Under the pieces are notes generated by a model, which saw nothing but the letters and a program-made list of their open reading frames with translations, was not told the origin of the DNA and made no database searches. This document shows, in pieces, positions 1 through 64,000 of a stretch of 64,000 nucleotides of DNA. The stretch is taken from NCBI RefSeq assembly GCF_003002055.1, contig NZ_PVZF01000001.1, positions 806,001-870,000 on the forward strand. The letters run 5' to 3'. Position 1 is the stretch's first letter. Each line of letters begins with the position of its first letter. The translations under genes were made by a program, and so were the position numbers. This stretch comes from Kineococcus rhizosphaerae. GTDB taxonomy: Bacteria > Actinomycetota > Actinomycetes > Actinomycetales > Kineococcaceae.

Positions 1-1416
1 CGCACCCGTCCTGAGGCCGTGGGCCCCACCCCGGAGTTCGCCGGCCGGCCCACCGCGGAGCTGCGCACCCTGGCCGACACCCTGCTCGTCCAGGCCGACG
101 ACGCCGTCCGCTCCGCGGGCCAGGAGCTCGAGTTCGCCGTCGCCGAGTTCGGCCCGGACCGGACCGGGGGGTTCGCCACCGTCCTGGGCCGCGCCCGCGA
201 GGCGCTGCAGCAGGCGTTCGCGGCCCGCCAGTCGCTCGACGACGAGGTCCCCGAGACCGAGACCGACCGGCGCCGCGTCCTGGCCGAGGTGATCGAGGCC
301 TGCCGCACGACCGGCACGACCCTGGACGAGGCCGCGCACGCCGTCGACGAGCTGCGCGACCTCGTCCGGCGCGCCCCCGGCGTCCTCGACGGGATCGAGG
401 CGCGGCTGCTCGGTCTGCGGGCCGGGGTCGAACCGTCCCGGGCGCTGCTGAGCCGCCTGCGCACCGAGTTCGGCGAGACCGCCGTGGCGTCGGTCGCCGA
501 CGCCGTCGGGCAGGCCCGCGACCGGATCGGGACCGCCGAGACGTCCTGCGCCGCGGCCCGCTCCGCGCTGGGCGACCCGACGCGCTCGGGCGAGGTGGTC
601 GACGCCGTCCGCACCGCGGAGGCCGCCGCGGCCCAGGCGGAGCAGCTCCTGGCCGGGGTGTCGCGGACCGAGGCGGACCTGCGGCGGGCCGTGGTGGAGG
701 TGCCGGTGGCGACCGCCCGCCTGCGGGCCGCCGCGAGCGCCGGGGTCGCCGGTTCCGAGGCCGTGCCCGCGGGCGGGTTCGCCGCCGCGGCCGCCGCCGC
801 GCAGGCCGTCGCCGACCAGGCCGGGACCACCGCGGGCACCGACCCGCTCGGCACCCTGCACCGCCTCGTGGAGGCCGAACGGGTGCTGGACGCGGCCCGC
901 GACCGCGCCGAGGAGGCCGTCGAGGCCCGCCGCTCGGCACGGGCCGCGCTGGACCAGGCGCTGGTCGCGGCCCGCGCCGAGGTCGCCGCGGCGGACGACT
1001 TCATCGGCGCGCGCCGCGGAGCGGTCGGGTCCAGCGCCCGGACCCACCTCGGTGAGGCCCGGCGCCACCTGGAGCAGGCCGTGGCGCTGGCGGGGCAGGA
1101 CCCGGCCGCCGCCCTGGAGCACGCCCGGCAGGCCGACGCCCTGGCCGAGCGGGCCTCGGCCTCGGCCCGGGCCGACGTCTCGTCCTGGCAGACGCAGCAG
1201 ACGTCGCGGACGGGGTCCGGCGACGACCTGGGCGCGGTGCTGGGCGGGATCCTGTGGGGCGCGGGGACGTCGTCGTCCCGGCGGCGGTCCGGGTGGAGCG
1301 GCGGTGGGTTCGGCGGTGGGTTCGGCGGGTCCACCCACCGCAGCTCCCCGCGTCCCTCCTCGTCGCGCCGGTCCTCCGGGGGTGGGGGACGGCGCGGTTC
1401 CGGGGGCCGGTTCTGA
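1..1416 (+). CDS. TPM-domain-type membrane protein, 3' part (5' end outside window)
   Basis: The reading frame is open from the first base of the window, so the true start lies upstream; the GTG at 19 is only the first in-frame start codon visible. What remains is a long Ala/Glu/Arg-rich helical region (coiled-coil-like, about 380 residues) followed by a Gly/Ser/Arg-rich tail with GGGFGGGFGG near the end. This is the usual C-terminal half of actinobacterial TPM-domain (YgcG-like) proteins, whose missing N-terminus would hold the signal peptide and TPM domain. Such proteins often sit just upstream of pspA, as here (82 bases between them), which points to a cell-envelope role. The family call rests on tail and context, because the TPM domain itself is not in the window. 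Confidence 0.6.
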   Translation, partial: RTRPEAVGPTPEFAGRPTAELRTLADTLLVQADDAVRSAGQELEFAVAEFGPDRTGGFATVLGRAREALQQAFAARQSLDDEVPETETDRRRVLAEVIEACRTTGTTLDEAAHAVDELRDLVRRAPGVLDGIEARLLGLRAGVEPSRALLSRLRTEFGETAVASVADAVGQARDRIGTAETSCAAARSALGDPTRSGEVVDAVRTAEAAAAQAEQLLAGVSRTEADLRRAVVEVPVATARLRAAASAGVAGSEAVPAGGFAAAAAAAQAVADQAGTTAGTDPLGTLHRLVEAERVLDAARDRAEEAVEARRSARAALDQALVAARAEVAAADDFIGARRGAVGSSARTHLGEARRHLEQAVALAGQDPAAALEHARQADALAERASASARADVSSWQTQQTSRTGSGDDLGAVLGGILWGAGTSSSRRRSGWSGGGFGGGFGGSTHRSSPRPSSSRRSSGGGGRRGSGGRF

Positions 1417-1498
1417 GCCTGTCCCGCCACCCTCGACCGGTTCCCGGTGGGTGCGGGAGGATCACGGGGGAAGCACCCGACGAGAGCGGAGGACTCCG

Positions 1499-2215
1499 GT
1501 GGCGGAGAAGCAGACGATCCTGGGCCGCATCGCGCAGCTGGCGCGGGCCAACGTCAACGCCCTGCTCGACGCGGCCGAGGACCCGCGCAAGCTGCTGGAC
1601 CAGATGGTCCGCGACTACTCGAACAACATCGCCGAGGCCGAGGCCGCGATCGCCCAGACCATCGGCAACCTGCGGCTGGCCGAGGCCGACCGCGACGACG
1701 ACGTCGCCGCCGTGCGGGAGTGGGGCGCCAAGGCCGCCGCGGCCTCGGCCAAGGCGGACAGCCTGCGCGCGGCGGGGCAGATCACCGAGGCCGACCGCTT
1801 CGACGAGCTCGCCAAGGTCGCCCTCAAGCGGCAGATCTCCTTCGAGCAGGAGGTCAGCGCGGCCGAACCGCAGATCGCGGCCCAGACCGAGGTCGTCGCC
1901 AAGCTCAAGACGGGGCTGGCCTCGATGAAGGAGAAGCTGAGCGAGCTGCGGACCAAGCGGGACCAGCTCGTCGCCCGGGCCGCGGCGGCGCAGGCGCAGG
2001 CCCAGGTGCAGTCGACGCTCGGCTCCCTCAACGTGCTGGACCCGACGTCGGAGCTGTCCCGGTTCGAGGACCACGTGCGCCGCGAGGAGGCCCGCGTCGC
2101 CGGGCAGGCCGAGCTGCAGGCCGATTCACTCGACGCCCAGTTCGCCGCGCTGACCGACGCGTCCACCGACCTGGACGTGGAGGCGCGCCTCGCGGCGCTG
2201 AAGGCGGGGGGCTGA
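1499..2215 (+). CDS. pspA: PspA/IM30 family phage shock protein
   Basis: Encodes about 238 residues, almost entirely charged alpha-helix, typical in length and composition for PspA/IM30/Vipp1 proteins that assemble on the inner face of the cytoplasmic membrane and protect it under stress. The N-terminus (ILGRIAQLARANVNALLDAA, then EDPRKLLDQMVRDY) is the conserved amphipathic start of the family. The GTG start at 1499 was chosen because GGAGG at 1488-1492 sits six bases before it; longer in-frame extensions overlap the previous gene in a region without PspA similarity. It follows the TPM-domain gene on the same strand, so the two may share a transcript. Confidence 0.88.
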   Translation: MAEKQTILGRIAQLARANVNALLDAAEDPRKLLDQMVRDYSNNIAEAEAAIAQTIGNLRLAEADRDDDVAAVREWGAKAAAASAKADSLRAAGQITEADRFDELAKVALKRQISFEQEVSAAEPQIAAQTEVVAKLKTGLASMKEKLSELRTKRDQLVARAAAAQAQAQVQSTLGSLNVLDPTSELSRFEDHVRREEARVAGQAELQADSLDAQFAALTDASTDLDVEARLAALKAGG

Positions 2216-2233
2216 GCCGGGCCGGCGCGGCCG

Positions 2234-2257
2234 CCGCGGCGGGTCAGCCCGCCGCGG
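2234..2257. terminator. Hairpin between convergent pspA and truB
   Basis: A perfect 10-base inverted repeat, CCGCGGCGGG / CCCGCCGCGG, with a TCAG loop lies between two convergent genes and includes the truB stop codon. It could end transcription from both sides. No U-tract follows, which is common in actinobacterial terminators. Confidence 0.5.
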
Positions 2258-3155
2258 CCACGACCAGGACCGGCTTGGCCCCGCGCGCGGTGTCCTCCAC
2301 GAGCGCGACGAGCGTGCCGTCGGGGGCGAAGGCCGCCACCGTCCCCGGCACGCCGCCGGCGGTGAGGAACCCGCCGTGCGCGAGGTTGGCCGCCTCCCGC
2401 TCGTCGACCTCGCGGACGGGGAACAGCCGGCGGGCCACGGCCGCCAGCGGCTCCACGCGGGGTTCGGCCTCGACCTGCTCCAGGGTCCGGGCCTGGTCGA
2501 GCGTGAATGGGCCGGAGCGGGTGCGGCGCAACGCCGTCAGGTGCCCCCCGACGCCCAGGGCGCGGCCGAGGTCGCGGGCCAGGGCCCGCACGTAGGTGCC
2601 GCTGGAGACCGCCACGACGACGTCGAGGTCGAGGAAGGGGCCGTCGGTGCGCCGCGCGAGGACGTCGAAGCGCGAGACCGTCACGGGCCGGGGCGGCAGG
2701 TCGATCTCCTCCCCGCCGCGCACCCGCGCGTAGCTGCGCCTGCCGTCGACCTTGATGGCGCTCACCGAGCTCGGCACCTGCTGGATCGGGCCGGTCAGCG
2801 CCGCGACCGCCGCGGCGACGGCGTCGTCCTCGTCGAGGCCCGTCGCGTCGACGGGCTCGCCGAGCGGTTCACCCTCGGCGTCGTCGGTGATCGTGGCGAG
2901 GCCGAGCCGCACCGTCGCGGTGTACTCCTTGTCGTGGGCGACGAGGTGGGTCAGGAACTTCGTCCCGCGGTTGGCGCCCAGGACGAGGACCCCCGTCGCG
3001 GCGGGGTCGAGGGTGCCCGCGTGCCCGACGCGGCGCGTCGACAGCAACCGCCGGCACCGTCCGACGACGTCGTGGCTCGTCCAGCCCGCGGGTTTGTCGA
3101 CGACGAGGATCCCGTCCCCCACCCCGGTCCCCGCCCGGTCGCCGGCGCCGCTCAC
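2244..3155 (-). CDS. truB: tRNA pseudouridine(55) synthase TruB
   Basis: Encodes 303 residues. TruB makes pseudouridine at position 55 of the T-loop of tRNAs. The catalytic motif GHAGTLDPAATGVL with its nucleophilic Asp is near residue 43, preceded by the family opening ILVVDKPAGWTSHDVV; further conserved blocks (KVDGRRSYA, SSGTYVRALARDLG) are present. The GTG start at 3155 shares four bases (GTGA) with the stop of the TetR gene; longer extensions run through that gene in another frame. truB normally lies close to rbfA in actinobacteria; here a TetR/MFS pair and a DUF3592 gene separate them. Confidence 0.95.
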   Translation of the reverse strand: MSGAGDRAGTGVGDGILVVDKPAGWTSHDVVGRCRRLLSTRRVGHAGTLDPAATGVLVLGANRGTKFLTHLVAHDKEYTATVRLGLATITDDAEGEPLGEPVDATGLDEDDAVAAAVAALTGPIQQVPSSVSAIKVDGRRSYARVRGGEEIDLPPRPVTVSRFDVLARRTDGPFLDLDVVVAVSSGTYVRALARDLGRALGVGGHLTALRRTRSGPFTLDQARTLEQVEAEPRVEPLAAVARRLFPVREVDEREAANLAHGGFLTAGGVPGTVAAFAPDGTLVALVEDTARGAKPVLVVAAAG

Positions 3156-3718
3156 GCGAGCTTCGCCTGCAGCTCGGCGGCCGTGATGGTCGTGTTCGCG
3201 AGCGTCGTGAGCGCGTCGAGCTCGGGGTGGTTCCAGGAGTCCATGGCCAGCAGCACGTTGAGCAGCATGCCGTGCGCGATGAACCGGGTCGCGACCACGT
3301 CGTCGCCGAGGCGTTCGCGGGTGATGCGGTACACCGCGTCCATGCAGCGCCGGGTGGCCTCGCCGATGCCCGGCTCGGCGCTCGCGGTGAACCCGTGCAG
3401 GAGGACGAGCAGGACGTCGCGGTCCTCGACCAGACGCATGTACGCCTGCCCCAGGCACGCCTCGGCGGGCCCGTCGGCCGGGGCGTTCTCGAAGGCCTCC
3501 ACGATGCGGTCGGCGACGCGGGCGAACAGGGCGTCCAGGAGGGGCTGCTTGCCGCCGAACGTCCGCACGACGTAGGGCTGGGAGACCCCGGCCTCGCGGG
3601 CGATGACGTCGGTGCTGGCCCCGGCCAGCCCGACCTGAGCGACCACCCGCCCGGCGGCGTCGAGGATCTGCTCGCGCCGGTCCTCCTTCGACATCCTGCG
3701 GACGGGTTCGGTGGTCAC
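3152..3718 (-). CDS. TetR/AcrR family transcriptional regulator
   Basis: Encodes about 188 residues. The N-terminal helix-turn-helix is clear (REQILDAAGRVVAQVGLAGA, then STDVIAREAGVSQPYVVRTF), followed by a variable ligand-binding helical domain. It is divergent from an MFS exporter gene, the classic arrangement for a drug-responsive TetR repressor that controls its neighbour and itself. The start is uncertain: TTG 3727, GTG 3718 and ATG 3694 are all in frame and none has a good ribosome binding site; GTG 3718 is given. Palindromes in the 70-base intergenic region are probable operators. Confidence 0.88.
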   Translation of the reverse strand: MTTEPVRRMSKEDRREQILDAAGRVVAQVGLAGASTDVIAREAGVSQPYVVRTFGGKQPLLDALFARVADRIVEAFENAPADGPAEACLGQAYMRLVEDRDVLLVLLHGFTASAEPGIGEATRRCMDAVYRITRERLGDDVVATRFIAHGMLLNVLLAMDSWNHPELDALTTLANTTITAAELQAKLA

Positions 3719-3720
3719 GG

Positions 3721-3770
3721 TTGACAAGGTATCAGTCGATGCCTAGCGTTCGAGGTAATCATCCGATGCC
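3721..3770 (+). promoter_or_regulatory. MFS promoter with two TetR-type operator palindromes
   Basis: A consensus -35 TTGACA (3721-3726) and a -10-like TAGCGT (3744-3749) are exactly 17 bases apart, pointing toward the MFS gene. The spacer holds GGTATC-AGTC-GATGCC (3728-3743), an imperfect palindrome. A second copy, GGTAATC-ATCC-GATGCC (3754-3770), lies at the expected transcription start, 26-27 bases further. A repressor bound at either site would block RNA polymerase. Promoter and operator roles are inferred. Confidence 0.65.
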
Positions 3771-3787
3771 TTCTTCTGGGGGTCCCC

Positions 3788-5197
3788 GTGTCCACCACCA
3801 CCCTCGAGCCCAGCCCCGCCGGGCCCGCCCCGACCCGACGCCGGGTCCACCCGGCGCTCGCGATCGTCGCCGCCGCCCTGCCCGTCTTCATGGCCACCCT
3901 CGACAACCTCGTCGTCACCGGGGCGCTGCCCGTGCTGCACCGCGACCTCGGCGCCTCCCTCGACCAGCTGCAGTGGGTCGTCAACGCCTTCAGCCTCACC
4001 TTCGCCACGCTCATGCTGGCCGCGGCCTCCGTCGGTGACCGGTTCGGGCGCCGACGCGTCTTCCTGGCCGGCGTCGTCGTCTTCACCCTCGCCTCGGCCG
4101 CCGCGGCCCTGGCCACCAGCCCCGAGCTGCTCATCGCCGCCCGGGCCGTGCAGGGCGCCGGGGCCGCCGCCATCACCCCGCTGTCCCTCGCGCTGCTGGC
4201 CGGGTCCGTCCCCCCGCAGCGCCGGGCCGCGGCCATCGGCATCTGGGGCGGGGTCAACGGCCTCGGCGTCGCCCTCGGGCCCGTCATCGGCGGCGCCGTC
4301 ATCGACGGCCTGAGCTGGCACTGGATCTTCTGGCTCAACGTGCCCGTCGCCGTCGTGGCCCTGCCGCTGATCCTGCTCGCCCTGCCCGAGCAGCGCGGGC
4401 GCACCGGCCGCGTCGACGTCGCCGGGCTCGCGCTCGGGGGCGCCGCGGTCTTCGGGGTCGTCTGGGCCGTGCAGCACGCCGACGCCCACGGCTGGGGGTC
4501 GGCGGCCGTGCTCGTCCCCCTGCTCGCCGGACTGGCCCTGATCGCCGGGTTCGTCGCCCGCCAGGCCACCGCGGCCGCGCCCCTGCTGCCCCTGCGGCTG
4601 TTCCGCTCCCGCAGCTTCAGCGTCGCCAACGTGGTGATGTTCGCCTTCACGCTCGGCGCCATGGGCTCGGTGTTCCTGCTGACCCAGTACCTGCAGGTCT
4701 CCGGGGGGTACACCCCCTTCGAAGCCGGCCTGCGCACCCTGCCGTGGACGGCGGCCCCCATGGTCGTCGCCCCGCTCGCCGGGATCCTGGGGGGCCGGAC
4801 CGGGTCGCGGCCGCTGCTGGTGGCGGGCCTGAGCGCCACCGCCGCCGGGCTGACGTGGATGGCCGTCGAGATCGGTCAGGGCGCCGGGTACGGCGCCCTC
4901 GTACCGGCCCTGGCGCTGGCCGGGATCGGCACCGGACTGGTCTTCGCGCCCGCCTCGACGGCCGTCCTGGCCGGTCTCGACGAGCACGACCACGCCACCG
5001 CGAGCTCGACCAACAACACGCTGCGCGAGATCGGCGTCGCCCTCGGCGTCTCGATCCTGACGCTGGTCTTCCAGCACGCCGGGGGTGACCTCACCCCGGA
5101 CGGGTTCTCGGCCGGGACGCCGGACGCGGTCCTCGTCGGGGCCGGCGTCACCTTCGTCGGGGCCCTGGCCGCGCTGGCCCTGCCGCGCAAGGCCTGA
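3788..5197 (+). CDS. MFS transporter, DHA2 (EmrB/QacA-type) drug exporter
   Basis: Encodes 469 residues with about 14 hydrophobic segments, the size and topology of proton-driven DHA2 multidrug exporters in the cytoplasmic membrane. The first membrane segment carries LDNLVVTGALPVLHRDLG (the D/VVxxALP motif of the group), and motif A (GDRFGRRRVF) follows at about residue 83. The GTG at 3788 follows a G-rich stretch (3778-3782). The divergent TetR gene and the operator-like palindromes argue that export is induced by a ligand of that repressor. The substrate cannot be read from the sequence. Confidence 0.88.
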   Translation: MSTTTLEPSPAGPAPTRRRVHPALAIVAAALPVFMATLDNLVVTGALPVLHRDLGASLDQLQWVVNAFSLTFATLMLAAASVGDRFGRRRVFLAGVVVFTLASAAAALATSPELLIAARAVQGAGAAAITPLSLALLAGSVPPQRRAAAIGIWGGVNGLGVALGPVIGGAVIDGLSWHWIFWLNVPVAVVALPLILLALPEQRGRTGRVDVAGLALGGAAVFGVVWAVQHADAHGWGSAAVLVPLLAGLALIAGFVARQATAAAPLLPLRLFRSRSFSVANVVMFAFTLGAMGSVFLLTQYLQVSGGYTPFEAGLRTLPWTAAPMVVAPLAGILGGRTGSRPLLVAGLSATAAGLTWMAVEIGQGAGYGALVPALALAGIGTGLVFAPASTAVLAGLDEHDHATASSTNNTLREIGVALGVSILTLVFQHAGGDLTPDGFSAGTPDAVLVGAGVTFVGALAALALPRKA

Positions 5198-5204
5198 GGC
5201 GGGC

Positions 5205-5699
5205 TCAGAACACCGACAGGGCCAGCCGGGCCATCACCGCCACCACCACGAGGAAGACGACCCCGAAGACGGCCACGACCACCCCGGTGACGCCGTGGCC
5301 GACGACGCTGCCGCCCTCGGCCCGCACGTGCGCGCGGTCGGGGGCGGCCGGGTCGTAGACGACCTGCGCGGCCCGGCCCGTGACGAAGGAACGGTTCCAG
5401 ACCTGCTCGCCCACCACGACGACCTCCCGACCACCGGCGTCGAAGCGCACGATCGGCGAGAAGGTCATCCGGTGCTCGTGGTGGCTCGTGATCCGGTTGT
5501 CCACGACCGTACCCGTCGTCGTGACCCCCGCGGTGCCCAGGCGCGCCGCGTCCGCGGACCGGGCCCGGGCGCGCAGGGCCGAGCGCAGGCCGCCGACGAC
5601 GACGGCCACGCCGACCAGGGCGATGAGGACGAACACCACCACGAAGAACGCCGGCACACCGGGGCCAGCGTCCAGGGCGGGCAGGTCGGGATCCACCAC
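5205..5699 (-). CDS. DUF3592 domain membrane protein
   Basis: Encodes about 164 residues with a membrane helix near the N-terminus (PAFFVVVFVLIALVGVAVVV), a soluble central part (VTTTGTVVDNRI, then SPIVRFDAGGREVVVVGEQV) and a second helix at the C-terminus. This two-helix frame around a small beta-rich domain is the DUF3592 layout; function is unknown. Two adjacent GTG codons (5699 and 5696) can start it; the longer open frame overlaps rbfA with repetitive Arg/Thr codons and was not used. It lies 19 bases after rbfA on the same strand and ends seven bases from the convergent MFS gene. Confidence 0.7.
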   Translation of the reverse strand: MVDPDLPALDAGPGVPAFFVVVFVLIALVGVAVVVGGLRSALRARARSADAARLGTAGVTTTGTVVDNRITSHHEHRMTFSPIVRFDAGGREVVVVGEQVWNRSFVTGRAAQVVYDPAAPDRAHVRAEGGSVVGHGVTGVVVAVFGVVFLVVVAVMARLALSVF

Positions 5700-5718
5700 C
5701 CCAGCCTGCCACGCGACC

Positions 5719-6231
5719 TCAGGCGCGGTGGGGGTCTTCCCCGACCTCGTCCTCGTCGTCCGCCTCGTCGTCCGCCTCGTCGTCCGCCTCGTCGTCCCAG
5801 GCGTCGTCCTGGTCGGCGGGCTTCTTGTACGGGTCGGGCTCACCGGCGGGCTGGGCCCCCGCCGCCAGGGCCGCCACGCGGGCGTCCTGCTCGGCGGCCT
5901 TGGACAGCAGCTCGGTGATCTGCTGGGCGGTCTCGGGGACCTCGTCGGCGGTGAACGTCAGCGTCGGGGTCAGGCGGATGCCGGTGCGCCTGCCGACCTC
6001 CGAGCGCAGGACGCCCTTGGCCGACTCCAGGGCCATCCTGGTGCCCTGCTTCTCCTCGTCGCTGCCGAAGACCGTGTAGTACAGCGTGGCGTGCTGCAGG
6101 TCGTTCGTGACGCGGGCGTCGGTGATGGTGATGAACCCCAGGCGGGGGTCCTTGACACGCTTCTCCAGCGCGTCGGCGACGACGACCTTGATGCGGTCGG
6201 CGAGCTTGCGGGCGCGGGTGGGGTCGACCAC
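5719..6231 (-). CDS. rbfA: 30S ribosome-binding factor RbfA
   Basis: Encodes 170 residues. RbfA binds 30S precursors and helps mature the 5' end of 16S rRNA. The KH-like core fits the family (ARKLADRIKVVVADALEKRV; FITITDARVTNDLQHATLYY). The last 35 or so residues are an acidic tail with three exact DDEA-type repeats, seen in some actinobacterial RbfA proteins. GTG 6231 has AGGAG seven bases upstream. It follows DUF503 by 16 bases, an arrangement conserved with infB in actinobacteria. Confidence 0.93.
   Translation of the reverse strand: MVDPTRARKLADRIKVVVADALEKRVKDPRLGFITITDARVTNDLQHATLYYTVFGSDEEKQGTRMALESAKGVLRSEVGRRTGIRLTPTLTFTADEVPETAQQITELLSKAAEQDARVAALAAGAQPAGEPDPYKKPADQDDAWDDEADDEADDEADDEDEVGEDPHRA
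5761..5796. repeat. Three 12-base tandem repeats in the rbfA tail
   Basis: The unit CGCCTCGTCGTC occurs three times in a row without change and encodes the acidic tail repeats of RbfA on the minus strand. Exact repetition at DNA level suggests recent slippage expansion; length may vary between strains. Confidence 0.8.
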
Positions 6232-6247
6232 GGGAAACTCCTGCGTT

Positions 6248-6541
6248 CTAGTCGTCCGACGACAGGAACTGCCGGCGGGCGGAGAGGATCTGGAACTCCG
6301 GGTGCGCCGCGACGAGTCGTTCGCAGCGGTCGAGCACGTCGGCGCAACGGGCGGCCTCGGCGGCCACGACGGCGACGGCCACCTCGGCCCGGCGGTGCAG
6401 GTCCAGGTGACCGGTCTCGGCGGCCGCGACCTCGAAGGACCGGCGCAGCTCGGCGACGAGCGGTCGCACGACGCTGCGCTTGCCCTTGAGGGAGTGGACG
6501 TCGCCGAGGAGCAGGTCGACGGTCAGGGTTCCGGTGAACAT
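6248..6541 (-). CDS. DUF503 family protein (YlxP-like)
   Basis: Encodes 97 residues beginning MFTGTLTVDLLLGDVHSLKG, with KGKRSVVRPLVAELRRSF, the typical start of DUF503/YlxP proteins. These small ferredoxin-fold proteins are encoded between infB and rbfA in many Gram-positive bacteria and are thought to help ribosome assembly; the molecular role is not established. Start at ATG 6541, since upstream in-frame sequence lies in the terminator region behind infB. Confidence 0.85.
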   Translation of the reverse strand: MFTGTLTVDLLLGDVHSLKGKRSVVRPLVAELRRSFEVAAAETGHLDLHRRAEVAVAVVAAEAARCADVLDRCERLVAAHPEFQILSARRQFLSSDD

Positions 6542-6571
6542 GGGTGTGCGCTGGTTCTCAGCGGGGTGACA

Positions 6572-6604
6572 GCCGGGGCGGGACCGCGACGGTCCCGCCC
6601 CGGC
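6572..6604 (-). terminator. Strong hairpin downstream of infB
   Basis: Perfect 15-base inverted repeat, GCCGGGGCGGGACCG / CGGTCCCGCCCCGGC, with a three-base CGA loop, just after the infB stop. It would end or attenuate the rimP-nusA-ylxR-infB transcript before DUF503-rbfA. No U-tract. Confidence 0.65.
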
Positions 6605-6627
6605 CACCGGGTCGTGGGCTCAGCCGA

Positions 6628-9600
6628 TCAGCTGCGCGCCTTCTCCTGCATCTCGTACGTCTCGATGACGTCGTCGATCTGGAGGTCGTTGTACGAGCCC
6701 AGGCCGATACCGCACTCGTAGCCCTCGCGGACCTCGGTGGCGTCGTCCTTGAAGCGGCGCAACGACTCGATGGTGAGGTTGTCCCCGTGCACGACACCCC
6801 GGCGCAGCACGCGCGCCTTGGTGTTGCGCCGGATGAGACCCGACCGGACGAGGCAACCGGCGATGTTGCCGAACTTCGACGAGCGGAAGATCTCGCGGAC
6901 CTCCGCCGTGCCGAGCTGGACCTCTTCGAACTCGGGCTTCAGCAGACCCTTCAGGGACGCCTCGACGTCCTCGATGGCCGCGTAGATGACCGAGTAGAAG
7001 CGGATGTCGACGCCCTCGCGGTCGGCGTACTCCTTGGTCTGCTGCTCCGGGCGCACGTTGAACCCGATGATGATCGCGTTCGAGGCGACGGCGAGGTTGA
7101 CGTTGTTCTTCGTCACCGCACCGACCCCGCGGTCGATCACCCGCAGCTCGACCTCGTCGCCGACGTCGATCTTGAACAGCGCGTCCTCGAGGGCTTCGAC
7201 CGAACCCGCACCGTCACCCTTGAGGATGAGGTTGAGGCTCTCGACCTTGCCCCGCTCCAGAGCGGCGGTGAAGTCCTCCAGCGTGATGCGCTTGCGCGCC
7301 TTCGCCAGGGCCGCGTTGCGCTCCTGCGCCTCGCGCTTCTCCGCGATCTGACGCGCGGTGCGGTCGTCCGGAGCGGCCAGGAACGTGTCCCCGGCCCCGG
7401 GGACCGACGTCAGGCCCAGGACCTGGACCGGACGCGACGGGGTCGCCTCGTCGACGTTGTCGCCGTTCTCGTCGATCATCGCGCGGACGCGGCCGTAGCC
7501 GGTGCCGGCGACGATCGCGTCACCGACGCGCAACGTGCCCGACTGGACCAGGACGGTGGCGACGGGGCCGCGGCCCTTGTCGAGGTTGCCCTCGATCGCC
7601 ACACCGCGAGCGTCCTTGTCAGGGTTCGCGCGCAGGTCCAGCGAGGCGTCGGCCGTGAGCAGGACCGCTTCGAGCAGCTCGTCCAGACCCATGCCCTGCT
7701 TCGCCGAGACGTTGACGAACATCGTGTCGCCGCCGTACTCCTCGGCCACCAGGTTGTACTCGGTGAGCTGCTGCCGGACCTTGTCCGGGTTCGCGCCCTC
7801 CTTGTCCACCTTGTTGACCGCGACGACGATCGGGACGTCGGCCGCCTGGGCGTGGTTGAGCGCCTCGATGGTCTGGGGCATCACGCCGTCGTCGGCCGCG
7901 ACCACGAGGATCGCGATGTCGGTGACCTTGGCACCGCGCGCACGCATGGCCGTGAAGGCCTCGTGACCCGGGGTGTCGATGAAGGTGATCGGACGTTCGA
8001 TCCCCTCGTGCTCCTTGACGACCTGGTAGGCCCCGATGTGCTGGGTGATCCCACCGGCCTCCTTGGCCACCACGTCCGAGGACCGGATGGCGTCGAGGAG
8101 CTTGGTCTTCCCGTGGTCGACGTGACCCATGACGGTCACGACCGGCGGGCGCGCCTCGAGCTCGTCGTCGCCCTCGGCCTCCAGCTCGGCGTCGAGGTCG
8201 ATGGAGAAGCCCGCGAGCAGCTCGCGCTCCTCGTCCTCGGGCGAGACGACCTCGATGACGTACCCGAGCTCGTTGCCGAGCACCTGGAACGTGTCCTCGT
8301 CGAGGGACTGGGTCGCGGTCGCCATCTCACCGAGGTGGAACAGGACCGTGACCAGCGCCGCGGGGTCGACGTCGATGCGCTCGGCGAAGTCGCTCAGCGA
8401 CGCGCCGCGGCGGATGCGCACGACGGTCGTGCCGTCGCCGCGACGGACCGAGACGCCACCGGGCGTCGGGGCCGCCATCGCCTCGAACTCCTGGCGCTTG
8501 GCCCGCTTGGACTTGCGCCCGCGCGCCGGCTTGCCCCCGGCGCGACCGAACGCGCCCTGGGTACCGCCGCGGTTGCCGGGACGGCCACCGCCACCGGGAC
8601 GACCGGCGAAGCCGCCGCCACCGGCACCGGGGGCACCGCCACCGGGACGACCGGCGTACCCGCCACCGCCGCCGCGACCGCCGCCGGGGCCACCACGGCC
8701 CGGGGCGCCGGGACGACCGGCACCGGCACCCGGACGGCCGACCGTCGGACGCGCCGGCATCATGCCCGGGTTCGGACGGGGTCCACCCGGACGGGGACCA
8801 CCCGGACCGGGCGCACCGCCGGGACGCGGTCCCTGGGGACGGGGCATGCCCTGGTTGGCCGCGAACGGGTTGTTGCCCGGACGCGGGGCACCGCCCTCGC
8901 GCTGCGGCCGGGGCATGCCCTGGCTCGTCGCGAAGGGGTTGTTGCCCGGACGCGGGGCACCCGCACCGGGACGGGGCGCACCACCGGGGGCACCGGCACC
9001 GCCGGGACGACCCTGACGGTCACCCTGCGGACGGTCACCGCGCGGACGGTCGCCACCGGGACGCTCGCCGCGCTCGGGACGCTCGCCACCCGGACGCGGA
9101 CCGCGGGCACCGGGACCACCCTGACCGGGCGCACCTGGACGGGCACCGGGACCACCGGCACCGGGGCGGGCCCCCGGACGCGGGCCCTGGCCGGGACCAC
9201 CCGAGGCGGGCGGGGTGGACGGACGCGCACCCGGGGTGGGGCGCTGACCCGGGGCGGCCGGACGCTGGGCGGCGGGCCGCTCGGCCGGAGCCGGGGCGGG
9301 CGCCTGGAACGCCGGGGTGGCCGCGGGGGCGGGGTTCGAGGCCGCGGGGGCCTGCGGAGCCGGCGTCGGCGCGGACGCCGGAGCCGGGGTCGCCTCAGCG
9401 GCCGGGGCCGCGGGCGCCGGAGCCGCGGGGGCGGGTGCGGCCGGGCGGGCGGCCGGAGCCGGACCCGGGCGGGCGCCCTGCGGCAGGCGCGGACCCGGCT
9501 TCGCCGCCGGGGCCGGACGGGTCGACGGCGCAGCGCCGCCCCCGTTGGGGAACTTCTCCTTCAGCCGCCGGATGACCGGCGGTTCGACGGTCGAGCTCGC

Positions 9601-9699
9601 GGAACGCACGAACTCGCCCATCTCCTTGAGCGTGGTCAGCACGACCTTGCTCTCGACTCCGAACTCCTTGGCGAGCTCGTAGACCCGGACCTTTGCCAC
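6628..9699 (-). CDS. infB: Translation initiation factor IF-2
   Basis: Encodes 1023 residues. IF-2 is the GTPase that brings initiator tRNA to the 30S subunit and promotes subunit joining. An IF2_N helix bundle ([20 protein letters not shown]) is at residues 1-50. About 330 residues of Pro/Gly/Ala/Arg-rich low complexity follow, then a second IF2_N-like region. The G domain has GHVDHGKT near residue 525, DTPGHE for switch II and NKVDK for the guanine site; beta-barrel and fMet-tRNA-binding domains complete the protein. The long disordered N-terminus is usual for actinobacteria. It is the last gene of the rimP-nusA-ylxR-infB group. Confidence 0.97.
8841..8961. repeat. Direct repeat inside the low-complexity part of infB
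   Basis: Two 52-base copies (8841-8892 and 8910-8961), differing at a few positions and 69 bases apart start to start. Each encodes PRPGNNPFA followed by a QGMPRP motif. It is an internal duplication of the disordered IF-2 region, not a mobile element. Confidence 0.75.
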
Positions 9700-9790
9700 A
9701 TCTCTCCTGTCTCGGTCCGGGCTCGTCTCTACCGGGCGCGGACCGTCATCAGTCGGGGGGATTCATCGCTGGAGACTCATCGGGTGCTCA

Positions 9791-10162
9791 TCAGCTGTTC
9801 GACCCGCTCTCATCGGTGGTGGTGGACACGACGGCCCCGGGCGGGTGCCGGTCCAGGAAGGACCGTACGCCCGAGGTGTCGAGGGGAGCCGCGCGGCGCA
9901 ACGCGCGGGGCCAGGCCCTGCGCTTGTCCGCCAGCTCCAGGCACGCGGTGCTCTGGTGCAACCACGCGCCCCTGCCCGGGAGCCTGCGCCGCGCGTCGAC
10001 GAGGAGGTGACCCTCCGCGTCCGGTGCGACGACGACTCTCAGCAGCGACGGCCGGTCACCCCGGCGGCGGCAGCCGACGCAGGTGCGCTGCGGGTGCAGC
10101 GCGGGCTCGGCGGACCGCCGGTCGGTAGGACCGGTCGCAGGCAGTGTAACGATGGGGAACAG
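9791..10162 (-). CDS. ylxR: YlxR/RnpM family protein (DUF448)
   Basis: Encodes about 123 residues with the family signature [20 protein letters not shown] and PGRGAWLH. YlxR is a small basic RNA-binding protein found between nusA and infB; in Bacillus it binds RNase P RNA. The start is a problem: no ATG, GTG or TTG lies in frame between the nusA stop and the signature. A CTG at 10162 is preceded at five bases by GGGAAGG, a good ribosome binding site, so a CTG start is proposed; a second in-frame CTG is just before HPQRTCVGC. It follows nusA by 14 bases. Confidence 0.8.
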
Positions 10163-10176
10163 TCTAGCCTTCCCGC

Positions 10177-11175
10177 TCAGCCCTCGCTCGACCGCTCCAC
10201 CTGGGTGTCCGGGCGGATGTCGATGCGCCAGCCCGTGAGCTTGGCGGCCAGCCGGGCGTTCTGGCCCTCCTTGCCGATGGCCAGGGAGAGCTGGTAGTCG
10301 GGCACGACGACGCGCGCCGAGCGCGCCGCGAGGTCGACGACCTCGACCGAGCTGACCCGCGCGGGCGACAGCGCGTTGCCGACGAACTGCGCCGGGTCCT
10401 CGCTGTAGTCGACGATGTCGATCTTCTCGCCGCGCAGCTCGGCCATCACGGCGCGCACGCGCTGCCCCATCGGGCCGATGCACGCGCCCTTGGCGTTGAC
10501 GCCCGGGCGCGTGGCGTGCACGGCCATCTTCGAGCGGTGCCCGGCCTCGCGCGACAGGGCCGTGATCTGCACGGTGCCGTCGGCGATCTCGGGGACCTCG
10601 AGGGCGAAGAGCTTGCGGACCAGCTGGGGGTGCGAGCGCGACAGCACGACCTGCGGACCCTTCGGGCCCTTCTTCACGCTCACGACGAAGCACCGGATGC
10701 GCGAGCCGTGCTCGTACTTCTCCCCCGGCACCTGCTCGGCCGGCGGCAGGACGCCCTCGAGCGTGCCGAGGTCCACCTGGACCATCCGCGGGTCGCGGCC
10801 CTGCTGCACGATCCCGGAGACGATCTCGCCCTCGGTGTCGGCGAACTCGCCGAGCACGGCGTCGTCCTCGGCGTCGCGCAGGCGCTGCAGGATGACCTGG
10901 CGCGCCGTGGCGGCCGCGATCCGGCCGAAACCGCTGGGCGTGTCGTCGAACTCACCGACGACGGTCCCGTCGTCGTCGCGCTCCTTGGCCCAGACCCGGA
11001 CCTCGCCGCTGGTGCGGTCGAGCTCGATGCGGGCGTCGGGGTGCGCCTTGTGGTCGGTGTGCTCGGTGCGGTGGTAGGCCACCATGAGCGCCTGCTCGAT
11101 GGCGCGCACGAGCGTGTCGAAGGAGATCTCCTTCTCGCGCTCCAGCAGCCTCAGCGCGGACATGTCGATGTTCAC
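10177..11175 (-). CDS. nusA: Transcription elongation/termination factor NusA
   Basis: Encodes 332 residues: N-terminal RNA polymerase-binding domain ([20 protein letters not shown]), S1 domain, then two KH domains ([40 protein letters not shown]). It lacks the C-terminal acidic repeats of enterobacterial NusA, as is normal for actinobacteria. NusA binds RNA polymerase and nascent RNA, acting in pausing, termination and rRNA antitermination. The GTG start at 11175 overlaps the rimP stop by four bases, so the two are translationally coupled. Confidence 0.96.
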
Positions 11176-11771
11176 TGCTCGTCCTCGTCCGTCTCGTCCA
11201 GCTCGTCGGTCTCGTCCTCGTCCGCCACGAGGTCCTCGATGTCCTGCCCCGGCCGGCGGAACTCGACCTGCACCTCGCCGCGGACCAGGTCCGCCCAGGC
11301 CAGGTCGTGCGCGGCCCCGACGTCCTTGGCGCGCGGCGGCTTGCCCTTGACCATCTGCGGTTCCCCCGTGCCGTGCACGCCGTCGGCGTCCACGGACTCC
11401 ACCCGCACGAGCACCGCGCCGCCGTCGGCGAGCACGGCGCGCACGAGCCGGCCCCGGGCCCGCGACCAGTGCCGCGGCGTCGTCAGCGGCCGGTCGACCC
11501 CGGGCGAGGTGACCTCGAGGGTGTAGGGCACGTCCCCCAGCGCGTTCGCGTCGTCCAGGGCCGCGGACACGGCCGTGGAGGCGGCGGCCACGGCGTCGAG
11601 GTCGATCTCGCCGGGTTCGTCACCGGCCCCGTCGACGACGACGCGCACGACCCGGCGACGGCCGGCGGTGCTCACGTCGACGTCGTCGAGGACGAGGACG
11701 GCACCGAGCTCGGTCCCGGGGGCGAACACGGGGGTCAGGACCGCGGTCACGGTCTCCTCGAGCGTCGACAC
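11172..11771 (-). CDS. rimP: Ribosome maturation factor RimP
   Basis: Encodes 199 residues. RimP acts in 30S assembly. The conserved core is present ([30 protein letters not shown]), followed by the small C-terminal SH3-like domain and an acidic Glu/Asp/Thr tail. GTG 11771 has GGGAGG eight bases upstream; a very long open frame upstream is antisense to other genes and was rejected. First gene of the nusA-ylxR-infB transcript; the promoter should lie in the 135-base region shared with the divergent lipoprotein gene. Confidence 0.92.
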
Positions 11772-11906
11772 GACGGCTCCTCCCTGTTCTCGAGTTGTCA
11801 GAGGTGCCGGGGCCGGTGCGGGACCGGGCCGGGCACGACCGCCCATCCTAGGGGCTGCGCGAGGCAGGTTCGGCAGCCGAGCGGGGCCCTGGCACGATCG
11901 GTCCCC

Positions 11907-12968
11907 GTGCCCCGCCCGCGTCCGGTCCCCCTCTCCCGCCGCGCCCTGCTCGGCCCCCTCGCGGCCGTCGCGCTCGGGGTGAGCGGGTGCGGGGTCCGCT
12001 GGGTGCCCGGACCGGAGGCGACCCCCACCGCGCAACCCGGCCCCGACGACGACGCGCGCGAGGCCGCCGTGGCCTCCAGCCGCGACCTGCTCACCCTGCT
12101 GAGCAGCGCAGCGACCGGCGCCGAGCCCCTGCGAACCGCTGCGCTGCAAGGGGTCCAGGTGGTCCAGGCCCACCTCGTCGCCCTCGGGGGCGACCCCGCC
12201 ACGCCCACCCCGACCGGCCCGGCCACCGACGCCGGGACGGTCGCGGACCGGCTGGCCACCGGCGCCGGGACGGTGCTCGCCCTCGCCACCTCGACGGGGG
12301 CGGTCGTGGGCGGTGCGACGGCCCGGCTGCTGGTCTCGCTCGCGGCCTCCCGCGCGGTCCTGGCCGACGCCGTGGCCGCCGCGACGGGCACCGGGCCCGC
12401 ACCCGACCCGGTCCCCCCGACGGGCGAACCGACCCCGGCACCCCCCGCGCCCACGACCGCCACGACCCCCGCGGGCCCGCCCACCGGTGAGGCGGAGAAC
12501 CCCGGCACCGCGGCGCTGCAGCGGGCCCTGGCCGGCGAGCACGCCGCCGTCCACGGCTACGCCCTGGTCGTCGCCCGCCTGCCCGAGCCCCGCCGCACCG
12601 AGGCCGCGGGCGACCTGCAGGCCCACCGCACCGCCCGCGACGACCTCGTCGACCTGCTCACCGCCCGGGGGGCCACCCCGGTCCAGGCCGCGGCCGGCTA
12701 CGACGTCGCCGCCCCCACCGCGCAGGCCGCGCTCGCCCTGGCGGCCTCGATGGACGAACGTCTCGCGACGCTGTACGCGGACGTCGTCGCGGCCTCCACC
12801 CCGGACCGCGACGCCTGCGGCCGGGCGGTGCTGACCGCGGCCCGCCGCGCCCACCGCTGGGGGTCGTCGGTGCTCGCCTTCCCCGGTTCCCCCGAGCTCG
12901 GCGAGGACGGCTCGCCCGCCCCCACCACGGAGCCGGCGGGGAGTCCCACCACGAGCCGCACCCCCTGA
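11907..12968 (+). CDS. Ferritin-like (DUF4439) domain lipoprotein
   Basis: Encodes 353 residues. The N-terminus has SRRALLGPLAAVALGVSGCG: a hydrophobic signal with twin arginines and a lipobox (GVSGC), so it is predicted to be exported, perhaps by Tat, and anchored as a lipoprotein. A Pro/Thr-rich linker (about residues 170-195) separates an N-terminal helical region from a C-terminal block opening with LQRALAGEHAAVHGYALVVA, which matches the DUF4439 ferritin-like domain. Genes of this family often lie between proS and rimP in actinobacteria. Function and metal content are unknown. Start at GTG 11907, directly before the signal sequence. Confidence 0.8.
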   Translation: MPRPRPVPLSRRALLGPLAAVALGVSGCGVRWVPGPEATPTAQPGPDDDAREAAVASSRDLLTLLSSAATGAEPLRTAALQGVQVVQAHLVALGGDPATPTPTGPATDAGTVADRLATGAGTVLALATSTGAVVGGATARLLVSLAASRAVLADAVAAATGTGPAPDPVPPTGEPTPAPPAPTTATTPAGPPTGEAENPGTAALQRALAGEHAAVHGYALVVARLPEPRRTEAAGDLQAHRTARDDLVDLLTARGATPVQAAAGYDVAAPTAQAALALAASMDERLATLYADVVAASTPDRDACGRAVLTAARRAHRWGSSVLAFPGSPELGEDGSPAPTTEPAGSPTTSRTP

Positions 12969-13005
12969 ACGGGCGGCCGGAACCGGCTGCGAGACTGCGC
13001 GCGAG

Positions 13006-13905
13006 ATGAGCACACGACCTGCGGACCCCCGCGACGGAGCACCGCTGCGCGACACGACCTCGCTGCGCGTGATGACCTGGAACGTGTGGTGGCGGTTCGG
13101 GGACTGGCGGGCGCGCCGCGAGGCCCTGCTGGCCGTGCTGCGCGCCGAGGACCCCGACGTCGTGGGCCTGCAGGAGGTGTGGGCCGACGCGGACGAGAAC
13201 CTCGCGCACTGGCTGGGCGCCGAGCTCGGGATGCACGTCGCGTGGTCGCCCTCGCCCGCCCCCGAGCGCTGGCGCCGGCGGCTGCTGTTCAACGGCGAGG
13301 ACCCCGCCGTCGCCAACTCCGTGGAGTTCGGCAACGCGGTGCTGTCCCGGTGGCCGTTCCTGTCCGAGGAGGCCGTGGACCTGCCCGGCGGCGGCTGGGA
13401 GGACGAGGGCCGCACCGCCCTGCAGGTCCTCGTCGACGCCCCGCGCCGCCCGCTGCCGTTCACCACGACGCACCTGAACTCCTCCCCCGCCGAGTCGGCG
13501 GTCCGGGTGGCGCAGGTGCGCGAGCTCGTGCCGTTCGTCGCCGCGGGGCGGGTCAGGGACGAGCGCTACCCGCCCGTGCTGACCGGCGACTTCAACGCCG
13601 TCGCCGAGTCCGACGAGCTGCGCCTGTGCCACGGCTACCTGACGCCCGGGCCCGTCCCGGGGTTCGTGCTCGTCGACTCCTGGCGGTTCGCCGACCCGCG
13701 CGACCCGGGGTTCACCTGGGACCGCGCGAACCCCTTCGTGGCCCGCGTCCACCAGCCCAGCGCGCGCATCGACCACGTCCTGGTCGGGCTGGCCCCCTTC
13801 AGCGGCGTGGGCTCGGTGCGCGACGTGCGCCTCGCGGCGACCGCACCCGTCGACGGGGTGTGGGCCAGCGACCACGCGGCCGTCGTGGTGGACCTCGAAG
13901 CCTGA
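13006..13905 (+). CDS. Endonuclease/exonuclease/phosphatase family hydrolase
   Basis: Encodes 299 residues with the motifs of the DNase I-like (EEP) fold: MTWNVWW (Asn), GLQEVW (metal-binding Glu), TGDFNAV (Asp/Asn) and SDHAAV (catalytic Asp-His). EEP enzymes are metal-dependent phosphodiesterases acting on nucleic acids, phospholipids or phosphoinositides; substrate cannot be told here. No signal peptide is seen, so it is probably cytoplasmic. It stands 37 bases after the lipoprotein gene and is convergent with the carbohydrate operon. Confidence 0.82.
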   Translation: MSTRPADPRDGAPLRDTTSLRVMTWNVWWRFGDWRARREALLAVLRAEDPDVVGLQEVWADADENLAHWLGAELGMHVAWSPSPAPERWRRRLLFNGEDPAVANSVEFGNAVLSRWPFLSEEAVDLPGGGWEDEGRTALQVLVDAPRRPLPFTTTHLNSSPAESAVRVAQVRELVPFVAAGRVRDERYPPVLTGDFNAVAESDELRLCHGYLTPGPVPGFVLVDSWRFADPRDPGFTWDRANPFVARVHQPSARIDHVLVGLAPFSGVGSVRDVRLAATAPVDGVWASDHAAVVVDLEA

Positions 13906-13926
13906 CCCCGTCGCGCCGGGCGGTCC

Positions 13927-14694
13927 TCAGACCGCGGTGTAGCCGCCGTCGATGACGATGTCCTGCGCCGTGAGGTAGCCGGAGGAGTCCCCGGCGAGGA
14001 ACGTCACGAGCCCGGACAGGTCGGTGGGCAGGGCCATCCGGCCCTGCGGGATCCGTGCTTCCCAGTCGGCCCGCAGGGCGGGGTCGCGCTCGAGGATCGC
14101 CCGCGTCAGGTCGGTCAGCACGTAGCCGGGGGAGATCGAGTTGACCCGGATCCCCGAGGCCGCCCACTCGACCGCCAGCGACCTGCCCAGGTGGGCGACG
14201 GCGGCCTTGGAGGCGTTGTACGAGGCGGCCCACTGCGGGACGTTGACGATGGAGCCCGACATCGAGGCGATGAGGACGGCACTGCCCGGCAGCCCCTGGC
14301 GCAGCAGCTGCTCGGCGAAGGCCTGGGCCGCGAAGAACGTCCCCGTGAGGTTGACGTCGATCACCTTGCGCCACTGCGCAGCCGTGACGTCGACCGAGTC
14401 GCCGTTGATCTCGATGCCCGCCGCGGTGAGCAGGACCTGGGGGGTGCCGAGCTCCTCGGTGACCGAACGCACCGCGGCGCGCACCGCGTCCTGGTCGGTG
14501 ACGTCGACGCGGTGCCCGACGGCCCGGACGCCGAACTCCTCGGCGACGGCCCCGGCCGCCTCCTGCACGTTCTCCAGCAGGTCGACGAGGGCGACGTCCG
14601 CGCCCTCGGCCGCGAAGGCGCGCGCGAGGGTGAGACCGATGCCGCGGGCACCGCCGGTGACGAGTGCGGTGCGGCCCTTCAGCGTGCTGTTCAC
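13927..14694 (-). CDS. SDR family oxidoreductase (last gene of carbohydrate operon)
   Basis: Encodes 255 residues, classical short-chain dehydrogenase. The NAD(P)-binding motif TGGARGIG is at residue 13, the catalytic Ser lies in IASMSGS, and Tyr/Lys in YNASK; SPGYV follows. It ends in DIVIDGGYTAV as many polyol/sugar dehydrogenases do. The acidic residue after beta-2 (VALVDL) favours NAD. GTG 14694 has GAGGAG seven bases upstream and overlaps the stop of the TIM-like gene. In this operon it most likely oxidises a polyol or hydroxy sugar, or reduces the reverse; the substrate is unknown. Confidence 0.88.
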   Translation of the reverse strand: MNSTLKGRTALVTGGARGIGLTLARAFAAEGADVALVDLLENVQEAAGAVAEEFGVRAVGHRVDVTDQDAVRAAVRSVTEELGTPQVLLTAAGIEINGDSVDVTAAQWRKVIDVNLTGTFFAAQAFAEQLLRQGLPGSAVLIASMSGSIVNVPQWAASYNASKAAVAHLGRSLAVEWAASGIRVNSISPGYVLTDLTRAILERDPALRADWEARIPQGRMALPTDLSGLVTFLAGDSSGYLTAQDIVIDGGYTAV

Positions 14695-15434
14695 GGGTTT
14701 CTCCTCAGGTCGGTGAGCGGTTCGGTGAGCGGTTCGGTGGTAGGTCCGGTGGTGGTGCGGAACGCGTCCCACCCGCTCCGGGTCGCGGCGATGAACGCCC
14801 GGGCGGCCCCGGCGGGGTCCGGGGCGGTGAGGACGCCGCTGGTGGATCCCGTGCCGTCGGCGCCGGCGGCGAGGACGGCGCGGGCGGTGCGGGGCGAGGC
14901 CACGCCCCCGGCGTGCATCACGAGCACGCCCGGGTTCGCCCGCCGGAGGGCGGCGGTGGACCCGCCGATCCAGTCCCGGGGCCCGTCGGCGGCGGTCCCG
15001 ATCAGGTCGGGGGGCTCGTAGAGCACGACGTCGCACCCGCGCGCGACGTCGAGGGCGGCCTCGGTGGTCCCGGCGCAGACCACGGTGGCCAGACCCACCT
15101 CCCGGGCCCGCTCCAGGCAGCGCTGCAGGTCGGCGGGGTCGAGCCGGTCGGCCTCGTGGTCGAGCAGCACGCCCGCCGCGCCGGCGTCGACGAGCGCCTC
15201 GGCCGTCACCCGGTTCACCGACGGCCCCGGGCGGTCGGTGTCCATCCCCTGGGCCAGGACGACGACCCCCGCGCCGAGCCGCTGCACCGGGGCGACGAAG
15301 GCGGTGGGGACGGTGAGCAGCACCTCCACGCCGTGCTCGGCCCCGGCCCGGCCCGCTGCGACCGCCAGGGCCTCCAGCGCGGGCAGCCGCAGCAGGTTCT
15401 TCGGGCCGATCTCGAAGAACGGAGCGGTGATCAC
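14691..15434 (-). CDS. Triose-phosphate-isomerase-family isomerase (TIM paralogue)
   Basis: Encodes 247 residues. It opens FFEIGPKNLLRL, the start of a divergent TIM group, with the Lys at residue 12. The expected catalytic His is in LLDHEADRL (about residue 93) and the catalytic Glu in LYEPPDLIGTA (about residue 140), followed by the flexible-loop region. All three TIM catalytic residues are therefore present, so it should be an active aldose-ketose isomerase. Such TIM paralogues next to sugar kinases act on other small phosphosugars (for example tetrulose phosphates in erythritol and threitol pathways) rather than in glycolysis. It overlaps its neighbours on both sides by four bases. Confidence 0.8.
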   Translation of the reverse strand: MITAPFFEIGPKNLLRLPALEALAVAAGRAGAEHGVEVLLTVPTAFVAPVQRLGAGVVVLAQGMDTDRPGPSVNRVTAEALVDAGAAGVLLDHEADRLDPADLQRCLERAREVGLATVVCAGTTEAALDVARGCDVVLYEPPDLIGTAADGPRDWIGGSTAALRRANPGVLVMHAGGVASPRTARAVLAAGADGTGSTSGVLTAPDPAGAARAFIAATRSGWDAFRTTTGPTTEPLTEPLTDLRRNP

Positions 15435-16291
15435 GCGGCGATCAGCCCGCGCAGGCGGGCCACCGTCGGCGGCAGCGAGAGCGCGGGATCACCCTCGGTC
15501 GAGCACTCGAGGTTCAGCGCCCCCGCGTACCCGATGTCGCGCAGGGCCGCGAAGACCTCCTCCCACTCCAGCAGCCCGTGCCCCGGCAGCAGCCGGTTGC
15601 TGTCCCCGAGGTGGACGTGCGCGACGTGGTCGCCCGCCCGGCGCAGGGCCGCGCCGAGGTCGGACTCCTCCAGGGACAGGTGGAACGTGTCGGGCAGCAG
15701 CCCCGCGTTGGGGTGAGCGACCTCCTCCAGGATCGCGAGGTTGTCCTCCACGCGGTTGAGGTAGCGGCTCTCGTAGCGGTTCAGGGGTTCGAGCAGGACC
15801 CGTCCCGCGGTCCCGGTCACGACCTCCAGGAGCTCGCGGTAGAAGGTGCAGAAACCCTCCCGCTGCCCGGCGTCGAGCTGCTGGAAGGGGTGGAACAGCG
15901 GCAGCGGGTCCTGGGGTCCGTACTCGAACTCGATCTCGGTGACGGCCCCCAGCTCGGCGCACACCCCGGCCGCCTCCCGGTACATCGCCCGGCACCGGGC
16001 CCGCAGGTCGAGGTCGGGGTCCATGGCCTTGCCGTAGACGGCGTCGGTCAGCACGAACTCCACGGGGCGCACCCCCGTGGCGGCCTCCAGGCCCACGAGT
16101 TCCGCCCGGACGGCGGGGGTCCAGTCCGCCAGCGGCCAGAACACGGCGAGGGCGTCGAAACCCCACTGCCGCAGCAGCCGGGCCTTCTGGGTCAGGGTCC
16201 CTGCCGGGACCATCGGTGAGGAGCAGGCGAGCAGCACGGGTCGGTCCTCCGCGATCGGTGGGGTCGTGGGTCGGGTCGTCGGCCGGGTCAT
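15431..16291 (-). CDS. AP-endonuclease-2-fold sugar phosphate isomerase/epimerase
   Basis: Encodes 286 residues of the xylose-isomerase-like TIM barrel family that includes many sugar epimerases and isomerases. Metal-binding residues are suggested by EIEFEYGPQDP, LLEPLNRYESRYLN, LPDTFHLSLEE, HVHLGDSNR and the final LECSTEGDP. The N-terminus (TRPTTRPTTPP) is low complexity, encoded by a short repeat, and the true start may be slightly downstream. ATG 16291 overlaps the kinase stop by four bases. In erythritol clusters a protein of this fold (EryC) interconverts tetrulose phosphates; a similar role is possible here but not shown. Confidence 0.82.
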   Translation of the reverse strand: MTRPTTRPTTPPIAEDRPVLLACSSPMVPAGTLTQKARLLRQWGFDALAVFWPLADWTPAVRAELVGLEAATGVRPVEFVLTDAVYGKAMDPDLDLRARCRAMYREAAGVCAELGAVTEIEFEYGPQDPLPLFHPFQQLDAGQREGFCTFYRELLEVVTGTAGRVLLEPLNRYESRYLNRVEDNLAILEEVAHPNAGLLPDTFHLSLEESDLGAALRRAGDHVAHVHLGDSNRLLPGHGLLEWEEVFAALRDIGYAGALNLECSTEGDPALSLPPTVARLRGLIAA

Positions 16292-17736
16292 AGGCCGAAC
16301 AACCGGGTGAGGTGGTCCTCGAACCGCGCGTAGCGTCGTGCGCGGTCGGGGCCGTGGTGGGCCCGGTACCGGGTCGGGGCGGGTACCGGTGCCGGTGCCT
16401 CGTCGAGGTCGCCGAGGCGGCCCGCGGCGACGAGGGCCAGCACGGCGGCGCCCCGGCAGGTCGCCTCCCGCTCCGCGGGGACCAGGAGGTCCACACCGCA
16501 CACGTCGGCCTTGAGCTGGTTCCAGTGCGCCGAACCCGCCCCGCCGCCGGTGGACACGATCTGGTGGACGCCGGTGCCGAGGTGGTCGACGGTGCGGCGC
16601 AGCAGGTGGGCGACCCCCTCCTGGACGGCGTGGGCGAGGTCGGCGCGGCCGTGGCCGAGGTCCAGGTCGAGGAAGGCCCCGTGGGCGTCCGGGAAGTAGT
16701 CGGGCGGGTTGACCCCCGTCAGGTAGGGGAGGAAGAACGGGGCCTCGCGTTCGGGCCGGTTCCGCAGGAGGTCCTCCAGCTCCTCGAACGCGATCCCGGC
16801 CAGACCTTCGCGGCGGAACCAGTCCAGGGCCACGGCGCCGCAGTCGATGCCGTCGAACAGCACGGTCTCCCCGGCCCGCAGCCCCGGGTGGTACGACACC
16901 CGCCGCGCGGGGTCGAACGTCCAGTCCTCGACGAGGACGGACAGCGACAGGACGGTCCCGGCGGACTCGCTGACGACCCCCGGGACGTAGGAGCCGGTCC
17001 CGGCCATGGCGCAGAAGTGGTCCAGCGCACCGGCGTTGACCCGGTAGGACTCCGCGGTCGGCAGCAGGTCGGCGACGGCCGGCAGCACGGGACCGAGGTC
17101 GGTGCCGGCGGGGACGACCTCGGCAAGGGCCTTCTCGGGCACGTCGAGGAAGTCCAGCAGTTCCGTCCACCACCGGCGGGCCCGGATGTCGTAGAGGTAG
17201 CTGAAACCCCGGGTCGTGAGCTCCCCGGCGCTCGTGCCGACGAGCCGGCGGACGAGGTCGTCCTTGACCATCAGCACCTGCGCGGCCGCGCGCAGGGTGG
17301 CGGGTTCGTGCTGGGCCAGCCAGCGCAGCTTGGCCGCCGGCCAGGTGGCGGTCGGGACGGGCTGCCCGGTGCGGGCGAAGGCGTCCTCGACGCCGAACTC
17401 CTCGCCGATCTCGCGGGCCTGCGCCGCGGCGCGAGCGTCCAGCCACGACAGCCCGGGACGCACGGGGCGACCGTCGGCGTCGTTGAGCACGAGGGACTCC
17501 GCCTGACCCGTCAGGCTCAGCACGGCCTCGTGCCCCCGCGGTTCGCCGGCGTCGCGGTGGCAGCGGTGGACGAGGTCGAGGACGGTGGCGAAGAGCGCGT
17601 CCGGCGAGAACTCCACGCGCTCGCCGGCCCGGTCGTACGTGGCCGGGGCGCAGGCCACGGCGAGGCGGTGCAGGTCCTCGTCGAACAGGACCACCTTGAC
17701 GTTGGTGGTGCCCAGGTCGACGGCGTAGACCAGCAC
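16288..17736 (-). CDS. FGGY-family carbohydrate kinase
   Basis: Encodes 482 residues, the usual length for FGGY kinases (xylulokinase, glycerol kinase, erythritol kinase and relatives). The N-terminal phosphate loop VDLGTTNVKVVLFDE and the C-terminal ATP site STGGGAGSAHWNQLKADV are clear, as is GIDCGAVALDWF in the middle. It would phosphorylate an imported sugar or polyol as the first committed step of the operon. GTG 17736 lies three bases after the YjbQ stop, and the 3' end overlaps the isomerase start. Which polyol or ketose it uses cannot be read from motifs. Confidence 0.9.
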   Translation of the reverse strand: MLVYAVDLGTTNVKVVLFDEDLHRLAVACAPATYDRAGERVEFSPDALFATVLDLVHRCHRDAGEPRGHEAVLSLTGQAESLVLNDADGRPVRPGLSWLDARAAAQAREIGEEFGVEDAFARTGQPVPTATWPAAKLRWLAQHEPATLRAAAQVLMVKDDLVRRLVGTSAGELTTRGFSYLYDIRARRWWTELLDFLDVPEKALAEVVPAGTDLGPVLPAVADLLPTAESYRVNAGALDHFCAMAGTGSYVPGVVSESAGTVLSLSVLVEDWTFDPARRVSYHPGLRAGETVLFDGIDCGAVALDWFRREGLAGIAFEELEDLLRNRPEREAPFFLPYLTGVNPPDYFPDAHGAFLDLDLGHGRADLAHAVQEGVAHLLRRTVDHLGTGVHQIVSTGGGAGSAHWNQLKADVCGVDLLVPAEREATCRGAAVLALVAAGRLGDLDEAPAPVPAPTRYRAHHGPDRARRYARFEDHLTRLFGL

Positions 17737-17739
17737 GCC

Positions 17740-18237
17740 TCAGTCCCCCAGCACGTGGAAGTGCACCGTGCGGGTGCGGGCCCGGACCGCGTCGAGGTCC
17801 CCGAACCACACCCGGCCGAACTCCCCCAGGACGAGACCGCCGTCGACGAGCGGGACGGTCTCGGAGCGCCCGAGGAGGCTGGACAGGATGTGCCCGTCGG
17901 TGTTGAGCCCCCACTGCGGGAGCTCGTCGCGCAGGCGGGCGGCGTTGGCGATGTGGACGGGTCCGGGGTGCAGGTACTGCCCCTCGTGCCGGGTCGGAGG
18001 GGCGATCTTCGCCAGTGCGTCCAGGGTGTCCTGCAGCAGGAACTGGGTCCCGTGGTAGGTGACGTCCTCGGACTCCTCCTGCAGCAGCACGCAGCAGCTG
18101 GTGTGCGCCGAGGACGCGACGGCCAGCCCGTCCCGGACCCCGGTGCCGCGGACGAACTCCTCGAACCGGTCGGTGACGTCGAAGAACTCCTGGCGGGCAG
18201 GGGTCTGGAGGGTGAGGGTGCCGTGCGCGCTGGTCAT
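17740..18237 (-). CDS. YjbQ/UPF0047 family protein
   Basis: Encodes 165 residues with the family pattern SSAHTSCCVLLQEES, EGQYLHPGPVHIANAA and LGEFGRVWFGDLD. YjbQ proteins bind metal and have weak thiamine-phosphate-synthase activity in vitro; their physiological role is uncertain. It is the first gene of the five-gene operon, which is unusual and suggests a role linked to phosphosugar chemistry. Start at ATG 18237; the open frame continues upstream but that part covers the divergent LysR promoter region. Confidence 0.85.
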   Translation of the reverse strand: MTSAHGTLTLQTPARQEFFDVTDRFEEFVRGTGVRDGLAVASSAHTSCCVLLQEESEDVTYHGTQFLLQDTLDALAKIAPPTRHEGQYLHPGPVHIANAARLRDELPQWGLNTDGHILSSLLGRSETVPLVDGGLVLGEFGRVWFGDLDAVRARTRTVHFHVLGD

Positions 18238-18292
18238 GAGCCGACCCTGACGGGGCCTTCCCCCGGACGGAAGGACGAAGTTACGATCGCGA

Positions 18293-18309
18293 GATAACGA
18301 AGGGTTATC
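18293..18309. promoter_or_regulatory. Palindrome in the YjbQ-operon/LysR divergent region
   Basis: Perfect inverted repeat GATAAC-GAAGG-GTTATC, AT-rich compared with its surroundings, lies 20 bases before the LysR start and 56 bases before the yjbQ start. A further GTTA/TAAC pair overlaps it (from 18280). LysR regulators bind such dyads between divergent genes; that this is the operator is inferred. GATAAC recurs just after the lysR stop (19230-19235). Confidence 0.6.
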
Positions 18310-18328
18310 GCAACGGAGGTGATCACCC

Positions 18329-19231
18329 GTGAACCGCGACGTCACCCTGCGGCTGCTGAGGTACTTCGAGACCCTCGGCCGGGAGCTGAACTACCGTCGC
18401 GCCGCCGAGCGGCTCTACATCTCCCAGCCGGCGCTGTCCTCGGCGATCCGCCAGCTCGAGGGCTCGGTGGGGGCGCGGTTGTTCGACCGCGACACCCACT
18501 CGGTGAGCCTGACGGAGGTGGGACGCGAGTGGTTGCCGCACGTGCGCTCGGCGCTGCGGGAGGTGGATTCCGCGCTCGACGCAGCGGCCTCGATCGTCGA
18601 CAGCGCCCGGGTGCGGATCGGGTACCTCATCGGCACCGGGGCGGACCTGCTGTTCCAGCTGCTCGACGGCGTGGACCAGGCCCTGCCCGGCCTGACGGTC
18701 GAGACCACCGAGTTCGACTTCACCGATCCCAGCGCAGGTCTGGCCTCGGGGGCCTGCGACATCGCTCTGCTGCGCCCTCCCGTCGACGTGCCCGACCTGC
18801 AGTCCGTCGTGGTCGCCGAGGAGTCCTGGGTGGCGTGCCTGCCGCGCACGCACCGGCTGGCCGGGCGGACCGAGCTGCGGATCGAGGAACTGCTCGACGA
18901 GCCCCTCGTGGTGGCCCCGGGGTCGGCGGGGGTGTGGCGCGACTACTGGATGGCCTCCGACGCCCGCGGGGGCCGCCCCGCGCACGTCGCCGCCGAGGCC
19001 GCCACCTACGAGGCCGAGACCACCCTGATCGCCCGGGGGGTGGGCATCAGCTTCACCACCTCGTCCCTGCGCCGGCTCTACGACCGTCCGGGCATCCGCT
19101 TCGTCCCGATCCTCGACCGTCCCGTGAGCTACACCTGCCTGGCCTGGCGCCCGGACCGGCTCTCGGCGCCGGCCTGGCGCCTCGTGCAGCACCTGAGGGA
19201 CCGGATCCCCGCCACGCGGGAGCACCCGTGA
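18329..19231 (+). CDS. LysR family transcriptional regulator
   Basis: Encodes 300 residues: an N-terminal winged helix-turn-helix (LRYFETLGRELNYRRAAERL, then SQPALSSAIRQLEGSVGARL) and a C-terminal type-2 periplasmic-binding-like effector domain from about residue 90. The GTG start at 18329 has an unusually strong ribosome binding site (GGAGGTGATCA, 18315-18325), close to full complementarity with the 3' end of 16S rRNA. Divergent from the yjbQ-kinase operon and 121 bases before an amine permease gene, it is the probable activator of one or both. Confidence 0.93.
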   Translation: MNRDVTLRLLRYFETLGRELNYRRAAERLYISQPALSSAIRQLEGSVGARLFDRDTHSVSLTEVGREWLPHVRSALREVDSALDAAASIVDSARVRIGYLIGTGADLLFQLLDGVDQALPGLTVETTEFDFTDPSAGLASGACDIALLRPPVDVPDLQSVVVAEESWVACLPRTHRLAGRTELRIEELLDEPLVVAPGSAGVWRDYWMASDARGGRPAHVAAEAATYEAETTLIARGVGISFTTSSLRRLYDRPGIRFVPILDRPVSYTCLAWRPDRLSAPAWRLVQHLRDRIPATREHP

Positions 19232-19352
19232 TAACCACTGCCTAAGAGCTGATGCGAGTTTCGTCCTTCCGTGCGGGCGCGAGCGGCGGGTTCACTCCTC
19301 CACAACCCGCGGCGCGGCCGCCGGGTCACCCGACGAGACGAGGAGTTGCGCC

Positions 19353-20870
19353 ATGACCGACCAGGTGAGGCCACCGCGCACCGACCTGGCGCCGCCCCCG
19401 CGCCGGATCGGGGAGGACGAGGACGACCGGCTGGCCGAGTTCGGGTACGAGCAGAAGCTGGACCGGTCGGTGGGCCGCGTCGCCTCCTTCGCGATCGGGT
19501 TCTCCACCATCAGCGCCACGACGGCCGTCTTCACCGGGTTCGGGGCCGGCTACCTCAACGCCGGGTCGCCGTTCATCTGGACGCTCTTCCTCGCCATCCC
19601 GGTCTTCCTGCTGTGGACGCTGATCGCCGCCGACGTCGCAGCCAAGATCCCGCTCGCCGGCTACGCCTACCAGTGGACGAGTCGGCTCAACGGGTCCAGC
19701 TTCGGCTGGTTCACCGGCGCCTGCGCGCTGTTCGGCTGGGTGAGCGGGATGACGAGCCTGGGGTACGTCTTCGCGGGGTACGTCGGCAGCGTGTTCGACT
19801 GGCGTCTCACGCAGGGCGGCCAGATCGGCATCGCCATGGCCGTGGTGAGCCTGTGCGTCCTGGTCAACGCCTACCGGGTGCGACTGGCCACCTTCATCAA
19901 CAACATCGGGGTCGGGCTCGAGCTCGTCGTCACTCTCGGGGTGACGCTCGTGGTGGCCGTCGTGGCCTTCGCCGTCCCCGGCAACGCCCAGCCCCTGTCC
20001 TCGCTGTTCTCCGGCACGAGCCCGGACGCCGCGACGCCCTACGTCCTGGCCTGGCTCGCGGCCTCCCTCGGTCCCTTCTTCGGCCTGGTGGGGGTGGAGG
20101 CCGTCGCCGACGTGGCCGAGGAGACCCGCGACGCCCGCCGGGTGATCCCGCGCACCATGTTCTACGCCTTCGCGACGTCGTGCGTCATCGAGTTCGGCAT
20201 GTACCTCGTGTACGTGCTGGCGATCAAGGACCCCACGGCGCTGGCGGACTCCCCCGCCCCGATCGAGGAGATCATCAGTCAGCAGCTCGGCCCGGTGTTC
20301 TCCCGCGTCGTCGTGGCGGTCGCCCTGACGAACATCCTGGTGTGCCTGCTGGCGAACGTCCTCGTCGGGACGCGCCTGCTGTACTCGCTCTCGCGCGACA
20401 ACATGATGCCGTTCTCCCGGGCCCTGCGGCACGTGGACCCCACCCGCAAGACCCCCACCACGGCGGTGCTGACCCTGGGCGTCGTGTCGCTGCTGCTGCT
20501 GTCGTCGGCGCTGGTGAGCCAGCAGGCCTTCAACTACTTCCTCGGCATCGCGACGCTGGCGTTCTTCACCACCTACGTGCTGCAGACGGTCGGTCTGCTC
20601 GTGGCCACGCGGCGCGGGCGCATCCCCGCCGCCGAACCCGGGACCTTCGACCTCGGCCGGGCCCGGACCCCGCTGCTGGTCGTGAGCCTGGTGGTCTTCG
20701 CCGCCGTGGAGACCGCCCTGCTGTTCCTGCCCGCGTTCGCGGGCAACGGCTTCGTCTTCGCCGGCATCGTCGGCGTGGCGTTCGCGTGGTGGCTGCTCGC
20801 CCTGCGCCGGCGCCTGCGCCTGGGGCTGGCCGGGCCGCGCTTCGCGCAGGAGCACCCCGACGCACCGTGA
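19353..20870 (+). CDS. APC superfamily amino-acid/choline-type permease
   Basis: Encodes 505 residues with about 12-14 hydrophobic segments. The conserved ADVAEETRDARRVIPRTM segment between helices near residue 250 is typical of the amino acid/choline transporter (ACT) branch of the APC superfamily, which carries GABA, choline, ethanolamine-like amines or amino acids. ATG 19353 has AGGAG eight bases before it. It follows lysR on the same strand and is convergent with the class-III PLP enzyme, so it may serve either the operon to its left or the kinase/phospholyase pair to its right. Substrate unknown. Confidence 0.85.
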   Translation: MTDQVRPPRTDLAPPPRRIGEDEDDRLAEFGYEQKLDRSVGRVASFAIGFSTISATTAVFTGFGAGYLNAGSPFIWTLFLAIPVFLLWTLIAADVAAKIPLAGYAYQWTSRLNGSSFGWFTGACALFGWVSGMTSLGYVFAGYVGSVFDWRLTQGGQIGIAMAVVSLCVLVNAYRVRLATFINNIGVGLELVVTLGVTLVVAVVAFAVPGNAQPLSSLFSGTSPDAATPYVLAWLAASLGPFFGLVGVEAVADVAEETRDARRVIPRTMFYAFATSCVIEFGMYLVYVLAIKDPTALADSPAPIEEIISQQLGPVFSRVVVAVALTNILVCLLANVLVGTRLLYSLSRDNMMPFSRALRHVDPTRKTPTTAVLTLGVVSLLLLSSALVSQQAFNYFLGIATLAFFTTYVLQTVGLLVATRRGRIPAAEPGTFDLGRARTPLLVVSLVVFAAVETALLFLPAFAGNGFVFAGIVGVAFAWWLLALRRRLRLGLAGPRFAQEHPDAP

Positions 20871-20878
20871 GCTCACGG
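20865..20878. other. 14-base palindrome over the permease stop codon
   Basis: CCGTGAGCTCACGG is a perfect palindrome without a loop; it includes the TGA stop of the permease and lies between convergent genes. It is too short and loopless to be a convincing terminator; its role, if any, is unknown. Confidence 0.35.
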
Positions 20879-20903
20879 GACCCCGCTGCGGACCGGCCCG
20901 CGA

Positions 20904-22268
20904 TCAGGCCCCGAGGGCCGTGAGGGACTCGTCCAGGGCCCGTACCACCGTGTCCACGTCACCGGCCGCGAAGACCAGCGGCGGGCGCAGCTTGAGGACG
21001 TTGCCGTGGGGCCCGGCGACCGAGGTGAGGACGCCGCGCTCGCGCAGCTCCTCCAGGACCGCCAGGGCCAGGTCGCGGTCCGGCTCGCGCGTCGAGCGGT
21101 CCGTGACGAGTTCGAGGCCGGTGAACAACCCCACCCCGCGGACGTCGCCCACGGCCTCGTGGGCGACGGCCAGCGCGTCCAGCGCGTCCCGGAACCGGGC
21201 GCCGACCTCGAGCGCGTGCTCCTGCAGGCCCTCCTCGCGCAGGACCCGCAGGACGGCGCGGGCGGCCGCCATCGAGACGGGGTTGCCGCCGAACGTGTTG
21301 AAGTACGGGACGCGGTCGCTGAAGGCCCGCAGCACGTCCTCGCGCGCGAACAGGCCCGAGACCGGGATGCCGTTGCCCATGGGTTTGCCCGTGGTCACGA
21401 GCTCGGGGACCAGCCCGTGCCGGGCGAACCCCCAGAACTCCTCCCCGGTCCGGGCGAACCCCGGCTGCACCTCGTCGGCGATGAACACGCCACCGGCGGC
21501 GCGCACCACGTCGACGGCCTCGGCGAGGAACCCGCGCCGCCCCGGCAGGACGCCGTCGGAGGAGAACACGGAGTCCGCGATGAACGCGGCGACGCCGAAC
21601 CCGTCGGCCTGCAGGGACGCGACGGCCTCGCGCACGCGGTCGGCGAACCAGGGGCCGAGCCTGGCGGGCGGCAGGCCCTGCCGGTAGGCGTCGGGGGCGG
21701 GGACGAGGCGGGTGGTCGGGGCCAGGGGCTGGCCCGACCCCAGCGCCGGGGAGAAACCCGACGTCAGGTCGCTCGTCCCGTGGTACGCCTCGCTCGTGGC
21801 GATGACGCCGAGGTTCCCGCTGAACTCGCGCGCGACGCGGACCGCGAGGTCGTTGGCCTCCGAGCCCGTGCACTGGTACATCGCCTTCCACGTCCCCGGG
21901 GCGGGGACCGCGGGGAGCGTCGCGAGGATCTCGTCGGTGTAGTCGAGGATCGTCTCGTGCAGGTACCGCGTGTGCGTGTTCAGCTGCTGCAGCTGGGCCG
22001 TGACGGCCTCGACGACGGCCGGGTGGCAGTGCCCGATGCTGGCGACGTTGTTGTACAGGTCCAGGTACCGGCGCCCGTCGGCGTCGAACAGGTACTGCCC
22101 CTCACCCCGCACCAGGTGGACCGGCCGGCGGTAGAACAACCGGTAGGAACCCCCCAGGACCCGTTCGCGGCGCTGCGTCAGACCCCGCGCCGCCGGGTCG
22201 AGCCCCGCGGCGTGCTCGGACCGGAAGCTGTTGGTGTCCATGATGGTGGACCGGGTGGGGGTGCTCAT
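20904..22268 (-). CDS. Class-III PLP enzyme, AGXT2L/phospholyase-like
   Basis: Encodes 454 residues of the class-III aminotransferase fold. The PLP Lys is in TTGKPMGNG, preceded by FIADEVQPGFARTG. The N-terminal block LFDADGRRYLDLYNNVASIG, GHCHPAVVEAV, RYLHETILDYTDEI and CTGSEANDLAVRVAR resemble the AGXT2L group, whose members in animals and bacteria are ammonio-phospholyases acting on phosphoethanolamine or 5-phosphohydroxylysine rather than transaminases. A kinase of the matching type is encoded divergently next door, supporting that reading. ATG 22268 has GAGGAG five bases upstream. A true transaminase remains possible. Confidence 0.78.
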   Translation of the reverse strand: MSTPTRSTIMDTNSFRSEHAAGLDPAARGLTQRRERVLGGSYRLFYRRPVHLVRGEGQYLFDADGRRYLDLYNNVASIGHCHPAVVEAVTAQLQQLNTHTRYLHETILDYTDEILATLPAVPAPGTWKAMYQCTGSEANDLAVRVAREFSGNLGVIATSEAYHGTSDLTSGFSPALGSGQPLAPTTRLVPAPDAYRQGLPPARLGPWFADRVREAVASLQADGFGVAAFIADSVFSSDGVLPGRRGFLAEAVDVVRAAGGVFIADEVQPGFARTGEEFWGFARHGLVPELVTTGKPMGNGIPVSGLFAREDVLRAFSDRVPYFNTFGGNPVSMAAARAVLRVLREEGLQEHALEVGARFRDALDALAVAHEAVGDVRGVGLFTGLELVTDRSTREPDRDLALAVLEELRERGVLTSVAGPHGNVLKLRPPLVFAAGDVDTVVRALDESLTALGA

Positions 22269-22492
22269 GGTTCTCCTCGCGCTGCGCTCGACGTGGTGGC
22301 GCCCGAACCCTCACGGCGGTGGCTGTCGCCGCGATCCTGACGGCCGCCGGTGACCCGCTGGTTCGCCCCGCGTTTCCGGCGCGTCAACTCCGCACCGGTC
22401 GTGTGAACTGTTCGTTACGGGGCCCGCCGCCGGGGCGTGCCCGTGCCAGGATCGTCGCGGCGCCCAGCCCTCCCCGCTCCCGGGGAGTTCCC

Positions 22493-23626
22493 GTGACCGC
22501 ACCCACCACCGCACCCACCACCGCACCCACCGCCGCACCCACCGCCGCACCCACCGCCGCACCCACCGCCGCACCGTCCGCTCCACCGTTCGCGCGGTTC
22601 GCGTCCCTGCGCCGCGGGGACCCCGCCCCCGGCTGGCTGCACCGCACGGTGCTCGACGCCTGGGGCCTGCCCGCCGCCACCTCGCTCACGCTCATCGCCG
22701 TCTCGGAGAACGCGACCTTCCGCGTCGAGACCGGCGGGTCACCGGTCGGGGTGCTGCGGGTCCACCGACCCGGGTACGTCGCCGACGCCGCGCAGATCGA
22801 GGCGGAGCTGCACTGGGTGCGGGCCGTCGGCGAGGACACCGACGTGCGGGTGCCCGAGGTGCGAGCGCTGCGCGACGGTTCCCTGGTCCACGCCTTCACC
22901 GACGAGACCGGCGCGCGCTGGTTCGCCGTGCAGTTCGGGTTCGTCGACGGCGAGGTCCTCGAGGACGTCCTGGCCGCCGGCGACGTCGACCTGGACGTCG
23001 TGCGCGCCCGGTACGCCGAGATCGGCGCGACGACCGCCGCGCTGCACGAGCACGTCGGCGCCTGGACCCCGCCGCGGGGTTTCACCCGGTTCGACTGGGA
23101 CCTCGACGACGCGCTGGGGGCGGGCAGCCGCTGGGGCGACTGGCGCCGGGCCGCCCTGAGCCCGCAGCAGCGGGACGTGTGCGAGCGGGGGGAACTCGCC
23201 GCGCGCGCCGTCCTGGCCACCGCGACCCCGACCGGGCTCGTCCACGCCGACCTGCGCCCCTCGAACCTCATGGTCGACCGGGCGGGGCGGCTGACCGTCA
23301 TCGACTTCGACGACTGCGGGTGGGCCAGGCTGCTGTGGGACTTCGCCGCCGCCCTGAGCTTCATCGAGCACGAGGACTTCACCCCCGCGCTCGCCTCGGC
23401 GTGGCTGGCCGGCTACCGGACGGTGCGCCCGCTGTCCGAGGAGGACCTCGAGGTCGCGGCGGCGCTGTCCGTCGTGCGCCGGCTGCAGATGCTGGGCTGG
23501 ACCACCACCCACCGGCAGGACGCCCTGCCCCCGGCGGTCTGGGCCGCGCAGGTGCCCGGGACGGCGCGCGTGGTGGGAGAGTACCTGCGCCGCCCCCGCT
23601 GGCTGTTCGAGGACGGTGCGCGCTGA
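22493..23626 (+). CDS. APH/choline-kinase-fold small-molecule kinase
   Basis: Encodes 377 residues. The catalytic loop GLVHADLRPSNLMVDRAG and the metal-binding VIDFDDCG show the aminoglycoside-phosphotransferase/choline-kinase fold; the substrate is a small alcohol or amino alcohol. Homologues of hydroxylysine kinase are often next to or fused with AGXT2L phospholyases, which fits the divergent neighbour. The first 30 residues are a repetitive APTT/APTA tail and are probably disordered. GTG 22493 is preceded by GGGGAG; a later start after the repeats cannot be ruled out. A resistance role is possible but less likely in this context. Confidence 0.78.
   Translation: MTAPTTAPTTAPTAAPTAAPTAAPTAAPSAPPFARFASLRRGDPAPGWLHRTVLDAWGLPAATSLTLIAVSENATFRVETGGSPVGVLRVHRPGYVADAAQIEAELHWVRAVGEDTDVRVPEVRALRDGSLVHAFTDETGARWFAVQFGFVDGEVLEDVLAAGDVDLDVVRARYAEIGATTAALHEHVGAWTPPRGFTRFDWDLDDALGAGSRWGDWRRAALSPQQRDVCERGELAARAVLATATPTGLVHADLRPSNLMVDRAGRLTVIDFDDCGWARLLWDFAAALSFIEHEDFTPALASAWLAGYRTVRPLSEEDLEVAAALSVVRRLQMLGWTTTHRQDALPPAVWAAQVPGTARVVGEYLRRPRWLFEDGAR
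22499..22570. repeat. Six 12-base tandem repeats at the kinase 5' end
   Basis: Six back-to-back units: two GCACCCACCACC followed by four GCACCCACCGCC. They encode APTT twice and APTA four times. Perfect copies suggest recent expansion and possible length variation among isolates. Confidence 0.9.
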
Positions 23627-23671
23627 GCCGGCCGGAGTGCGGGGCGGGACGGGCGAGGGGACGATGACCGC

Positions 23672-24496
23672 GTGAGCAGCGACGCGATCTCCCGCACCGG
23701 ATCCCGCGACGGCGTGCGGCAGGTGGTCGTGGTGGCCAGCGCGGTGCTCGGCATCGCCGGTGCCGCCATCGGTTCGGGGGCGTTCGGGGGTACCCCGATC
23801 GCCTCGGCCGCCGGTGGGGCGCTGTCGGCGGACTCGACGCTGGTGGCTCCCGCCGGACCCGCGTTCGGCGTCTGGTCGGTGATCTACACCGGGCTCGTCG
23901 GGCTGTCCGCCTGGCAGGCGCTGCCCGCGCACCGGGAGGACCCCCGCCAGCGCGCGACGGGGTGGTGGACGGCGGCGTCGCTGCTGCTGAACGCGGTGTG
24001 GATCGGGACCGTCCAAGCCGGGGGCCTGTGGCTGTCCGTGGTCGTCATCGCGGTGCTGCTCGTCGTCCTCGTGCGGACCTTCACGCTGCTGCTGCGCGAG
24101 CGGCCCACCTCGCGGGTCGAGGCGGTGCTCGTCGACGGGACCGTGGGGCTCTACCTGGGGTGGGTGTCGATCGCGACGGTGGCGAACACGGCGGCGGCAC
24201 TGCGCGCGTCGGGCCTGACGGGCGGTGAGACCGGCTGGGCCGTGGGCGTCCTCGGCGTCGCGACCGCGGTGGGCGCGTTCACCGCGGTGCGCTCGCGCGG
24301 GCGGCTGGCGTTCGGCGCGGGCCTGGCCTGGGGGCTCGGCTGGGTCGCGGCGGGACGCGCGGGGGCCGAGCAGAACACCTCCACGACCGTCGCCGTCGCG
24401 GCGGGGGTGGCCGCCACGGTGGTCGCGGGGACCACCGTGGCGGCTCGGCTGTCGAACCTGCTCCTCAGCCGCGCACGACGGCGGCGACTCGGCTGA
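23672..24496 (+). CDS. TspO/MBR-like (tryptophan-rich sensory) membrane protein
   Basis: Encodes 274 residues with seven or eight hydrophobic segments. [33 protein letters not shown] and [20 protein letters not shown] resemble the long actinobacterial members of the tryptophan-rich sensory protein group related to TspO. Such proteins bind porphyrin-like ligands in other bacteria; here function is unknown. GTG 23672 is used; an ATG at 23663 is in another frame and stops after three codons. The 3' end overlaps the end of convergent proS by 32 bases. Confidence 0.65.
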
Positions 24497-26225
24497 CGGC
24501 CTCGGCGACCGGGACCTGCTCGGACCCGCCGCTGCGGCGGTCCTTCAGCTCCACGAGCCCCTCGGCCAGCCCCTTGCCCACGACGAGGATCGTCGGGACG
24601 CCGATGAGCTCGGCGTCCTTGAACTTCACGCCCGGGGACACCTTCGGGCGGTCGTCGTAGAGGACCTCGACGCCGGTGGCCTCGAGCTCGGTGGCGATCC
24701 GCTGCGCCGTCTCGAAGACCGCCGCGTCCTTGCCCGTGGCGACGACGTGGACGTCGGCCGGCGCGAGCGCACGGGGCCAGACCAGCCCCTTGTCGTCGTG
24801 GTTGCCCTCGGCGACGCAGGCCATGGCCCGGGTGACGCCGATGCCGTAGGACCCCATGGTCACGACGACCTGCTTGCCGTTCTCGTCCAGCACCTTCAGG
24901 TCCAGGGCCTCGGCGAAGCGGCGGCCGAGGGCGAAGATGTGCCCGATCTCGATGCCGCGGGCCAGTTCCAGCGGACCGGAACCGTCCGGGGCGGGGTCGC
25001 CCTCCTTGACCTCGGCGGCCTCGACGAACCCGTCGGGGGTGAAGTCGCGGCCGGCGACGAGGTCGTAGACGTGCCGGCCGGGGGCGTCGGCGCCGGTGAC
25101 CCAGGCCGTGCCGTCGACGACGCGCGGGTCGACGAGGTAGCGGATGCCGGAGGCGTTCTCCGAGCCCAGGGCACCGGGCCCGATGTACCCCTTGACCAGC
25201 GCGGGGTGCTTCGCGAAGTCGGCGGCCTCGAAGGGCTCGACCTCGGCCGGGGACAGCGCCGCCTCCAGCCGCTTGGCGTCGACCTCGCGGTCGCCGGGAA
25301 CCCCGATCGCCAGCGGTTCGCGCGTCCCGTCCGGGTGCCTGAGGACCACGATGACGTTCTTCAGCGTGTCCGCGGCCGTCCACGGGCGGTCGGCGCGCGG
25401 GTGCTTCTCGTTCGAGACCGCGACGAGGGTCTCGATGGTCGGGGTGTCGGGGGTGTCCTCGACGTGCGCGGCGGGCAGGCCGTCGAAGGGGACCGGAGCG
25501 GGCGCCAGGGTCGTCACGGCCTCGACGTTGGCGGCGTACCCGCCGGGCGAGCGCACGAACGTGTCCTCACCGATCGCGGTGGGGTGCAGGAACTCCTCGC
25601 TGCGCGAACCTCCCATGGCCCCGGACATCGCCGAGACGATGACGAAGTCCAGGCCCAGGCGGGCGAAGATCTTGACGTACGCCTCGCGGTGCAGGTCGTA
25701 GGACTTCTCCAGGCCCGCGTCGTCGACGTCGAAGCTGTAGGAGTCCTTCATCGTGAACTCGCGGCCGCGCAGGATCCCCGCGCGCGGACGCGCCTCGTCC
25801 CGGTACTTGGTCTGGATCTGGTAGATCGACAGCGGCAGGTCCTTGTACGAGGAGTACAGGTCCTTGACCAGCAGCGTGAACATCTCCTCGTGCGTGGGCG
25901 CCAGGAGGTAGTCGGCGCCCTTGCGGTCCTTGAGCTTGAAGATGCCGTCGCCGTAGTCGCTCCAGCGGTTCGTCGCCTCGTAGGGCTCGCGCGGCAGCAG
26001 CGCCGGGAAGTGGACCTCCTGGGCGCCGGCGGCGTCCATCTCCTCGCGCACGACGGCCTCGATCTTGCGCAGGACCTTCAGCCCCAGCGGCAGCCAGGTG
26101 TAGATCCCGGGGGCGGCGCGCCGGACGTACCCGGCCCGCACCAGCAGCTTGTGGCTGGCGACCTCGGCCTCGACCGGGTCCTCCCGCAGGGTCCGCAGGA
26201 ACAGGGTCGACATCCGCATCAGCAC
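24465..26225 (-). CDS. proS: Prolyl-tRNA synthetase
   Basis: Encodes 586 residues, bacterial-type ProRS. Class-II motifs are present: motif 2 near [20 protein letters not shown] and motif 3 as [16 protein letters not shown]. Between them lies the inserted editing (YbaK-like) domain, about residues 230-390, that removes mischarged alanine. A C-terminal anticodon-binding domain follows ([20 protein letters not shown]). Start at GTG 26225, with ATG codons at the third and fifth positions also possible. It is 24 bases downstream of the nitrilase gene. In many actinobacteria proS follows ispG-GNAT directly; here 7 kb of accessory genes intervene. Confidence 0.96.
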
Positions 26226-26249
26226 GGGAGCCAGGGTACCGGCGCCCCC

Positions 26250-27014
26250 TCAGCCCAGCCGGTACGTCCCGGGGCGGCGCTCGGCGAGGTAGTCCACGAC
26301 CTCCCGCGCCCGGCGCAGGTCGTCGGCGTCGACGTCGGCGACGAGCAGCGCGGGGGCGTCGTCGGGCCCGACGGCCAGGACGCGCCCGTCGGGCCCGACG
26401 ACGACGGACCCGCCGCTGAACCTCTCCCCGTCGGGGGCCGGGCCGTGGTGGTTGGCGTAGGCGAGCGCGACGCGGTTCTCGTAGGCGCGGGCGGGCAGCA
26501 GCACCCGCGCCACGCTCGGGTCGCTGATCGCGGTGGGCACCACGACGACGTCGGCCCCGGACAGGGCCAGGCCGCGCACGGTCTCGCCGAACTCCACGTC
26601 GAAGCAGACGAGGACGCCGACGCGCAGCCCGGCGACCTCCACGACCAGCGGGGTCCCGTCACCGGGGCCGAACGCGGCGCGCTCGGCCGGGCCGTACAGG
26701 TGCGTCTTGACGTAGCGGCCCAGGACGGTGCCGTCGCGGTCGACGACGACGGCCGTGATCCGGGGAACGCCCGCGTCCTCGTGCGGTTCGCTGACCACCA
26801 GGGCCACACCGGTGCGCCGGGCCACGTGCTGCACGCGCGGCAGGACCGTGGGGTCGGGGTGCACCCGGCCGGGGTCGTAGCCGCTGGTGAACAGCTCCGG
26901 GGTGAGCAGCAGGTCGGCCCCGGCGCGGGCGGCCGCGGTGGCCGCCCGCTCCAGCGTTTCGAGGTTGGCCGCGACGTCGGCGCTCGCGGCCTCCTGGGCG
27001 ACGGCGATCCTCAC
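26250..27014 (-). CDS. Nitrilase-superfamily amidase, probably 4-guanidinobutanamide hydrolase
   Basis: Encodes 254 residues of the carbon-nitrogen hydrolase superfamily with the complete Glu-Lys-Cys triad: Glu in LLTPELFTSGYD, Lys in RYVKTHLYGP, Cys in VLVCFDVEFGE. Enzymes of this branch hydrolyse omega-amides. Its start overlaps the permease stop by four bases. With a flavin amino-acid 2-monooxygenase and a ureohydrolase in the same locus, it would convert 4-guanidinobutanamide to 4-guanidinobutyrate and ammonia. The lysine-pathway amidase (5-aminovaleramidase) is the main alternative, argued against by the ureohydrolase. Confidence 0.8.
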   Translation of the reverse strand: MRIAVAQEAASADVAANLETLERAATAAARAGADLLLTPELFTSGYDPGRVHPDPTVLPRVQHVARRTGVALVVSEPHEDAGVPRITAVVVDRDGTVLGRYVKTHLYGPAERAAFGPGDGTPLVVEVAGLRVGVLVCFDVEFGETVRGLALSGADVVVVPTAISDPSVARVLLPARAYENRVALAYANHHGPAPDGERFSGGSVVVGPDGRVLAVGPDDAPALLVADVDADDLRRAREVVDYLAERRPGTYRLG

Positions 27015-28465
27015 CGCGGCTCACCCGCCGGGACCGGGGACGGCCGTTCCAGCCGGGACCGGTGGCGGCCGTAGCCGAGGTGGACGGCCACGCCGACCAG
27101 CGTCCAGGCGCCGAAGGCGATCCAGGTGCCGGTGCCGAGGTTGAGGGCCAGCAGCACGCACATCGCGGCGCCCAGCAGCGGGGTCCAGGGGAAGAGCGGG
27201 ACGCGGAACGTGCGGGGCAGGTCCGGGCGGGTGCGCCGCAGGACGACGACCGAGACGTTGACGAGGGCGAAGGCGGCCAGCGAGCCGATGCTCGTGGCGT
27301 CGGCGAGCGCCCCCAGGGGCACGAGGGCGGCCAGGGCGGCGACGGCCCCGCCGACGATCGCGGTGTTGAGCACGGGGACGCCGCGGCGGTCCAGGCGGCC
27401 GAAGACGGCCGGGGCCAGTCCGTCGCGGGCCATGCTGAACAGGATGCGCGTCTGCCCGTAGAGCACGGTGAGCACGACGCTGGCGATGGAGACGAGGGCG
27501 CCCAGGGAGAACACCACGCCGACCCACGTCTGCCCGGTGACCTCGCGCAGGATGTCGACGAGGGCGACCTCGACGCCGTCGAACCACGTCCACTGCCGCG
27601 CCCCGACGGCGGCGAGCGCCACCAGGCAGTAGATGGCGGTGATGACGACGAGGGACAGCACGATGGCGCGCGGCAGGTCGCGGCGGGGGTCGCGGGCCTC
27701 CTCCCCGGCGGTGCTGGCGGCGTCGAACCCGATGTAGGAGAAGAAGAGCCGGGAGGCGGCCGCGGTGGCCCCGGCCACGCCCAGCGGCGCGAACGGGGTG
27801 AGGTTGCCGGCCCGGAAGGCGGTGAACGCGACGGCGCAGAACAGGGCGAGCACGACGAGCTTGACGACGACCATGACGGCGTTGACGGTGGCGCTCTCCT
27901 GGGCGCCGCGGACCAGGAGCAGGACGGCGCCGACGACGACGAGGGCGGCGGGCAGGTTGACGACCCCGCCGGAGCCGGGCGGCTGGACGGTCCAGGCGGG
28001 CAGGGTCAGGCCGCTGACGGCGTGCACGACGTCGGCGACGTACTGGCCCCAGCCGACGGCGACGGCGGCGACCGAGACGCCGTACTCCAGCAGCAGGCAC
28101 CACCCGCACAGCCAGCCGGCGAACTCCCCGACGGTGGCGTAGACGTAGGAGTAGCTGGACCCGGCGACGGGCACGGCGCCGGCCATCTCGGCGTAGGACA
28201 GGGCCGACAGCAGGGCGGTGAACCCGGCCAGCACGAAGCTGACGACGACGGCGGGCCCGGCCAGGGGCACGGACTCGCCGAGGACGACGAAGATGCCGGT
28301 GCCCAGGCTGGCGCCGATGCTCAGGGCGGTCAGCTGCCACAGCCCCAGGGAGCGGCGCATGCTGCCCGCTCCGCCGGTGCCGTGGCCGGCCTCGGAGACG
28401 ATCTGGTCGACGGGTTTGGTGCGCAGCAGCTGGGCGCGCAGGCCCGGCCGGGTGGTGCGGTCCAC
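27011..28465 (-). CDS. APC-family cationic-amino-acid-type permease
   Basis: Encodes 484 residues with 12 or more hydrophobic segments. LSIGASLGTGIFVVLGE, LSYAEMAGAVPVAGSSYSYV and EYGVSVAAVAVGWGQYV follow the cationic amino acid transporter (CAT) branch of APC permeases, which take up arginine or lysine. The soluble N-terminus (RAQLLRTKPVDQIVSEAGHG) is also typical of that branch. GTG 28465 has GAAGGAG about six bases before it. It is translationally coupled to the amidase gene. Arginine is the most likely substrate given its neighbours. Confidence 0.85.
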   Translation of the reverse strand: MDRTTRPGLRAQLLRTKPVDQIVSEAGHGTGGAGSMRRSLGLWQLTALSIGASLGTGIFVVLGESVPLAGPAVVVSFVLAGFTALLSALSYAEMAGAVPVAGSSYSYVYATVGEFAGWLCGWCLLLEYGVSVAAVAVGWGQYVADVVHAVSGLTLPAWTVQPPGSGGVVNLPAALVVVGAVLLLVRGAQESATVNAVMVVVKLVVLALFCAVAFTAFRAGNLTPFAPLGVAGATAAASRLFFSYIGFDAASTAGEEARDPRRDLPRAIVLSLVVITAIYCLVALAAVGARQWTWFDGVEVALVDILREVTGQTWVGVVFSLGALVSIASVVLTVLYGQTRILFSMARDGLAPAVFGRLDRRGVPVLNTAIVGGAVAALAALVPLGALADATSIGSLAAFALVNVSVVVLRRTRPDLPRTFRVPLFPWTPLLGAAMCVLLALNLGTGTWIAFGAWTLVGVAVHLGYGRHRSRLERPSPVPAGEPR

Positions 28466-28509
28466 GGGACTCCTTCGTCCGGAGGTGTTCGGGTTCTCGT
28501 CCGGTGCGT

Positions 28510-29142
28510 TCACGCGCTGCGGCGCGGCGGGTCGGACAGGGCGGGGCTGACGACCCACAGCACCCGGGCGGGGCCGTTCGCGGTGGCCCGGAAGCTGTGG
28601 GGGCGGGCGGGGTCGAAGGTGAAGGCGTCCCCAGCGCTCAGCACGACGTCCTCGGCGGGTGCGGGGTCGGGGCCGGCGAAGCGCAGTTCGATCTCGCCGG
28701 CGAGCACGAGCGCGAACTCGACGTCGGCGTCGAGGCCGTAGGGCTCCTCCCCCGACCCGCCGCCGGCGTCCAGTTCGCTGACGATGACCGCCACGCGTCG
28801 TTCCCCGACGGGGGTGAGCAGGGACTCGCGCAGGCCGTGCCCGCCGAAGGTGATGGGCGGGTAGTGCCCGGCGCGGAGGACCTCGCCGGCCGGGGCCGGG
28901 GTGAAGAGGCTGCCCACGGCCAGGTCGAGGGTGGTGCACAGGCGGACCAGGGCGGCGACGGAGGCGGTGGCGCGGTCGCGTTCGAGGCGGGACAGGAAGC
29001 CCTTGGTCAGGCCGCTGGCCTCGGCGACCTCGGCGACGGTGCGGCGCTGGGCCAGGCGTGTGGTGCGCAGCCGGGCCCCCACGAGTGCCGCGCCGCCGGT
29101 GGTCCCCGGTTCCCCGGGGTCGTCCGCCGCCGTCTCCTGCAC
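28510..29142 (-). CDS. XRE-family regulator with cupin domain
   Basis: Encodes 210 residues: an N-terminal lambda-repressor-like helix-turn-helix (TVAEVAEASGLTKGFLSRLE, then RDRATASVAALVRLC) and a C-terminal cupin (VEFALVLAGEIELRFAG; FDPARPHSFRATANGPARV). This XRE-cupin design is common in regulators of amine and amino-acid breakdown (PuuR-like). GTG 29142 has AGGAGGA four bases upstream; the longer frame covers the divergent control region. It probably controls both itself with the permease and amidase, and the divergent ureohydrolase-monooxygenase pair. Confidence 0.9.
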   Translation of the reverse strand: MQETAADDPGEPGTTGGAALVGARLRTTRLAQRRTVAEVAEASGLTKGFLSRLERDRATASVAALVRLCTTLDLAVGSLFTPAPAGEVLRAGHYPPITFGGHGLRESLLTPVGERRVAVIVSELDAGGGSGEEPYGLDADVEFALVLAGEIELRFAGPDPAPAEDVVLSAGDAFTFDPARPHSFRATANGPARVLWVVSPALSDPPRRSA

Positions 29143-29208
29143 CGTTCCTCCTGCTCCCGTCGCCGTCGCGTCGCCGCAGTCTGGCACCGCCGGGCGCGAT
29201 CTGAAAAC

Positions 29209-29224
29209 CCCCTGGCTCCAGAGG
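29209..29224. promoter_or_regulatory. Operator-like palindrome between XRE-cupin and ureohydrolase genes
   Basis: CCCCTGG-CT-CCAGAGG is an inverted repeat with one mismatch, inside the 127-base divergent region, next to an AT-rich patch (GAAAA at 29203-29207, GTAAACAAAGG after it). Placement suits binding by the XRE-cupin regulator. Binding is inferred. Confidence 0.5.
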
Positions 29225-29269
29225 TAAACAAAGGTTGACCGATGCGGGGCGACGCGCCACTGTGGGGCC

Positions 29270-30238
29270 ATGTCGTCCCCCAGCACCCCTCCGTCGCCGC
29301 AGGGTCCGGTCGACGCCACCCGCGTCCCCCGCTACGGCGGCCCCGCCACCTTCGCGCGCCTGCCGCGCCTGGACGAGGTCTCGCGCGCCGACGTCGCCGT
29401 CGTCGGGCTGCCCTTCGACTCCGGCGTCAGCTACCGGCCCGGGGCGCGGTTCGGCCCCGGGCACATCCGGGCCTCCTCCAAGCTGCTGCGTCCCTACAAC
29501 CCGGCCCTGGGCGTCTCCCCGTTCGCCCCCCAGCAGGTCGCCGACGCCGGCGACCTCGGCCTGAACCCGTTCGACATCGGCGAGGCGCTGCGCGAGACCG
29601 AGACGGCGCTGACGCGGCTGACCGAGGACGGGGCGACGGTCATGGCCCTCGGCGGGGACCACACCCTCGCCCTGCCCGCGCTGCGCGCCCTGGCCAAGCA
29701 GCACGGCAGGCTCGCGGTCCTGCACTTCGACGCCCACCTCGACACGTGGGACACGTACTTCGGGGCGCCCTACACGCACGGCACCCCGTTCCGCCGCGCC
29801 AGCGAGGAGGGCCTGCTGGACCTCGAACGCTGCCTGCACGTCGGTACCCGCGGCCCCCTCTACAGCGAGCAGGACCTCGAGGACGACGCCGTCCTGGGCT
29901 TCCAGGTCGTGCGCTCGGACGACTACGAGGTCGACGGCGTGGCCGGCGCGGTGGACCGCGTGCGCCGCCGCCTGGGCGACGGCCCGGTCTACGTCTCGGT
30001 TGACATCGACGTCCTGGACCCCGCCGCGGCCCCCGGCACGGGGACCCCCGAGGCCGGTGGCCTCACCAGCCGGGAACTGCTCAACACGCTGCGCGGGCTG
30101 ACGGGCCTGAACGTCGTCGGCGCCGACGTCGTGGAGGTCGCCCCCGCCTACGACCACGCCGAGATCACCGGGATCGCCGCGGCGCACGTCACGTACGAGC
30201 TGCTGTCCGTGCTCGCCGCGACCCGGGCGGGGCGCTGA
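29270..30238 (+). CDS. Ureohydrolase (agmatinase family), probably guanidinobutyrase
   Basis: Encodes 322 residues of the arginase/agmatinase family. All manganese ligands are visible: GGDHT (His), FDAHLDTWD (Asp, His, Asp) and [19 protein letters not shown] (two Asp). The reaction is hydrolysis of a guanidino group to an amine plus urea. Agmatinase (agmatine to putrescine) and guanidinobutyrase (4-guanidinobutyrate to 4-aminobutyrate) cannot be told apart by motif; the second is favoured because the flavin monooxygenase and amidase of the locus would supply 4-guanidinobutyrate, and no arginine decarboxylase is nearby. Its stop is one base before the next start. Confidence 0.85.
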
Positions 30239-30239
30239 G

Positions 30240-31970
30240 ATGACCCTGCCCACCGGCACCAGCACCGAGGACGAACTGCCCCAGGCGCCCACCGGCGGCG
30301 CCGGTCCGCTGACCATGCTCGTCCCGGACTTCCCGTTCCCCTACGACGACTACCTCGCCCACCCCGCCGGGCTGGGCTCGGTGCCCGCCGAGCGCCTCGG
30401 CACCGAGGTCGCCGTCATCGGGGCGGGCATGTCCGGGCTGGTCGCGGCGTACGAGCTGATGAAGCTGGGGCTGCGCCCGGTCGTGTACGAGGCCGGCGAG
30501 ATCGGCGGCCGGCTGCGCTCGGCGGCCTTCCCCGGTGTCCCCGGCGCGGTGGCCGACCTCGGCGGCATGCGCTTCCCCGCCTCCGGGCGCGCGTTCTTCC
30601 ACTACGTCGACACCCTCGGCCTGCGCACCAGCCCGTTCCCCAACCCGCTGGCCCCGCAGACCCCCAGCACGGTCATCGAGCTGCGCAACCAGGCCCACTA
30701 CGCCGAGACCGCGGCGGACCTGCCCGCCGAGTTCGGCGAGGTCGCGGCCGCGTGGCGGCGCGCGCTGGTCGAGGGCGCGGAGCTGGAGGCCATGCAGGAC
30801 GCGATCCGCCGCCGCGACCTGGCCACGATCAAGGAGATCTGGAACCGGACGGTCCCGCGCCTGGACGAGGAGACGTTCTACGGCTTCGTCGCCCGGTCCG
30901 CCGCGTTCTCGGCCCTGCCCTACTCCTACCGGGAGACGTTCGGCCAGGTCGGCTTCGGCACCGGCGGCTGGGACACCGACTTCCCCAACTCCGTCCTGGA
31001 GATCCTGCGCGTCGTGCACACCGACGCCGACGACCAGCACCACCGCATCACCGGTGGCGCCCAGGGCGTCCCGCTGGGTCTGTGGGAGCACGCTCCCGCC
31101 GACCTCGTGCACTGGCCCGCGGGCACCAGCCTGCGGTCCCTGCACGGCGGGTCCCCGCGCCCGGCCGTCACCCGCGTGCACCGCGGCGAGGACGGGCGCC
31201 TGCGCGTCCTGGACCGCTGGGGCACCGAACGGCCCTACGAGGCCGTCGTCGCGACCTGCCAGTCGTGGCTGCTGTCGGCGGGCATCGACACCCAGGAGTC
31301 GCTGTTCACCCACGACATGTGGATGGCGATGGAGCGCTCGCACTACATGCAGTCCTCCAAGACGTTCGTCCTGGTGGACCGCCCCTTCTGGCGCGACGTC
31401 GACCCCGCCACCGGCCGGCGCGTCCTGAGCACCACGCTGACCGACCGCATGACCCGCGGCACGTACCTGCTCGACGGCGGCGAGGGCCTCGACGACCCCG
31501 ACGCCGCGGACTCCCCCGCCGTCATCTGCCTGAGCTACACCTGGAACGACGACGCGCTGAAGTGGCTGGCGCTGGACACCGACGAGCGCGTGCGGCTCAT
31601 GCTGCACAACCTCAAGCAGATCTACCCCGACGTGGACATCGCCTCGCACGTCCTCGGGGAGCCCATCACCGTGTCGTGGGAACGCGAACCGCACTTCATG
31701 GGCGCCTTCCGGGGGAACCTGCCCGGGCACTACCGCTACCAGCAGCGGCTGTTCTCCCACTTCGTCCAGGACGACCTGCCCGACCACCAGCGCGGGATCT
31801 TCCTGGCCGGGGACGACATCTCCTTCACCCCCGGCTGGGCCGAGGGCGCGGTCACGACCGGCCTGAACGCGGTGTGGGGCGTGGTGCACCAGCTCGGCGG
31901 GACCAGCGCCCCCGGCAACCCCGGGCCGGGTGACCGGTTCGCGGAGCTGCAGCCGCTGCGCCTGCCCTGA
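30240..31970 (+). CDS. FAD-dependent L-amino-acid 2-monooxygenase-like enzyme (putative arginine 2-monooxygenase)
   Basis: Encodes 576 residues. The dinucleotide-binding motif VAVIGAGMSGLVAAYELMKL lies near residue 57, followed by VYEAGEIGGRLRS and ADLGGMRFP; MRFP is a mark of tryptophan/lysine/arginine 2-monooxygenases within the amine-oxidase fold. The C-terminal FAD motif FLAGDDISFTPGWAEGAVTT is intact. Such enzymes decarboxylate an amino acid oxidatively to the amide with one fewer carbon. Linkage to a ureohydrolase, amidase and CAT permease points to arginine as substrate (product 4-guanidinobutanamide). An L-amino-acid oxidase or lysine monooxygenase is the alternative. Confidence 0.82.
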   Translation: MTLPTGTSTEDELPQAPTGGAGPLTMLVPDFPFPYDDYLAHPAGLGSVPAERLGTEVAVIGAGMSGLVAAYELMKLGLRPVVYEAGEIGGRLRSAAFPGVPGAVADLGGMRFPASGRAFFHYVDTLGLRTSPFPNPLAPQTPSTVIELRNQAHYAETAADLPAEFGEVAAAWRRALVEGAELEAMQDAIRRRDLATIKEIWNRTVPRLDEETFYGFVARSAAFSALPYSYRETFGQVGFGTGGWDTDFPNSVLEILRVVHTDADDQHHRITGGAQGVPLGLWEHAPADLVHWPAGTSLRSLHGGSPRPAVTRVHRGEDGRLRVLDRWGTERPYEAVVATCQSWLLSAGIDTQESLFTHDMWMAMERSHYMQSSKTFVLVDRPFWRDVDPATGRRVLSTTLTDRMTRGTYLLDGGEGLDDPDAADSPAVICLSYTWNDDALKWLALDTDERVRLMLHNLKQIYPDVDIASHVLGEPITVSWEREPHFMGAFRGNLPGHYRYQQRLFSHFVQDDLPDHQRGIFLAGDDISFTPGWAEGAVTTGLNAVWGVVHQLGGTSAPGNPGPGDRFAELQPLRLP

Positions 31971-32022
31971 CCCGCCGTGCGGTGGGCCGATGAGTTCGGT
32001 CCCGCCGCGCGGTCTGCCCGGC

Positions 32023-32424
32023 ATGGCGATGACGACGAGGGTGCTCAGCGTGACCGTGACGGTGACCGACCAGGACGCGGCCCTGGCCTTCTACACCGGC
32101 GTGCTGGGGTGCGAGGTGCGGCACGACGTGGAGGTGTGGCCCGGGGCCCGGATGGTGGAGGTGGTGCCGCCGGGCTCGGACGTCGGGATCGTGCTGCTGC
32201 CCCCCGACAGCCCGCTGCCCCGGGCCGTGCGGCTGGGCACCGCCGACGCCGACGCCGCCCACGCCCGGCTCGCCGCCACCGCGGGCGTGGTGCTGCACAA
32301 CGACGAGGTGCTGCGGTGGGAGGACGTGCCGCCGATGTTCCACTTCGACGACCCCGACGGCAACGGGCTCGTGTTCCTGGAGACGGACGCCGCGGACGCT
32401 CCCGGGACCGGGGGCCGGGCGTGA
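32023..32424 (+). CDS. VOC-family (glyoxalase-like) protein
   Basis: Encodes about 133 residues: one vicinal-oxygen-chelate module pair, opening LSVTVTVTDQDAALAFYTGV and ending HFDDPDGNGLVFLE, where the last Glu is a usual metal ligand. The family includes glyoxalases, dioxygenases and antibiotic-binding proteins; no substrate can be named. In-frame starts exist at 31990, 32023 and 32029; none has a clear ribosome binding site, and the middle one is given because the domain begins right after it. It follows the monooxygenase on the same strand but is not coupled to it. Confidence 0.75.
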   Translation: MAMTTRVLSVTVTVTDQDAALAFYTGVLGCEVRHDVEVWPGARMVEVVPPGSDVGIVLLPPDSPLPRAVRLGTADADAAHARLAATAGVVLHNDEVLRWEDVPPMFHFDDPDGNGLVFLETDAADAPGTGGRA

Positions 32425-32451
32425 GGCCGGGCACCTGGGGTGCGTCCTCGT

Positions 32452-32471
32452 GAGGTCGTCGAGGCGACCTC
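32452..32471 (+). terminator. Short hairpin after the VOC gene
   Basis: GAGGTCG-TCGAGG-CGACCTC, a 7-base perfect stem with a 6-base loop, 28 bases after the VOC stop. Possible end of the monooxygenase/VOC transcript. Confidence 0.35.
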
Positions 32472-32547
32472 CCGCGCACGGCGAGGAACGGGTGACCCGG
32501 TGTCGGATCACCGTGGAAGGCGGCTCCGTCGCGTTCGGATCACGGCG

Positions 32548-32736
32548 CTACCGGCCGCGCTCACCCCTCGATGCCACCAGGACCCCACCCGCTCCCAGGG
32601 CGGCCAGGCCGGCGCAGACCCGCAGGAGGACGTCCAGGGCGCGAACCCGCGTCAGCAGAGCCGCCAGGGCGAAGCCGACCGTCGCCACCAGGAAGAGGGC
32701 CGCCACACGTCGCAGCTGAGGTCCACCACCTGACAC
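32548..32736 (-). CDS. Possible small two-helix membrane protein
   Basis: A 62-residue frame starting at GTG 32736. It consists of two hydrophobic stretches (RVAALFLVATVGFALAALL and LRVCAGLAALGAGGVLVA) joined by a short basic link, ending in a charged tail, which is the pattern of a real small membrane protein rather than random GC-rich coding. No ribosome binding site is obvious and no family is recognised, so it may still be a chance frame. Confidence 0.35.
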   Translation of the reverse strand: MSGGGPQLRRVAALFLVATVGFALAALLTRVRALDVLLRVCAGLAALGAGGVLVASRGERGR

Positions 32737-32882
32737 CGCCGCTCCGTCCAGTCGAGGCCGAGCTCGTGGACGAGCTCGTCCGGTTGCGTCGACCCACCGT
32801 GTTCACCGCTGCAGGAGCGCAGGTCTCGTGCGTGGATGCGCGCGACGCACGATCGTCCCGCTGCCCGGGCGTCCGGGGCCGG

Positions 32883-33257
32883 TCACAGGAGGCGGACGTC
32901 GTACTCGCCGAAGCGCCGGTCGACGCTGAGCAGTCGCAGTCCCCGCCGGGCGGCCTGCGCGATGAGCATCCGGTCGAAAGGGTCGTCGTGGTGGCGCGGC
33001 AGGGCGCCGGCCGCCAGGCCGTCGTCCACGGTGACCGGCAACTCGGTGAAACCCTGCTGCTCGAGTTCCTCGCGCAGACCGTCGGGGACGGTCAACTTGC
33101 CCAGAGCAGCCTTGATCGACATCTCCCACGCCGAGGCCGCGGAGACGAACACCTCGTTCCCGCCGTCGGCCACGGCGGCGCGCAGGCGTTCGGGCAACCG
33201 CTCGTCGTCGCTGAGCCACCACAGCAGGACGTGGGTGTCGAGCAGGAGGGCCGTCAC
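32883..33257 (-). CDS. PIN-domain toxin (VapC-type RNase)
   Basis: Encodes 124 residues of the PIN fold. The acidic metal-binding residues are in place: Asp in LLLDTHVLLWWL, Glu in ASAWEMSIK, Asp in HHDDPFDRMLIAQA and Asp in LSVDRRFGEYD. VapC toxins cleave tRNA or rRNA and stop translation. The GTG start overlaps the stop of the upstream antitoxin gene by four bases. The DTHVLLWW-type N-terminus is typical of VapC partners of Phd/YefM antitoxins. Confidence 0.9.
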   Translation of the reverse strand: MTALLLDTHVLLWWLSDDERLPERLRAAVADGGNEVFVSAASAWEMSIKAALGKLTVPDGLREELEQQGFTELPVTVDDGLAAGALPRHHDDPFDRMLIAQAARRGLRLLSVDRRFGEYDVRLL

Positions 33258-33505
33258 GGTCGCGGCTCGACGTCACCGGCGCTGAAGGCGGCCACCAGGT
33301 CCTCGGGGGTGTCGTCGAAGTCGTCGGCGACGACCACCCGTCCCTTCCACGCCCCGGGACGACGCTCTCCGCGCGAGCGGGCGGGCACCAGGCGGGCCAC
33401 GGGCTTGCCGGCGCGGGCGATCACCACGTCCTCACCCCGCTCGACCGCCTCGAGCAGGCGGGACAGGTGCGTCTTCGCCTCGTGCACGTTCACCGTCTGC
33501 GACAC
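33254..33505 (-). CDS. Phd/YefM-family antitoxin
   Basis: Encodes about 83 residues: SQTVNVHEAKTHLSRLLEAV and ARAGKPVARLVPA are the DNA-binding half of Phd/YefM antitoxins; the C-terminal part (FDDTPEDLVAAFSAGD) would wrap the toxin. GTG 33511 is also in frame. GTG 33505 is preferred because family proteins begin near SQTVNVHEAK and a -10-like TAGGCT just upstream would place the transcript start on this codon, making it leaderless. Antitoxin first, toxin second is the standard order. Confidence 0.88.
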   Translation of the reverse strand: MSQTVNVHEAKTHLSRLLEAVERGEDVVIARAGKPVARLVPARSRGERRPGAWKGRVVVADDFDDTPEDLVAAFSAGDVEPRP

Positions 33506-33511
33506 GACCAC

Positions 33512-33538
33512 AGCCTAAGGACTAAGTCGGACTAAGTC
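33512..33538 (-). promoter_or_regulatory. Toxin-antitoxin promoter with twin palindromes
   Basis: Two immediately adjacent copies of GGACTAAGTC (33519-33528 and 33529-33538), each holding the palindrome GACTAAGTC, lie directly before the antitoxin gene and next to a -10-like TAGGCT (minus strand, 33517-33512). The antitoxin or its toxin complex would bind here and repress its own operon. AT content is high against the surroundings. Confidence 0.65.
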
Positions 33539-33628
33539 CACGACAGGAGAGCGGTGCTGGCGGAACTCCACGGTCACCCCGCGACGAGGTCACCTCCTCC
33601 ACCGACCTCCCCAGGCCGGGTACGGGCC

Positions 33629-34516
33629 CTAGAACAGGACCGTCGCGAACGACCCGACCTCGCGGAACCCGACCCGGCGGTAGGCCGCGAGCGCCCGGGC
33701 GTTGTAGTCGTTGACGTACAGCGACACGTGCTGGACCCCGTCGGCGCGCGAGGCCTCGACGACCGCGGCCATGCCCGGTTCGGACAGGCCCTCCCCGCGC
33801 CGGTGCGGCGGGACCCAGACCCCCTGCACCTGGACGACCTTCGGCGAGACCGCCCCGAGCTCGGCCTTGAACACGACCTCGGGACCGGCCGGGCCGGCGT
33901 CGACGCGGACGAAGGAGCGGCCCGTGGAGACGAGCTCGGCGATGCGGGCCCGGTAGGCGCCGCCGCCGTCGGGCGGGGCGGGGGCGTAGCCGATCTCCTC
34001 GGTGAACATGGCCACGCACGCGGGCACGACGAGGTCGAGCTCGCGCAGGGTGGCGCGCCGGACGGCCGGGTCCGGGCGCACGGACGGCTCGGTGTCGCAG
34101 ACCATCAGCGGCTGGTGGGCGCGGACCTCGCGGACGCCGCGCCAGTGCCCCTCCAGGCGCTGCCACAGGGCCAGGACCTGCTCGGCGGGGCCGACGAGGG
34201 AGGAACAGCGCCGGCCCTCGACGCGGGCGTGCGCGGCGAACGCGTCCAGGGCGGCGGGGGTGGCCTCGACGGGCACGAGGTTCGCCCCGGCCCAGCACGC
34301 CGAGACGAGCCGGCCGTCCTCGAACCAGCCCCAGACCTGCCCGCCCAGGTCGGTGCCCGGGCGGGCGAGCAACCCGAGCAACCGCGCGGAGACGAAGAGG
34401 TTCGCCACGGGGTCGCGCTCGCACAGGCGCAGCAGCGCGGGGGCGTCGGCTCCGCTGAGCACGCGCAGGGTCCCCGAGGCGGCGGACCCTCGCGCGGCGG
34501 AGTTGGTCAGGGACAC
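33629..34516 (-). CDS. GNAT acetyltransferase with N-terminal DUF4081 domain
   Basis: Encodes 295 residues. The C-terminal half is a GNAT fold (VQVQGVWVPPHRRGEGLSEP, the acetyl-CoA binding segment, then SLYVNDYNARALAAYRRVGF). The N-terminal half (ADAPALLRLCERDPVANLFV) matches the DUF4081 domain that precedes GNAT in a conserved actinobacterial protein found between ispG and proS. Substrate unknown. GTG 34516 was chosen just upstream of the first conserved block; a longer frame overlaps ispG. Confidence 0.85.
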   Translation of the reverse strand: MSLTNSAARGSAASGTLRVLSGADAPALLRLCERDPVANLFVSARLLGLLARPGTDLGGQVWGWFEDGRLVSACWAGANLVPVEATPAALDAFAAHARVEGRRCSSLVGPAEQVLALWQRLEGHWRGVREVRAHQPLMVCDTEPSVRPDPAVRRATLRELDLVVPACVAMFTEEIGYAPAPPDGGGAYRARIAELVSTGRSFVRVDAGPAGPEVVFKAELGAVSPKVVQVQGVWVPPHRRGEGLSEPGMAAVVEASRADGVQHVSLYVNDYNARALAAYRRVGFREVGSFATVLF

Positions 34517-34574
34517 TCCGGCATCCTGCCTGCTGAAGCGCGGATGGTCGAGGTGGACACCCCGCGGCGTCCGA

Positions 34575-35735
<1,161 letters not shown>

Positions 35736-35810
35736 GGGGTCAAGTATCGCCCCGACCCCGGCCCGCGACGAACGCGGGCCGCGGTCTTCACCGGGGGTTC
35801 ACCGGTCGCC

Positions 35811-37133
35811 TCACTGGTTGAGCGTGACGGGCCGGACGATGTCGGCGTACAGCAGCAGGACGCTCATCCCCACGAGCAGGATCGAGACGCCGTAGGCCAG
35901 CGGCATGGCCTTGGCGACGTCCACCGGGCCCGGGTCGGGCCGGCGGCGCACCCGGAACAGCGCCTTCTTGACGACCTCCCACAACGCCCCGGCGATGTGC
36001 CCGCCGTCGAAGGGCAGCAGCGGGATCATGTTGAACACGAACAGGGCGATGTTCAGGCTCGCCAGCAGCGACACGATGCGCCCGGCGCGTTCGGCGAAGG
36101 CGTCGCCGGACAGGGACGCCTCGGCGTTCAGCTCCCCGGCCAGCCGCCCGATCCCGACGATGCCGATGGGGCCGTTCGGGTCGCGCTGCTGGGTGCCGAA
36201 GGCGGCCTGGGCGACGCCGTAGAGGCGCTGCGGCAGGTTCAGCACGATCCCCGCGGTGCCCTGGAGCTGCTGGCCGACGATGCCGGGCACCTCGGAGACG
36301 GGGACACGTTCGAGGGCCGCGGTGGGCGAGACACCGAGGAACCCCGCCTCGACGGTGCCGTTCGTGGGCCTGCCGTCGGCGTCCAGGACGGGCCGCTGGG
36401 TCAGCAGCGGGGTGGCCGTCAGGGTGACCTGCCGCCCGTCGCGCTCGACGACGAGGGTGACCTCGCGCCCGCCGGCGTCGCGGATGCGGTTCGACAGCTG
36501 CACCCAGCCGGTGACGGGCTGCCCGTCGAAGGAGACGAACCGGTCCCCCGGCCGCAGGCCCGCGGCCGCCCCGGGCGTCGGGGTGGCGTCGGCCGGGCAC
36601 GTCGTGGCCGTCGTGTCGGCCGGCAGCACGCACTGCTGGACGACGCCGACGGTCGTCGAGGAGCCGGTGGGCAGGCCGATGCCGGACAGCGCGACACCCA
36701 TGAGGACGAACCCGAGGACCAGGTTCACGAGCGGGCCGCCGAGCATGATGAGGATGCGCTTGCCGACCGCCTGCCGGTAGAAGGCGCGGTGCTCCTCACC
36801 GGGCCCGACCTCCACGAAGCTGGCCTGCCGGGCCTCCTCGGCCATCAGCGCCCAGCGGCCCGTCGAACTCGCCCGCAGGCGCCCGTCCGGGCCGGGCGGG
36901 AACATCCCGATCATCCGGATGTAGCCGCCGAGCGGGATCGCCTTGACGCCGTACTCCGTCTCGCCCCGGCGCCGCGACCACAGGGTCGGGCCGAAGCCGA
37001 CCATGTACTGGGTGACCCTGACGCCGAACCGCTTGGCGGGCAGCAGGTGCCCGACCTCGTGCAGGGCGATGGAGATCGCGACGCCGATCGCGGCGGCGAG
37101 GATGCCGACGACCCAGAGCAGGACGGTGCTCAC
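35811..37133 (-). CDS. rip1: Site-2 protease of the M50/RseP-Rip1 family
   Basis: Encodes 440 residues with four membrane segments. The zinc site HEVGH is in the first helix near residue 25 and the third ligand motif MIPLLPFDGGH near residue 375. A PDZ domain lies between (AAGLRPGDRFVSFDGQPVTG). These intramembrane proteases cut anti-sigma factors and other single-pass proteins. It stands between dxr and ispG, as in mycobacteria and streptomycetes. ATG/GTG at 37133 begins MSTVLLWVVGILAAAIGVAI, the first helix. Confidence 0.94.
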   Translation of the reverse strand: MSTVLLWVVGILAAAIGVAISIALHEVGHLLPAKRFGVRVTQYMVGFGPTLWSRRRGETEYGVKAIPLGGYIRMIGMFPPGPDGRLRASSTGRWALMAEEARQASFVEVGPGEEHRAFYRQAVGKRILIMLGGPLVNLVLGFVLMGVALSGIGLPTGSSTTVGVVQQCVLPADTTATTCPADATPTPGAAAGLRPGDRFVSFDGQPVTGWVQLSNRIRDAGGREVTLVVERDGRQVTLTATPLLTQRPVLDADGRPTNGTVEAGFLGVSPTAALERVPVSEVPGIVGQQLQGTAGIVLNLPQRLYGVAQAAFGTQQRDPNGPIGIVGIGRLAGELNAEASLSGDAFAERAGRIVSLLASLNIALFVFNMIPLLPFDGGHIAGALWEVVKKALFRVRRRPDPGPVDVAKAMPLAYGVSILLVGMSVLLLYADIVRPVTLNQ

Positions 37134-37287
37134 CGCGCCACCTGCTCGCTCCGTCGAGGCGCCGGTGTCGATGCCTGCACGCCGGCCCGCACACGACTCC
37201 GTCGGAGCGTTCCGGCGCTCCAGGCACCGACGCGCCTCTCGTCGCTCACTCGCGCCACCTGCTCGCTCCGTCGAGGCGCCGGTGTCG
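37134..37287. repeat. Intergenic region framed by a 37-base direct repeat
   Basis: The whole gap between dxr and rip1 is bounded by two exact 37-base copies (37134-37170 and 37251-37287), 117 bases apart. Between them lies partly self-complementary sequence: GCCTGCACGCC-type arms and GGCACCGACGCGCCTC can fold back on the GAGGCGCC part of the left copy. No protein is encoded. It resembles a duplicated GC-rich intergenic repeat element; its function is unknown. Confidence 0.7.
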
Positions 37288-38496
37288 TCACCGCGTCACC
37301 AGCCCGGTCAGCTCGTTCGCGCGCGCCCGGGCCCAGTCCTCGGCGGCGAGGACGTCCTCGACGTCGCGCGGGTCACCGGCGGGTTCGTGCTCGGCGACGA
37401 CGCGGGCGACGGTGTCGACGATCCCGAGGAAGGGCAGGCGCCCGGCGTGGAAGGCCGCGACGGCCTCCTCGTTGGCGGCGTTGAAGACGGCGGGGACGGT
37501 GGACCCGCGCCGGCCGGCCTCCCGCGCGAGGTCCAGGGCGGGGAACGCCTCGCGGTCGACGGGTTCGAACGTCCAGCTCGCGGCCCGCGTCCAGTCGACC
37601 GGGGCCGTCGCTCCCGGCACGCGCGCGGGCCAGGACATGCCCAGGGCGATGGGCAGGCGCATGTCGGGCGGCGAGCACTGCGCGATCGTCGAGCCGTCGG
37701 CGAACTCGACCATGGAGTGCACGACCGACTGCGGGTGCACGACGACGTCGATGCGGTCGTAGCCGATGCCGAACAGCAGCGACGCCTCGATGACCTCCAG
37801 CCCCTTGTTGACCAGGGTGGCGGAGTTGGTCGTGACCACCGGCCCCATCGACCACGTCGGGTGCGCGAGCGCCTGCTCGGGGGTGACGTCGGCGAGCTCG
37901 GCGCGCGAGCGGCCGCGGAACGGTCCCCCGCTGGCCGTCAGGACGAGACGGGCCACCTCCTCGGCGCTCCCGCCGCGCAGCGCCTGGGCCAGGGCGGAGT
38001 GCTCGGAGTCGACCGGCACGATCTGCCCGGGGGCCGCGGCGCGGGTCACGAGCGGCCCGCCCGCGACGAGGGACTCCTTGTTGGCCAGGGCCAGCGTCCG
38101 GCCCGCGGCGAGCGCGGCCAGCGTGGGGCGCAGGCCGACGGAGCCGGTCATGCCGTTGAGGACGACGTCGCACGGGTGGGCCGCGGCCTCGGCGGCGGCC
38201 TCGGGGCCGGCGACGACGCGCGGCAGGGGCCGGCCGGCCGCGTGGGCCCGCAGCGCCTCGCGCAGGGGCGCCTCGGCCTCGGGCCGGGCCACGGCGATCA
38301 GCTGCACGTCGTGCTCGAGCCCCTGACGGGCCAGGGTGTCGACGTCGGCGCCGCCGGCGGCGAGGGCCACGACGCGGAACGCGCCCCCCGAGCGCTGGAC
38401 CACGTCGAGGGCCTGGGTGCCGATGGAGCCGGTGCTGCCGAGCAGGACCACGTCACGGGCACGGTCGCGAACGGGGGAACTCACACGCCCCATCAT
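37288..38496 (-). CDS. dxr: 1-deoxy-D-xylulose-5-phosphate reductoisomerase
   Basis: Encodes about 402 residues. Dxr makes methylerythritol phosphate, the first committed step of the MEP pathway. The NADPH motif [13 protein letters not shown] opens the protein; [13 protein letters not shown] and [13 protein letters not shown] carry substrate and metal contacts, and [15 protein letters not shown] closes the fold. Start codons ATG 38496, ATG 38493 and GTG 38484 are all possible with weak ribosome binding sites; the first is given. The stop codon touches the edge of the 37-base repeat. Confidence 0.95.
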
Positions 38497-38603
38497 GACG
38501 TGCGCGCCCGCGCCGCAGCCCCGTGACCAGCGCGTTGCGGCGGATCTGCACGGGATCGGCAAGGATGAGCCCCAGCACCACCGGCACCGGGAGGACATCC
38601 GTC

Positions 38604-39704
38604 ATGCGAAGACTCGTCTCCGCGACCTCGGCCGGCGCCCTCGCGCTGGCCTCGGCCGCCTTCACGATCACGGGCGCGGTGAGCGCGTCCGCCGTCCCCG
38701 TGACGGCGACCGGGTCCTCGGGGTCCTCCGCGTCGCTGCTGTCCACGGCCGACGCGTCCGCGCAGCAGGCCGCCCTCGACTACTGGACGCCCGAGCGGAT
38801 GGCGCAGGCGACCCCGGTCGACCGCGTCGTGCCCGCGCGGGCGCGGGCGGGCACCGCGTCCAGCACGACGTCCGGCACCACGCCCGCCACGACGTCCGAC
38901 GCGACGAGCGCCCCCTCCACGCACCGTTCGACCCTGGCGACCGGCGCCGCCCCCGCCATGACCCGGCAGACCCGGTCGGCCGCCGACGTGGTCACCGGGG
39001 CGTCGGTGAGCCGGGCCACGACGTGGACCGGTACCGCCGTCCCGACCGTCGGGCGCCTGTACTTCACCCAGGGCCGCGGCAAGTACGAGTGCAGCGCCAG
39101 CAGCGTCGCCTCCCCCCGGGGCAACGTCGTCGTCACCGCCGGGCACTGCGTCACCGAGGGCGGTCTGGCCTCGACCAACGTCGTCTTCGTGCCGGGGCTG
39201 ACGCCGACGTCCGAGCCCAACGGCCGGTTCTCCGTGACGAAGCTGTTCACCACCGCGCAGTGGAAGAACGGCGACCAGGCCTCGGCGGCCGCGCTGAACT
39301 ACGACGTCGGGTTCGCGGTCGTCGCCACCGGCACCAACGGCAAGTCGCTGCGGGACACCGTCGGCGCCTACGACGTCGAGTTCTCCGACGCGCTCGGGCA
39401 GGTCACGGTCCTGGGGTACCCGGGGCAGGGCCCCACGGCCGACGGGAACACCCTGCAGTTCTGCTCGGGGTTGCAGTTCGTCGACAACGGCGACGACGCC
39501 ACGACGGACCACGCCACGCAGTGCGACCTCGCCGGGGGTTCCAGCGGAGGTCCGTGGCTGCGCGGCTTCGACGCGGCGCGCAGGACGGGGACCGTCACGT
39601 CGGTCGTGAGCTTCAGCTACGACGACGGCTCCGGCATCCTCTACGGCCCCCGGTTCGGGGACGTCGTCCAGGCCGTCTACACCGAGACCCTCGCCGCCTC
39701 CTGA
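38604..39704 (+). CDS. Secreted trypsin-like serine peptidase
   Basis: Encodes 366 residues. A signal peptide is clear (RRLVSATSAGALALASAAFT, ending near SASA). A Thr/Ser/Ala-rich region follows to about residue 130. The chymotrypsin-fold catalytic triad is His in VVTAGHCVTE, Asp in LNYDVGF and Ser in GGSSGGPWLRG. Two Cys near the His and two near the Ser could form disulfides. ATG 38604 has GGGAGGA seven bases upstream. Probably exported as a zymogen with the Thr/Ser region as propeptide; substrate unknown. Confidence 0.88.
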   Translation: MRRLVSATSAGALALASAAFTITGAVSASAVPVTATGSSGSSASLLSTADASAQQAALDYWTPERMAQATPVDRVVPARARAGTASSTTSGTTPATTSDATSAPSTHRSTLATGAAPAMTRQTRSAADVVTGASVSRATTWTGTAVPTVGRLYFTQGRGKYECSASSVASPRGNVVVTAGHCVTEGGLASTNVVFVPGLTPTSEPNGRFSVTKLFTTAQWKNGDQASAAALNYDVGFAVVATGTNGKSLRDTVGAYDVEFSDALGQVTVLGYPGQGPTADGNTLQFCSGLQFVDNGDDATTDHATQCDLAGGSSGGPWLRGFDAARRTGTVTSVVSFSYDDGSGILYGPRFGDVVQAVYTETLAAS

Positions 39705-39709
39705 CCACC

Positions 39710-39756
39710 GCACGACGAAGGGCCCTGCCGGGGTTCGGCAGGGCCCTTCGTCGTGC
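39710..39756. terminator. Strong bidirectional hairpin between protease and gabD
   Basis: Perfect 20-base inverted repeat beginning GCACGACGAAGGGCCCTGCC (39710-39729) with a 7-base loop; the right arm is 39737-39756. It lies between convergent genes and on either strand starts with GAAGGGCCC and ends with TTCGTCG, the common shape of actinobacterial terminators. Confidence 0.85.
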
Positions 39757-39764
39757 GCCGGGGG

Positions 39765-41240
39765 TCAGAGCGGGAAGTTCACGTACTTCGTCTCCAGGTA
39801 CTCCTCGATGCCCTCCAGGCCGCCCTCGCGGCCGAACCCGGAGGCCTTGACCCCACCGAAGGGCGCGGCGGCGTTGGACACGAGCCCGGAGTTCAGCCCG
39901 ACCATCCCGGTCTCCAGCGCCTCGGCCACCCGCATGGCGCGGTCCATGCCCTGGGTGAAGGCGTAGGCGATCAGCCCGTACTCGGTGTCGTTGGCCAGGG
40001 CGACACCCTCCTCCTCGGTGTCGAACACGACGACGGGGGCGACCGGGCCGAACGTCTCCTCGGTGAGCAGGCGCGCGCCGACGGGGACGTCGGTGACCAC
40101 GGTGGGGGCGTAGAAGTAACCCGCCTCCCCCACCGCCTGCCCGCCGACGACGACCCGGGCCCCGGCCTCGACGGCCTCGGTGACGCGCTGGGCGACGTCG
40201 TCGCGGGCCCGGGCGTCGATGAGCGGCCCGACCTGGGCGCCGTCCTCGGTGCCGCGGCCGACGACGAGGGAGCCCATGCGCTCGGCGAGCTTGCGGGAGA
40301 ACTCCTCGGCGACGGGACGCTGCACGTAGAACCGGTTCGCGGCGGTGCACGCCTCGCCCTGGTTGCGCATCTTGGCCAGCATCGCGCCCTCGACGGCCTT
40401 GTCGACGTCGGCGTCGTCGAAGACGACGAACGGGGCGTTGCCGCCCAGTTCCATGGAGATCCGCAGCAGCTGCTGGGCGGACTGCTCGACGAGCTTCTTG
40501 CCCACCGGGGTGGAGCCGGTGAACGTCAGCTTGCGCAGCCGCGGGTCGGCGATGAGCGGGGCGACGACCTTGCTCGTCGTGGACGTCGTGATGACGTTGA
40601 CGACCCCGTCGGGCACCCCGGCGTCGGCGAGGGTCTGGGCCAGGTACAGCGTCGTCAGCGGGGTCTGGGTCGCGGGTTTGACCACGATGGTGCAGCCGGC
40701 GGCCAGGGCCGGGGCGATCTTGCGGGTGCCCATGGCCAGCGGGAAGTTCCACGGCAGGATGGCCAGGACCGGCCCGACGGGCTGCTTCATGGTGAGCAGC
40801 CGGGACCCGCCGACGGGATTCTGGGAGTAGCGCCCGGAGATGCGCGGGGCCTCCTCGGAGAACCAGCGGAAGAACTCGTTGCCGTAGGCGACCTCGCCCT
40901 TGGCCTCGGCCAGGGGTTTGCCCATCTCCAGCGTCATGAGCAGGGCGAAGTCGTCGGCGCGCGCGGCGACGAGGTCGAAGGCCTTGCGCAGGATCTCGGC
41001 GCGCACGCGGGTGGGGGTCTTGGCCCACGCCGGGGCCGTGGCGACCGCGGCGTCGAGGGCGGCGGTGCCGTCCTCGACGGTGCCGTCGGCGATCTCGACG
41101 AGGGTCCGGCCGGTAGCGGGGTCCTCCACGGCCACGGTCGCGCCGCCGGTCGCGGCCCGCCACCGCCCGCCGATGAACAACCCGGTCGGGACGGTGGAGA
41201 GGAGTTCGGACTCGCGGGTGGAGTCGATCGTCGTGCTCAT
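39765..41240 (-). CDS. gabD: NAD(P)-dependent succinate-semialdehyde dehydrogenase
   Basis: Encodes 491 residues of the aldehyde dehydrogenase superfamily. Catalytic Cys is in GEACTAANRF (near residue 288), general-base Glu in MELGGNAPFVV; ILPWNFPLAMGTRKIAPALA and VVKPATQTPLT form the cofactor site; GGVKASGFGREGG closes the chain. These patterns match GabD-type enzymes. It lies 20 bases after gabT on the same strand, so the pair would convert 4-aminobutyrate to succinate. ATG 41240 follows an AGAGGGA site. Confidence 0.9.
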   Translation of the reverse strand: MSTTIDSTRESELLSTVPTGLFIGGRWRAATGGATVAVEDPATGRTLVEIADGTVEDGTAALDAAVATAPAWAKTPTRVRAEILRKAFDLVAARADDFALLMTLEMGKPLAEAKGEVAYGNEFFRWFSEEAPRISGRYSQNPVGGSRLLTMKQPVGPVLAILPWNFPLAMGTRKIAPALAAGCTIVVKPATQTPLTTLYLAQTLADAGVPDGVVNVITTSTTSKVVAPLIADPRLRKLTFTGSTPVGKKLVEQSAQQLLRISMELGGNAPFVVFDDADVDKAVEGAMLAKMRNQGEACTAANRFYVQRPVAEEFSRKLAERMGSLVVGRGTEDGAQVGPLIDARARDDVAQRVTEAVEAGARVVVGGQAVGEAGYFYAPTVVTDVPVGARLLTEETFGPVAPVVVFDTEEEGVALANDTEYGLIAYAFTQGMDRAMRVAEALETGMVGLNSGLVSNAAAPFGGVKASGFGREGGLEGIEEYLETKYVNFPL

Positions 41241-41260
41241 GGTGTCGGTCCCTCTCGTGC

Positions 41261-42628
41261 TCAGTTGGCGGCGAAGACGCGGTCCAGGACGTCGAACGCC
41301 TGGTTCAGCAGGTCGTCGCCGATGCTCAGCGGCGGCAGGAAGCGCAGGACGTTGCCGTCGGTGCCGCAGGTCAGGACGATGACGCCCTGCTGCGCGGCCT
41401 CGGTCGCGACCTTCTTGGCCAGGGCGGCGTCGGGTTCGGTGGTGCCGGGCTTCACGAGTTCCACGGCGACCATGGCGCCGCGGCCGCGGACGTCGCCCAC
41501 GCGCGGGTCGCGCGCGGCCAGGGCCCGCAGGCGGCCGAACAGGATCTCCTCGAGCCGGCGGGCGCGGGCGAGGAGGTCCTCGTCCTCGATGGTGCGCAGG
41601 GTCGCCAGGGCCGCGGCGGTGGCCAGCGGGTTGCCGCCGTAGGTGCCGCCGAGGCCACCGGTGACGGGGGCGTCGACGATCTCGGCGCGGCCGGTCACGG
41701 CCGACAGCGGCAGTCCGCCGGCGACGCCCTTGGCGATGGTGACGAGGTCGGGCTCGACCCCCTCGAGGTGGCTGGCGAACCAGGCGCCCGTGCGCGCGAC
41801 GCCGGTCTGCACCTCGTCGGCGACGAACACGACGCCGTTCTCCTTGGCCCAGGCGGCGATGGCGGGCAGGAACCCGGGCGCGGGGACGATGAACCCACCC
41901 TCGCCCTGGACGGGCTCGATCACGATCGCGGCGAGGTTGGCGGCGCCGACCTGCTTCTCCACGACGGCGATGGCGCGGGCGGCCGCGGCCGGGCCGTCGA
42001 GGCCGTCGCGGAAGGGGTAGCTCAGCGGGGCGCGGTAGACCTCGGGCGCGAACGGCCCGAAACCGTTCTTGTAGGGCATGTTCTTGGCCGTCATGGCCAT
42101 CGTGAGGTTGGTGCGCCCGTGGTAGGCGTGGTCGAACACGACGACGGCCTGCCGACCGGTGTGGGCGCGGGCGATCTTCACGGCGTTCTCGACGGCCTCG
42201 GCGCCGGAGACGAAGAAGGCGCTCTTCTTGGCGAAGTCGCCGGGAGTCAGCTCGGCGAGGCGCTCGGCCAGCTCCACGTAGGAGTCGTACGGGGTGATCA
42301 TGAAGCAGGTGTGGGTGAACCGCTCGACCTGCTCGGTGACGGCGGCCACGACGGCCGGGGCGGAGTTGCCCACGGTGGTCACGGCGATGCCGGAGCCGAG
42401 GTCGGCGTAGGAGTTGCCGTCGACGTCGACGACGACGCCGCCCCCGGCCGCGGCGGCGTAGAAGGGCATGGAGGACCCGACGGCGGCCGAGACCGCGGCG
42501 GTGCGCCGGGCGGCGAGCTCGCGCGACCGGGGTCCGGGGACCTCGGTGACGAGCCGGATCTCCTGCGGGAGCGCGGGGCCCCCCTGGCCGGTGGTGCCCT
42601 GCTGCGCCTCGTGGCTGAGCGTCGTCAT
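41261..42628 (-). CDS. gabT: 4-aminobutyrate aminotransferase
   Basis: Encodes 455 residues, class-III PLP aminotransferase. PLP Lys is in TIAKGVAGGLPLSAV, with FVADEVQTGVARTG before it and VIEPVQGEGGF earlier; GSGIAVTTVGN and FTHTCFMITPYDSYVELAER are the GabT pattern. The enzyme transfers the amino group of GABA to 2-oxoglutarate and yields succinate semialdehyde, used by the next gene. ATG 42628 is 84 bases from the divergent PucR regulator. A role with 5-aminovalerate (lysine route) is possible as a side activity. Confidence 0.9.
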   Translation of the reverse strand: MTTLSHEAQQGTTGQGGPALPQEIRLVTEVPGPRSRELAARRTAAVSAAVGSSMPFYAAAAGGGVVVDVDGNSYADLGSGIAVTTVGNSAPAVVAAVTEQVERFTHTCFMITPYDSYVELAERLAELTPGDFAKKSAFFVSGAEAVENAVKIARAHTGRQAVVVFDHAYHGRTNLTMAMTAKNMPYKNGFGPFAPEVYRAPLSYPFRDGLDGPAAAARAIAVVEKQVGAANLAAIVIEPVQGEGGFIVPAPGFLPAIAAWAKENGVVFVADEVQTGVARTGAWFASHLEGVEPDLVTIAKGVAGGLPLSAVTGRAEIVDAPVTGGLGGTYGGNPLATAAALATLRTIEDEDLLARARRLEEILFGRLRALAARDPRVGDVRGRGAMVAVELVKPGTTEPDAALAKKVATEAAQQGVIVLTCGTDGNVLRFLPPLSIGDDLLNQAFDVLDRVFAAN

Positions 42629-42672
42629 GAGGCGACGGTAGGCCCGTCGGGCCGTGTCCGCAGTGCCCGATC

Positions 42673-42701
42673 TGCACCGTCGACGTGCTCGCAGCGGTGC
42701 A
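42673..42701. promoter_or_regulatory. Inverted repeat in the gabT/PucR divergent region
   Basis: TGCACCG (42673-42679) and CGGTGCA (42695-42701) form a perfect 7-base dyad with 15 bases between, 12 bases before the regulator start and 45 bases before gabT. Likely binding site of the PucR-type regulator; not demonstrated. Confidence 0.5.
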
Positions 42702-42712
42702 AGATGTCCTGC

Positions 42713-44059
42713 GTGGTGCAGCTCGCCGACCTCCTCGCGACCCCGTCCCTGGACCTGCGTCTCGTCGTCGGCGACCCGGGCGTCGCGGTGCGCTGGGTCG
42801 CGACCAGCGAGCTCGACGACCCGACCGCCTTCCTGGAGGGCGGTGAGCTGCTGCTGACCACGGGGCTGCGCGTGCCGCGCGCGGGGTGGGCGCGCTGGGT
42901 CGAGCGGCTCGTGGCCGCCGGGGTCTCGGGCGTGGGCTTCGGCGTCGGCCTCAGCCACCGCACCGTGCCGCGGACCCTCGTGACGGCCGCGGGCACGGCC
43001 GGGCTCGCCCTCGTCGAGGTGCCGGTCCCGACCCCGTTCATCGCCGTCTCCCGGCGCCTGGCGGACCTGCTGCGGCGCGGGGAGAACGAGGCCGAGGCGG
43101 CCGCCGCCCGGGCCCAGCGCGACCTCACCGTGGCCGCGACCGGGCCGGACGGGACCCGCGCCGTCCTGGTGCGGGCCGCGCGGGCCGTCGGGGGGTCGGC
43201 CTGGCTGCTCGACGCCGCCGGCACCGTGCTGGCCGCCAGCACGGCCGCCGCACCGTCCGCGGCGGCCCTCGACGGGTTGCGGCGCGTGCGCGGGCAGGGC
43301 GCCCGCGCGGCCTGGAGCGAGGTGACGGCCACCGGGTCGTCGACGTTGCTGGCCAGCGGCACGTCCCGCTGGCTGCTGGTGACCGGCGCACCCGGCGCCC
43401 CGCGCGCCGTGCGGGGCACCCTCGGCACCGCCGCGGCCCTGCTGGGCCTGCTCACGTCCCGCCCGGGCGGGGAGGCGACGTCGGTCCTGACGGCCGTGGT
43501 GGTCGACCTCGTCCTCGACGGGCGGGTGGACCCGGCCCGGCGGCTGGCCGGCACCGTCGGCCTCGACCTGCCCGACCCCGTCGTCGTCGTGCGGTGGGCG
43601 GGGACCGCCCCCGCCGGTGCGCTCGTCGCCGAGCGCTACGCGCTGTTCGGCGCGGGTGAGGTCCCGGCCCTGGCCGGGCGGGCGGGCGTCGGGCGCGCCG
43701 TGGCGCTGACCGGGGCCGGCGAGGGCCGGCGCACGGCCGACCTCGCGTTCGCCCGGACCACCGCCGAGCGCCCGGTCGTCCTCGCGGGCGACCGGTCGCT
43801 GCCCGACCTGCTCGACGGGGAGGTCCTGACCCGCTGGTCGCGCGAGCGCCTCGCCGGTCTGGACCCCGAGCTGCGGGAGGCGGTGCAGGTGTTCCTGGCC
43901 CACCACGGAGCCCGTCAGCCCACCGCCGAAGCCCTGGGCCTGCACCGCAACACGTTGCGGCACAGACTCTCCCGCGCCCAGGAGATTCTGGGCGTGTCGT
44001 GGGAGGACCCCACCGACCGCGCGGAGGTGTGGCTGGCCCTGACGGCCCGGCCGAGCTGA
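42713..44059 (+). CDS. PucR-family transcriptional regulator (GabR-like context)
   Basis: Encodes about 448 residues: N-terminal PucR domain ([34 protein letters not shown]), a middle GGDEF-like region and a C-terminal helix-turn-helix of the PucR/CdaR type ([20 protein letters not shown], then LSRAQEILG). In Corynebacterium glutamicum a PucR-type protein, GabR, activates the gab operon; the divergent position here suggests the same. Starts at ATG 42704, GTG 42713 and GTG 42716 are all in frame. Confidence 0.88.
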
Positions 44060-44072
44060 CAGACTGCCCGCC

Positions 44073-44489
44073 GTGGCCCTCGATCCCGCCGCCCTGCCGG
44101 CGTCCGCCCTGGAGTTCCTCGCCGAGCGGCACCTCGCGACCCTGACCACCCTGCGCGCGGACGGCTCACCGCACGTCGTCCCCGTCGGCTTCACCTTCGA
44201 CCCCGCGACCCGCGAGGTCCGCGTGATCACCTCCGGCACCTCGCGCAAGGCCGTCCACGCCCGGCGGGGGTCGCGCTGCGTCGTGGCGCAGGTCGACGGC
44301 CGACGCTGGCTGTCGCTGGAGGGCGAGGGCCGCGTCCTGACCGACGCCGGGGCCGTGCGCGACGCCGAGGAGCGGTACGCCGTGCGCTACCGCACCCCGC
44401 GGGAGAACCCCCAGCGCGTCGTCGTGGTCTTCACCGTCGACCGCGTGCTCGGGTCGGTCCCGCCGTGGGACTCGCCGACGGGCCGCTGA
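44073..44489 (+). CDS. PPOX-class (F420- or FMN-dependent) split-barrel oxidoreductase
   Basis: Encodes 138 residues. [20 protein letters not shown] and [20 protein letters not shown], then [23 protein letters not shown] in pieces, fit the split beta-barrel flavin/deazaflavin-binding family common in actinobacteria, many members of which use cofactor F420. The reaction is unknown. It starts at GTG 44073, 13 bases after the PucR gene, and is convergent with the acyltransferase-like gene. Confidence 0.8.
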
Positions 44490-44495
44490 CGGGGG

Positions 44496-45170
44496 TCAGC
44501 CTCGCTGCGGGCCGCATCGTCCGCGCGGCTCGGCCCAGTGCCCGCCGCCGCGCAGGTGCGCGAGCACCAGGTGCTCCAGGCGCGTGCGCGGCACGGCGTG
44601 GGCGAGGACCTCCGCCGGCGGCCGGCGGAACACGAACTTCGCGACCGCCCGGTCGGCCGCGCCGTCGCGCACGACCTGCCCGACCTCGAACCGGCGCGCG
44701 AAGCGCACGATGCCGCTGTCCGGGCCCAGAGCGCCCAGCAGCGGGTCGAGCAGCCAGGAGCGGCAGTGGAACTCCCTCGCACCCAGGACGCGGGCGGCCC
44801 GCGCGAAGGAGTCCGCCACAGCCGCTTCGCTCAGCCCGCCGCCCTCCGGGACGTGGACGGCGTGCCCGTCGTCGTCGGGCCGTCGCTCGAACTGCAACCG
44901 CCCGAGGGCGACGACGTCCGCGCGGACGAGCCCGAGCAGCCAGTCGACCTCGATGTCGTCGCCGTACGCACCCAGCTTGCGGTCGACGTCGGCGAGCGTC
45001 GCGGTGGTCGTCTCCTCGTCCAACCCGAACCGGACGAAGCGGCGACGCACCTCGGGCTCCAGACCGGCCACGGCTGCGACGAACCGCGGCACCGTGAGGT
45101 CCAGCACGGGGGCCCGGTCCGCCTCCAGGGCCGCCCGCACGGCCTGCTCGTCGTCCACCTCGTCGGCCAC
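44496..45170 (-). CDS. Acyltransferase-like protein (DUF5596 type)
   Basis: Encodes 224 residues. Segments DWLLGLVRADVVALGRLQFE, HVPEGGGLSEAAVADSFARA and REFHCRSWLLDPLLGALGP match the two-part GNAT-related acyltransferase family annotated DUF5596, found widely in Gram-positive bacteria without a known substrate. GTG 45170 lies two bases after the stop of the DivIVA-like gene, so both are read together with rlmN. Confidence 0.7.
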   Translation of the reverse strand: MADEVDDEQAVRAALEADRAPVLDLTVPRFVAAVAGLEPEVRRRFVRFGLDEETTTATLADVDRKLGAYGDDIEVDWLLGLVRADVVALGRLQFERRPDDDGHAVHVPEGGGLSEAAVADSFARAARVLGAREFHCRSWLLDPLLGALGPDSGIVRFARRFEVGQVVRDGAADRAVAKFVFRRPPAEVLAHAVPRTRLEHLVLAHLRGGGHWAEPRGRCGPQRG

Positions 45171-45172
45171 CG

Positions 45173-45757
45173 CTAGCGCTCGAACGTCACCATGAGCTCG
45201 ACCACGCGGTCCAGGAAGGCGTCCACGGGGGCCTCGCGGTACCCGCGGGCCCCGCGCCGGGGGCGGAACAGCGCGCCGCGCACGTCGTCGGCGCTCAGCG
45301 CCACCCGTCCGCCGAAGTGGTCGGCCAGCAGCGCGCACAGGGCGTCGACGTCGCGGGGGCTGTACCCGCGGCGCAGCCCGCGCGCCCGGGGGAAGCGCTC
45401 GCCCCGGCGCTCGGACAGCCGTCCCGAGACGGCCGCTGCGAGGGCGGCACGGCGCTCGGCGTAGTGCCGCTGGTCGTCCTGGGCCAGGGCGTGGTCGCGT
45501 TCGCGGCGGGCGAGGGCGTCCTCGACCTCGGCGAGCAGGGCGTCGGTGTCCTCGACGTCGTACCCGCCGAGCTGCGAGCCGAACCCGACCGCCCGGACCT
45601 GGGCCGAGGCGACCTTGCCGGCCGGCACGGCCCGGGCGAGGTGGTCGAAGAACAGGTCGACGTCGCCGACCCGGTACCCCCGGCGCAGACCCCTGGCCCG
45701 CGCCGGGCGCTCGAGGATCAGCTGCGACAGCTGCGGGCCCTCGACGTCGGTGCTCAC
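45173..45757 (-). CDS. DivIVA-domain-like protein with internal duplication
   Basis: Encodes 194 residues. Two similar blocks, [20 protein letters not shown] and [20 protein letters not shown], about 95 residues apart, each look like the short lipid-binding N-terminal motif of DivIVA (GYxxxDVD). No long coiled coil follows. Small proteins of this type sit next to rlmN in several actinobacteria. Role unknown; a link to membrane curvature or septal proteins would follow from the motif only. GTG 45757 overlaps the rlmN stop by four bases. Confidence 0.7.
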
Positions 45758-46935
45758 GCGGTGGGCTGCTCGGGTCCGATGGCCGCGAGCTGCCCGCAGG
45801 CCCCGTCGATCTCGCTGCCCCGGGTGTCGCGCACGGTCGTCGGGATGCCGCGGGCCTCCAGGGCCGCGACGAACGCCTTCTCCACCGCCGGGTCCGACGC
45901 CGTCCACTTCGAGCCCGGGGTCGGGTTCAGCGGGATCGGGTTGACGTGGACCCAGCCGCGGCCGCGGGCGTTGAGCAGCTTGCCGAGCCGGTCGGCGCGC
46001 CAGGCCTGGTCGTTGATGTCGCGGATGAGCGCGTACTCGATGCTGACGCGGCGGCCGGTGGACTCGAAGTAGCGGCGGGCCGCGTCGAGGGCCTCGCCGA
46101 CGTTCCACCGCTGGTTGATCGGCACGAGGTCGTTGCGCAGCTCGTCGTCGGGGGCGTGCAGGCTCAGGGCCAGCGTCGCGGCGATGCCCTCGGCGGCGAA
46201 CTTGTCGATCGCCGGGACGAGCCCGACGGTCGACATCGTGATGCCCCGGGCGGAGATCCCCAGGCCGTCGGGGGCGGGCTGGGTGAGCCGGCGCACGGCG
46301 GCGACCGCGGACTTGTAGTTGGCCAACGCCTCCCCCATGCCCATGAAGACGACGTTGTTCACGCGCCCCTCGCCGCCGGGGACCTCACCGCGGGCCAGGG
46401 CCCGGGAGGCGGCCGTGACCTGCTCGACGATCTCGGCCGTCGACAGGTTGCGGGTCAGCCCGGCCTGGCCGGTGGCGCAGAACGGGCAGTTCATCCCGCA
46501 GCCGGCCTGGCTGGAGATGCAGATCGTGTCGCGGTTCCGGTAGCGCATGAGCACCGACTCCACGAGGGCGCCGTCGTGCAGGCGGTACAGCGTCTTGACC
46601 GTGGTGCCCTTGTCCGCCGTCAGGGTGCGGATCCCCGTCAGCAGCGTCGGCAGCAGCGCCTCGGAGATCCTCGCGCGGCTGGCCGCGGGCAGGTCCGTCA
46701 TCTTCGCGGGGTCGTCCTCGAGCCGCTCGAACCACTGCGTGGCGAGCTGCTTGCCGCGGAACGCCTTCTCGCCCAGCGCGACCATCGCCTCCCCGCGCTC
46801 GGCGGGCTCGAGGTCGACGAAGTGCCGCGGCGGCTTGCCGCGGCGCGGGGCCGACATGACGAGCTTGCCGGGGCCGGCCGGGGCCAGCGGCAGGGGCTCG
46901 CGGGGCGGGGAGGTGAGGTCTGCGGGAGTCGACAT
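45754..46935 (-). CDS. rlmN: 23S rRNA/tRNA adenine-C2 methyltransferase RlmN
   Basis: Encodes 393 residues, a radical-SAM enzyme that methylates A2503 of 23S rRNA and A37 of some tRNAs. The cluster motif CGMNCPFC is near residue 146; the methyl-carrying Cys is in DGACGQL near the C-terminus and the partner region [10 protein letters not shown] precedes it. [12 protein letters not shown] and [18 protein letters not shown] are family blocks. About 30 extra N-terminal residues precede the core. It is 31 bases after cdsA. Confidence 0.96.
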
Positions 46936-46966
46936 CGTGACTCCATGGTAAGGGCGGGTGGCCCGC

Positions 46967-47827
46967 TCAGGGGCCGACGAACCACAGGAGCAGGAGGTGC
47001 ACGACGGGGGCGGCCGGCAGCAGCGAGTCCAGCCGGTCCATCACCCCGCCGTGCCCGGGCAGCAGCGTGCCCATGTCCTTGATGCCGAGGTCGCGCTTGA
47101 GCATCGACTCCGACAGGTCCCCGCCGATGGCGACGACGACGGTCACCAGCCCCAGGACCACGCCCTGCCACCAGTGACCGCCCAGGGTCAGCGGCAGCGC
47201 GATCGCCCCGGCCAGCGCCCCGACGAGCAGGGACCCGGCGCTGCCCTCCCACGACTTCTTGGGGCTGACCGAGGGGGCCATGGGGTGCTTGCCGAAGAAG
47301 ACGCCCGCCGCGTACCCGCCGACGTCGCTGCAGATGACGACGAGCACGAAGACGAGCACCCGCCAGGCGCCCTGCGTCGCGGCCAGCATGAGCATGGCGA
47401 ACCCGGCCAGCAGCGGGCCGTACGTGACGATGAAGACCCCGCCCGCGACGTCGCGGACCGCGGGGACCCGGACCTCGGAGCCGTGGTCGCCGTCACCGGC
47501 CACGAGCCGGTAGGCGACGACGGCGAAGACCGTCAGGGCGTAGGCGACGAAGAGGGTCTCCCCGCCGCCGAGGTAGGCACCCGGCAGCATGGCCAGGGTG
47601 CCCGCGACGGGCGGCAGCACGGGGACGCGCAGGTGCCGGGCCCGGAAGGCCCGCACCACCTCGATCGTCCCGTAGAGGACGGCGGCGCTGGCCAGCACGA
47701 GGAACGCCTCGCGGCGGACGAACAGGCTCGCGATGAGCACGCCGCCCATGGCCAGTCCCATGCCGATCGCGGCGGGCAGGTTGCGCCCGGCCCGCCGCGG
47801 TGGCTTGCGCGTGGTCTCGCTGGTCAC
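46967..47827 (-). CDS. cdsA: Phosphatidate cytidylyltransferase
   Basis: Encodes 286 residues with about eight membrane helices. The signature [20 protein letters not shown] near the C-terminal third and [10 protein letters not shown] identify CdsA, which makes CDP-diacylglycerol, the precursor of all phospholipids. A positively charged N-terminus (KPPRRAGRN) precedes the first helix. It lies between frr and rlmN in the standard order and starts at GTG 47827. Confidence 0.94.
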
Positions 47828-47850
47828 GGTTCGAGGTCGCCGGTGGGTCC

Positions 47851-48408
47851 TCAGACGGCGAGGAGCTCGGCTTCCTTGTTCTTCAGCAGCTCGTCGACGG
47901 CGTCGACGTGCTTCTTGGTGACCGACTCCAGCTCCTTCTCGGCCCGGCCCACCTCGTCCTCACCGGCTTCGCCGTCCTTGACGATGCGGTCGAGCTCCTC
48001 CTTGGCGCGGCGACGGACGTTGCGCAGCGAGACGCGGGCGTCCTCGGCCTTGGAGCGGGCGAGCTTGATGTAGTCCTTGCGGCGTTCCTCGGTCAGCTGC
48101 GGCAGCACGATCCGGATGACGTTGCCGTCGTTGCTCGGGTTGACGCCGAGGTCGGAGTTGCGCAGCGCCTTCTCGATCTCCCCCATCGCCCCGCGGTCGA
48201 AGGGGGTGATGAGGACCGAGCGGGCCTCGGGGATCTGGAAGCTGGCCAGCTGCTGCAGCGGGGTGGGCGCGCCGTAGTAGTCCACCAGGATCTTGAAGAA
48301 CATCGCCGCGTTCGCCCGGCCGGTGCGGATCGCCCCGAAGTCCTCCTTGGCGACCTCGACCGCCTTTTCCATCTTCTCCTCGGCCTCGAGGAGGGTGTCG
48401 TCGATCAC
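47851..48408 (-). CDS. frr: Ribosome recycling factor
   Basis: Encodes 185 residues of the two-domain RRF fold: long helical bundle ([20 protein letters not shown]) and small domain ([20 protein letters not shown]). RRF with EF-G splits post-termination ribosomes. It follows pyrH by 57 bases, as in most bacteria. Confidence 0.97.
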
Positions 48409-48465
48409 GGTGGTCCCTTCGTCCTTCGTGCAGTCGCCGCAGGCCCGGCACGGACTGGCTGAGCG

Positions 48466-49227
48466 TCAGTCCGCGATCACCTGCGTGCCGATCCTCTCAC
48501 CCCGCAGGGCACGGGCCACGCCCTGGCCCTCCATCCCGAAGACCATCATCGGCAGGCGGTTGTCCATGCACAGGCTGAAGGCGGTCTGGTCGACGACGCG
48601 CAGGTTCTTCCGCATCGCCTCCGCGTAGCTGATCGTGTCGATCTTGGTGGCGGCCGGATCGGTGCGCGGGTCGCCCGTGTAGACGCCGTCGACGCCGTTC
48701 TTGGCCATCAGCACCGCGTCGGCGCGCACCTCGAGCGCGCGCTGGGCCGCGACGGTGTCGGTGGAGAAGTACGGCATGCCGGCGCCCGCACCGAAGATCA
48801 CGACACGGCCCTTCTCCATGTGCCGGATGGCGCGCCGCGGGATGTACGGCTCGGCGACCTGGCCCATCGTGATGGCGGTCTGCACGCGGGTCTGGACGCC
48901 GGCCTGCTCCAGGAAGTCCTGCAGGGCCAGGGCGTTCATGACCGTCCCGAGCATGCCCATGTAGTCGGCGCGGCTGCGCTCCATGCCGCGCTGCGACAGC
49001 TCGGCGCCGCGGAAGAAGTTGCCGCCGCCGACGACGATCGCGACCTGGACGCCCTCCTTGACGGGACCGGCGATCTCGCGGGCCACCTGGGCGATGACGT
49101 CGGGGTCGACGCCGACCTGGCCGTTGCCGAAGAACTCCCCCGACAGCTTCAGGAGCACGCGCTGGTACGCGGGCCGCGGGTGGACGGTCCCGGCCTCGAG
49201 GTCGACGGTCAGGCTGGGCTCGCTCAC
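48466..49227 (-). CDS. pyrH: Uridylate kinase (UMP kinase)
   Basis: Encodes 253 residues of the amino-acid-kinase fold: [11 protein letters not shown] for [23 protein letters not shown] for UMP/GTP, and [15 protein letters not shown]. It makes UDP from UMP. The start codon is GTG 49227. A strong hairpin separates it from tsf upstream, so it may also have its own promoter in the 167-base gap. Confidence 0.97.
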
Positions 49228-49337
49228 GCGGGGGCTCCTCGGGTGTGGGTGCGGGGGGGCGTCAGATCTCGGGCAGTCTGCCCCAGTCGGGTGGTGGAGG
49301 TCACGCTGGGTGCACCGCGACTGCTCCGGACGTGCGA

Positions 49338-49372
49338 ACGGGGTGGGGGGACCGCTGGTCCCCCCACCCCGT
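49338..49372 (-). terminator. Hairpin after tsf
   Basis: Perfect 16-base inverted repeat ACGGGGTGGGGGGACC / GGTCCCCCCACCCCGT with a GCT loop, 22 bases downstream of the tsf stop. Likely ends the rpsB-tsf transcript before pyrH. Confidence 0.8.
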
Positions 49373-49394
49373 CACGTCGTCGTGCGGGTCGTCC

Positions 49395-50222
49395 TCAGAC
49401 GCCGGCCCGGAAGCGGGCGAACGCGGTCACCTGGGCGCCGGCGTCGGCCAGCAGCTTGGTGATCGTGACCTTCTGGTCCTTGGCGAACGGCTGCTCGAGC
49501 AGGACGTTGTCCTTGAAGAAGGAGTTGACGCGACCCTCGACGATCTTGGGCAGCGCGGCCTCGGGCTTCTTCTCCTCGCGCGCGGTCTCCTCGGCGATGC
49601 GGCGCTCGGACTCGACCTTCTCGGCCGGGACCTCGTCGCGGGTGAGGTAGGTCGGGCTCATCGCGGCGGTGTGCATGGCGATGTCCTTGCCCAGGGCGTC
49701 GTTGTCGACGTCGAGGGCGACGAGGACACCGATGGTCGGGGGCAGGTCGGTGGCGGTGCGGTGCAGGTACGCCGAGACGTGCTTGCCCTCGATGCGCGCG
49801 ACGTTGGGGACGAGGATCTTCTCGCCCATCGTGGCGTTGGCCTCGTCGAGGACGGACTGGACGGTCTTGCCGTCGATCTCGGAGGCGAGCAGGGCGGCGG
49901 AGTCGGTCGCGCCGACGGCCACGGCCTGGGCCAGCACCTGCTCGGCCAGGGCCACGAAGCCCTCGGACTTGGCGACGAAGTCGGTCTCGCAGTTGACCTG
50001 GACCATGACGCCGAGGCCACCGTCCACGTGCACGGCCACGAGGCCGTTGGAGGCGTCGCGGTCGGCGCGCTTGGCGACGCCCTTCTGGCCCTTGATGCGC
50101 AGCAGCTCGATGGCCTTCTCGACGTCGCCGTCGGTCTCCACCAGGGCGTTCTTGCAGTCGAGCATGCCGGCGCCGGTCTTCTCGCGCAGCGCCTTGACGT
50201 CAGCGGCGGTGTACGCAGCCAC
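49395..50222 (-). CDS. tsf: Elongation factor Ts
   Basis: Encodes 275 residues. AAYTAADVKALREKTGAGML and DCKNALVETDGDVEKAIELL form the N-terminal UBA-like domain; VNCETDFVAKSEGFVALAEQ contains the TDFVA motif that contacts EF-Tu for nucleotide exchange. GTG 50222 has AGAGGAA seven bases upstream. It follows rpsB by 120 bases that contain a hairpin. Confidence 0.96.
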   Translation of the reverse strand: MAAYTAADVKALREKTGAGMLDCKNALVETDGDVEKAIELLRIKGQKGVAKRADRDASNGLVAVHVDGGLGVMVQVNCETDFVAKSEGFVALAEQVLAQAVAVGATDSAALLASEIDGKTVQSVLDEANATMGEKILVPNVARIEGKHVSAYLHRTATDLPPTIGVLVALDVDNDALGKDIAMHTAAMSPTYLTRDEVPAEKVESERRIAEETAREEKKPEAALPKIVEGRVNSFFKDNVLLEQPFAKDQKVTITKLLADAGAQVTAFARFRAGV

Positions 50223-50278
50223 GGTCGTTCCTCTCGTCGATTCCGTGAACTTCTTCTCGTGCTGGGGCAGGACGTGCG

Positions 50279-50310
50279 GACGCCCCGGGCCTGGGAGGGC
50301 CCGGGGCGTC
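50279..50310 (-). terminator. Hairpin between rpsB and tsf
   Basis: GACGCCCCGGGCC / GGCCCGGGGCGTC, a perfect 13-base stem with a 6-base loop, 32 bases after rpsB. It may be a partial terminator or an RNA-stabilising structure setting the rpsB to tsf ratio; a weaker ACAGG/CCTGT dyad is next to it. Confidence 0.6.
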
Positions 50311-50342
50311 ACCACAGGCGTCCTGTGTCAGTGCTGGGTCGC

Positions 50343-51269
50343 TCAGACCTGGGCGGGAGCCTCAGTGGTCTCCTCGGCCGGCGCCTCGACGGCGTCGCCC
50401 TCGGTGGCGGCGGCCTCGGCCGGCTGACCCTCGGCGGCCTCGGCGGCAGCGGCCTCGGGGGCGGTGGAGCCCTCGGCGGTCGCGGCGGACTCGGAGCCAC
50501 CGGTCTGCTCACCCTCGTTGCCGGCGAGCAGGTCCTGCTCCCAGGCGGCGAGCGGCTCGGCCGCCTCGCCCTTGCCACCGTGACGGACCTGCAGGCCCTC
50601 GGCGACGGCGTCGGCGATGACCCGGGTCAGCAGCGTGACGGAACGGATGGCGTCGTCGTTGCCGGGGATCCGGTAGTCGACGTCGTCCGGGTCGCAGTTG
50701 GAGTCCAGGATCGCGACGACCGGGATGTTCAGCTTCTTCGCCTCGTCGACCGCGAGGTGCTCCTTGTTCGTGTCGACGATCCAGACCGCGGAGGGGACCT
50801 TGGTCATGTCGCGGATGCCGCCCAGGGTCTTGGTCAGCTTGTCGTACTCGCGACGCAGGACGAGCAGTTCCTTCTTCGTCAGACCGGAGGCGGCGACGTC
50901 GTCGAAGTCGACCTGCTCCAGCTCGCGCATGCGGGAGATCCGCTTGCTGACGGTCTGGAAGTTGGTCAGCATGCCGCCGAGCCAGCGCTGGTTGACGTAG
51001 GGCATGCCCACGCGCGCGGCCTGCTCGGCGATGGACTCCTGAGCCTGCTTCTTCGTGCCGATGAACAGGATCGAGCCGCCGTGGGCGACGGTCTCCTTGA
51101 CGAAGTCGTAGGCGCGGTCGATGAACGACAGCGACTGCTGCAGGTCGATGATGTAGATGCCGTTGCGCTCGGTGAAGAGGAAGCGCTTCATCTTGGGGTT
51201 CCAGCGACGGGTCTGGTGTCCGAAGTGCACACCGGACTCGAGCAGCTGGCGCATCGTCACGACGGCCAT
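50343..51269 (-). CDS. rpsB: 30S ribosomal protein S2
   Basis: Encodes 308 residues. [39 protein letters not shown] and [20 protein letters not shown] are S2 landmarks. The C-terminal 55 or so residues are an Ala/Glu/Pro-rich acidic tail, usual in actinobacteria. ATG 51269 is preceded by GGAGGACC. It heads the rpsB-tsf operon and has a long, structured leader. Confidence 0.97.
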
Positions 51270-51519
51270 GGGTGGTCCTCCTCGTGCCGGCCCCGGTCGG
51301 GGCCGATCGGTTCTGTCGTCGCGAGCCGGCCGGCTCGCACGCCTGGCCCCCCGAGCGCACCCGACCGCCGGGCTGACCCGGTGGACCGAGAGGGTGCTCC
51401 CCCCGGCGAGGACGCCGGGAACGGGGGACGCGATGTCACCCTGGACAGGCCCCCCCGACCGAAGGCTCGACTGAACGTTCGGCAGGAGGACGCGCACCGG
51501 GTGCCCGCCTAGTCTACGA
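51270..51519 (-). promoter_or_regulatory. Structured rpsB leader with three hairpins
   Basis: The region before rpsB can form three perfect hairpins: 51288-51305 (CGGCCCC/GGGGCCG), 51321-51338 (GCGAGCCGG/CCGGCTCGC, a loopless palindrome) and 51402-51419 (CCCGGCG/CGCCGGG). A -10-like TAGACT on the minus strand (51516-51511) would give a leader of roughly 230 bases; its -35 is poor. S2 represses rpsB-tsf through leader RNA in Escherichia coli; a similar function is inferred here. Confidence 0.5.
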
Positions 51520-51522
51520 CGC

Positions 51523-52743
51523 GTGAGCACTGGTCTCGACCGCAGCGCGTCCCCCGCCCCCGCGAGCCCCGGCCCGGTGGCCCGGATGCGCCGCTTCGGG
51601 CCGACGGTCTTCGCGGAGATGTCCGCGCTGGCCCTGCGCACGGGGGCGGTCAACCTGGGTCAGGGTTTCCCCGACGCCGACGGTCCGGCGTCGCTGCTCG
51701 AGGACGCGGTGACGGCGATCCGCACGGGCCGCAACCAGTACCCGCCGGGCGTGGGCGTGCCCGCCCTGCTGGAGGCGGTGGCCGCCCACCAGCGCCGCTT
51801 CTACGGCCTGGACCTGGACCCGGGCTCGCAGGTGCTGGTGACGGCGGGCGCCACCGAGGCCGTCGCCGCGAGCGTGCTGGCCCTGGTCGAACCGGGCGAC
51901 GAGGTCGTCGTGCTGGAACCGTTCTACGACTCCTACCCGGCCGCGATCGCGCTGGCCGGGGCCGTCCAGCGGTCCGTGCCGCTGCTGCCGGGCCCGGACG
52001 GCTTCGTCCTGGACCGCGCGGGTCTGCGGGCCGCGTTCTCCGGGCGCACGCGCGTGGTGCTGCTCAACACCCCGCACAACCCGACGGGGGCGGTGCTCAC
52101 CGCCGACGACCTGGCCGCCGTCGCGGCCCTGGCCGTCGAGTTCGACGCCGTCGTGGTCACCGACGAGGTCTACGAGCACCTGGTCTTCGACGGCCGCGCC
52201 CACACCCCGATCGCGACGCTGCCGGGGATGGCCGGGCGGACGCTGACGGTGTCCTCGGCCGGCAAGACGTTCTCGGTCACGGGCTGGAAGGTCGGCTGGG
52301 TCACCGGACCGGCCCCGCTGGTCTCGGCGGTGCGCACCGTCAAGCAGTTCCTCACCTACGTCAACGCCGGTCCCTTCCAGCCGGCCGTCGCGAACGCGCT
52401 CGCCCTGCCCGACGCGTTCTACGCCGATCTCGCCGGGGACCTGCAGCGACGGCGCGACCTGCTCGTCGAGGGGCTGCGCGCGGCCGGGTTCGCCGTCCCG
52501 GTCCCGGCCGGGACGTACTTCGTGGTGGCCGACCCCCGGCCGCTGGGCTTCACCGACGGCACGGACCTCTGCCGGCGCCTGCCCGAGCTCGCCGGGGTGG
52601 TCGGGGTGCCGGTCTCGGCGTTCTGCGACGCCGGATCGGTCGCGGCGCGGGCGGCGGAACCCCTGGTGCGGTTCACGTTCTGCAAGTCCGACGCCGTGCT
52701 GCACGAGGCCGTCGAGCGCCTGCAGGCGCTGCGGTCGAGGTGA
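51523..52743 (+). CDS. Class-I/II PLP aminotransferase (DapC/kynurenine-aminotransferase-like)
   Basis: Encodes 406 residues of fold-type-I aminotransferases. The PLP Lys is in [28 protein letters not shown] and [13 protein letters not shown] are cofactor motifs; [13 protein letters not shown] opens the domain. The pattern is that of the group annotated as N-succinyldiaminopimelate aminotransferase DapC in mycobacteria and as kynurenine/glutamine transaminase elsewhere. Either is possible; no lysine-pathway gene is adjacent. Start at GTG 51523, close to the divergent rpsB promoter. Its end overlaps the next gene by four bases. Confidence 0.82.
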
Positions 52744-53087
52744 CGGCGGACGCGGGGCTGCGGGCGGTCCTGGAGGCCGAGCGCGCCGGGGCCGCCGCGC
52801 GGCTGGCGGGGCTGGAGCGCGAGCTGGCCAGCGCCCTGGAGGTCGCCGCCGAGGGCGGCGCCGACGACGAGCACGACCCGGAGGGGTCGACGACGGCGTT
52901 CGAGCGGGCGCAGACGGCGGCCGTGCTGGAGCAGGTCCGGGACCGGCTGGCCGCCCTCGACGACGCCCTCACCCGGGTCGGGGAGCCGGGGTTCGGGACC
53001 TGCACCGGGTGCGGCCGGCCGATCGCCGCGGAGCGGCTGGCGGTGCGGCCCTGGGCCACGACCTGCGTGGTGTGCGCCGCCCGCTGA
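52740..53087 (+). CDS. TraR/DksA-type zinc-finger protein
   Basis: Encodes 115 residues: a helical hairpin rich in Ala/Glu, then a four-cysteine zinc finger (GTCTGCGRPIAAERL and TTCVVCAAR). Such proteins reach into the RNA polymerase secondary channel or act as small regulators. DPEGSTTAFERAQTAAVLEQ is typical of actinobacterial members. GTG 52740 overlaps the aminotransferase stop, so the pair is coupled. Confidence 0.88.
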   Translation: MTADAGLRAVLEAERAGAAARLAGLERELASALEVAAEGGADDEHDPEGSTTAFERAQTAAVLEQVRDRLAALDDALTRVGEPGFGTCTGCGRPIAAERLAVRPWATTCVVCAAR

Positions 53088-53191
53088 GGACGGGTGGGGG
53101 GCCGTGACGTCGCGGTCTCCACAGGGGGCCGTCGTCCCCAGCGGCCCACCGGGCGGCCCCGAGGTGCCCGCGGCGCGACGAGGGTGTCCTC

Positions 53192-53713
53192 GTGATGGGT
53201 TCCACCGCGCTGACGGCCCTGGTCCCGCTCGCCGCCGCCGGGCTGGCGGCGGTCGTGCTGGCCCCGCCCGCTCCCGCACCGGCGGCGAGCGCGCCCGCGG
53301 CCCCCGCCGCCTGGGCGTGGCCGCTCGAACCGCCACGGGTGGTGCGCGGGTTCGACGACGTGGCCCGCTACGCGGCGGGGCACCGCGGTGTCGACCTCGC
53401 CGCGGCGCCGGGGCAGCCCGTGCGGGCGGTCGCCGCGGGCCAGGTGTCCTTCGCGGGGCGGGTCGCGGGTCGCGGTGTCGTCGTGGTCGTGCACGACGAC
53501 GGGCTGCGCACGACGTACGAACCCGTCGAGGCGGGTGTCGCGGCGGGTGCCCGGGTGGTCGCCGGCGGGCCGCTGGGCTCCGTGGCGCCCGCCCCGGCGC
53601 ACTGCGTGACGACGTGCCTGCACCTGGGGCTGCGCGACGGCGAGGTCTACCTCGACCCCTCGTCGCGCCTGCGCGCCCCCGCTCCCGTGCTGCTGCCCCT
53701 GGGCAGGCCGTGA
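53192..53713 (+). CDS. M23-family peptidase (LytM-like), exported
   Basis: Encodes 173 residues. An N-terminal signal segment (ALVPLAAAGLAAVVLAPPAP) precedes a compact M23 domain: WPLEPPRVVRGFDD, HRGVDLAAAPGQPV (His and Asp zinc ligands) and CLHLGLRDGEVYLDP. The usual HxH motif reads Cys-Leu-His, so the first His is replaced, a variation known from actinobacterial M23 proteins. It may be a weak or inactive peptidoglycan hydrolase. GTG 53192 is followed directly by an ATG. It is convergent with the sigma factor gene. Confidence 0.85.
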   Translation: MMGSTALTALVPLAAAGLAAVVLAPPAPAPAASAPAAPAAWAWPLEPPRVVRGFDDVARYAAGHRGVDLAAAPGQPVRAVAAGQVSFAGRVAGRGVVVVVHDDGLRTTYEPVEAGVAAGARVVAGGPLGSVAPAPAHCVTTCLHLGLRDGEVYLDPSSRLRAPAPVLLPLGRP

Positions 53714-53717
53714 ACCG

Positions 53718-54722
53718 TCAGCTGACGTCGGACAGCTTGCCCCGCAGCTGCAGCACGGCCTTGGTGTGCATCTGGCAGATGCGCGACTCGGTGACGCCGA
53801 GGACGCGGCCGATCTCGGCCAGGGTCAGCCCCTCGTAGTAGTAGAGGGTGACGACGATCTTCTCGCGCTCGGGCAGCTGGTTGATGGCCCGCGAGAGCAG
53901 GAACTTCGTCTCCTCGCTCTCGAACGCCGCGACCGGGTCCTCGGCCTTGGTGTCCTCCAGGGTGTCGACGAGGGAGAGCTTGTCGCCCTTCTCCCCCGAG
54001 ACGCTCAGCAGCTCGTCCAGCGCGACGACGTTGACGTAGGAGACCTGGCTGAAGATGTGGTGCAGGTCCGGCAGCGGGATGCCCATGCGCTCGGCGACCT
54101 CGGCCTCGGTGGGGGTGCGGTGCAGCTCCCCCTCCAGGGTGGCGTAGGTGCGCTCGACCTCGCGGGCCTTGCTGCGCACCGACCGCGGGATCCAGTCGAT
54201 GGCGCGCAGCTCGTCGATGATGGCGCCGCGGATGCGCGAGATCGCGTAGGTCTCGAACTTGATGGCGCGTTCGATGTCGAACTTCTCGATGGCGTCGATG
54301 AGCCCGAAGATCCCGTACGAGACGAGGTCGGCCTGCTCGATGTTGGGCGGCAGCCCCACGCCCACGCGCCCGGCCACGTACTTGACCAGGGGCGAGTAGT
54401 GCATGATCAGCTTCTCGCGGACGTAGGGGTCCGCCGAGGCCTTGAACTCCTCCCACATGGCGCGCAGGGCGGCCTCGGCGGCCTCCTGCTCGGGGGTGGA
54501 CGGTCCCTTGCCCTTGCGACTGGTGAACCGGGCGTTCGCCTGGGGCCGGCCTGCCGGCTGGACCTCCTCGGCGGTGGTCTCCGACGCGGTGTCGGTGGAC
54601 TGCTGCTCGGTCGTGCCGGTGGTGTCGATGCCGCGCTCCTCACCCTCGTCGACCACTCGCAGCGCGGACGCGTCGTCCGTCTGCGCGGTGGAGGCACGTT
54701 CGCGCCCTGCTCCTGGTTCCAC
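53718..54722 (-). CDS. whiG: RNA polymerase sigma factor, FliA/WhiG type
   Basis: Encodes 334 residues. About 75 unstructured N-terminal residues precede sigma regions 2 ([58 protein letters not shown]), 3 and 4 ([20 protein letters not shown]). The layout matches WhiG of streptomycetes and FliA of motile bacteria. In motile actinobacteria it would drive flagellar or sporulation genes. GTG 54722 is the start. No anti-sigma gene is next to it. Confidence 0.92.
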
Positions 54723-54743
54723 CGTGGTCCTCCCCCCGGATCG

Positions 54744-55676
54744 TCAGGCCCTGGGGTGGGCCTGACGGTGCGCACTCCGCAGACGCTCCACGGACACGTG
54801 CGTGTAGATCTGCGTCGTCGACAGCGTAGCGTGACCGAGCAACTCCTGTACGCTACGAAGGTCAGCTCGTCCGTCGAGCATGTGCGTCGCGGCCGCGTGG
54901 CGCAGGCCGTGGGGCGAGGTGTGCGGGGCCCCGGGGACCGCGGCCACCGCGCGGTTGACCACCGTGCGCACCTGGCGCTGGTCCAGACGGCGCCCCTGCA
55001 CCCCCAGGAACAGCGCGTCCGCGGAGTCGGGCCCGGCCAGCTGCGGACGGCCGTGCCCGAGCCAGGCGTCCAGCGCCTGCAGCGCCGGCCGGCCCAGCGG
55101 CACCGTCCGCTCGCGAGCGCCCTTGCCCAGGACCCGCGCCGAGCCGTTCTCCCGGTCCAGGTCGGCCACGTCCAGCGCGGTGAGCTCGGCGACGCGGCAC
55201 CCGGTGGAGTACAGGAACTCCAGCACCGCTCCGTCGCGCAGCGCGACCGGGTCGTCGAGGTCCCTGCGGGCCCGCACCGCCGGTTCCAGGGCCTGGCGGA
55301 CCTGGCTCTGCGCCAGCACCCGCGGGAGGTGTCTGTCCCGCTTCGGCCCCACCAGGCGCAGACCGGGGTCGGCGTCGATCCGCCCCGTCCGGTGCGCCCA
55401 GGACGTGAAGGAGCGCGCCGAGGCGGCGCGCCGGGCCAGGGTCGAGCGCCCGTGGTCGGCGGCCGCCGCGTTCTGCCACGCCCGCAGGTCCGCCAGCCCC
55501 AACACCCCCAGGTCCAGGGTCCCGTCCTCGTCCGCGGGGACCGTGGTGGTCAGCAGGTCGCGCACGTCGGCGCAGTACGCCTTCACGGTGTTCTCGGAGC
55601 GGTTGCGCTCGGCGCGCAGGTGCGTGGCGTAGGCGGCCAGCACCGCGGCGAGGTCCTCGGGGGCGTGCGTCGACAC
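54744..55676 (-). CDS. xerC: Tyrosine recombinase XerC
   Basis: Encodes about 310 residues: N-terminal SAM-like core-binding domain (LAAVLAAYATHLRAERNRSE) and catalytic domain with Arg in STGCRVAELTALD, Lys in VLGKGARERTVPLG, HGLRHAAATHML, GHATLSTTQIYTHV with the Tyr nucleophile. XerC acts with XerD at dif to resolve chromosome dimers. It is in its usual actinobacterial place near dprA and whiG-type sigma. GTG 55676 gives a normal length; GTG 55727 is an upstream alternative. Confidence 0.92.
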   Translation of the reverse strand: MSTHAPEDLAAVLAAYATHLRAERNRSENTVKAYCADVRDLLTTTVPADEDGTLDLGVLGLADLRAWQNAAAADHGRSTLARRAASARSFTSWAHRTGRIDADPGLRLVGPKRDRHLPRVLAQSQVRQALEPAVRARRDLDDPVALRDGAVLEFLYSTGCRVAELTALDVADLDRENGSARVLGKGARERTVPLGRPALQALDAWLGHGRPQLAGPDSADALFLGVQGRRLDQRQVRTVVNRAVAAVPGAPHTSPHGLRHAAATHMLDGRADLRSVQELLGHATLSTTQIYTHVSVERLRSAHRQAHPRA

Positions 55677-55743
55677 CCCGGCACGCTCCCACGTCCCGGG
55701 CGCGACGCACGGCGCCGCGCCCGGCACGCGGGGCCCGGACCCC

Positions 55744-56913
55744 TCAGTCGCCCTTCACGTTGACGACCTGCCGCAGCGTGTGGCGCACCTCCACGAGGTC
55801 GGCGGCGTCGGCCATGACCCGGTCGATGTTCTTGTAGGCGGCGGGGATCTCGTCGAGGAACGCGTCGGTGTCGCGGTACTCGATCCCCTTCATCGCCTCC
55901 CGCAGCTGCTCGTGGGTGAACGTGCGCCGGGCGGCCGAGCGGCTGTACTCCCGTCCCGCCCCGTGCGGGGAGGAGTTCAGCGACATCCGGTTCCCCTTGC
56001 CGACGACGACGTAGCTGGCCGTGCCCATCGACCCGGGCACGAGACCGGGGCGCCCCTCGTCGGCCGCGATGGCCCCCTTGCGCGACAGCCACACCTCACG
56101 CCCGAAGTGCTTCTCGCGCGCGGTGTAGTTGTGGTGGCAGTTGATCCGTTCCTGCTCCACGACGTCGACGCCGAGGAACTCCGAGAGCCGGGCGGCGACG
56201 CGGTCCATCATCTCCTCGCGGTTGAGCAGGGCGAAGTGCTGCGCCCACTGCAGGTCGGCGAGGTAGTCGTCGAACTCGGGCGTGCCCTCCACGAGGTAGG
56301 CCAGGTCGCGGTCGGGCAGCGGGACGAACCACTGCGCGCACAGCCGCTGGGCGACGGCGATGTGGTGCGTGGCCAGCTTGTTGCCCGGCCCGCGCGAGCC
56401 GGAGTGCAGGAACAGCCACACGACGTCGGTCTCGTCGAGGGAGACCTCGATGAAGTGGTTGCCCGACCCGAGCGTGCCCAGCGCCGTGCGCCAGCGCGGC
56501 ACCAGCTGCTCGCGGAACGCGGCGCGGTGCGGCTGCAGCGCCTCGAGCTCGGCGACCCGCGGGGCGGCCGTGGGCAGGACCTCCCGGTTGGCCGCGCCCG
56601 CCGACAGCGGGACGGACCGCTCGATCGCCTCGCGCAGCACCGACAGGTCCCGCCCGGCCAGGTCGGCGGCGGTGAACTGCGTCCGGACCGCGATCATCCC
56701 GCAGCCGATGTCCACCCCGACGGCCGCCGGGACGATCGCCCCGTCGGTCGGGATGACGGAGCCGACGGTCGCCCCCTTGCCCAGGTGGGCGTCGGGCATC
56801 AGGGCGATGTGCGGGTGGATGAAGGGCATCGTGGCGGCGGTCTCGGCCTGCCGGCGCGTCTTCTCCTCCAGGATCGACGCCCAGTTCACCAGCTTGTCCG
56901 CCAGCCGCTCCAC
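55744..56913 (-). CDS. rtcB: RNA-splicing ligase RtcB
   Basis: Encodes about 389 residues. Conserved metal-binding motifs are present: PDAHLGKGATVGSVIPTDGA, GVDIGCGMIAVRT, GSGNHFIEV, HSGSRGPGN and NCHHNYTARE. RtcB joins 2',3'-cyclic phosphate and 5'-OH RNA ends through a guanylated His; in bacteria it repairs cut RNA. No archease or RNA cyclase gene is next to it. GTG 56913 follows a GGTGGAG site. It is placed between xerC and dprA. Confidence 0.93.
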   Translation of the reverse strand: MERLADKLVNWASILEEKTRRQAETAATMPFIHPHIALMPDAHLGKGATVGSVIPTDGAIVPAAVGVDIGCGMIAVRTQFTAADLAGRDLSVLREAIERSVPLSAGAANREVLPTAAPRVAELEALQPHRAAFREQLVPRWRTALGTLGSGNHFIEVSLDETDVVWLFLHSGSRGPGNKLATHHIAVAQRLCAQWFVPLPDRDLAYLVEGTPEFDDYLADLQWAQHFALLNREEMMDRVAARLSEFLGVDVVEQERINCHHNYTAREKHFGREVWLSRKGAIAADEGRPGLVPGSMGTASYVVVGKGNRMSLNSSPHGAGREYSRSAARRTFTHEQLREAMKGIEYRDTDAFLDEIPAAYKNIDRVMADAADLVEVRHTLRQVVNVKGD

Positions 56914-57037
56914 TGCTCCACCTCTCTCGTCAGGGCCTGCGCGGCAAGGGTTTCCGCGCCAGGCACGAGGAACGACGATACGCACCGCGGTACCGCGTTC
57001 CCACTCCTTTTCCGTCCGCCGGGCCAGGGTGCGCCCG

Positions 57038-58222
57038 TCAGGCCACGGTCCCGCGCCGCCAGCCGCCGTCGTGGCGCACGGCGTGCCCGGACAGCTCCAG
57101 CCGGCCCAGGACCGCCTGGACCGTCCCGGCCGCCAGGCCCGCGTCGCGCGCGAGCCGGTCCAGCCCGCACGCGCCCCGGCGCGGCAGGCACTCGGCCACC
57201 CGCAGCTCGTCGCGGTCCAGGCCGTCGAAGGGGCGGGTCTGGACCACGGGCACCGGCAGGGCCCGGCCGTCGAGCTCGCCCACCAGCTCGACGACCTCCT
57301 CGGCGCTCGTCACGCACACCGCCCCCCGCTCGCGCAGCAGGCGGTGGCAGCCCGCCGAGGCCGCCGAGGTGACCGGCCCGGGTACCGCCCCGACCGGACG
57401 CAGCAGGCGCTCGGCGCGGTCGGCGGTCGACAGGGCCCCCGAGCGCCAGGCGGCCTCGACGACCACCGTGCCGCGGGTGAGGGCGGCGATGAGCCGGTTG
57501 CGTTCCAGGAACCTCCACCGCGTGGGCGTCGTCCCCGGTGGCACCTCCGAGACGAGCGCCCCCGTGCGCGCCAGCTCCGCCAGCAGCGCCGCGTTCCCGG
57601 CCGGGTAGCTGCGGTCCACCCCGCAGGCCAGCACGGCCACGCTGACCCCCTCGACGGCCAGCGCGGCGCGGTGGGCGGCCGCGTCGATGCCGAAGGCGCC
57701 GCCGCTGACGACGGCGAAACCCCGGTCGGCGACCCCGGCGGCGAGCTCGGCGGCGACGTGCCGGCCGTACCCGGTGGCGGCGCGGGAGCCGACGAGCGCG
57801 GCGCTGCGGGCGCAGACGTCGGCGACGTGCACCGGGCCGCGCACCCACAGGCAGAAGGGCGCACCCAGGGGTCCGTCCCCGCCGGCGTCGACGTCGAGGT
57901 CGCCCAGGCCGGTGGGCCACTCGTCGTCGCCGGGGACCAGGACGCGCCCGCCGGCCGCGCGGACGGCGGCGACGTCGGAGGCCGGGTCGAGGTCGGCGAG
58001 CCGGGTCCGCCACCGCTCGGGTCCGCGTCCGGTGACGACCGCCTCCAGGGCCAGCGGCGCCCCGACCTCGGCGACCAGCCGGGTGGCCGCGGTGTCACCG
58101 GGTTCGGCCAGCCGGCTCCAGGCGGCCCGGGCCAGCCGGTCGTCGCCGAGCGCGGCCTTGACGGCCGAGGGCACGGGCCCCGGTGCGAGGGCGCCCTGGC
58201 CGGTGCCCGCCCACCGGCTCAC
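57038..58222 (-). CDS. dprA: DNA-processing protein DprA
   Basis: Encodes 394 residues. The Rossmann-type core has GSRAATGYGRHVAAELAAGV, GGAFGIDAAAHRAAL, FLERNRLIAALTRGTVVVEA. A C-terminal winged helix (RGACGLDRLARDAGLAAGTV) follows. DprA loads RecA on incoming single-stranded DNA. Its start overlaps the comM stop by four bases, so both are coupled. Confidence 0.93.
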   Translation of the reverse strand: MSRWAGTGQGALAPGPVPSAVKAALGDDRLARAAWSRLAEPGDTAATRLVAEVGAPLALEAVVTGRGPERWRTRLADLDPASDVAAVRAAGGRVLVPGDDEWPTGLGDLDVDAGGDGPLGAPFCLWVRGPVHVADVCARSAALVGSRAATGYGRHVAAELAAGVADRGFAVVSGGAFGIDAAAHRAALAVEGVSVAVLACGVDRSYPAGNAALLAELARTGALVSEVPPGTTPTRWRFLERNRLIAALTRGTVVVEAAWRSGALSTADRAERLLRPVGAVPGPVTSAASAGCHRLLRERGAVCVTSAEEVVELVGELDGRALPVPVVQTRPFDGLDRDELRVAECLPRRGACGLDRLARDAGLAAGTVQAVLGRLELSGHAVRHDGGWRRGTVA

Positions 58223-59772
58223 GCGGCGACCCCCGGGGCGATCGCCCCGCGCAGGGCCAGCGCCCGACCGACGTCGTCGCGCTCCGGCGCCGGGGCGCCG
58301 CGCAGGTCGGCGACGGTCCAGGCGAGCCGCAGGACGCGGTCGACGCCGCGCAGGGTGAGGACGCCGCGGTCCAGGGCCCGGTCGAGGTCGCGGGTGGTGT
58401 CGGGGGCCAGCCGCAGCGGGCCGCGCAGCAGCGGTCCCCGCAGCTCACCGTTGGTGCCGATCCCGTGGCGCTGCAGCCGTTCGCGCTGCACGGCACGGGC
58501 CTGCCGGACGCGGGCGGCGACCACGGCGGTGCTCTCCCCCACGACCTGCTCGGCGACCTGCGCCCGGGTGACGGCGTGGACCTGGAGCTGGACGTCGACG
58601 CGGTCGAGCAGCGGGCCGGACAGCTTGGTCGCGTACCGCCGCCGGGCCTGCGGGGTGCACGTGCAGTCGACGCCCTTGCCGACCGCGCGCCCGCACGGGC
58701 ACGGGTTGGCGGCCAGGACGAGCTGGAAGCGGGCCGGGTAGCGCGCCGTGCCGCGGGCCCGGTGCAGGACGAGCTCACCGAGCTCGAGGGGCTGGCGCAG
58801 GGCGTCCAGGACGCGGGCCTCGAACTCGGGGGCCTCGTCGAGGAAGAGCACGCCGCGGTGGGCCCGGGAGACCGCGCCGGGGCGCGGGACACCGCTGCCG
58901 CCGCCCACGACGGAGGCGACGGAGGCGGTGTGGTGGGGGTCCTCGTAGGGCGGGCGGGTGATGAGCGCGGTGCCGGGCCGGCCCCGCAGGGTGCCGGCGA
59001 CCGAGTGCACGGCGGTGACCTCCAGGGCGGCGTCCTCGTCGAGGTCGGGCAGGAGCCCGGGCAGCCGCGCGGCGAGCATCGTCTTGCCCGCCCCGGGCGG
59101 CCCGTTCATGAGCAGGTGGTGCCCGCCCGCGGCGGCGACCTCGAGGGCGAACCGCGCCTCGGTCTGCCCGACGACGTCGGCGAGGTCGAGGGGACGTCCG
59201 GCGCCCGAGCGGGCCGGGGGGACGAACGGCCGGGGCGGGGCCGGCAGGTCCAGCGGCGGGTCCCCGCGGTAGTCGGCCACGAGCTCGGCGAGCCAGCGGA
59301 CCCCCCGCACCGCGATGCCGGGCACCAGCGCCGCCTCCTCGGCCGTCGCCTCCGGCACCACGACGCGCCGCACCCCGGCGCGGGCGGCGGCCAGCACGGC
59401 GGGCAGCACGCCGTCGACGGCGCGCACGCTGCCGTCGAGGCCGAGCTCGCCCAGGTGCACGGTCTGCACGCAGGCCTCGGCGGGCAGCACCCCGGCGGCG
59501 GTGAGCGTCGCGATCGCGACGCTCAGGTCGAACGCGGAGCCGTTCTTGGGCAGCGTGGCGGGTGAGAGGTTCACGGTGATGCGCTGCGAGGGCAGCGGGA
59601 ACCCGGAGTTCGCCGTCGCCGCCCGGACCCGGTCCTTGGCCTCGTTGAGCGAGGCGTCGGGCAGGCCGACCAGGACGAAGGCGGGGATGCCGGCGGAGAT
59701 GTCGGCCTCGACCTCCACGAGGTGACCGTCGAGCCCGACGAGCCCGACGGCCAGGCAGCGCGCGAGGGCCAT
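58219..59772 (-). CDS. comM: ComM/YifB-family AAA+ helicase (Mg-chelatase-like)
   Basis: Encodes 517 residues: N-terminal Lon-like domain (FVLVGLPDASLNEAKDRVRA; NLSPATLPKNGSAFDLSVA), Walker A GPPGAGKTMLAARLPGLLPD, Walker B GVLFLDEAPEF, a Cys-rich insertion (NPCPCG, CTCTP) and a C-terminal lid. ComM drives branch migration in natural transformation and recombination. ATG 59772 shares one base with the yraN stop. The yraN-comM-dprA set is conserved. Confidence 0.94.
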   Translation of the reverse strand: MALARCLAVGLVGLDGHLVEVEADISAGIPAFVLVGLPDASLNEAKDRVRAATANSGFPLPSQRITVNLSPATLPKNGSAFDLSVAIATLTAAGVLPAEACVQTVHLGELGLDGSVRAVDGVLPAVLAAARAGVRRVVVPEATAEEAALVPGIAVRGVRWLAELVADYRGDPPLDLPAPPRPFVPPARSGAGRPLDLADVVGQTEARFALEVAAAGGHHLLMNGPPGAGKTMLAARLPGLLPDLDEDAALEVTAVHSVAGTLRGRPGTALITRPPYEDPHHTASVASVVGGGSGVPRPGAVSRAHRGVLFLDEAPEFEARVLDALRQPLELGELVLHRARGTARYPARFQLVLAANPCPCGRAVGKGVDCTCTPQARRRYATKLSGPLLDRVDVQLQVHAVTRAQVAEQVVGESTAVVAARVRQARAVQRERLQRHGIGTNGELRGPLLRGPLRLAPDTTRDLDRALDRGVLTLRGVDRVLRLAWTVADLRGAPAPERDDVGRALALRGAIAPGVAA

Positions 59773-60131
59773 CACAGCACCCCGCGCAGGTGGTCGACGT
59801 GGGCCGGACCGCGCTCGGCGGGCGTGACGGCCACGACGTCGAAGCGGACGCCGGCGTACCGCACGTCGGGGTGCGCGGCGAGCCACTCCTCGGTGAGGTC
59901 CTGCAGGCGCCGCAGCTTGTCGGGGGTCACGGCCTCGGCGGCGGTGCCGGCGCGGGTGCTGCGCCGGGTCTTCACCTCGCACACCACGAGCACGTCGCCG
60001 TCGCGGGCGAGGATGTCGATCTCCCCGCGCCGGCTGCGCCAGTTCCGTTCCACGACCGTCATCCCGGCCTCGGTCAGCCGCCGGGCGGCCACCCGTTCCC
60101 CGTACCGTCCCACGGCGTCCTTCGCACGCAC
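59772..60131 (-). CDS. yraN: YraN family (UPF0102) nuclease-fold protein
   Basis: Encodes about 119 residues with the endonuclease-like core: GRYGERVAARRLTEAG, RRGEIDILARDGDVLVVCEV and KTRRS (the D-ExK type motif). Function is not established; genes of this family usually precede comM. The start was set at GTG 60131 because GGAGGTGGT lies eight bases before it; a TTG at 60152 opens the longest frame. Confidence 0.88.
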   Translation of the reverse strand: MRAKDAVGRYGERVAARRLTEAGMTVVERNWRSRRGEIDILARDGDVLVVCEVKTRRSTRAGTAAEAVTPDKLRRLQDLTEEWLAAHPDVRYAGVRFDVVAVTPAERGPAHVDHLRGVL

Positions 60132-60255
60132 GTGCACCACCTCCGCCGCCAAGACTGCGGCGACGGGCAGGAGGGCGGGGGCGTCGGTGGGCCCGGCTGT
60201 GGACGGCGGGGCCCTGTGGAGACGACGACGTCACCGGCCCGTGCCGTGCTCGGCG

Positions 60256-60296
60256 GGGACGCGCCTCGACGACCCCCCGGCAGCGAGGCGCGTCCC
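60256..60296 (-). terminator. Hairpin after DUF2469 gene
   Basis: GGGACGCGCCTCG / CGAGGCGCGTCCC, perfect 13-base stem with a 15-base loop, inside the 247-base gap between DUF2469 and yraN. Probably ends the rplS-lepB-rnhB-DUF2469 transcript. The rest of the gap shows no gene; an AT-richer patch near 60310-60340 may hold the yraN promoter. Confidence 0.7.
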
Positions 60297-60378
60297 ACCC
60301 CGGCATCGTCGCACAGTCCAGAAGTTTCGCGGATCGTCGCATCCACCGCCGGCATGGGTGGCCCCTCGGGGACCCGGT

Positions 60379-60705
60379 TCAGCGGTCGCGCAGCTCCGGG
60401 GTGTCCGGCACCTCGATGTCGCGCTTCTGCAGCTCCTCGACGTTGACGTCCTTGAACGTCACCACGCGCACGTCGCGCACGAACCGCGCGGGACGGTAGA
60501 CGTCCCAGACCCACGCGTCGTGCAGGGTCACCTCGAAGTAGGTCTCGCCGTCGGCCGTCCGCACCTGCAGGTCGACCGAGTTGGCGAGGTAGAAGCGGCG
60601 CTCGGTCTCCACCACGTAGGAGAAGAGGGAGACGACGTCCCGGTACTCGCGGTAGAGCTGCAGCTCCATCTCGGTCTCGTAGTTCTCGAGGTCCTCTGCG
60701 CTCAC
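60379..60705 (-). CDS. DUF2469 family protein
   Basis: Encodes 108 residues. SAEDLENYETEMELQLYREY, RDVVSLFSYVVETERRFYLA and FVRDVRVVTFKDVNVEELQK are the conserved actinobacterial DUF2469 sequence, found next to rnhB. Function unknown. GTG 60705 is seven bases after the rnhB stop. Confidence 0.92.
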   Translation of the reverse strand: MSAEDLENYETEMELQLYREYRDVVSLFSYVVETERRFYLANSVDLQVRTADGETYFEVTLHDAWVWDVYRPARFVRDVRVVTFKDVNVEELQKRDIEVPDTPELRDR

Positions 60706-60712
60706 GTGCCCA

Positions 60713-61519
60713 TCATGCCTTCCGCACGTCGGGGAGGGACGCCACCCCGTCGAGGACGAGGTCCGCGAGCGCGTCCTGCGGGGCGGGCGCACCCTCGGCG
60801 CGGGGGGTGGGGACGACGAGACCGGGCAGGCGCCAGCTGCGCCGGTGCTGCTCGCAACTGCCGTGCACCGACAGCGCCTCGAGGTGGTCCGGCGCGCTGT
60901 ACCCCTTGTTCCCCGCCCAGCCGTAGTGCGGGAACTGCTCGTGACGGCGCGCCATCTCCGCGTCGCGCGTCGTCTTGGCCAGGACGCTGGCCCCGGCGAC
61001 GGCCGCGCAGGTCACGTCGGCCTTGACGCGGGTCGTGACGACCGGCGCGCCCCACGCCGGGTGGCCGGGGGCACCGTCCAGGTCGTCGAGCAGGGACGGT
61101 TCGCGCGGGTCGCTGAGGTAGTCGTGGTTGCCGTCCAGGATGACCACGTCCGGGGCGAGGGGCAGCTCGGCGAGCGCGCGCCGTCCGGCCAGCCGCAGGG
61201 CCGCGACGATGCCGACGGCGTCGATCTCGGCCGGTTCGGCGTGCCCCACGGCCCAGGCCACGGCCCAGCGCCGCACTTTGGGGGCCAGGACCTCGCGGGC
61301 CGCCGGCGTCAGCAGCTTGGAGTCGCGCAGGCCCGGCGGCGCCGTCCTCGTCGTGGCGTCCACGACGAGCACGCCGACGCTGACCGGGCCGGCCAGCGCC
61401 CCGCGCCCCACCTCGTCGACCCCGGCGACGAGGGTGTGCCCGGAGCGCAGCAGCTGACGTTCCAGGCGCAGCGAGGGCGCCGGGGCCGAGGACGACGTGC
61501 GGGTCGGTCGGACGCTCAC
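60713..61519 (-). CDS. rnhB: Ribonuclease HII
   Basis: Encodes 268 residues. [16 protein letters not shown] carries the first catalytic Asp-Glu, [11 protein letters not shown] a further Asp, and [20 protein letters not shown] the conserved substrate-binding block. RNase HII removes ribonucleotides embedded in DNA. GTG 61519 overlaps the stop of the signal peptidase gene upstream by four bases. Confidence 0.94.
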
Positions 61520-62271
61520 TTCGCCCCCGAGGCGCCGCGCACGGAGTCGAAGTCGTTCGGCGTGCCCAGCCAGCTCCAGTGCCCCACGGGCCACACGACG
61601 GCGTACGCGCGACCCACGACGAGGTCGATGGGGACGAACCCGTGGTACGGCTGGGAGTCCCCGTTGTAGCGGGAGTCGGCCGACTCGGCGCGGTTGTCGC
61701 CCATGACCCACAGCTGACCGGCGGGCACCGTCACGTCGAAGGTCGTCGAGCTCGGGACGACCCCGTCGGCCAGGTACGCCGACTCGTCGACGGGGGTGTC
61801 GTTGACGGTGAGGCGCCCGGAGGCGTCGCAGCAGACGACGTGGTCACCGGGCAGGCCGATGACCCGTTTGATGAGGTGGTCGTCGGAGTCCTCCGGCAGC
61901 AGCCCCACGAAGGTCAGCGCCTCGGCGACGGCGGTCCCCACCGGCCCGCGCTGCGTGGGCGTCGTCTCCGGCAGCCAGCCCCCGGGGTCGGAGAAGACGA
62001 CGACGTCGCCGCGGTGCAGCTCGAAGGGGCCCGGCGACAGCTTGCTGACGATGACCCGGTCGCCGATGTCCAGGGTCTGCTCCATGGACTGCGAGGGGAT
62101 GAAGAACGCCTGCAGCAGGAACGTCTTGACCACCAGGGAGACGACCAGCGCCACCGCGACGACGAGGACGACCTCCTTGACCGCGGCGAACAGGCCACCG
62201 CCGGCCGGTCTCGGCGGTGGGGTCGGCTCCGGGGCCGTCGTGTCCTGCCCGGCGTCGTGCTCGGCGCTCAC
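61516..62271 (-). CDS. lepB: Signal peptidase I (first copy)
   Basis: Encodes 251 residues: short cytoplasmic N-terminus, one membrane helix ([20 protein letters not shown]), catalytic Ser in [12 protein letters not shown] and catalytic Lys in [36 protein letters not shown] is the conserved box E. It cleaves signal peptides outside the membrane. It overlaps the second copy by four bases. Confidence 0.95.
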
Positions 62272-62933
62272 GAAGCGCTCCCCCGTTCGACGGTCCCGAC
62301 CGCGTCCAGCGGCCAGGTGACGGCGACGACCCGCCCGATGACGTCGTCGACCGCGATCGTGCCACCCCCGGGCGAGCCGAGGTGGGAACGGGAGTCGACG
62401 GAATCGCTGCGGTGGTCACCCATCACCCACAGTCTCCCCTCGGGCACCTCGATGTCGAACTCGACCTCGCTGGCCGCGTCGCCGGGGTACACGTACGGCT
62501 CGTCCAGCGGGCGGCCGTCGACGAGCAGCCGGCCCTGGGCGTCGCAGCAGGTGATGCGGTCCCCCGGCAGCCCCACGACGCGCTTGACGTAGTCGGACTC
62601 CCCGGGCCGGAAGCCGAGCACCTCGGCCACTCCCGCGCCGAGCCGGGCCAGGCCCTGCGGGGCGGCGGGGCTGTCGCTGAAGGTCCCCGTGCCGTCGAAG
62701 ACGACGACGTCACCGCGGCGCACGTCGGCTGCGTGGACCCGCCACACGAGCACCCGTTCGCCCGGGGTGAGGGTGGGCCGCATCGAGTCGGAGGGGATGG
62801 AGAAGGTCTGCACGACGAAGGAGCGCAGCAGCAGCACGAGCAGCAGCGCGAGGGCCAGGACCAGCACGGCGCGAGAGCCCCGGGAGGTGCGCCGCGCGAC
62901 CACCGACGGTGGTCGCGGTGGGGTGGTCGTCAC
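62268..62933 (-). CDS. Signal peptidase I (second copy)
   Basis: Encodes 221 residues with one N-terminal membrane helix (AVLVLALALLLVLLLRSFVV), catalytic Ser in FSIPSDSMRPTL, Lys in DYVKRVVGLPGDRITC, and LWVMGDHRSDSVDSRSHLG. It is a diverged tandem paralogue of the next gene; tandem signal peptidases are frequent in actinobacteria and may differ in substrate preference. GTG 62933 has AGGAG five bases upstream. Confidence 0.94.
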   Translation of the reverse strand: MTTTPPRPPSVVARRTSRGSRAVLVLALALLLVLLLRSFVVQTFSIPSDSMRPTLTPGERVLVWRVHAADVRRGDVVVFDGTGTFSDSPAAPQGLARLGAGVAEVLGFRPGESDYVKRVVGLPGDRITCCDAQGRLLVDGRPLDEPYVYPGDAASEVEFDIEVPEGRLWVMGDHRSDSVDSRSHLGSPGGGTIAVDDVIGRVVAVTWPLDAVGTVERGSAS

Positions 62934-63021
62934 GGAACTCCTGCCTCGCGGGGACTGCGCACCGCGGGCGGCGCGGGCTGGGCGAGTCTAGTCAGCAGAG
63001 CTGCACGGGCCCGGGACGACA

Positions 63022-63053
63022 CGAGCCGGGCCCCCGCGAGGGGACCCGGCTCG
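63022..63053 (-). terminator. Hairpin after rplS
   Basis: CGAGCCGGG ... CCCGGCTCG with an inner CCCC-GCGA-GGGG stem, 15 bases after the rplS stop. GCGA is a stable tetraloop. Probable terminator or attenuator before the signal peptidase genes. Confidence 0.75.
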
Positions 63054-63067
63054 GGACGTGGACGGAC

Positions 63068-63430
63068 TCAGCCGCGGGCGCTCGTCGCGTCGCGACGCTC
63101 CTTGATCTTGGCGGCCTTGCCGCGCAGGTCGCGCAGGTAGTACAGCTTGGCGCGCTTGACGTCGCCGCGGGTCACGACCTCGATCTTCTCGATGACCGGG
63201 GTGTGCAGCGGGAAGGTGCGCTCCACGCCGACGCCGAAGCTGACCTTGCGGACCGTGAAGGCCTCGCGGACGCCGCCGCCGGTGCGGCGGATGACGACGC
63301 CCTGGAAGACCTGGACACGGGAGCGGCTGCCCTCGATGACCTTGACGTGGACCTTCAGGGTGTCCCCGGCGCGGAACTCCGGGACGTCCGAACGCAGCGA
63401 AGCCGCGTCGATGCTGTCGAGCACGTGCAT
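63068..63430 (-). CDS. rplS: 50S ribosomal protein L19
   Basis: Encodes 120 residues. [60 protein letters not shown] and [20 protein letters not shown] are L19 throughout. ATG 63430 fits the family N-terminus; a GTG at 63442 lies directly after AGGAGGA and is too close to use. It follows trmD by 133 bases. Confidence 0.96.
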
Positions 63431-63455
63431 GGTTCTGCTCACTCCTCCTGCAGGA

Positions 63456-63523
63456 CGCCACAGGTCGTCGGCGCAGGGATCGGTCCCGCGACGAGGGGTC
63501 CGGTGGGCTGACCCCCTGTGGCG
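63456..63523 (-). promoter_or_regulatory. Long-range dyad in the rplS leader
   Basis: CGCCACAGG (63456-63464) and CCTGTGGCG (63515-63523) are perfectly complementary over nine bases with 50 bases between, ending some 26 bases before the rplS start. Could close a leader RNA domain; regulation is only a possibility. Confidence 0.4.
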
Positions 63524-63563
63524 GGCCTCACCCCCGCCGCCCGGGGGCAGCGGTCACCGGTCG

Positions 63564-64000
63564 TCACGGCGTGGTGTTGTCAGCTGACGAGTCTGCCACA
63601 GACGACGTCACCGGGGAGAATCCGTGATCACCCGGAGCCCACCCCAGCTCGGCCAGCACCGCCAGGTCGCGGGCGTCGCAGCGGGCCGGGTCGAGACCGG
63701 CCAGCACGTCGGGACGACGGGAGGCGGTGCGCCGCAACGCCTCGTCGCGCCGCCAGCGGTCCACGGCCCCGTGGTCACCCCCGGCCAGGACGGCCGGGAC
63801 GTCGAGCCCGCGCCACGTCGCCGGTTTGGTGTAGGCGGGGTGCTCCAGCAGCCCGTCGTGCTCGGGGGCGTGGCTCTCCTGCGTCAGCGACGCCGCGTTC
63901 CCGATGACGCCGGGCACGAGGCGGACGACGGCCTCGGTGATGGCGAGCACCGCGACCTCGCCGCCGTTGAGCACGTAGTCCCCCAGCGACACCTCCCGCA
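63564..64000 (-). CDS. trmD: tRNA (guanine-N1)-methyltransferase TrmD, 3' part
   Basis: The frame is open to the window edge, so the 5' end is missing. The visible 145 residues begin [20 protein letters not shown], the strand-knot region binding S-adenosylmethionine, followed by [17 protein letters not shown] (conserved) and the C-terminal domain ([30 protein letters not shown]). TrmD methylates G37 of tRNAs. Its position upstream of rplS is standard. The C-terminal 30 residues are variable. Confidence 0.93.

Follow-up and report, generated by a model that had tools for sequence, protein, structure and literature searches.

Which amino acid is degraded by the enzymes of a bidirectional five-gene locus of Kineococcus rhizosphaerae, located at positions 26250 to 31970 of the 64,000-nucleotide stretch of DNA analyzed here (the window)? 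A sequence-only reading had proposed a complete arginine 2-monooxygenase route. Our comparisons, namely the residue class and co-occurrence pattern of the flavoenzyme and the phylogeny and context of the ureohydrolase, support this proposal, and the locus very likely represents a self-contained catabolic regulon that would convert arginine to GABA and urea. In this pathway, L-arginine would enter the cell, probably through the permease, and the flavoenzyme would use O2 to decarboxylate it oxidatively, yielding 4-guanidinobutanamide; the amidase would hydrolyze this amide to 4-guanidinobutyrate, which the ureohydrolase would then cleave into GABA and urea. The direct basis of the proposal is gene anatomy, residue class, co-occurrence, phylogeny, and motif conservation, from which all the activities, the transport substrate, the operon structure, the direction of regulation, and the inducer are predicted.

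Organization of the locus

The locus contains five intact genes with zero internal stops and a GC3 of 0.95 to 0.99, in the layout that the sequence-only reading had described. On the minus strand, the gene of a nitrilase-fold amidase, the proposed 4-guanidinobutanamide amidohydrolase (26250–27014; CN_hydrolase, 146 bits), overlaps by 4 bp that of an APC-family amino acid permease (27011–28465; AA_permease_2, 173 bits, and AA_permease_C, 47 bits), and is accompanied by an XRE-cupin regulator gene (28510–29142; HTH_31, HTH_3, and Cupin_2). A 127-bp control region (29143–29269) separates this arm from the plus-strand genes of a ureohydrolase, the proposed 4-guanidinobutyrase (29270–30238; Arginase, 309 bits), and, after a gap of 1 bp, of a flavin L-amino acid 2-monooxygenase, the proposed arginine 2-monooxygenase (30240–31970; Amino_oxidase). 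All these Pfam domains exceed their curated cut-offs, and the active sites of the three enzymes are intact, as had been claimed.

The permease gene starts with a GTG codon behind an AAGGAG motif. Its product is indeed of the amino acid permease type, but the narrower label "CAT-type" proved loose: the CAT model TIGR00906 scores 275 bits against a cut-off of 682, and none of the 25 NCBIfam permease models listed passes its cut-off (best, TIGR00909, 470 versus 557 bits). A role in arginine uptake is proposed for this protein; a permease match is absent from the flavoenzyme locus L124 of the relative G048. In the amidase, Glu40, Lys103, and Cys137, which we take to be the catalytic residues, are invariant in 11 of 11 aligned sequences (chosen by hand), and the nearest solved chains are the amidases 5jqn and 3hkx (172 bits). 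An amide hydrolase with intact catalytic residues is present at the locus, and an amidase match also accompanies the flavoenzyme at 16 of the 20 loci from L166 to L185. In an uncultured Nesterenkonia, a close relative of a crystallized amidase adjoins the same kind of flavoenzyme, and 4-guanidinobutanamide is proposed as the natural substrate of that crystallized protein.

The flavoenzyme lies outside the clade with lysine-type residues

The flavoenzyme is 61% identical to L-AAO/MOG of AIU 813 (3we0), a Pseudomonas lysine/ornithine/arginine enzyme, and keeps the counterparts of its Arg102, Trp235, Asp238, Tyr416, Trp418, Phe473, and Trp516. According to the available part of PMC5832979, Arg102 and Tyr416 bind the alpha-carboxyl/amino group of the substrate, Asp238 binds the side chain, and wider pockets in other family members are linked to two changes, at Ala515 and at Trp235. 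The window protein has the first change, Ala515 to Gly, but not the second. In place of all three lysine-type residues C254/Q258/A515, it carries the signature A254/H258/G515 (AIU 813 numbering; A263/H267/G532 in its own). A crystal structure with arginine exists for the 61%-identical template (5yb8). Because the AIU 813 enzyme acts on arginine, lysine, and ornithine (PMC5832979, available part), the substrate preference of the window flavoenzyme is not readable with certainty from these residues.

One rival explanation is that the locus encodes a lysine 2-monooxygenase route of the DavB/DavA type with the ureohydrolase as a bystander. The identity to the AIU 813 enzyme would suit this, and so would a neighboring GABA transaminase gene (described below), the product of which could presumably double as 5-aminovalerate transaminase. 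The kcat/Km of the AIU 813 enzyme in its monooxygenase reaction is likewise higher for lysine (74) than for arginine (24), values obtained at different pH (PMC5832979, available part). The three signature substitutions, however, set the window flavoenzyme apart from the davB clade. In the phylogeny that had been suggested as a check, the lysine-type signature formed one clade (SH-aLRT 100) explained by 1 change, and the window protein was placed outside this AIU 813/Pseudomonas clade of 12 rows; proximity to a ureohydrolase required 9 changes on the same tree. This tree comprised 61 rows picked by hand from 189 signature-typed ones, with "ureohydrolase nearby" labels also assigned by hand; support was at least 95 on 25 of its 58 inner branches, and 17 were unresolved. 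The ureohydrolase had been proposed to separate the locus from the DavB/DavA route, and this held: within the flanks examined, no ureohydrolase match turned up at any of the 35 loci (34 plus L035) that carry the lysine-type signature. Together with the genome-wide absence described next, these data make the lysine route very unlikely.

The signature co-occurs with a ureohydrolase

In a class sample of 394 genomes, a ureohydrolase like that of the window was present in every one of the 59 full-signature genomes, among them that of the window, and genome-wide in neither of the 2 genomes with the lysine-type signature (G071 and G647). Overall, 60 of 65 flavoenzyme carriers had it versus 65 of 329 non-carriers, counts that are uncorrected for relatedness. 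The remaining carriers were G365 and G524 (Phe516), G323 (L254), and G639 (L254/F516); G365 and G524 combine A254/H258/G515 with Phe at residue 516 and lack the ureohydrolase. In an order sample, which overlaps with the class sample, 24 of 26 full-signature genomes encoded a close ureohydrolase, the exceptions being G171, with only a 41%-identical one, and G184, a genome that is 76% complete. Residue counts cover 28 of the 29 order carriers, since the G143 flavoenzyme is read in two frames; the L075 protein, cut off where its contig stops, is missing from the residue alignment and enters the signature count with two unread positions. Of 11 Kineococcus genomes sampled, 7 had both genes and 4 had neither.

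In Arthrobacter, as in the largest genus of the class sample, the two genes are far apart; the G014 and G148 loci consist of the ureohydrolase/flavoenzyme pair only; and a Palleronia locus brings a flavoenzyme of this class together with an amidase, a ureohydrolase of the GbuA clade, and a protein scoring over the cut-off for PRK07524. Part of the co-occurrence may reflect shared ancestry.

These patterns bear on a second alternative, a generalist oxygenase of basic amino acids that would oxidize arginine, ornithine, and lysine, with ornithine leading via 4-aminobutanamide directly to GABA and the ureohydrolase serving the arginine branch only. The kinetics of the AIU 813 enzyme on lysine, ornithine, and arginine and the shared Asp238 are consistent with such breadth. 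Nevertheless, the signature is near-obligately tied to the ureohydrolase and the two genes are repeatedly linked physically, which argues for arginine as the selected substrate, and we regard a generalist as unlikely, although the enzyme may still accept several amino acids in vitro.

The ureohydrolase groups apart from two agmatinases

The ureohydrolase contains the arginase-family motifs GGDH, DAHxD, and SxDxDxxDPxxxP (taken as in the available part of PMC5704753). Its best solved match is guanidinobutyrase 3nio (283 bits), followed by guanidinopropionase (267), proclavaminate amidinohydrolase (258), and the agmatinases of Burkholderia (203) and E. coli (193 bits). It was also the sole arginase-family member found in the genome. 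If it were an agmatinase, the flavoenzyme would act on putrescine or another amine. Indeed, the protein passes the NCBIfam "agmatinase" model TIGR01230 (221 versus a cut-off of 174 bits), but so do GbuA (212) and proclavaminate amidinohydrolase (205 bits), which makes the name uninformative. In a tree of 38 rows (33 different) with five reference chains, a branch with a support of 99 parted both agmatinase chains used, E. coli SpeB included, from the other 36 rows; the window protein was not inside the GbuA clade itself, the SpeB row has one extra letter, and the tree carries a long-branch warning for GbuA, GpuA, and proclavaminate amidinohydrolase. Arginine decarboxylase was not found in the two families searched (both fold-III decarboxylases are LysA, and there was no OKR_DC_1; the pyruvoyl type was outside the search), and the flavoenzyme keeps the Arg102 and Tyr416 binders of the alpha-carboxyl/amino group. 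The agmatine route is thus highly improbable.

Met161/Tyr157 was considered as a further marker of specificity and proved not decisive. At the position of the GbuA specificity residue Met161, the window protein has Tyr, as does 3-guanidinopropionase, but an Aspergillus niger guanidinobutyrase has Tyr too. As for genomic context, all 7 loci inspected pair the ureohydrolase orthologue with a 2-ketoarginine-decarboxylase-like enzyme, and these ureohydrolases intermix in one clade with the flavoenzyme-linked ones. Since 2-ketoarginine decarboxylase also leads to 4-guanidinobutyrate, this context points to 4-guanidinobutyrate as the substrate.

Fate of the products

Genes for a 4-aminobutyrate transaminase (gabT, 41261–42628, minus strand; TIGR00700 equivalog, 602 bits, cut-off 507) and a succinate-semialdehyde dehydrogenase-like protein (gabD-like, 39765–41240, minus strand) lie 8 kb downstream of the locus, and a PucR-type regulator gene diverges from gabT (42638–44059, plus strand, start approximate; PucR and HTH_30 over cut-off). 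The gabD-like gene falls short of the 646-bit cut-off of its best NCBIfam match, TIGR01780 (SSADH), with 573 bits for the part 39765–41132. Both gabT and a gabD-like gene also occur near the locus in the relatives G078 and G048. GABA could thereby be converted to succinate, and urea would be consumed by urease, of which two alpha genes are present elsewhere in the genome. No arginine deiminase of the ADI family was found in the genome.

A further alternative is that the locus supplies starter units for an arginine-primed polyketide. Azalomycin biosynthesis has the same first two steps, and it is for polyketides of this kind that arginine monooxygenase is established (PMC5082578, available part). 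The related flavoenzymes L166 and L172 (A254/G515) sit in polyketide clusters with an AMP-binding enzyme, which also supports the arginine reading. They differ from the window protein at residue 516, however; no polyketide synthase or CoA ligase was seen by eye in the ORF translations from approximately 21 to 47 kb (beyond 37 kb, ORFs of at least 380 amino acids only); and the permease, the regulator, and gabT suit catabolism. Starter-unit supply is thus improbable in the extreme. Phe516 was rejected as a mark of polyketide linkage, because L167 also has it and is not so linked within the stretch examined.

A candidate operator in the control region

The XRE-cupin gene is preceded by an AGGAGG motif, and its product is predicted to bind a 16-bp palindrome, GTAAAC-N4-GTTGAC (29224–29239). 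This is the single match in the window at up to 1 mismatch (0.02 expected), and the genome contains 2 exact sites, both no more than 0.5 kb away from an XRE-cupin gene. All 8 loci examined in which a regulator of at least 54% identity is adjacent retain the motif. Against this link, L015 has an 11/12 match with no regulator match within the 19.5 kb examined, and contig C20 has two near-copies with no XRE-cupin match nearby.

The palindrome overlaps the −35 element of a proposed promoter of the ureohydrolase/monooxygenase operon (29235–29263, plus strand; TTGACC, 17 bp, and a weak second hexamer CACTGT), which is partly conserved in Kineococcus. We propose that the regulator represses the operon until a pathway metabolite occupies its cupin domain; arginine uptake and breakdown genes would probably be under this one switch protein. 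The ureohydrolase start codon lies 6 bp beyond the second hexamer, so the mRNA is possibly leaderless. Scans of 28400–29400 for consensus sigma-70 promoters and terminators found none, and the single-stranded DNA fold of the control region gave no signal of a structured element (z 0.13).

Comparison with known systems

We consider it fairly probable that the A254/H258/G515 enzymes form a distinct, mainly actinobacterial class of arginine-specific 2-monooxygenases, separable by sequence from lysine 2-monooxygenases and repeatedly joined with guanidinobutyrase in several lineages, and that in Kineococcus and some relatives they are part of an autonomous arginine-to-GABA regulon with an XRE-cupin switch on GKAAAC-N4-GTTGAC. 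This would anchor a route known mainly by activities in specific genes, active-site residues, and a regulatory DNA site. The three-residue mark may help annotators to tell the two types of monooxygenase apart, and the predicted regulator-operator pair could become a sensor for the arginine pathway.

The pathway itself is already known from arginoketide starter units in Streptomyces; new here are the gabT/gabD-like genes, the two urease alpha genes, and the palindrome. The sequence-only reading had stated that few such loci have been studied genetically, a statement to be qualified, since the biosynthetic version in Streptomyces is already worked out. In the open-access literature we found the biosynthetic route and no genetically studied catabolic locus, which is weak evidence as subscription papers lie mostly outside it.

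The L-arginine 2-monooxygenase (arginine oxygenase, EC 1.13.12.1) pathway belongs to the classical biochemistry of Streptomyces and Arthrobacter. The proposed chemistry and the actinobacterial host are the same, whereas the window has the genes, the regulator, and the proposed operator together. The arginine transaminase/oxidase route, via 2-ketoarginine decarboxylase and GbuA, meets the proposed pathway at 4-guanidinobutyrate and guanidinobutyrase, seemingly with a common actinobacterial ureohydrolase clade, and differs in its upstream enzymes. The azalomycin/desertomycin starter pathway, as far as the available parts of PMC5082578, PMC10322714, and PMC4737276 describe it, shares the arginine monooxygenase, the 4-guanidinobutyramide hydrolase, and, in its amino-type members, an arginase-family amidinohydrolase; there, however, the acid becomes a CoA ester for the polyketide synthase, and the cloned azalomycin cluster is described without a monooxygenase gene, whereas the window has a permease, a regulator, and GABA genes. 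Streptomyces mediocidicus Medi2865, another actinobacterial arginase-family protein, is reported to convert 4-guanidinobutyrate to 4-aminobutanoate (PMC5704753, available part), a likeness by description and not by sequence. Finally, Pseudomonas DavB/DavA and the AIU 813 enzyme share the enzyme family and the combination of monooxygenase and nitrilase-fold amidase (PMC5832979, available part), but differ from the window in their signature and in having no nearby ureohydrolase.

A divergent five-gene locus reads as an arginine 2-monooxygenase route

The sequence-only reading had proposed that five genes at 26250-31970 take arginine through 4-guanidinobutanamide and 4-guanidinobutyrate to GABA and urea. 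The window sequence bore out the claimed genes, strands and spacing, with an amidase, a permease and an XRE-cupin regulator on the minus strand facing a ureohydrolase and a flavoenzyme on the plus strand, and all five exceed the Pfam cut-offs for their stated families. As far as sequence reaches, the arginine 2-monooxygenase reading is right; the pathway itself is already known, and the locus adds a useful residue signature. The permease and the regulator most plausibly start at GTG codons at 28465 and 29142, respectively, each with a good ribosome-binding motif upstream. No such motif is visible upstream of the ureohydrolase ATG (29270), and a weak -10-like hexamer lies 6 bp ahead of it.

The contig that carries the window is 894 kb long and belongs to a genome of 5.61 Mb, in which the locus ureohydrolase is the single arginase-family gene. 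Genome-wide, neither an ADI-family gene nor an OKR_DC_1 decarboxylase was found; the two fold-III decarboxylases are both LysA, and two urease alpha matches exceed the cut-off. The window also contains a GABA transaminase gene (41261-42628, above the equivalog cut-off) and an SSADH-like gene (39765-41240, SSADH being the top match, under the model cut-off), with a PucR-type regulator gene divergent from the pair. This pair stays near the locus in two relatives (G078 and G048), and no permease was found at the G048 locus. In the stretches covered for genomes G014 and G148, only the ureohydrolase/flavoenzyme pair is present. At the flavoenzyme loci of two distant hosts we observed a membrane protein with a "Gate" domain (PF07670; L067, 6602-7987; L090, 2634-4007), which is possibly an alternative transporter.

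Three further genes of the window were noted. A class III aminotransferase-like gene (20904-22268, minus strand), which aligns to the C-terminal part of the longer PRK06148 under the cut-off, is divergent from a gene with a phosphotransferase fold, assigned by eye (22319-23626, plus strand); we take the two to resemble a hydroxylysine kinase/phospho-lyase pair. A short ORF at 32883-33257 (minus strand) resembles, by eye, a PIN-domain (VapC-like) toxin.

Active-site residues separate the flavoenzyme from lysine-type relatives

The closest solved protein to the flavoenzyme is the L-amino acid oxidase/monooxygenase 3we0 of Pseudomonas sp. AIU 813 (798 bits, 61% identity), whose numbering is used here. 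PMC5832979 reports that Asp238 of that enzyme holds the side-chain charge and that Cys254 tunes the balance between oxidase and monooxygenase activity. As a monooxygenase it has kcat/Km values of 74 for Lys (pH 7), 200 for Orn and 24 for Arg (pH 9); in two relatives with wider pockets, Trp235 and Ala515 are changed, Ala515 to Gly (PMC5832979). The window enzyme retains the Asp238 and Trp235 counterparts and substitutes Cys254 (A263), Gln258 (H267) and Ala515 (G532). In the alignment, the AIU 813 enzyme carries the lysine-type triad C/Q/A, as do 33 loci from Pseudomonas and one from a Paucimonas MAG, all among the best 80 of 553 confirmed matches, and L035, a locus from the window's own order. 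All remaining aligned flavoenzymes carry A/H/G, except L036 (A/Q/G). After the class sample was added, 142 of 189 rows matched the full signature of ten residues and 37 that of the lysine type, some genomes recurring among the rows.

In a phylogeny of 61 selected flavoenzyme rows, the lysine-type ones form a single clade of 12 (SH-aLRT 100) that needs one change, and the trait of having a ureohydrolase nearby needs nine, on a tree poorly resolved over much of the part outside that clade. A second flavoenzyme of G631 (L175, 7825-9492), with an amidase, an M20 peptidase, an amino acid permease and a PucR-type regulator as neighbours, has Asn in place of Asp238; it likely takes another substrate, because D238N of the AIU 813 enzyme is reported to be inactive.

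The residue class sharpens co-occurrence with the ureohydrolase

The flavoenzyme is present in 29 of 297 genomes of the order. In raw counts uncorrected for relatedness, a ureohydrolase resembling that of the window accompanies it in 25 of these 29 carriers versus 53 of 268 non-carriers (E <= 1e-100), and in the class sample (394 genomes) in 60/65 versus 65/329 (E <= 1e-80). A homologue in G143 (L037, L038), which spans two reading frames and has a ureohydrolase as neighbour, was excluded from the residue counts. Residue class sharpens this association: among the 65 class carriers, 59 bear the full signature, the window's genome counted, and all 59 have the ureohydrolase, which neither of the two lysine-type carriers (G071, G647) has. 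In G647 the flavoenzyme adjoins amidase, gabT-like and SSADH-like genes, the arrangement expected of a lysine route. Of the 26 full-signature genomes in the order sample, 24 have the ureohydrolase, the exceptions being G171 (ureohydrolase only 41% identical) and G184 (genome 76% complete). Among 11 sampled Kineococcus genomes, seven have both genes and four neither. In Arthrobacter and in g112, the largest carrier genus of the class sample, the two genes are mostly unlinked.

The ureohydrolase and the amidase have proposed roles around 4-guanidinobutyrate

The automatic name "agmatinase" for the ureohydrolase has no information value, because guanidinobutyrase (GbuA) and proclavaminate amidinohydrolase clear the same model's cut-off. 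Among solved chains, guanidinobutyrase 3nio scores highest (283 bits), followed by guanidinopropionase (267) and proclavaminate amidinohydrolase (258); the Burkholderia and E. coli agmatinases give 203 and 193 bits. In a 38-row tree with five reference chains, the two agmatinases split from the rest (branch support 99), and the actinobacterial ureohydrolases form a clade (support 96) beside, and outside, the GbuA/GpuA/proclavaminate group. At the position of GbuA Met161 the window protein has Tyr, as does guanidinopropionase. The A. niger guanidinobutyrase is likewise reported to have Tyr there and to handle guanidinobutyrate 30 times better than guanidinopropionate (PMC10833137).

Within the tree, flavoenzyme-linked ureohydrolases are intermixed with members paired with a thiamine-diphosphate enzyme, which adjoins the ureohydrolase on the same strand in 7/7 examined loci. 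PRK07524 (5-guanidino-2-oxopentanoate decarboxylase) is the top NCBIfam match of six of these enzymes and the second of the other, all seven scoring 320-488 bits, under the cut-off of 500. Therefore, judged from sequence, one ureohydrolase seems to be joined to two upstream routes, each reaching 4-guanidinobutyrate. At a single locus of the alphaproteobacterium Palleronia pontilimi (L090), an A/H/G flavoenzyme and an amidase lie together with a PRK07524 protein that exceeds the cut-off (720 bits) and a ureohydrolase grouping with GbuA. Here the monooxygenase route seems to exist alongside a 2-ketoarginine decarboxylase accompanied by a ureohydrolase of the GbuA type.

The nearest solved chains to the window amidase are 5jqn/3hkx (172 bits), which we take to be the Nesterenkonia AN1 amidase. 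Far closer to these chains is the flavoenzyme-adjoining amidase of an uncultured Nesterenkonia (L072, 402 bits), and a second Nesterenkonia locus (L102) has an amidase (237 bits), a ureohydrolase and a flavoenzyme together. This tentatively suggests 4-guanidinobutanamide as the natural substrate of the crystallised enzyme. An amidase match is present at 16 of the 20 flavoenzyme loci L166-L185.

A palindrome in the control region is a predicted operator

Within the 127-bp divergent control region (29143-29269) we propose an operator, GTAAACAAAGGTTGAC (29224-29239), that overlaps a TTGACC hexamer. We rate this prediction as strong. It is the sole window match at up to one mismatch (0.02 expected) and one of two exact sites in the genome, where the reversed pattern has no exact site. 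The second copy (contig C6, 187935-187950; L216, 4436) has a gene for a cytosine/purine-type permease (PF02133) on one side and a short SnoaL-like gene, assigned by eye, on the other; 0.5 kb past it lies an XRE-cupin paralogue (67% identity over 186 residues) with a nearly identical helix-turn-helix. In all eight loci with an adjacent regulator at least 54% identical (the window, L010-L013, L161, L169 and L170), the motif ahead of the ureohydrolase gene reaches 11-12 of 12. L015 scores 11, with no regulator match found there; 23 of the other 24 compared loci score at most 10, including four with a distant regulator (36-39%). Given the operator's position and the cupin domain, the regulator would repress, and a pathway metabolite would lift the repression. 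Separately, contig C20 (18243-18286; L214, L215, L217) carries two perfect GTCAACN4GTTGAC palindromes, 28 bp apart and each one mismatch from the operator, with no XRE-cupin match nearby; they are possibly sites of another regulator.

Flavoenzyme relatives occur in biosynthetic clusters

The divergent flavoenzyme of G200 (L036/L219) has Cys at position 516. Because a thiamine-diphosphate enzyme, AMP-binding enzymes and a condensation domain are its neighbours, this locus is perhaps a peptide-type biosynthetic cluster.

Two flavoenzymes with A254/G515 and Phe in place of Trp at 516 (L166 of G365 and L172 of G563) lie inside polyketide clusters that also encode LuxR-type regulators and AMP-binding enzymes. 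L166 has an amidase match and lacks a ureohydrolase match, and L172 shows the reverse; around a third F516 enzyme (L167), no polyketide genes were found in the scanned stretch. The arginoketide starter route is reported to use an arginine monooxygenase and a 4-guanidinobutyramide hydrolase (PMC5082578, PMC10322714), and amino-type products are unmasked by an amidinohydrolase (PMC4737276, PMC5704753). L166 and L172, as candidate arginoketide clusters, match the setting expected for this route, and this context links the A254/G515 group with arginine.
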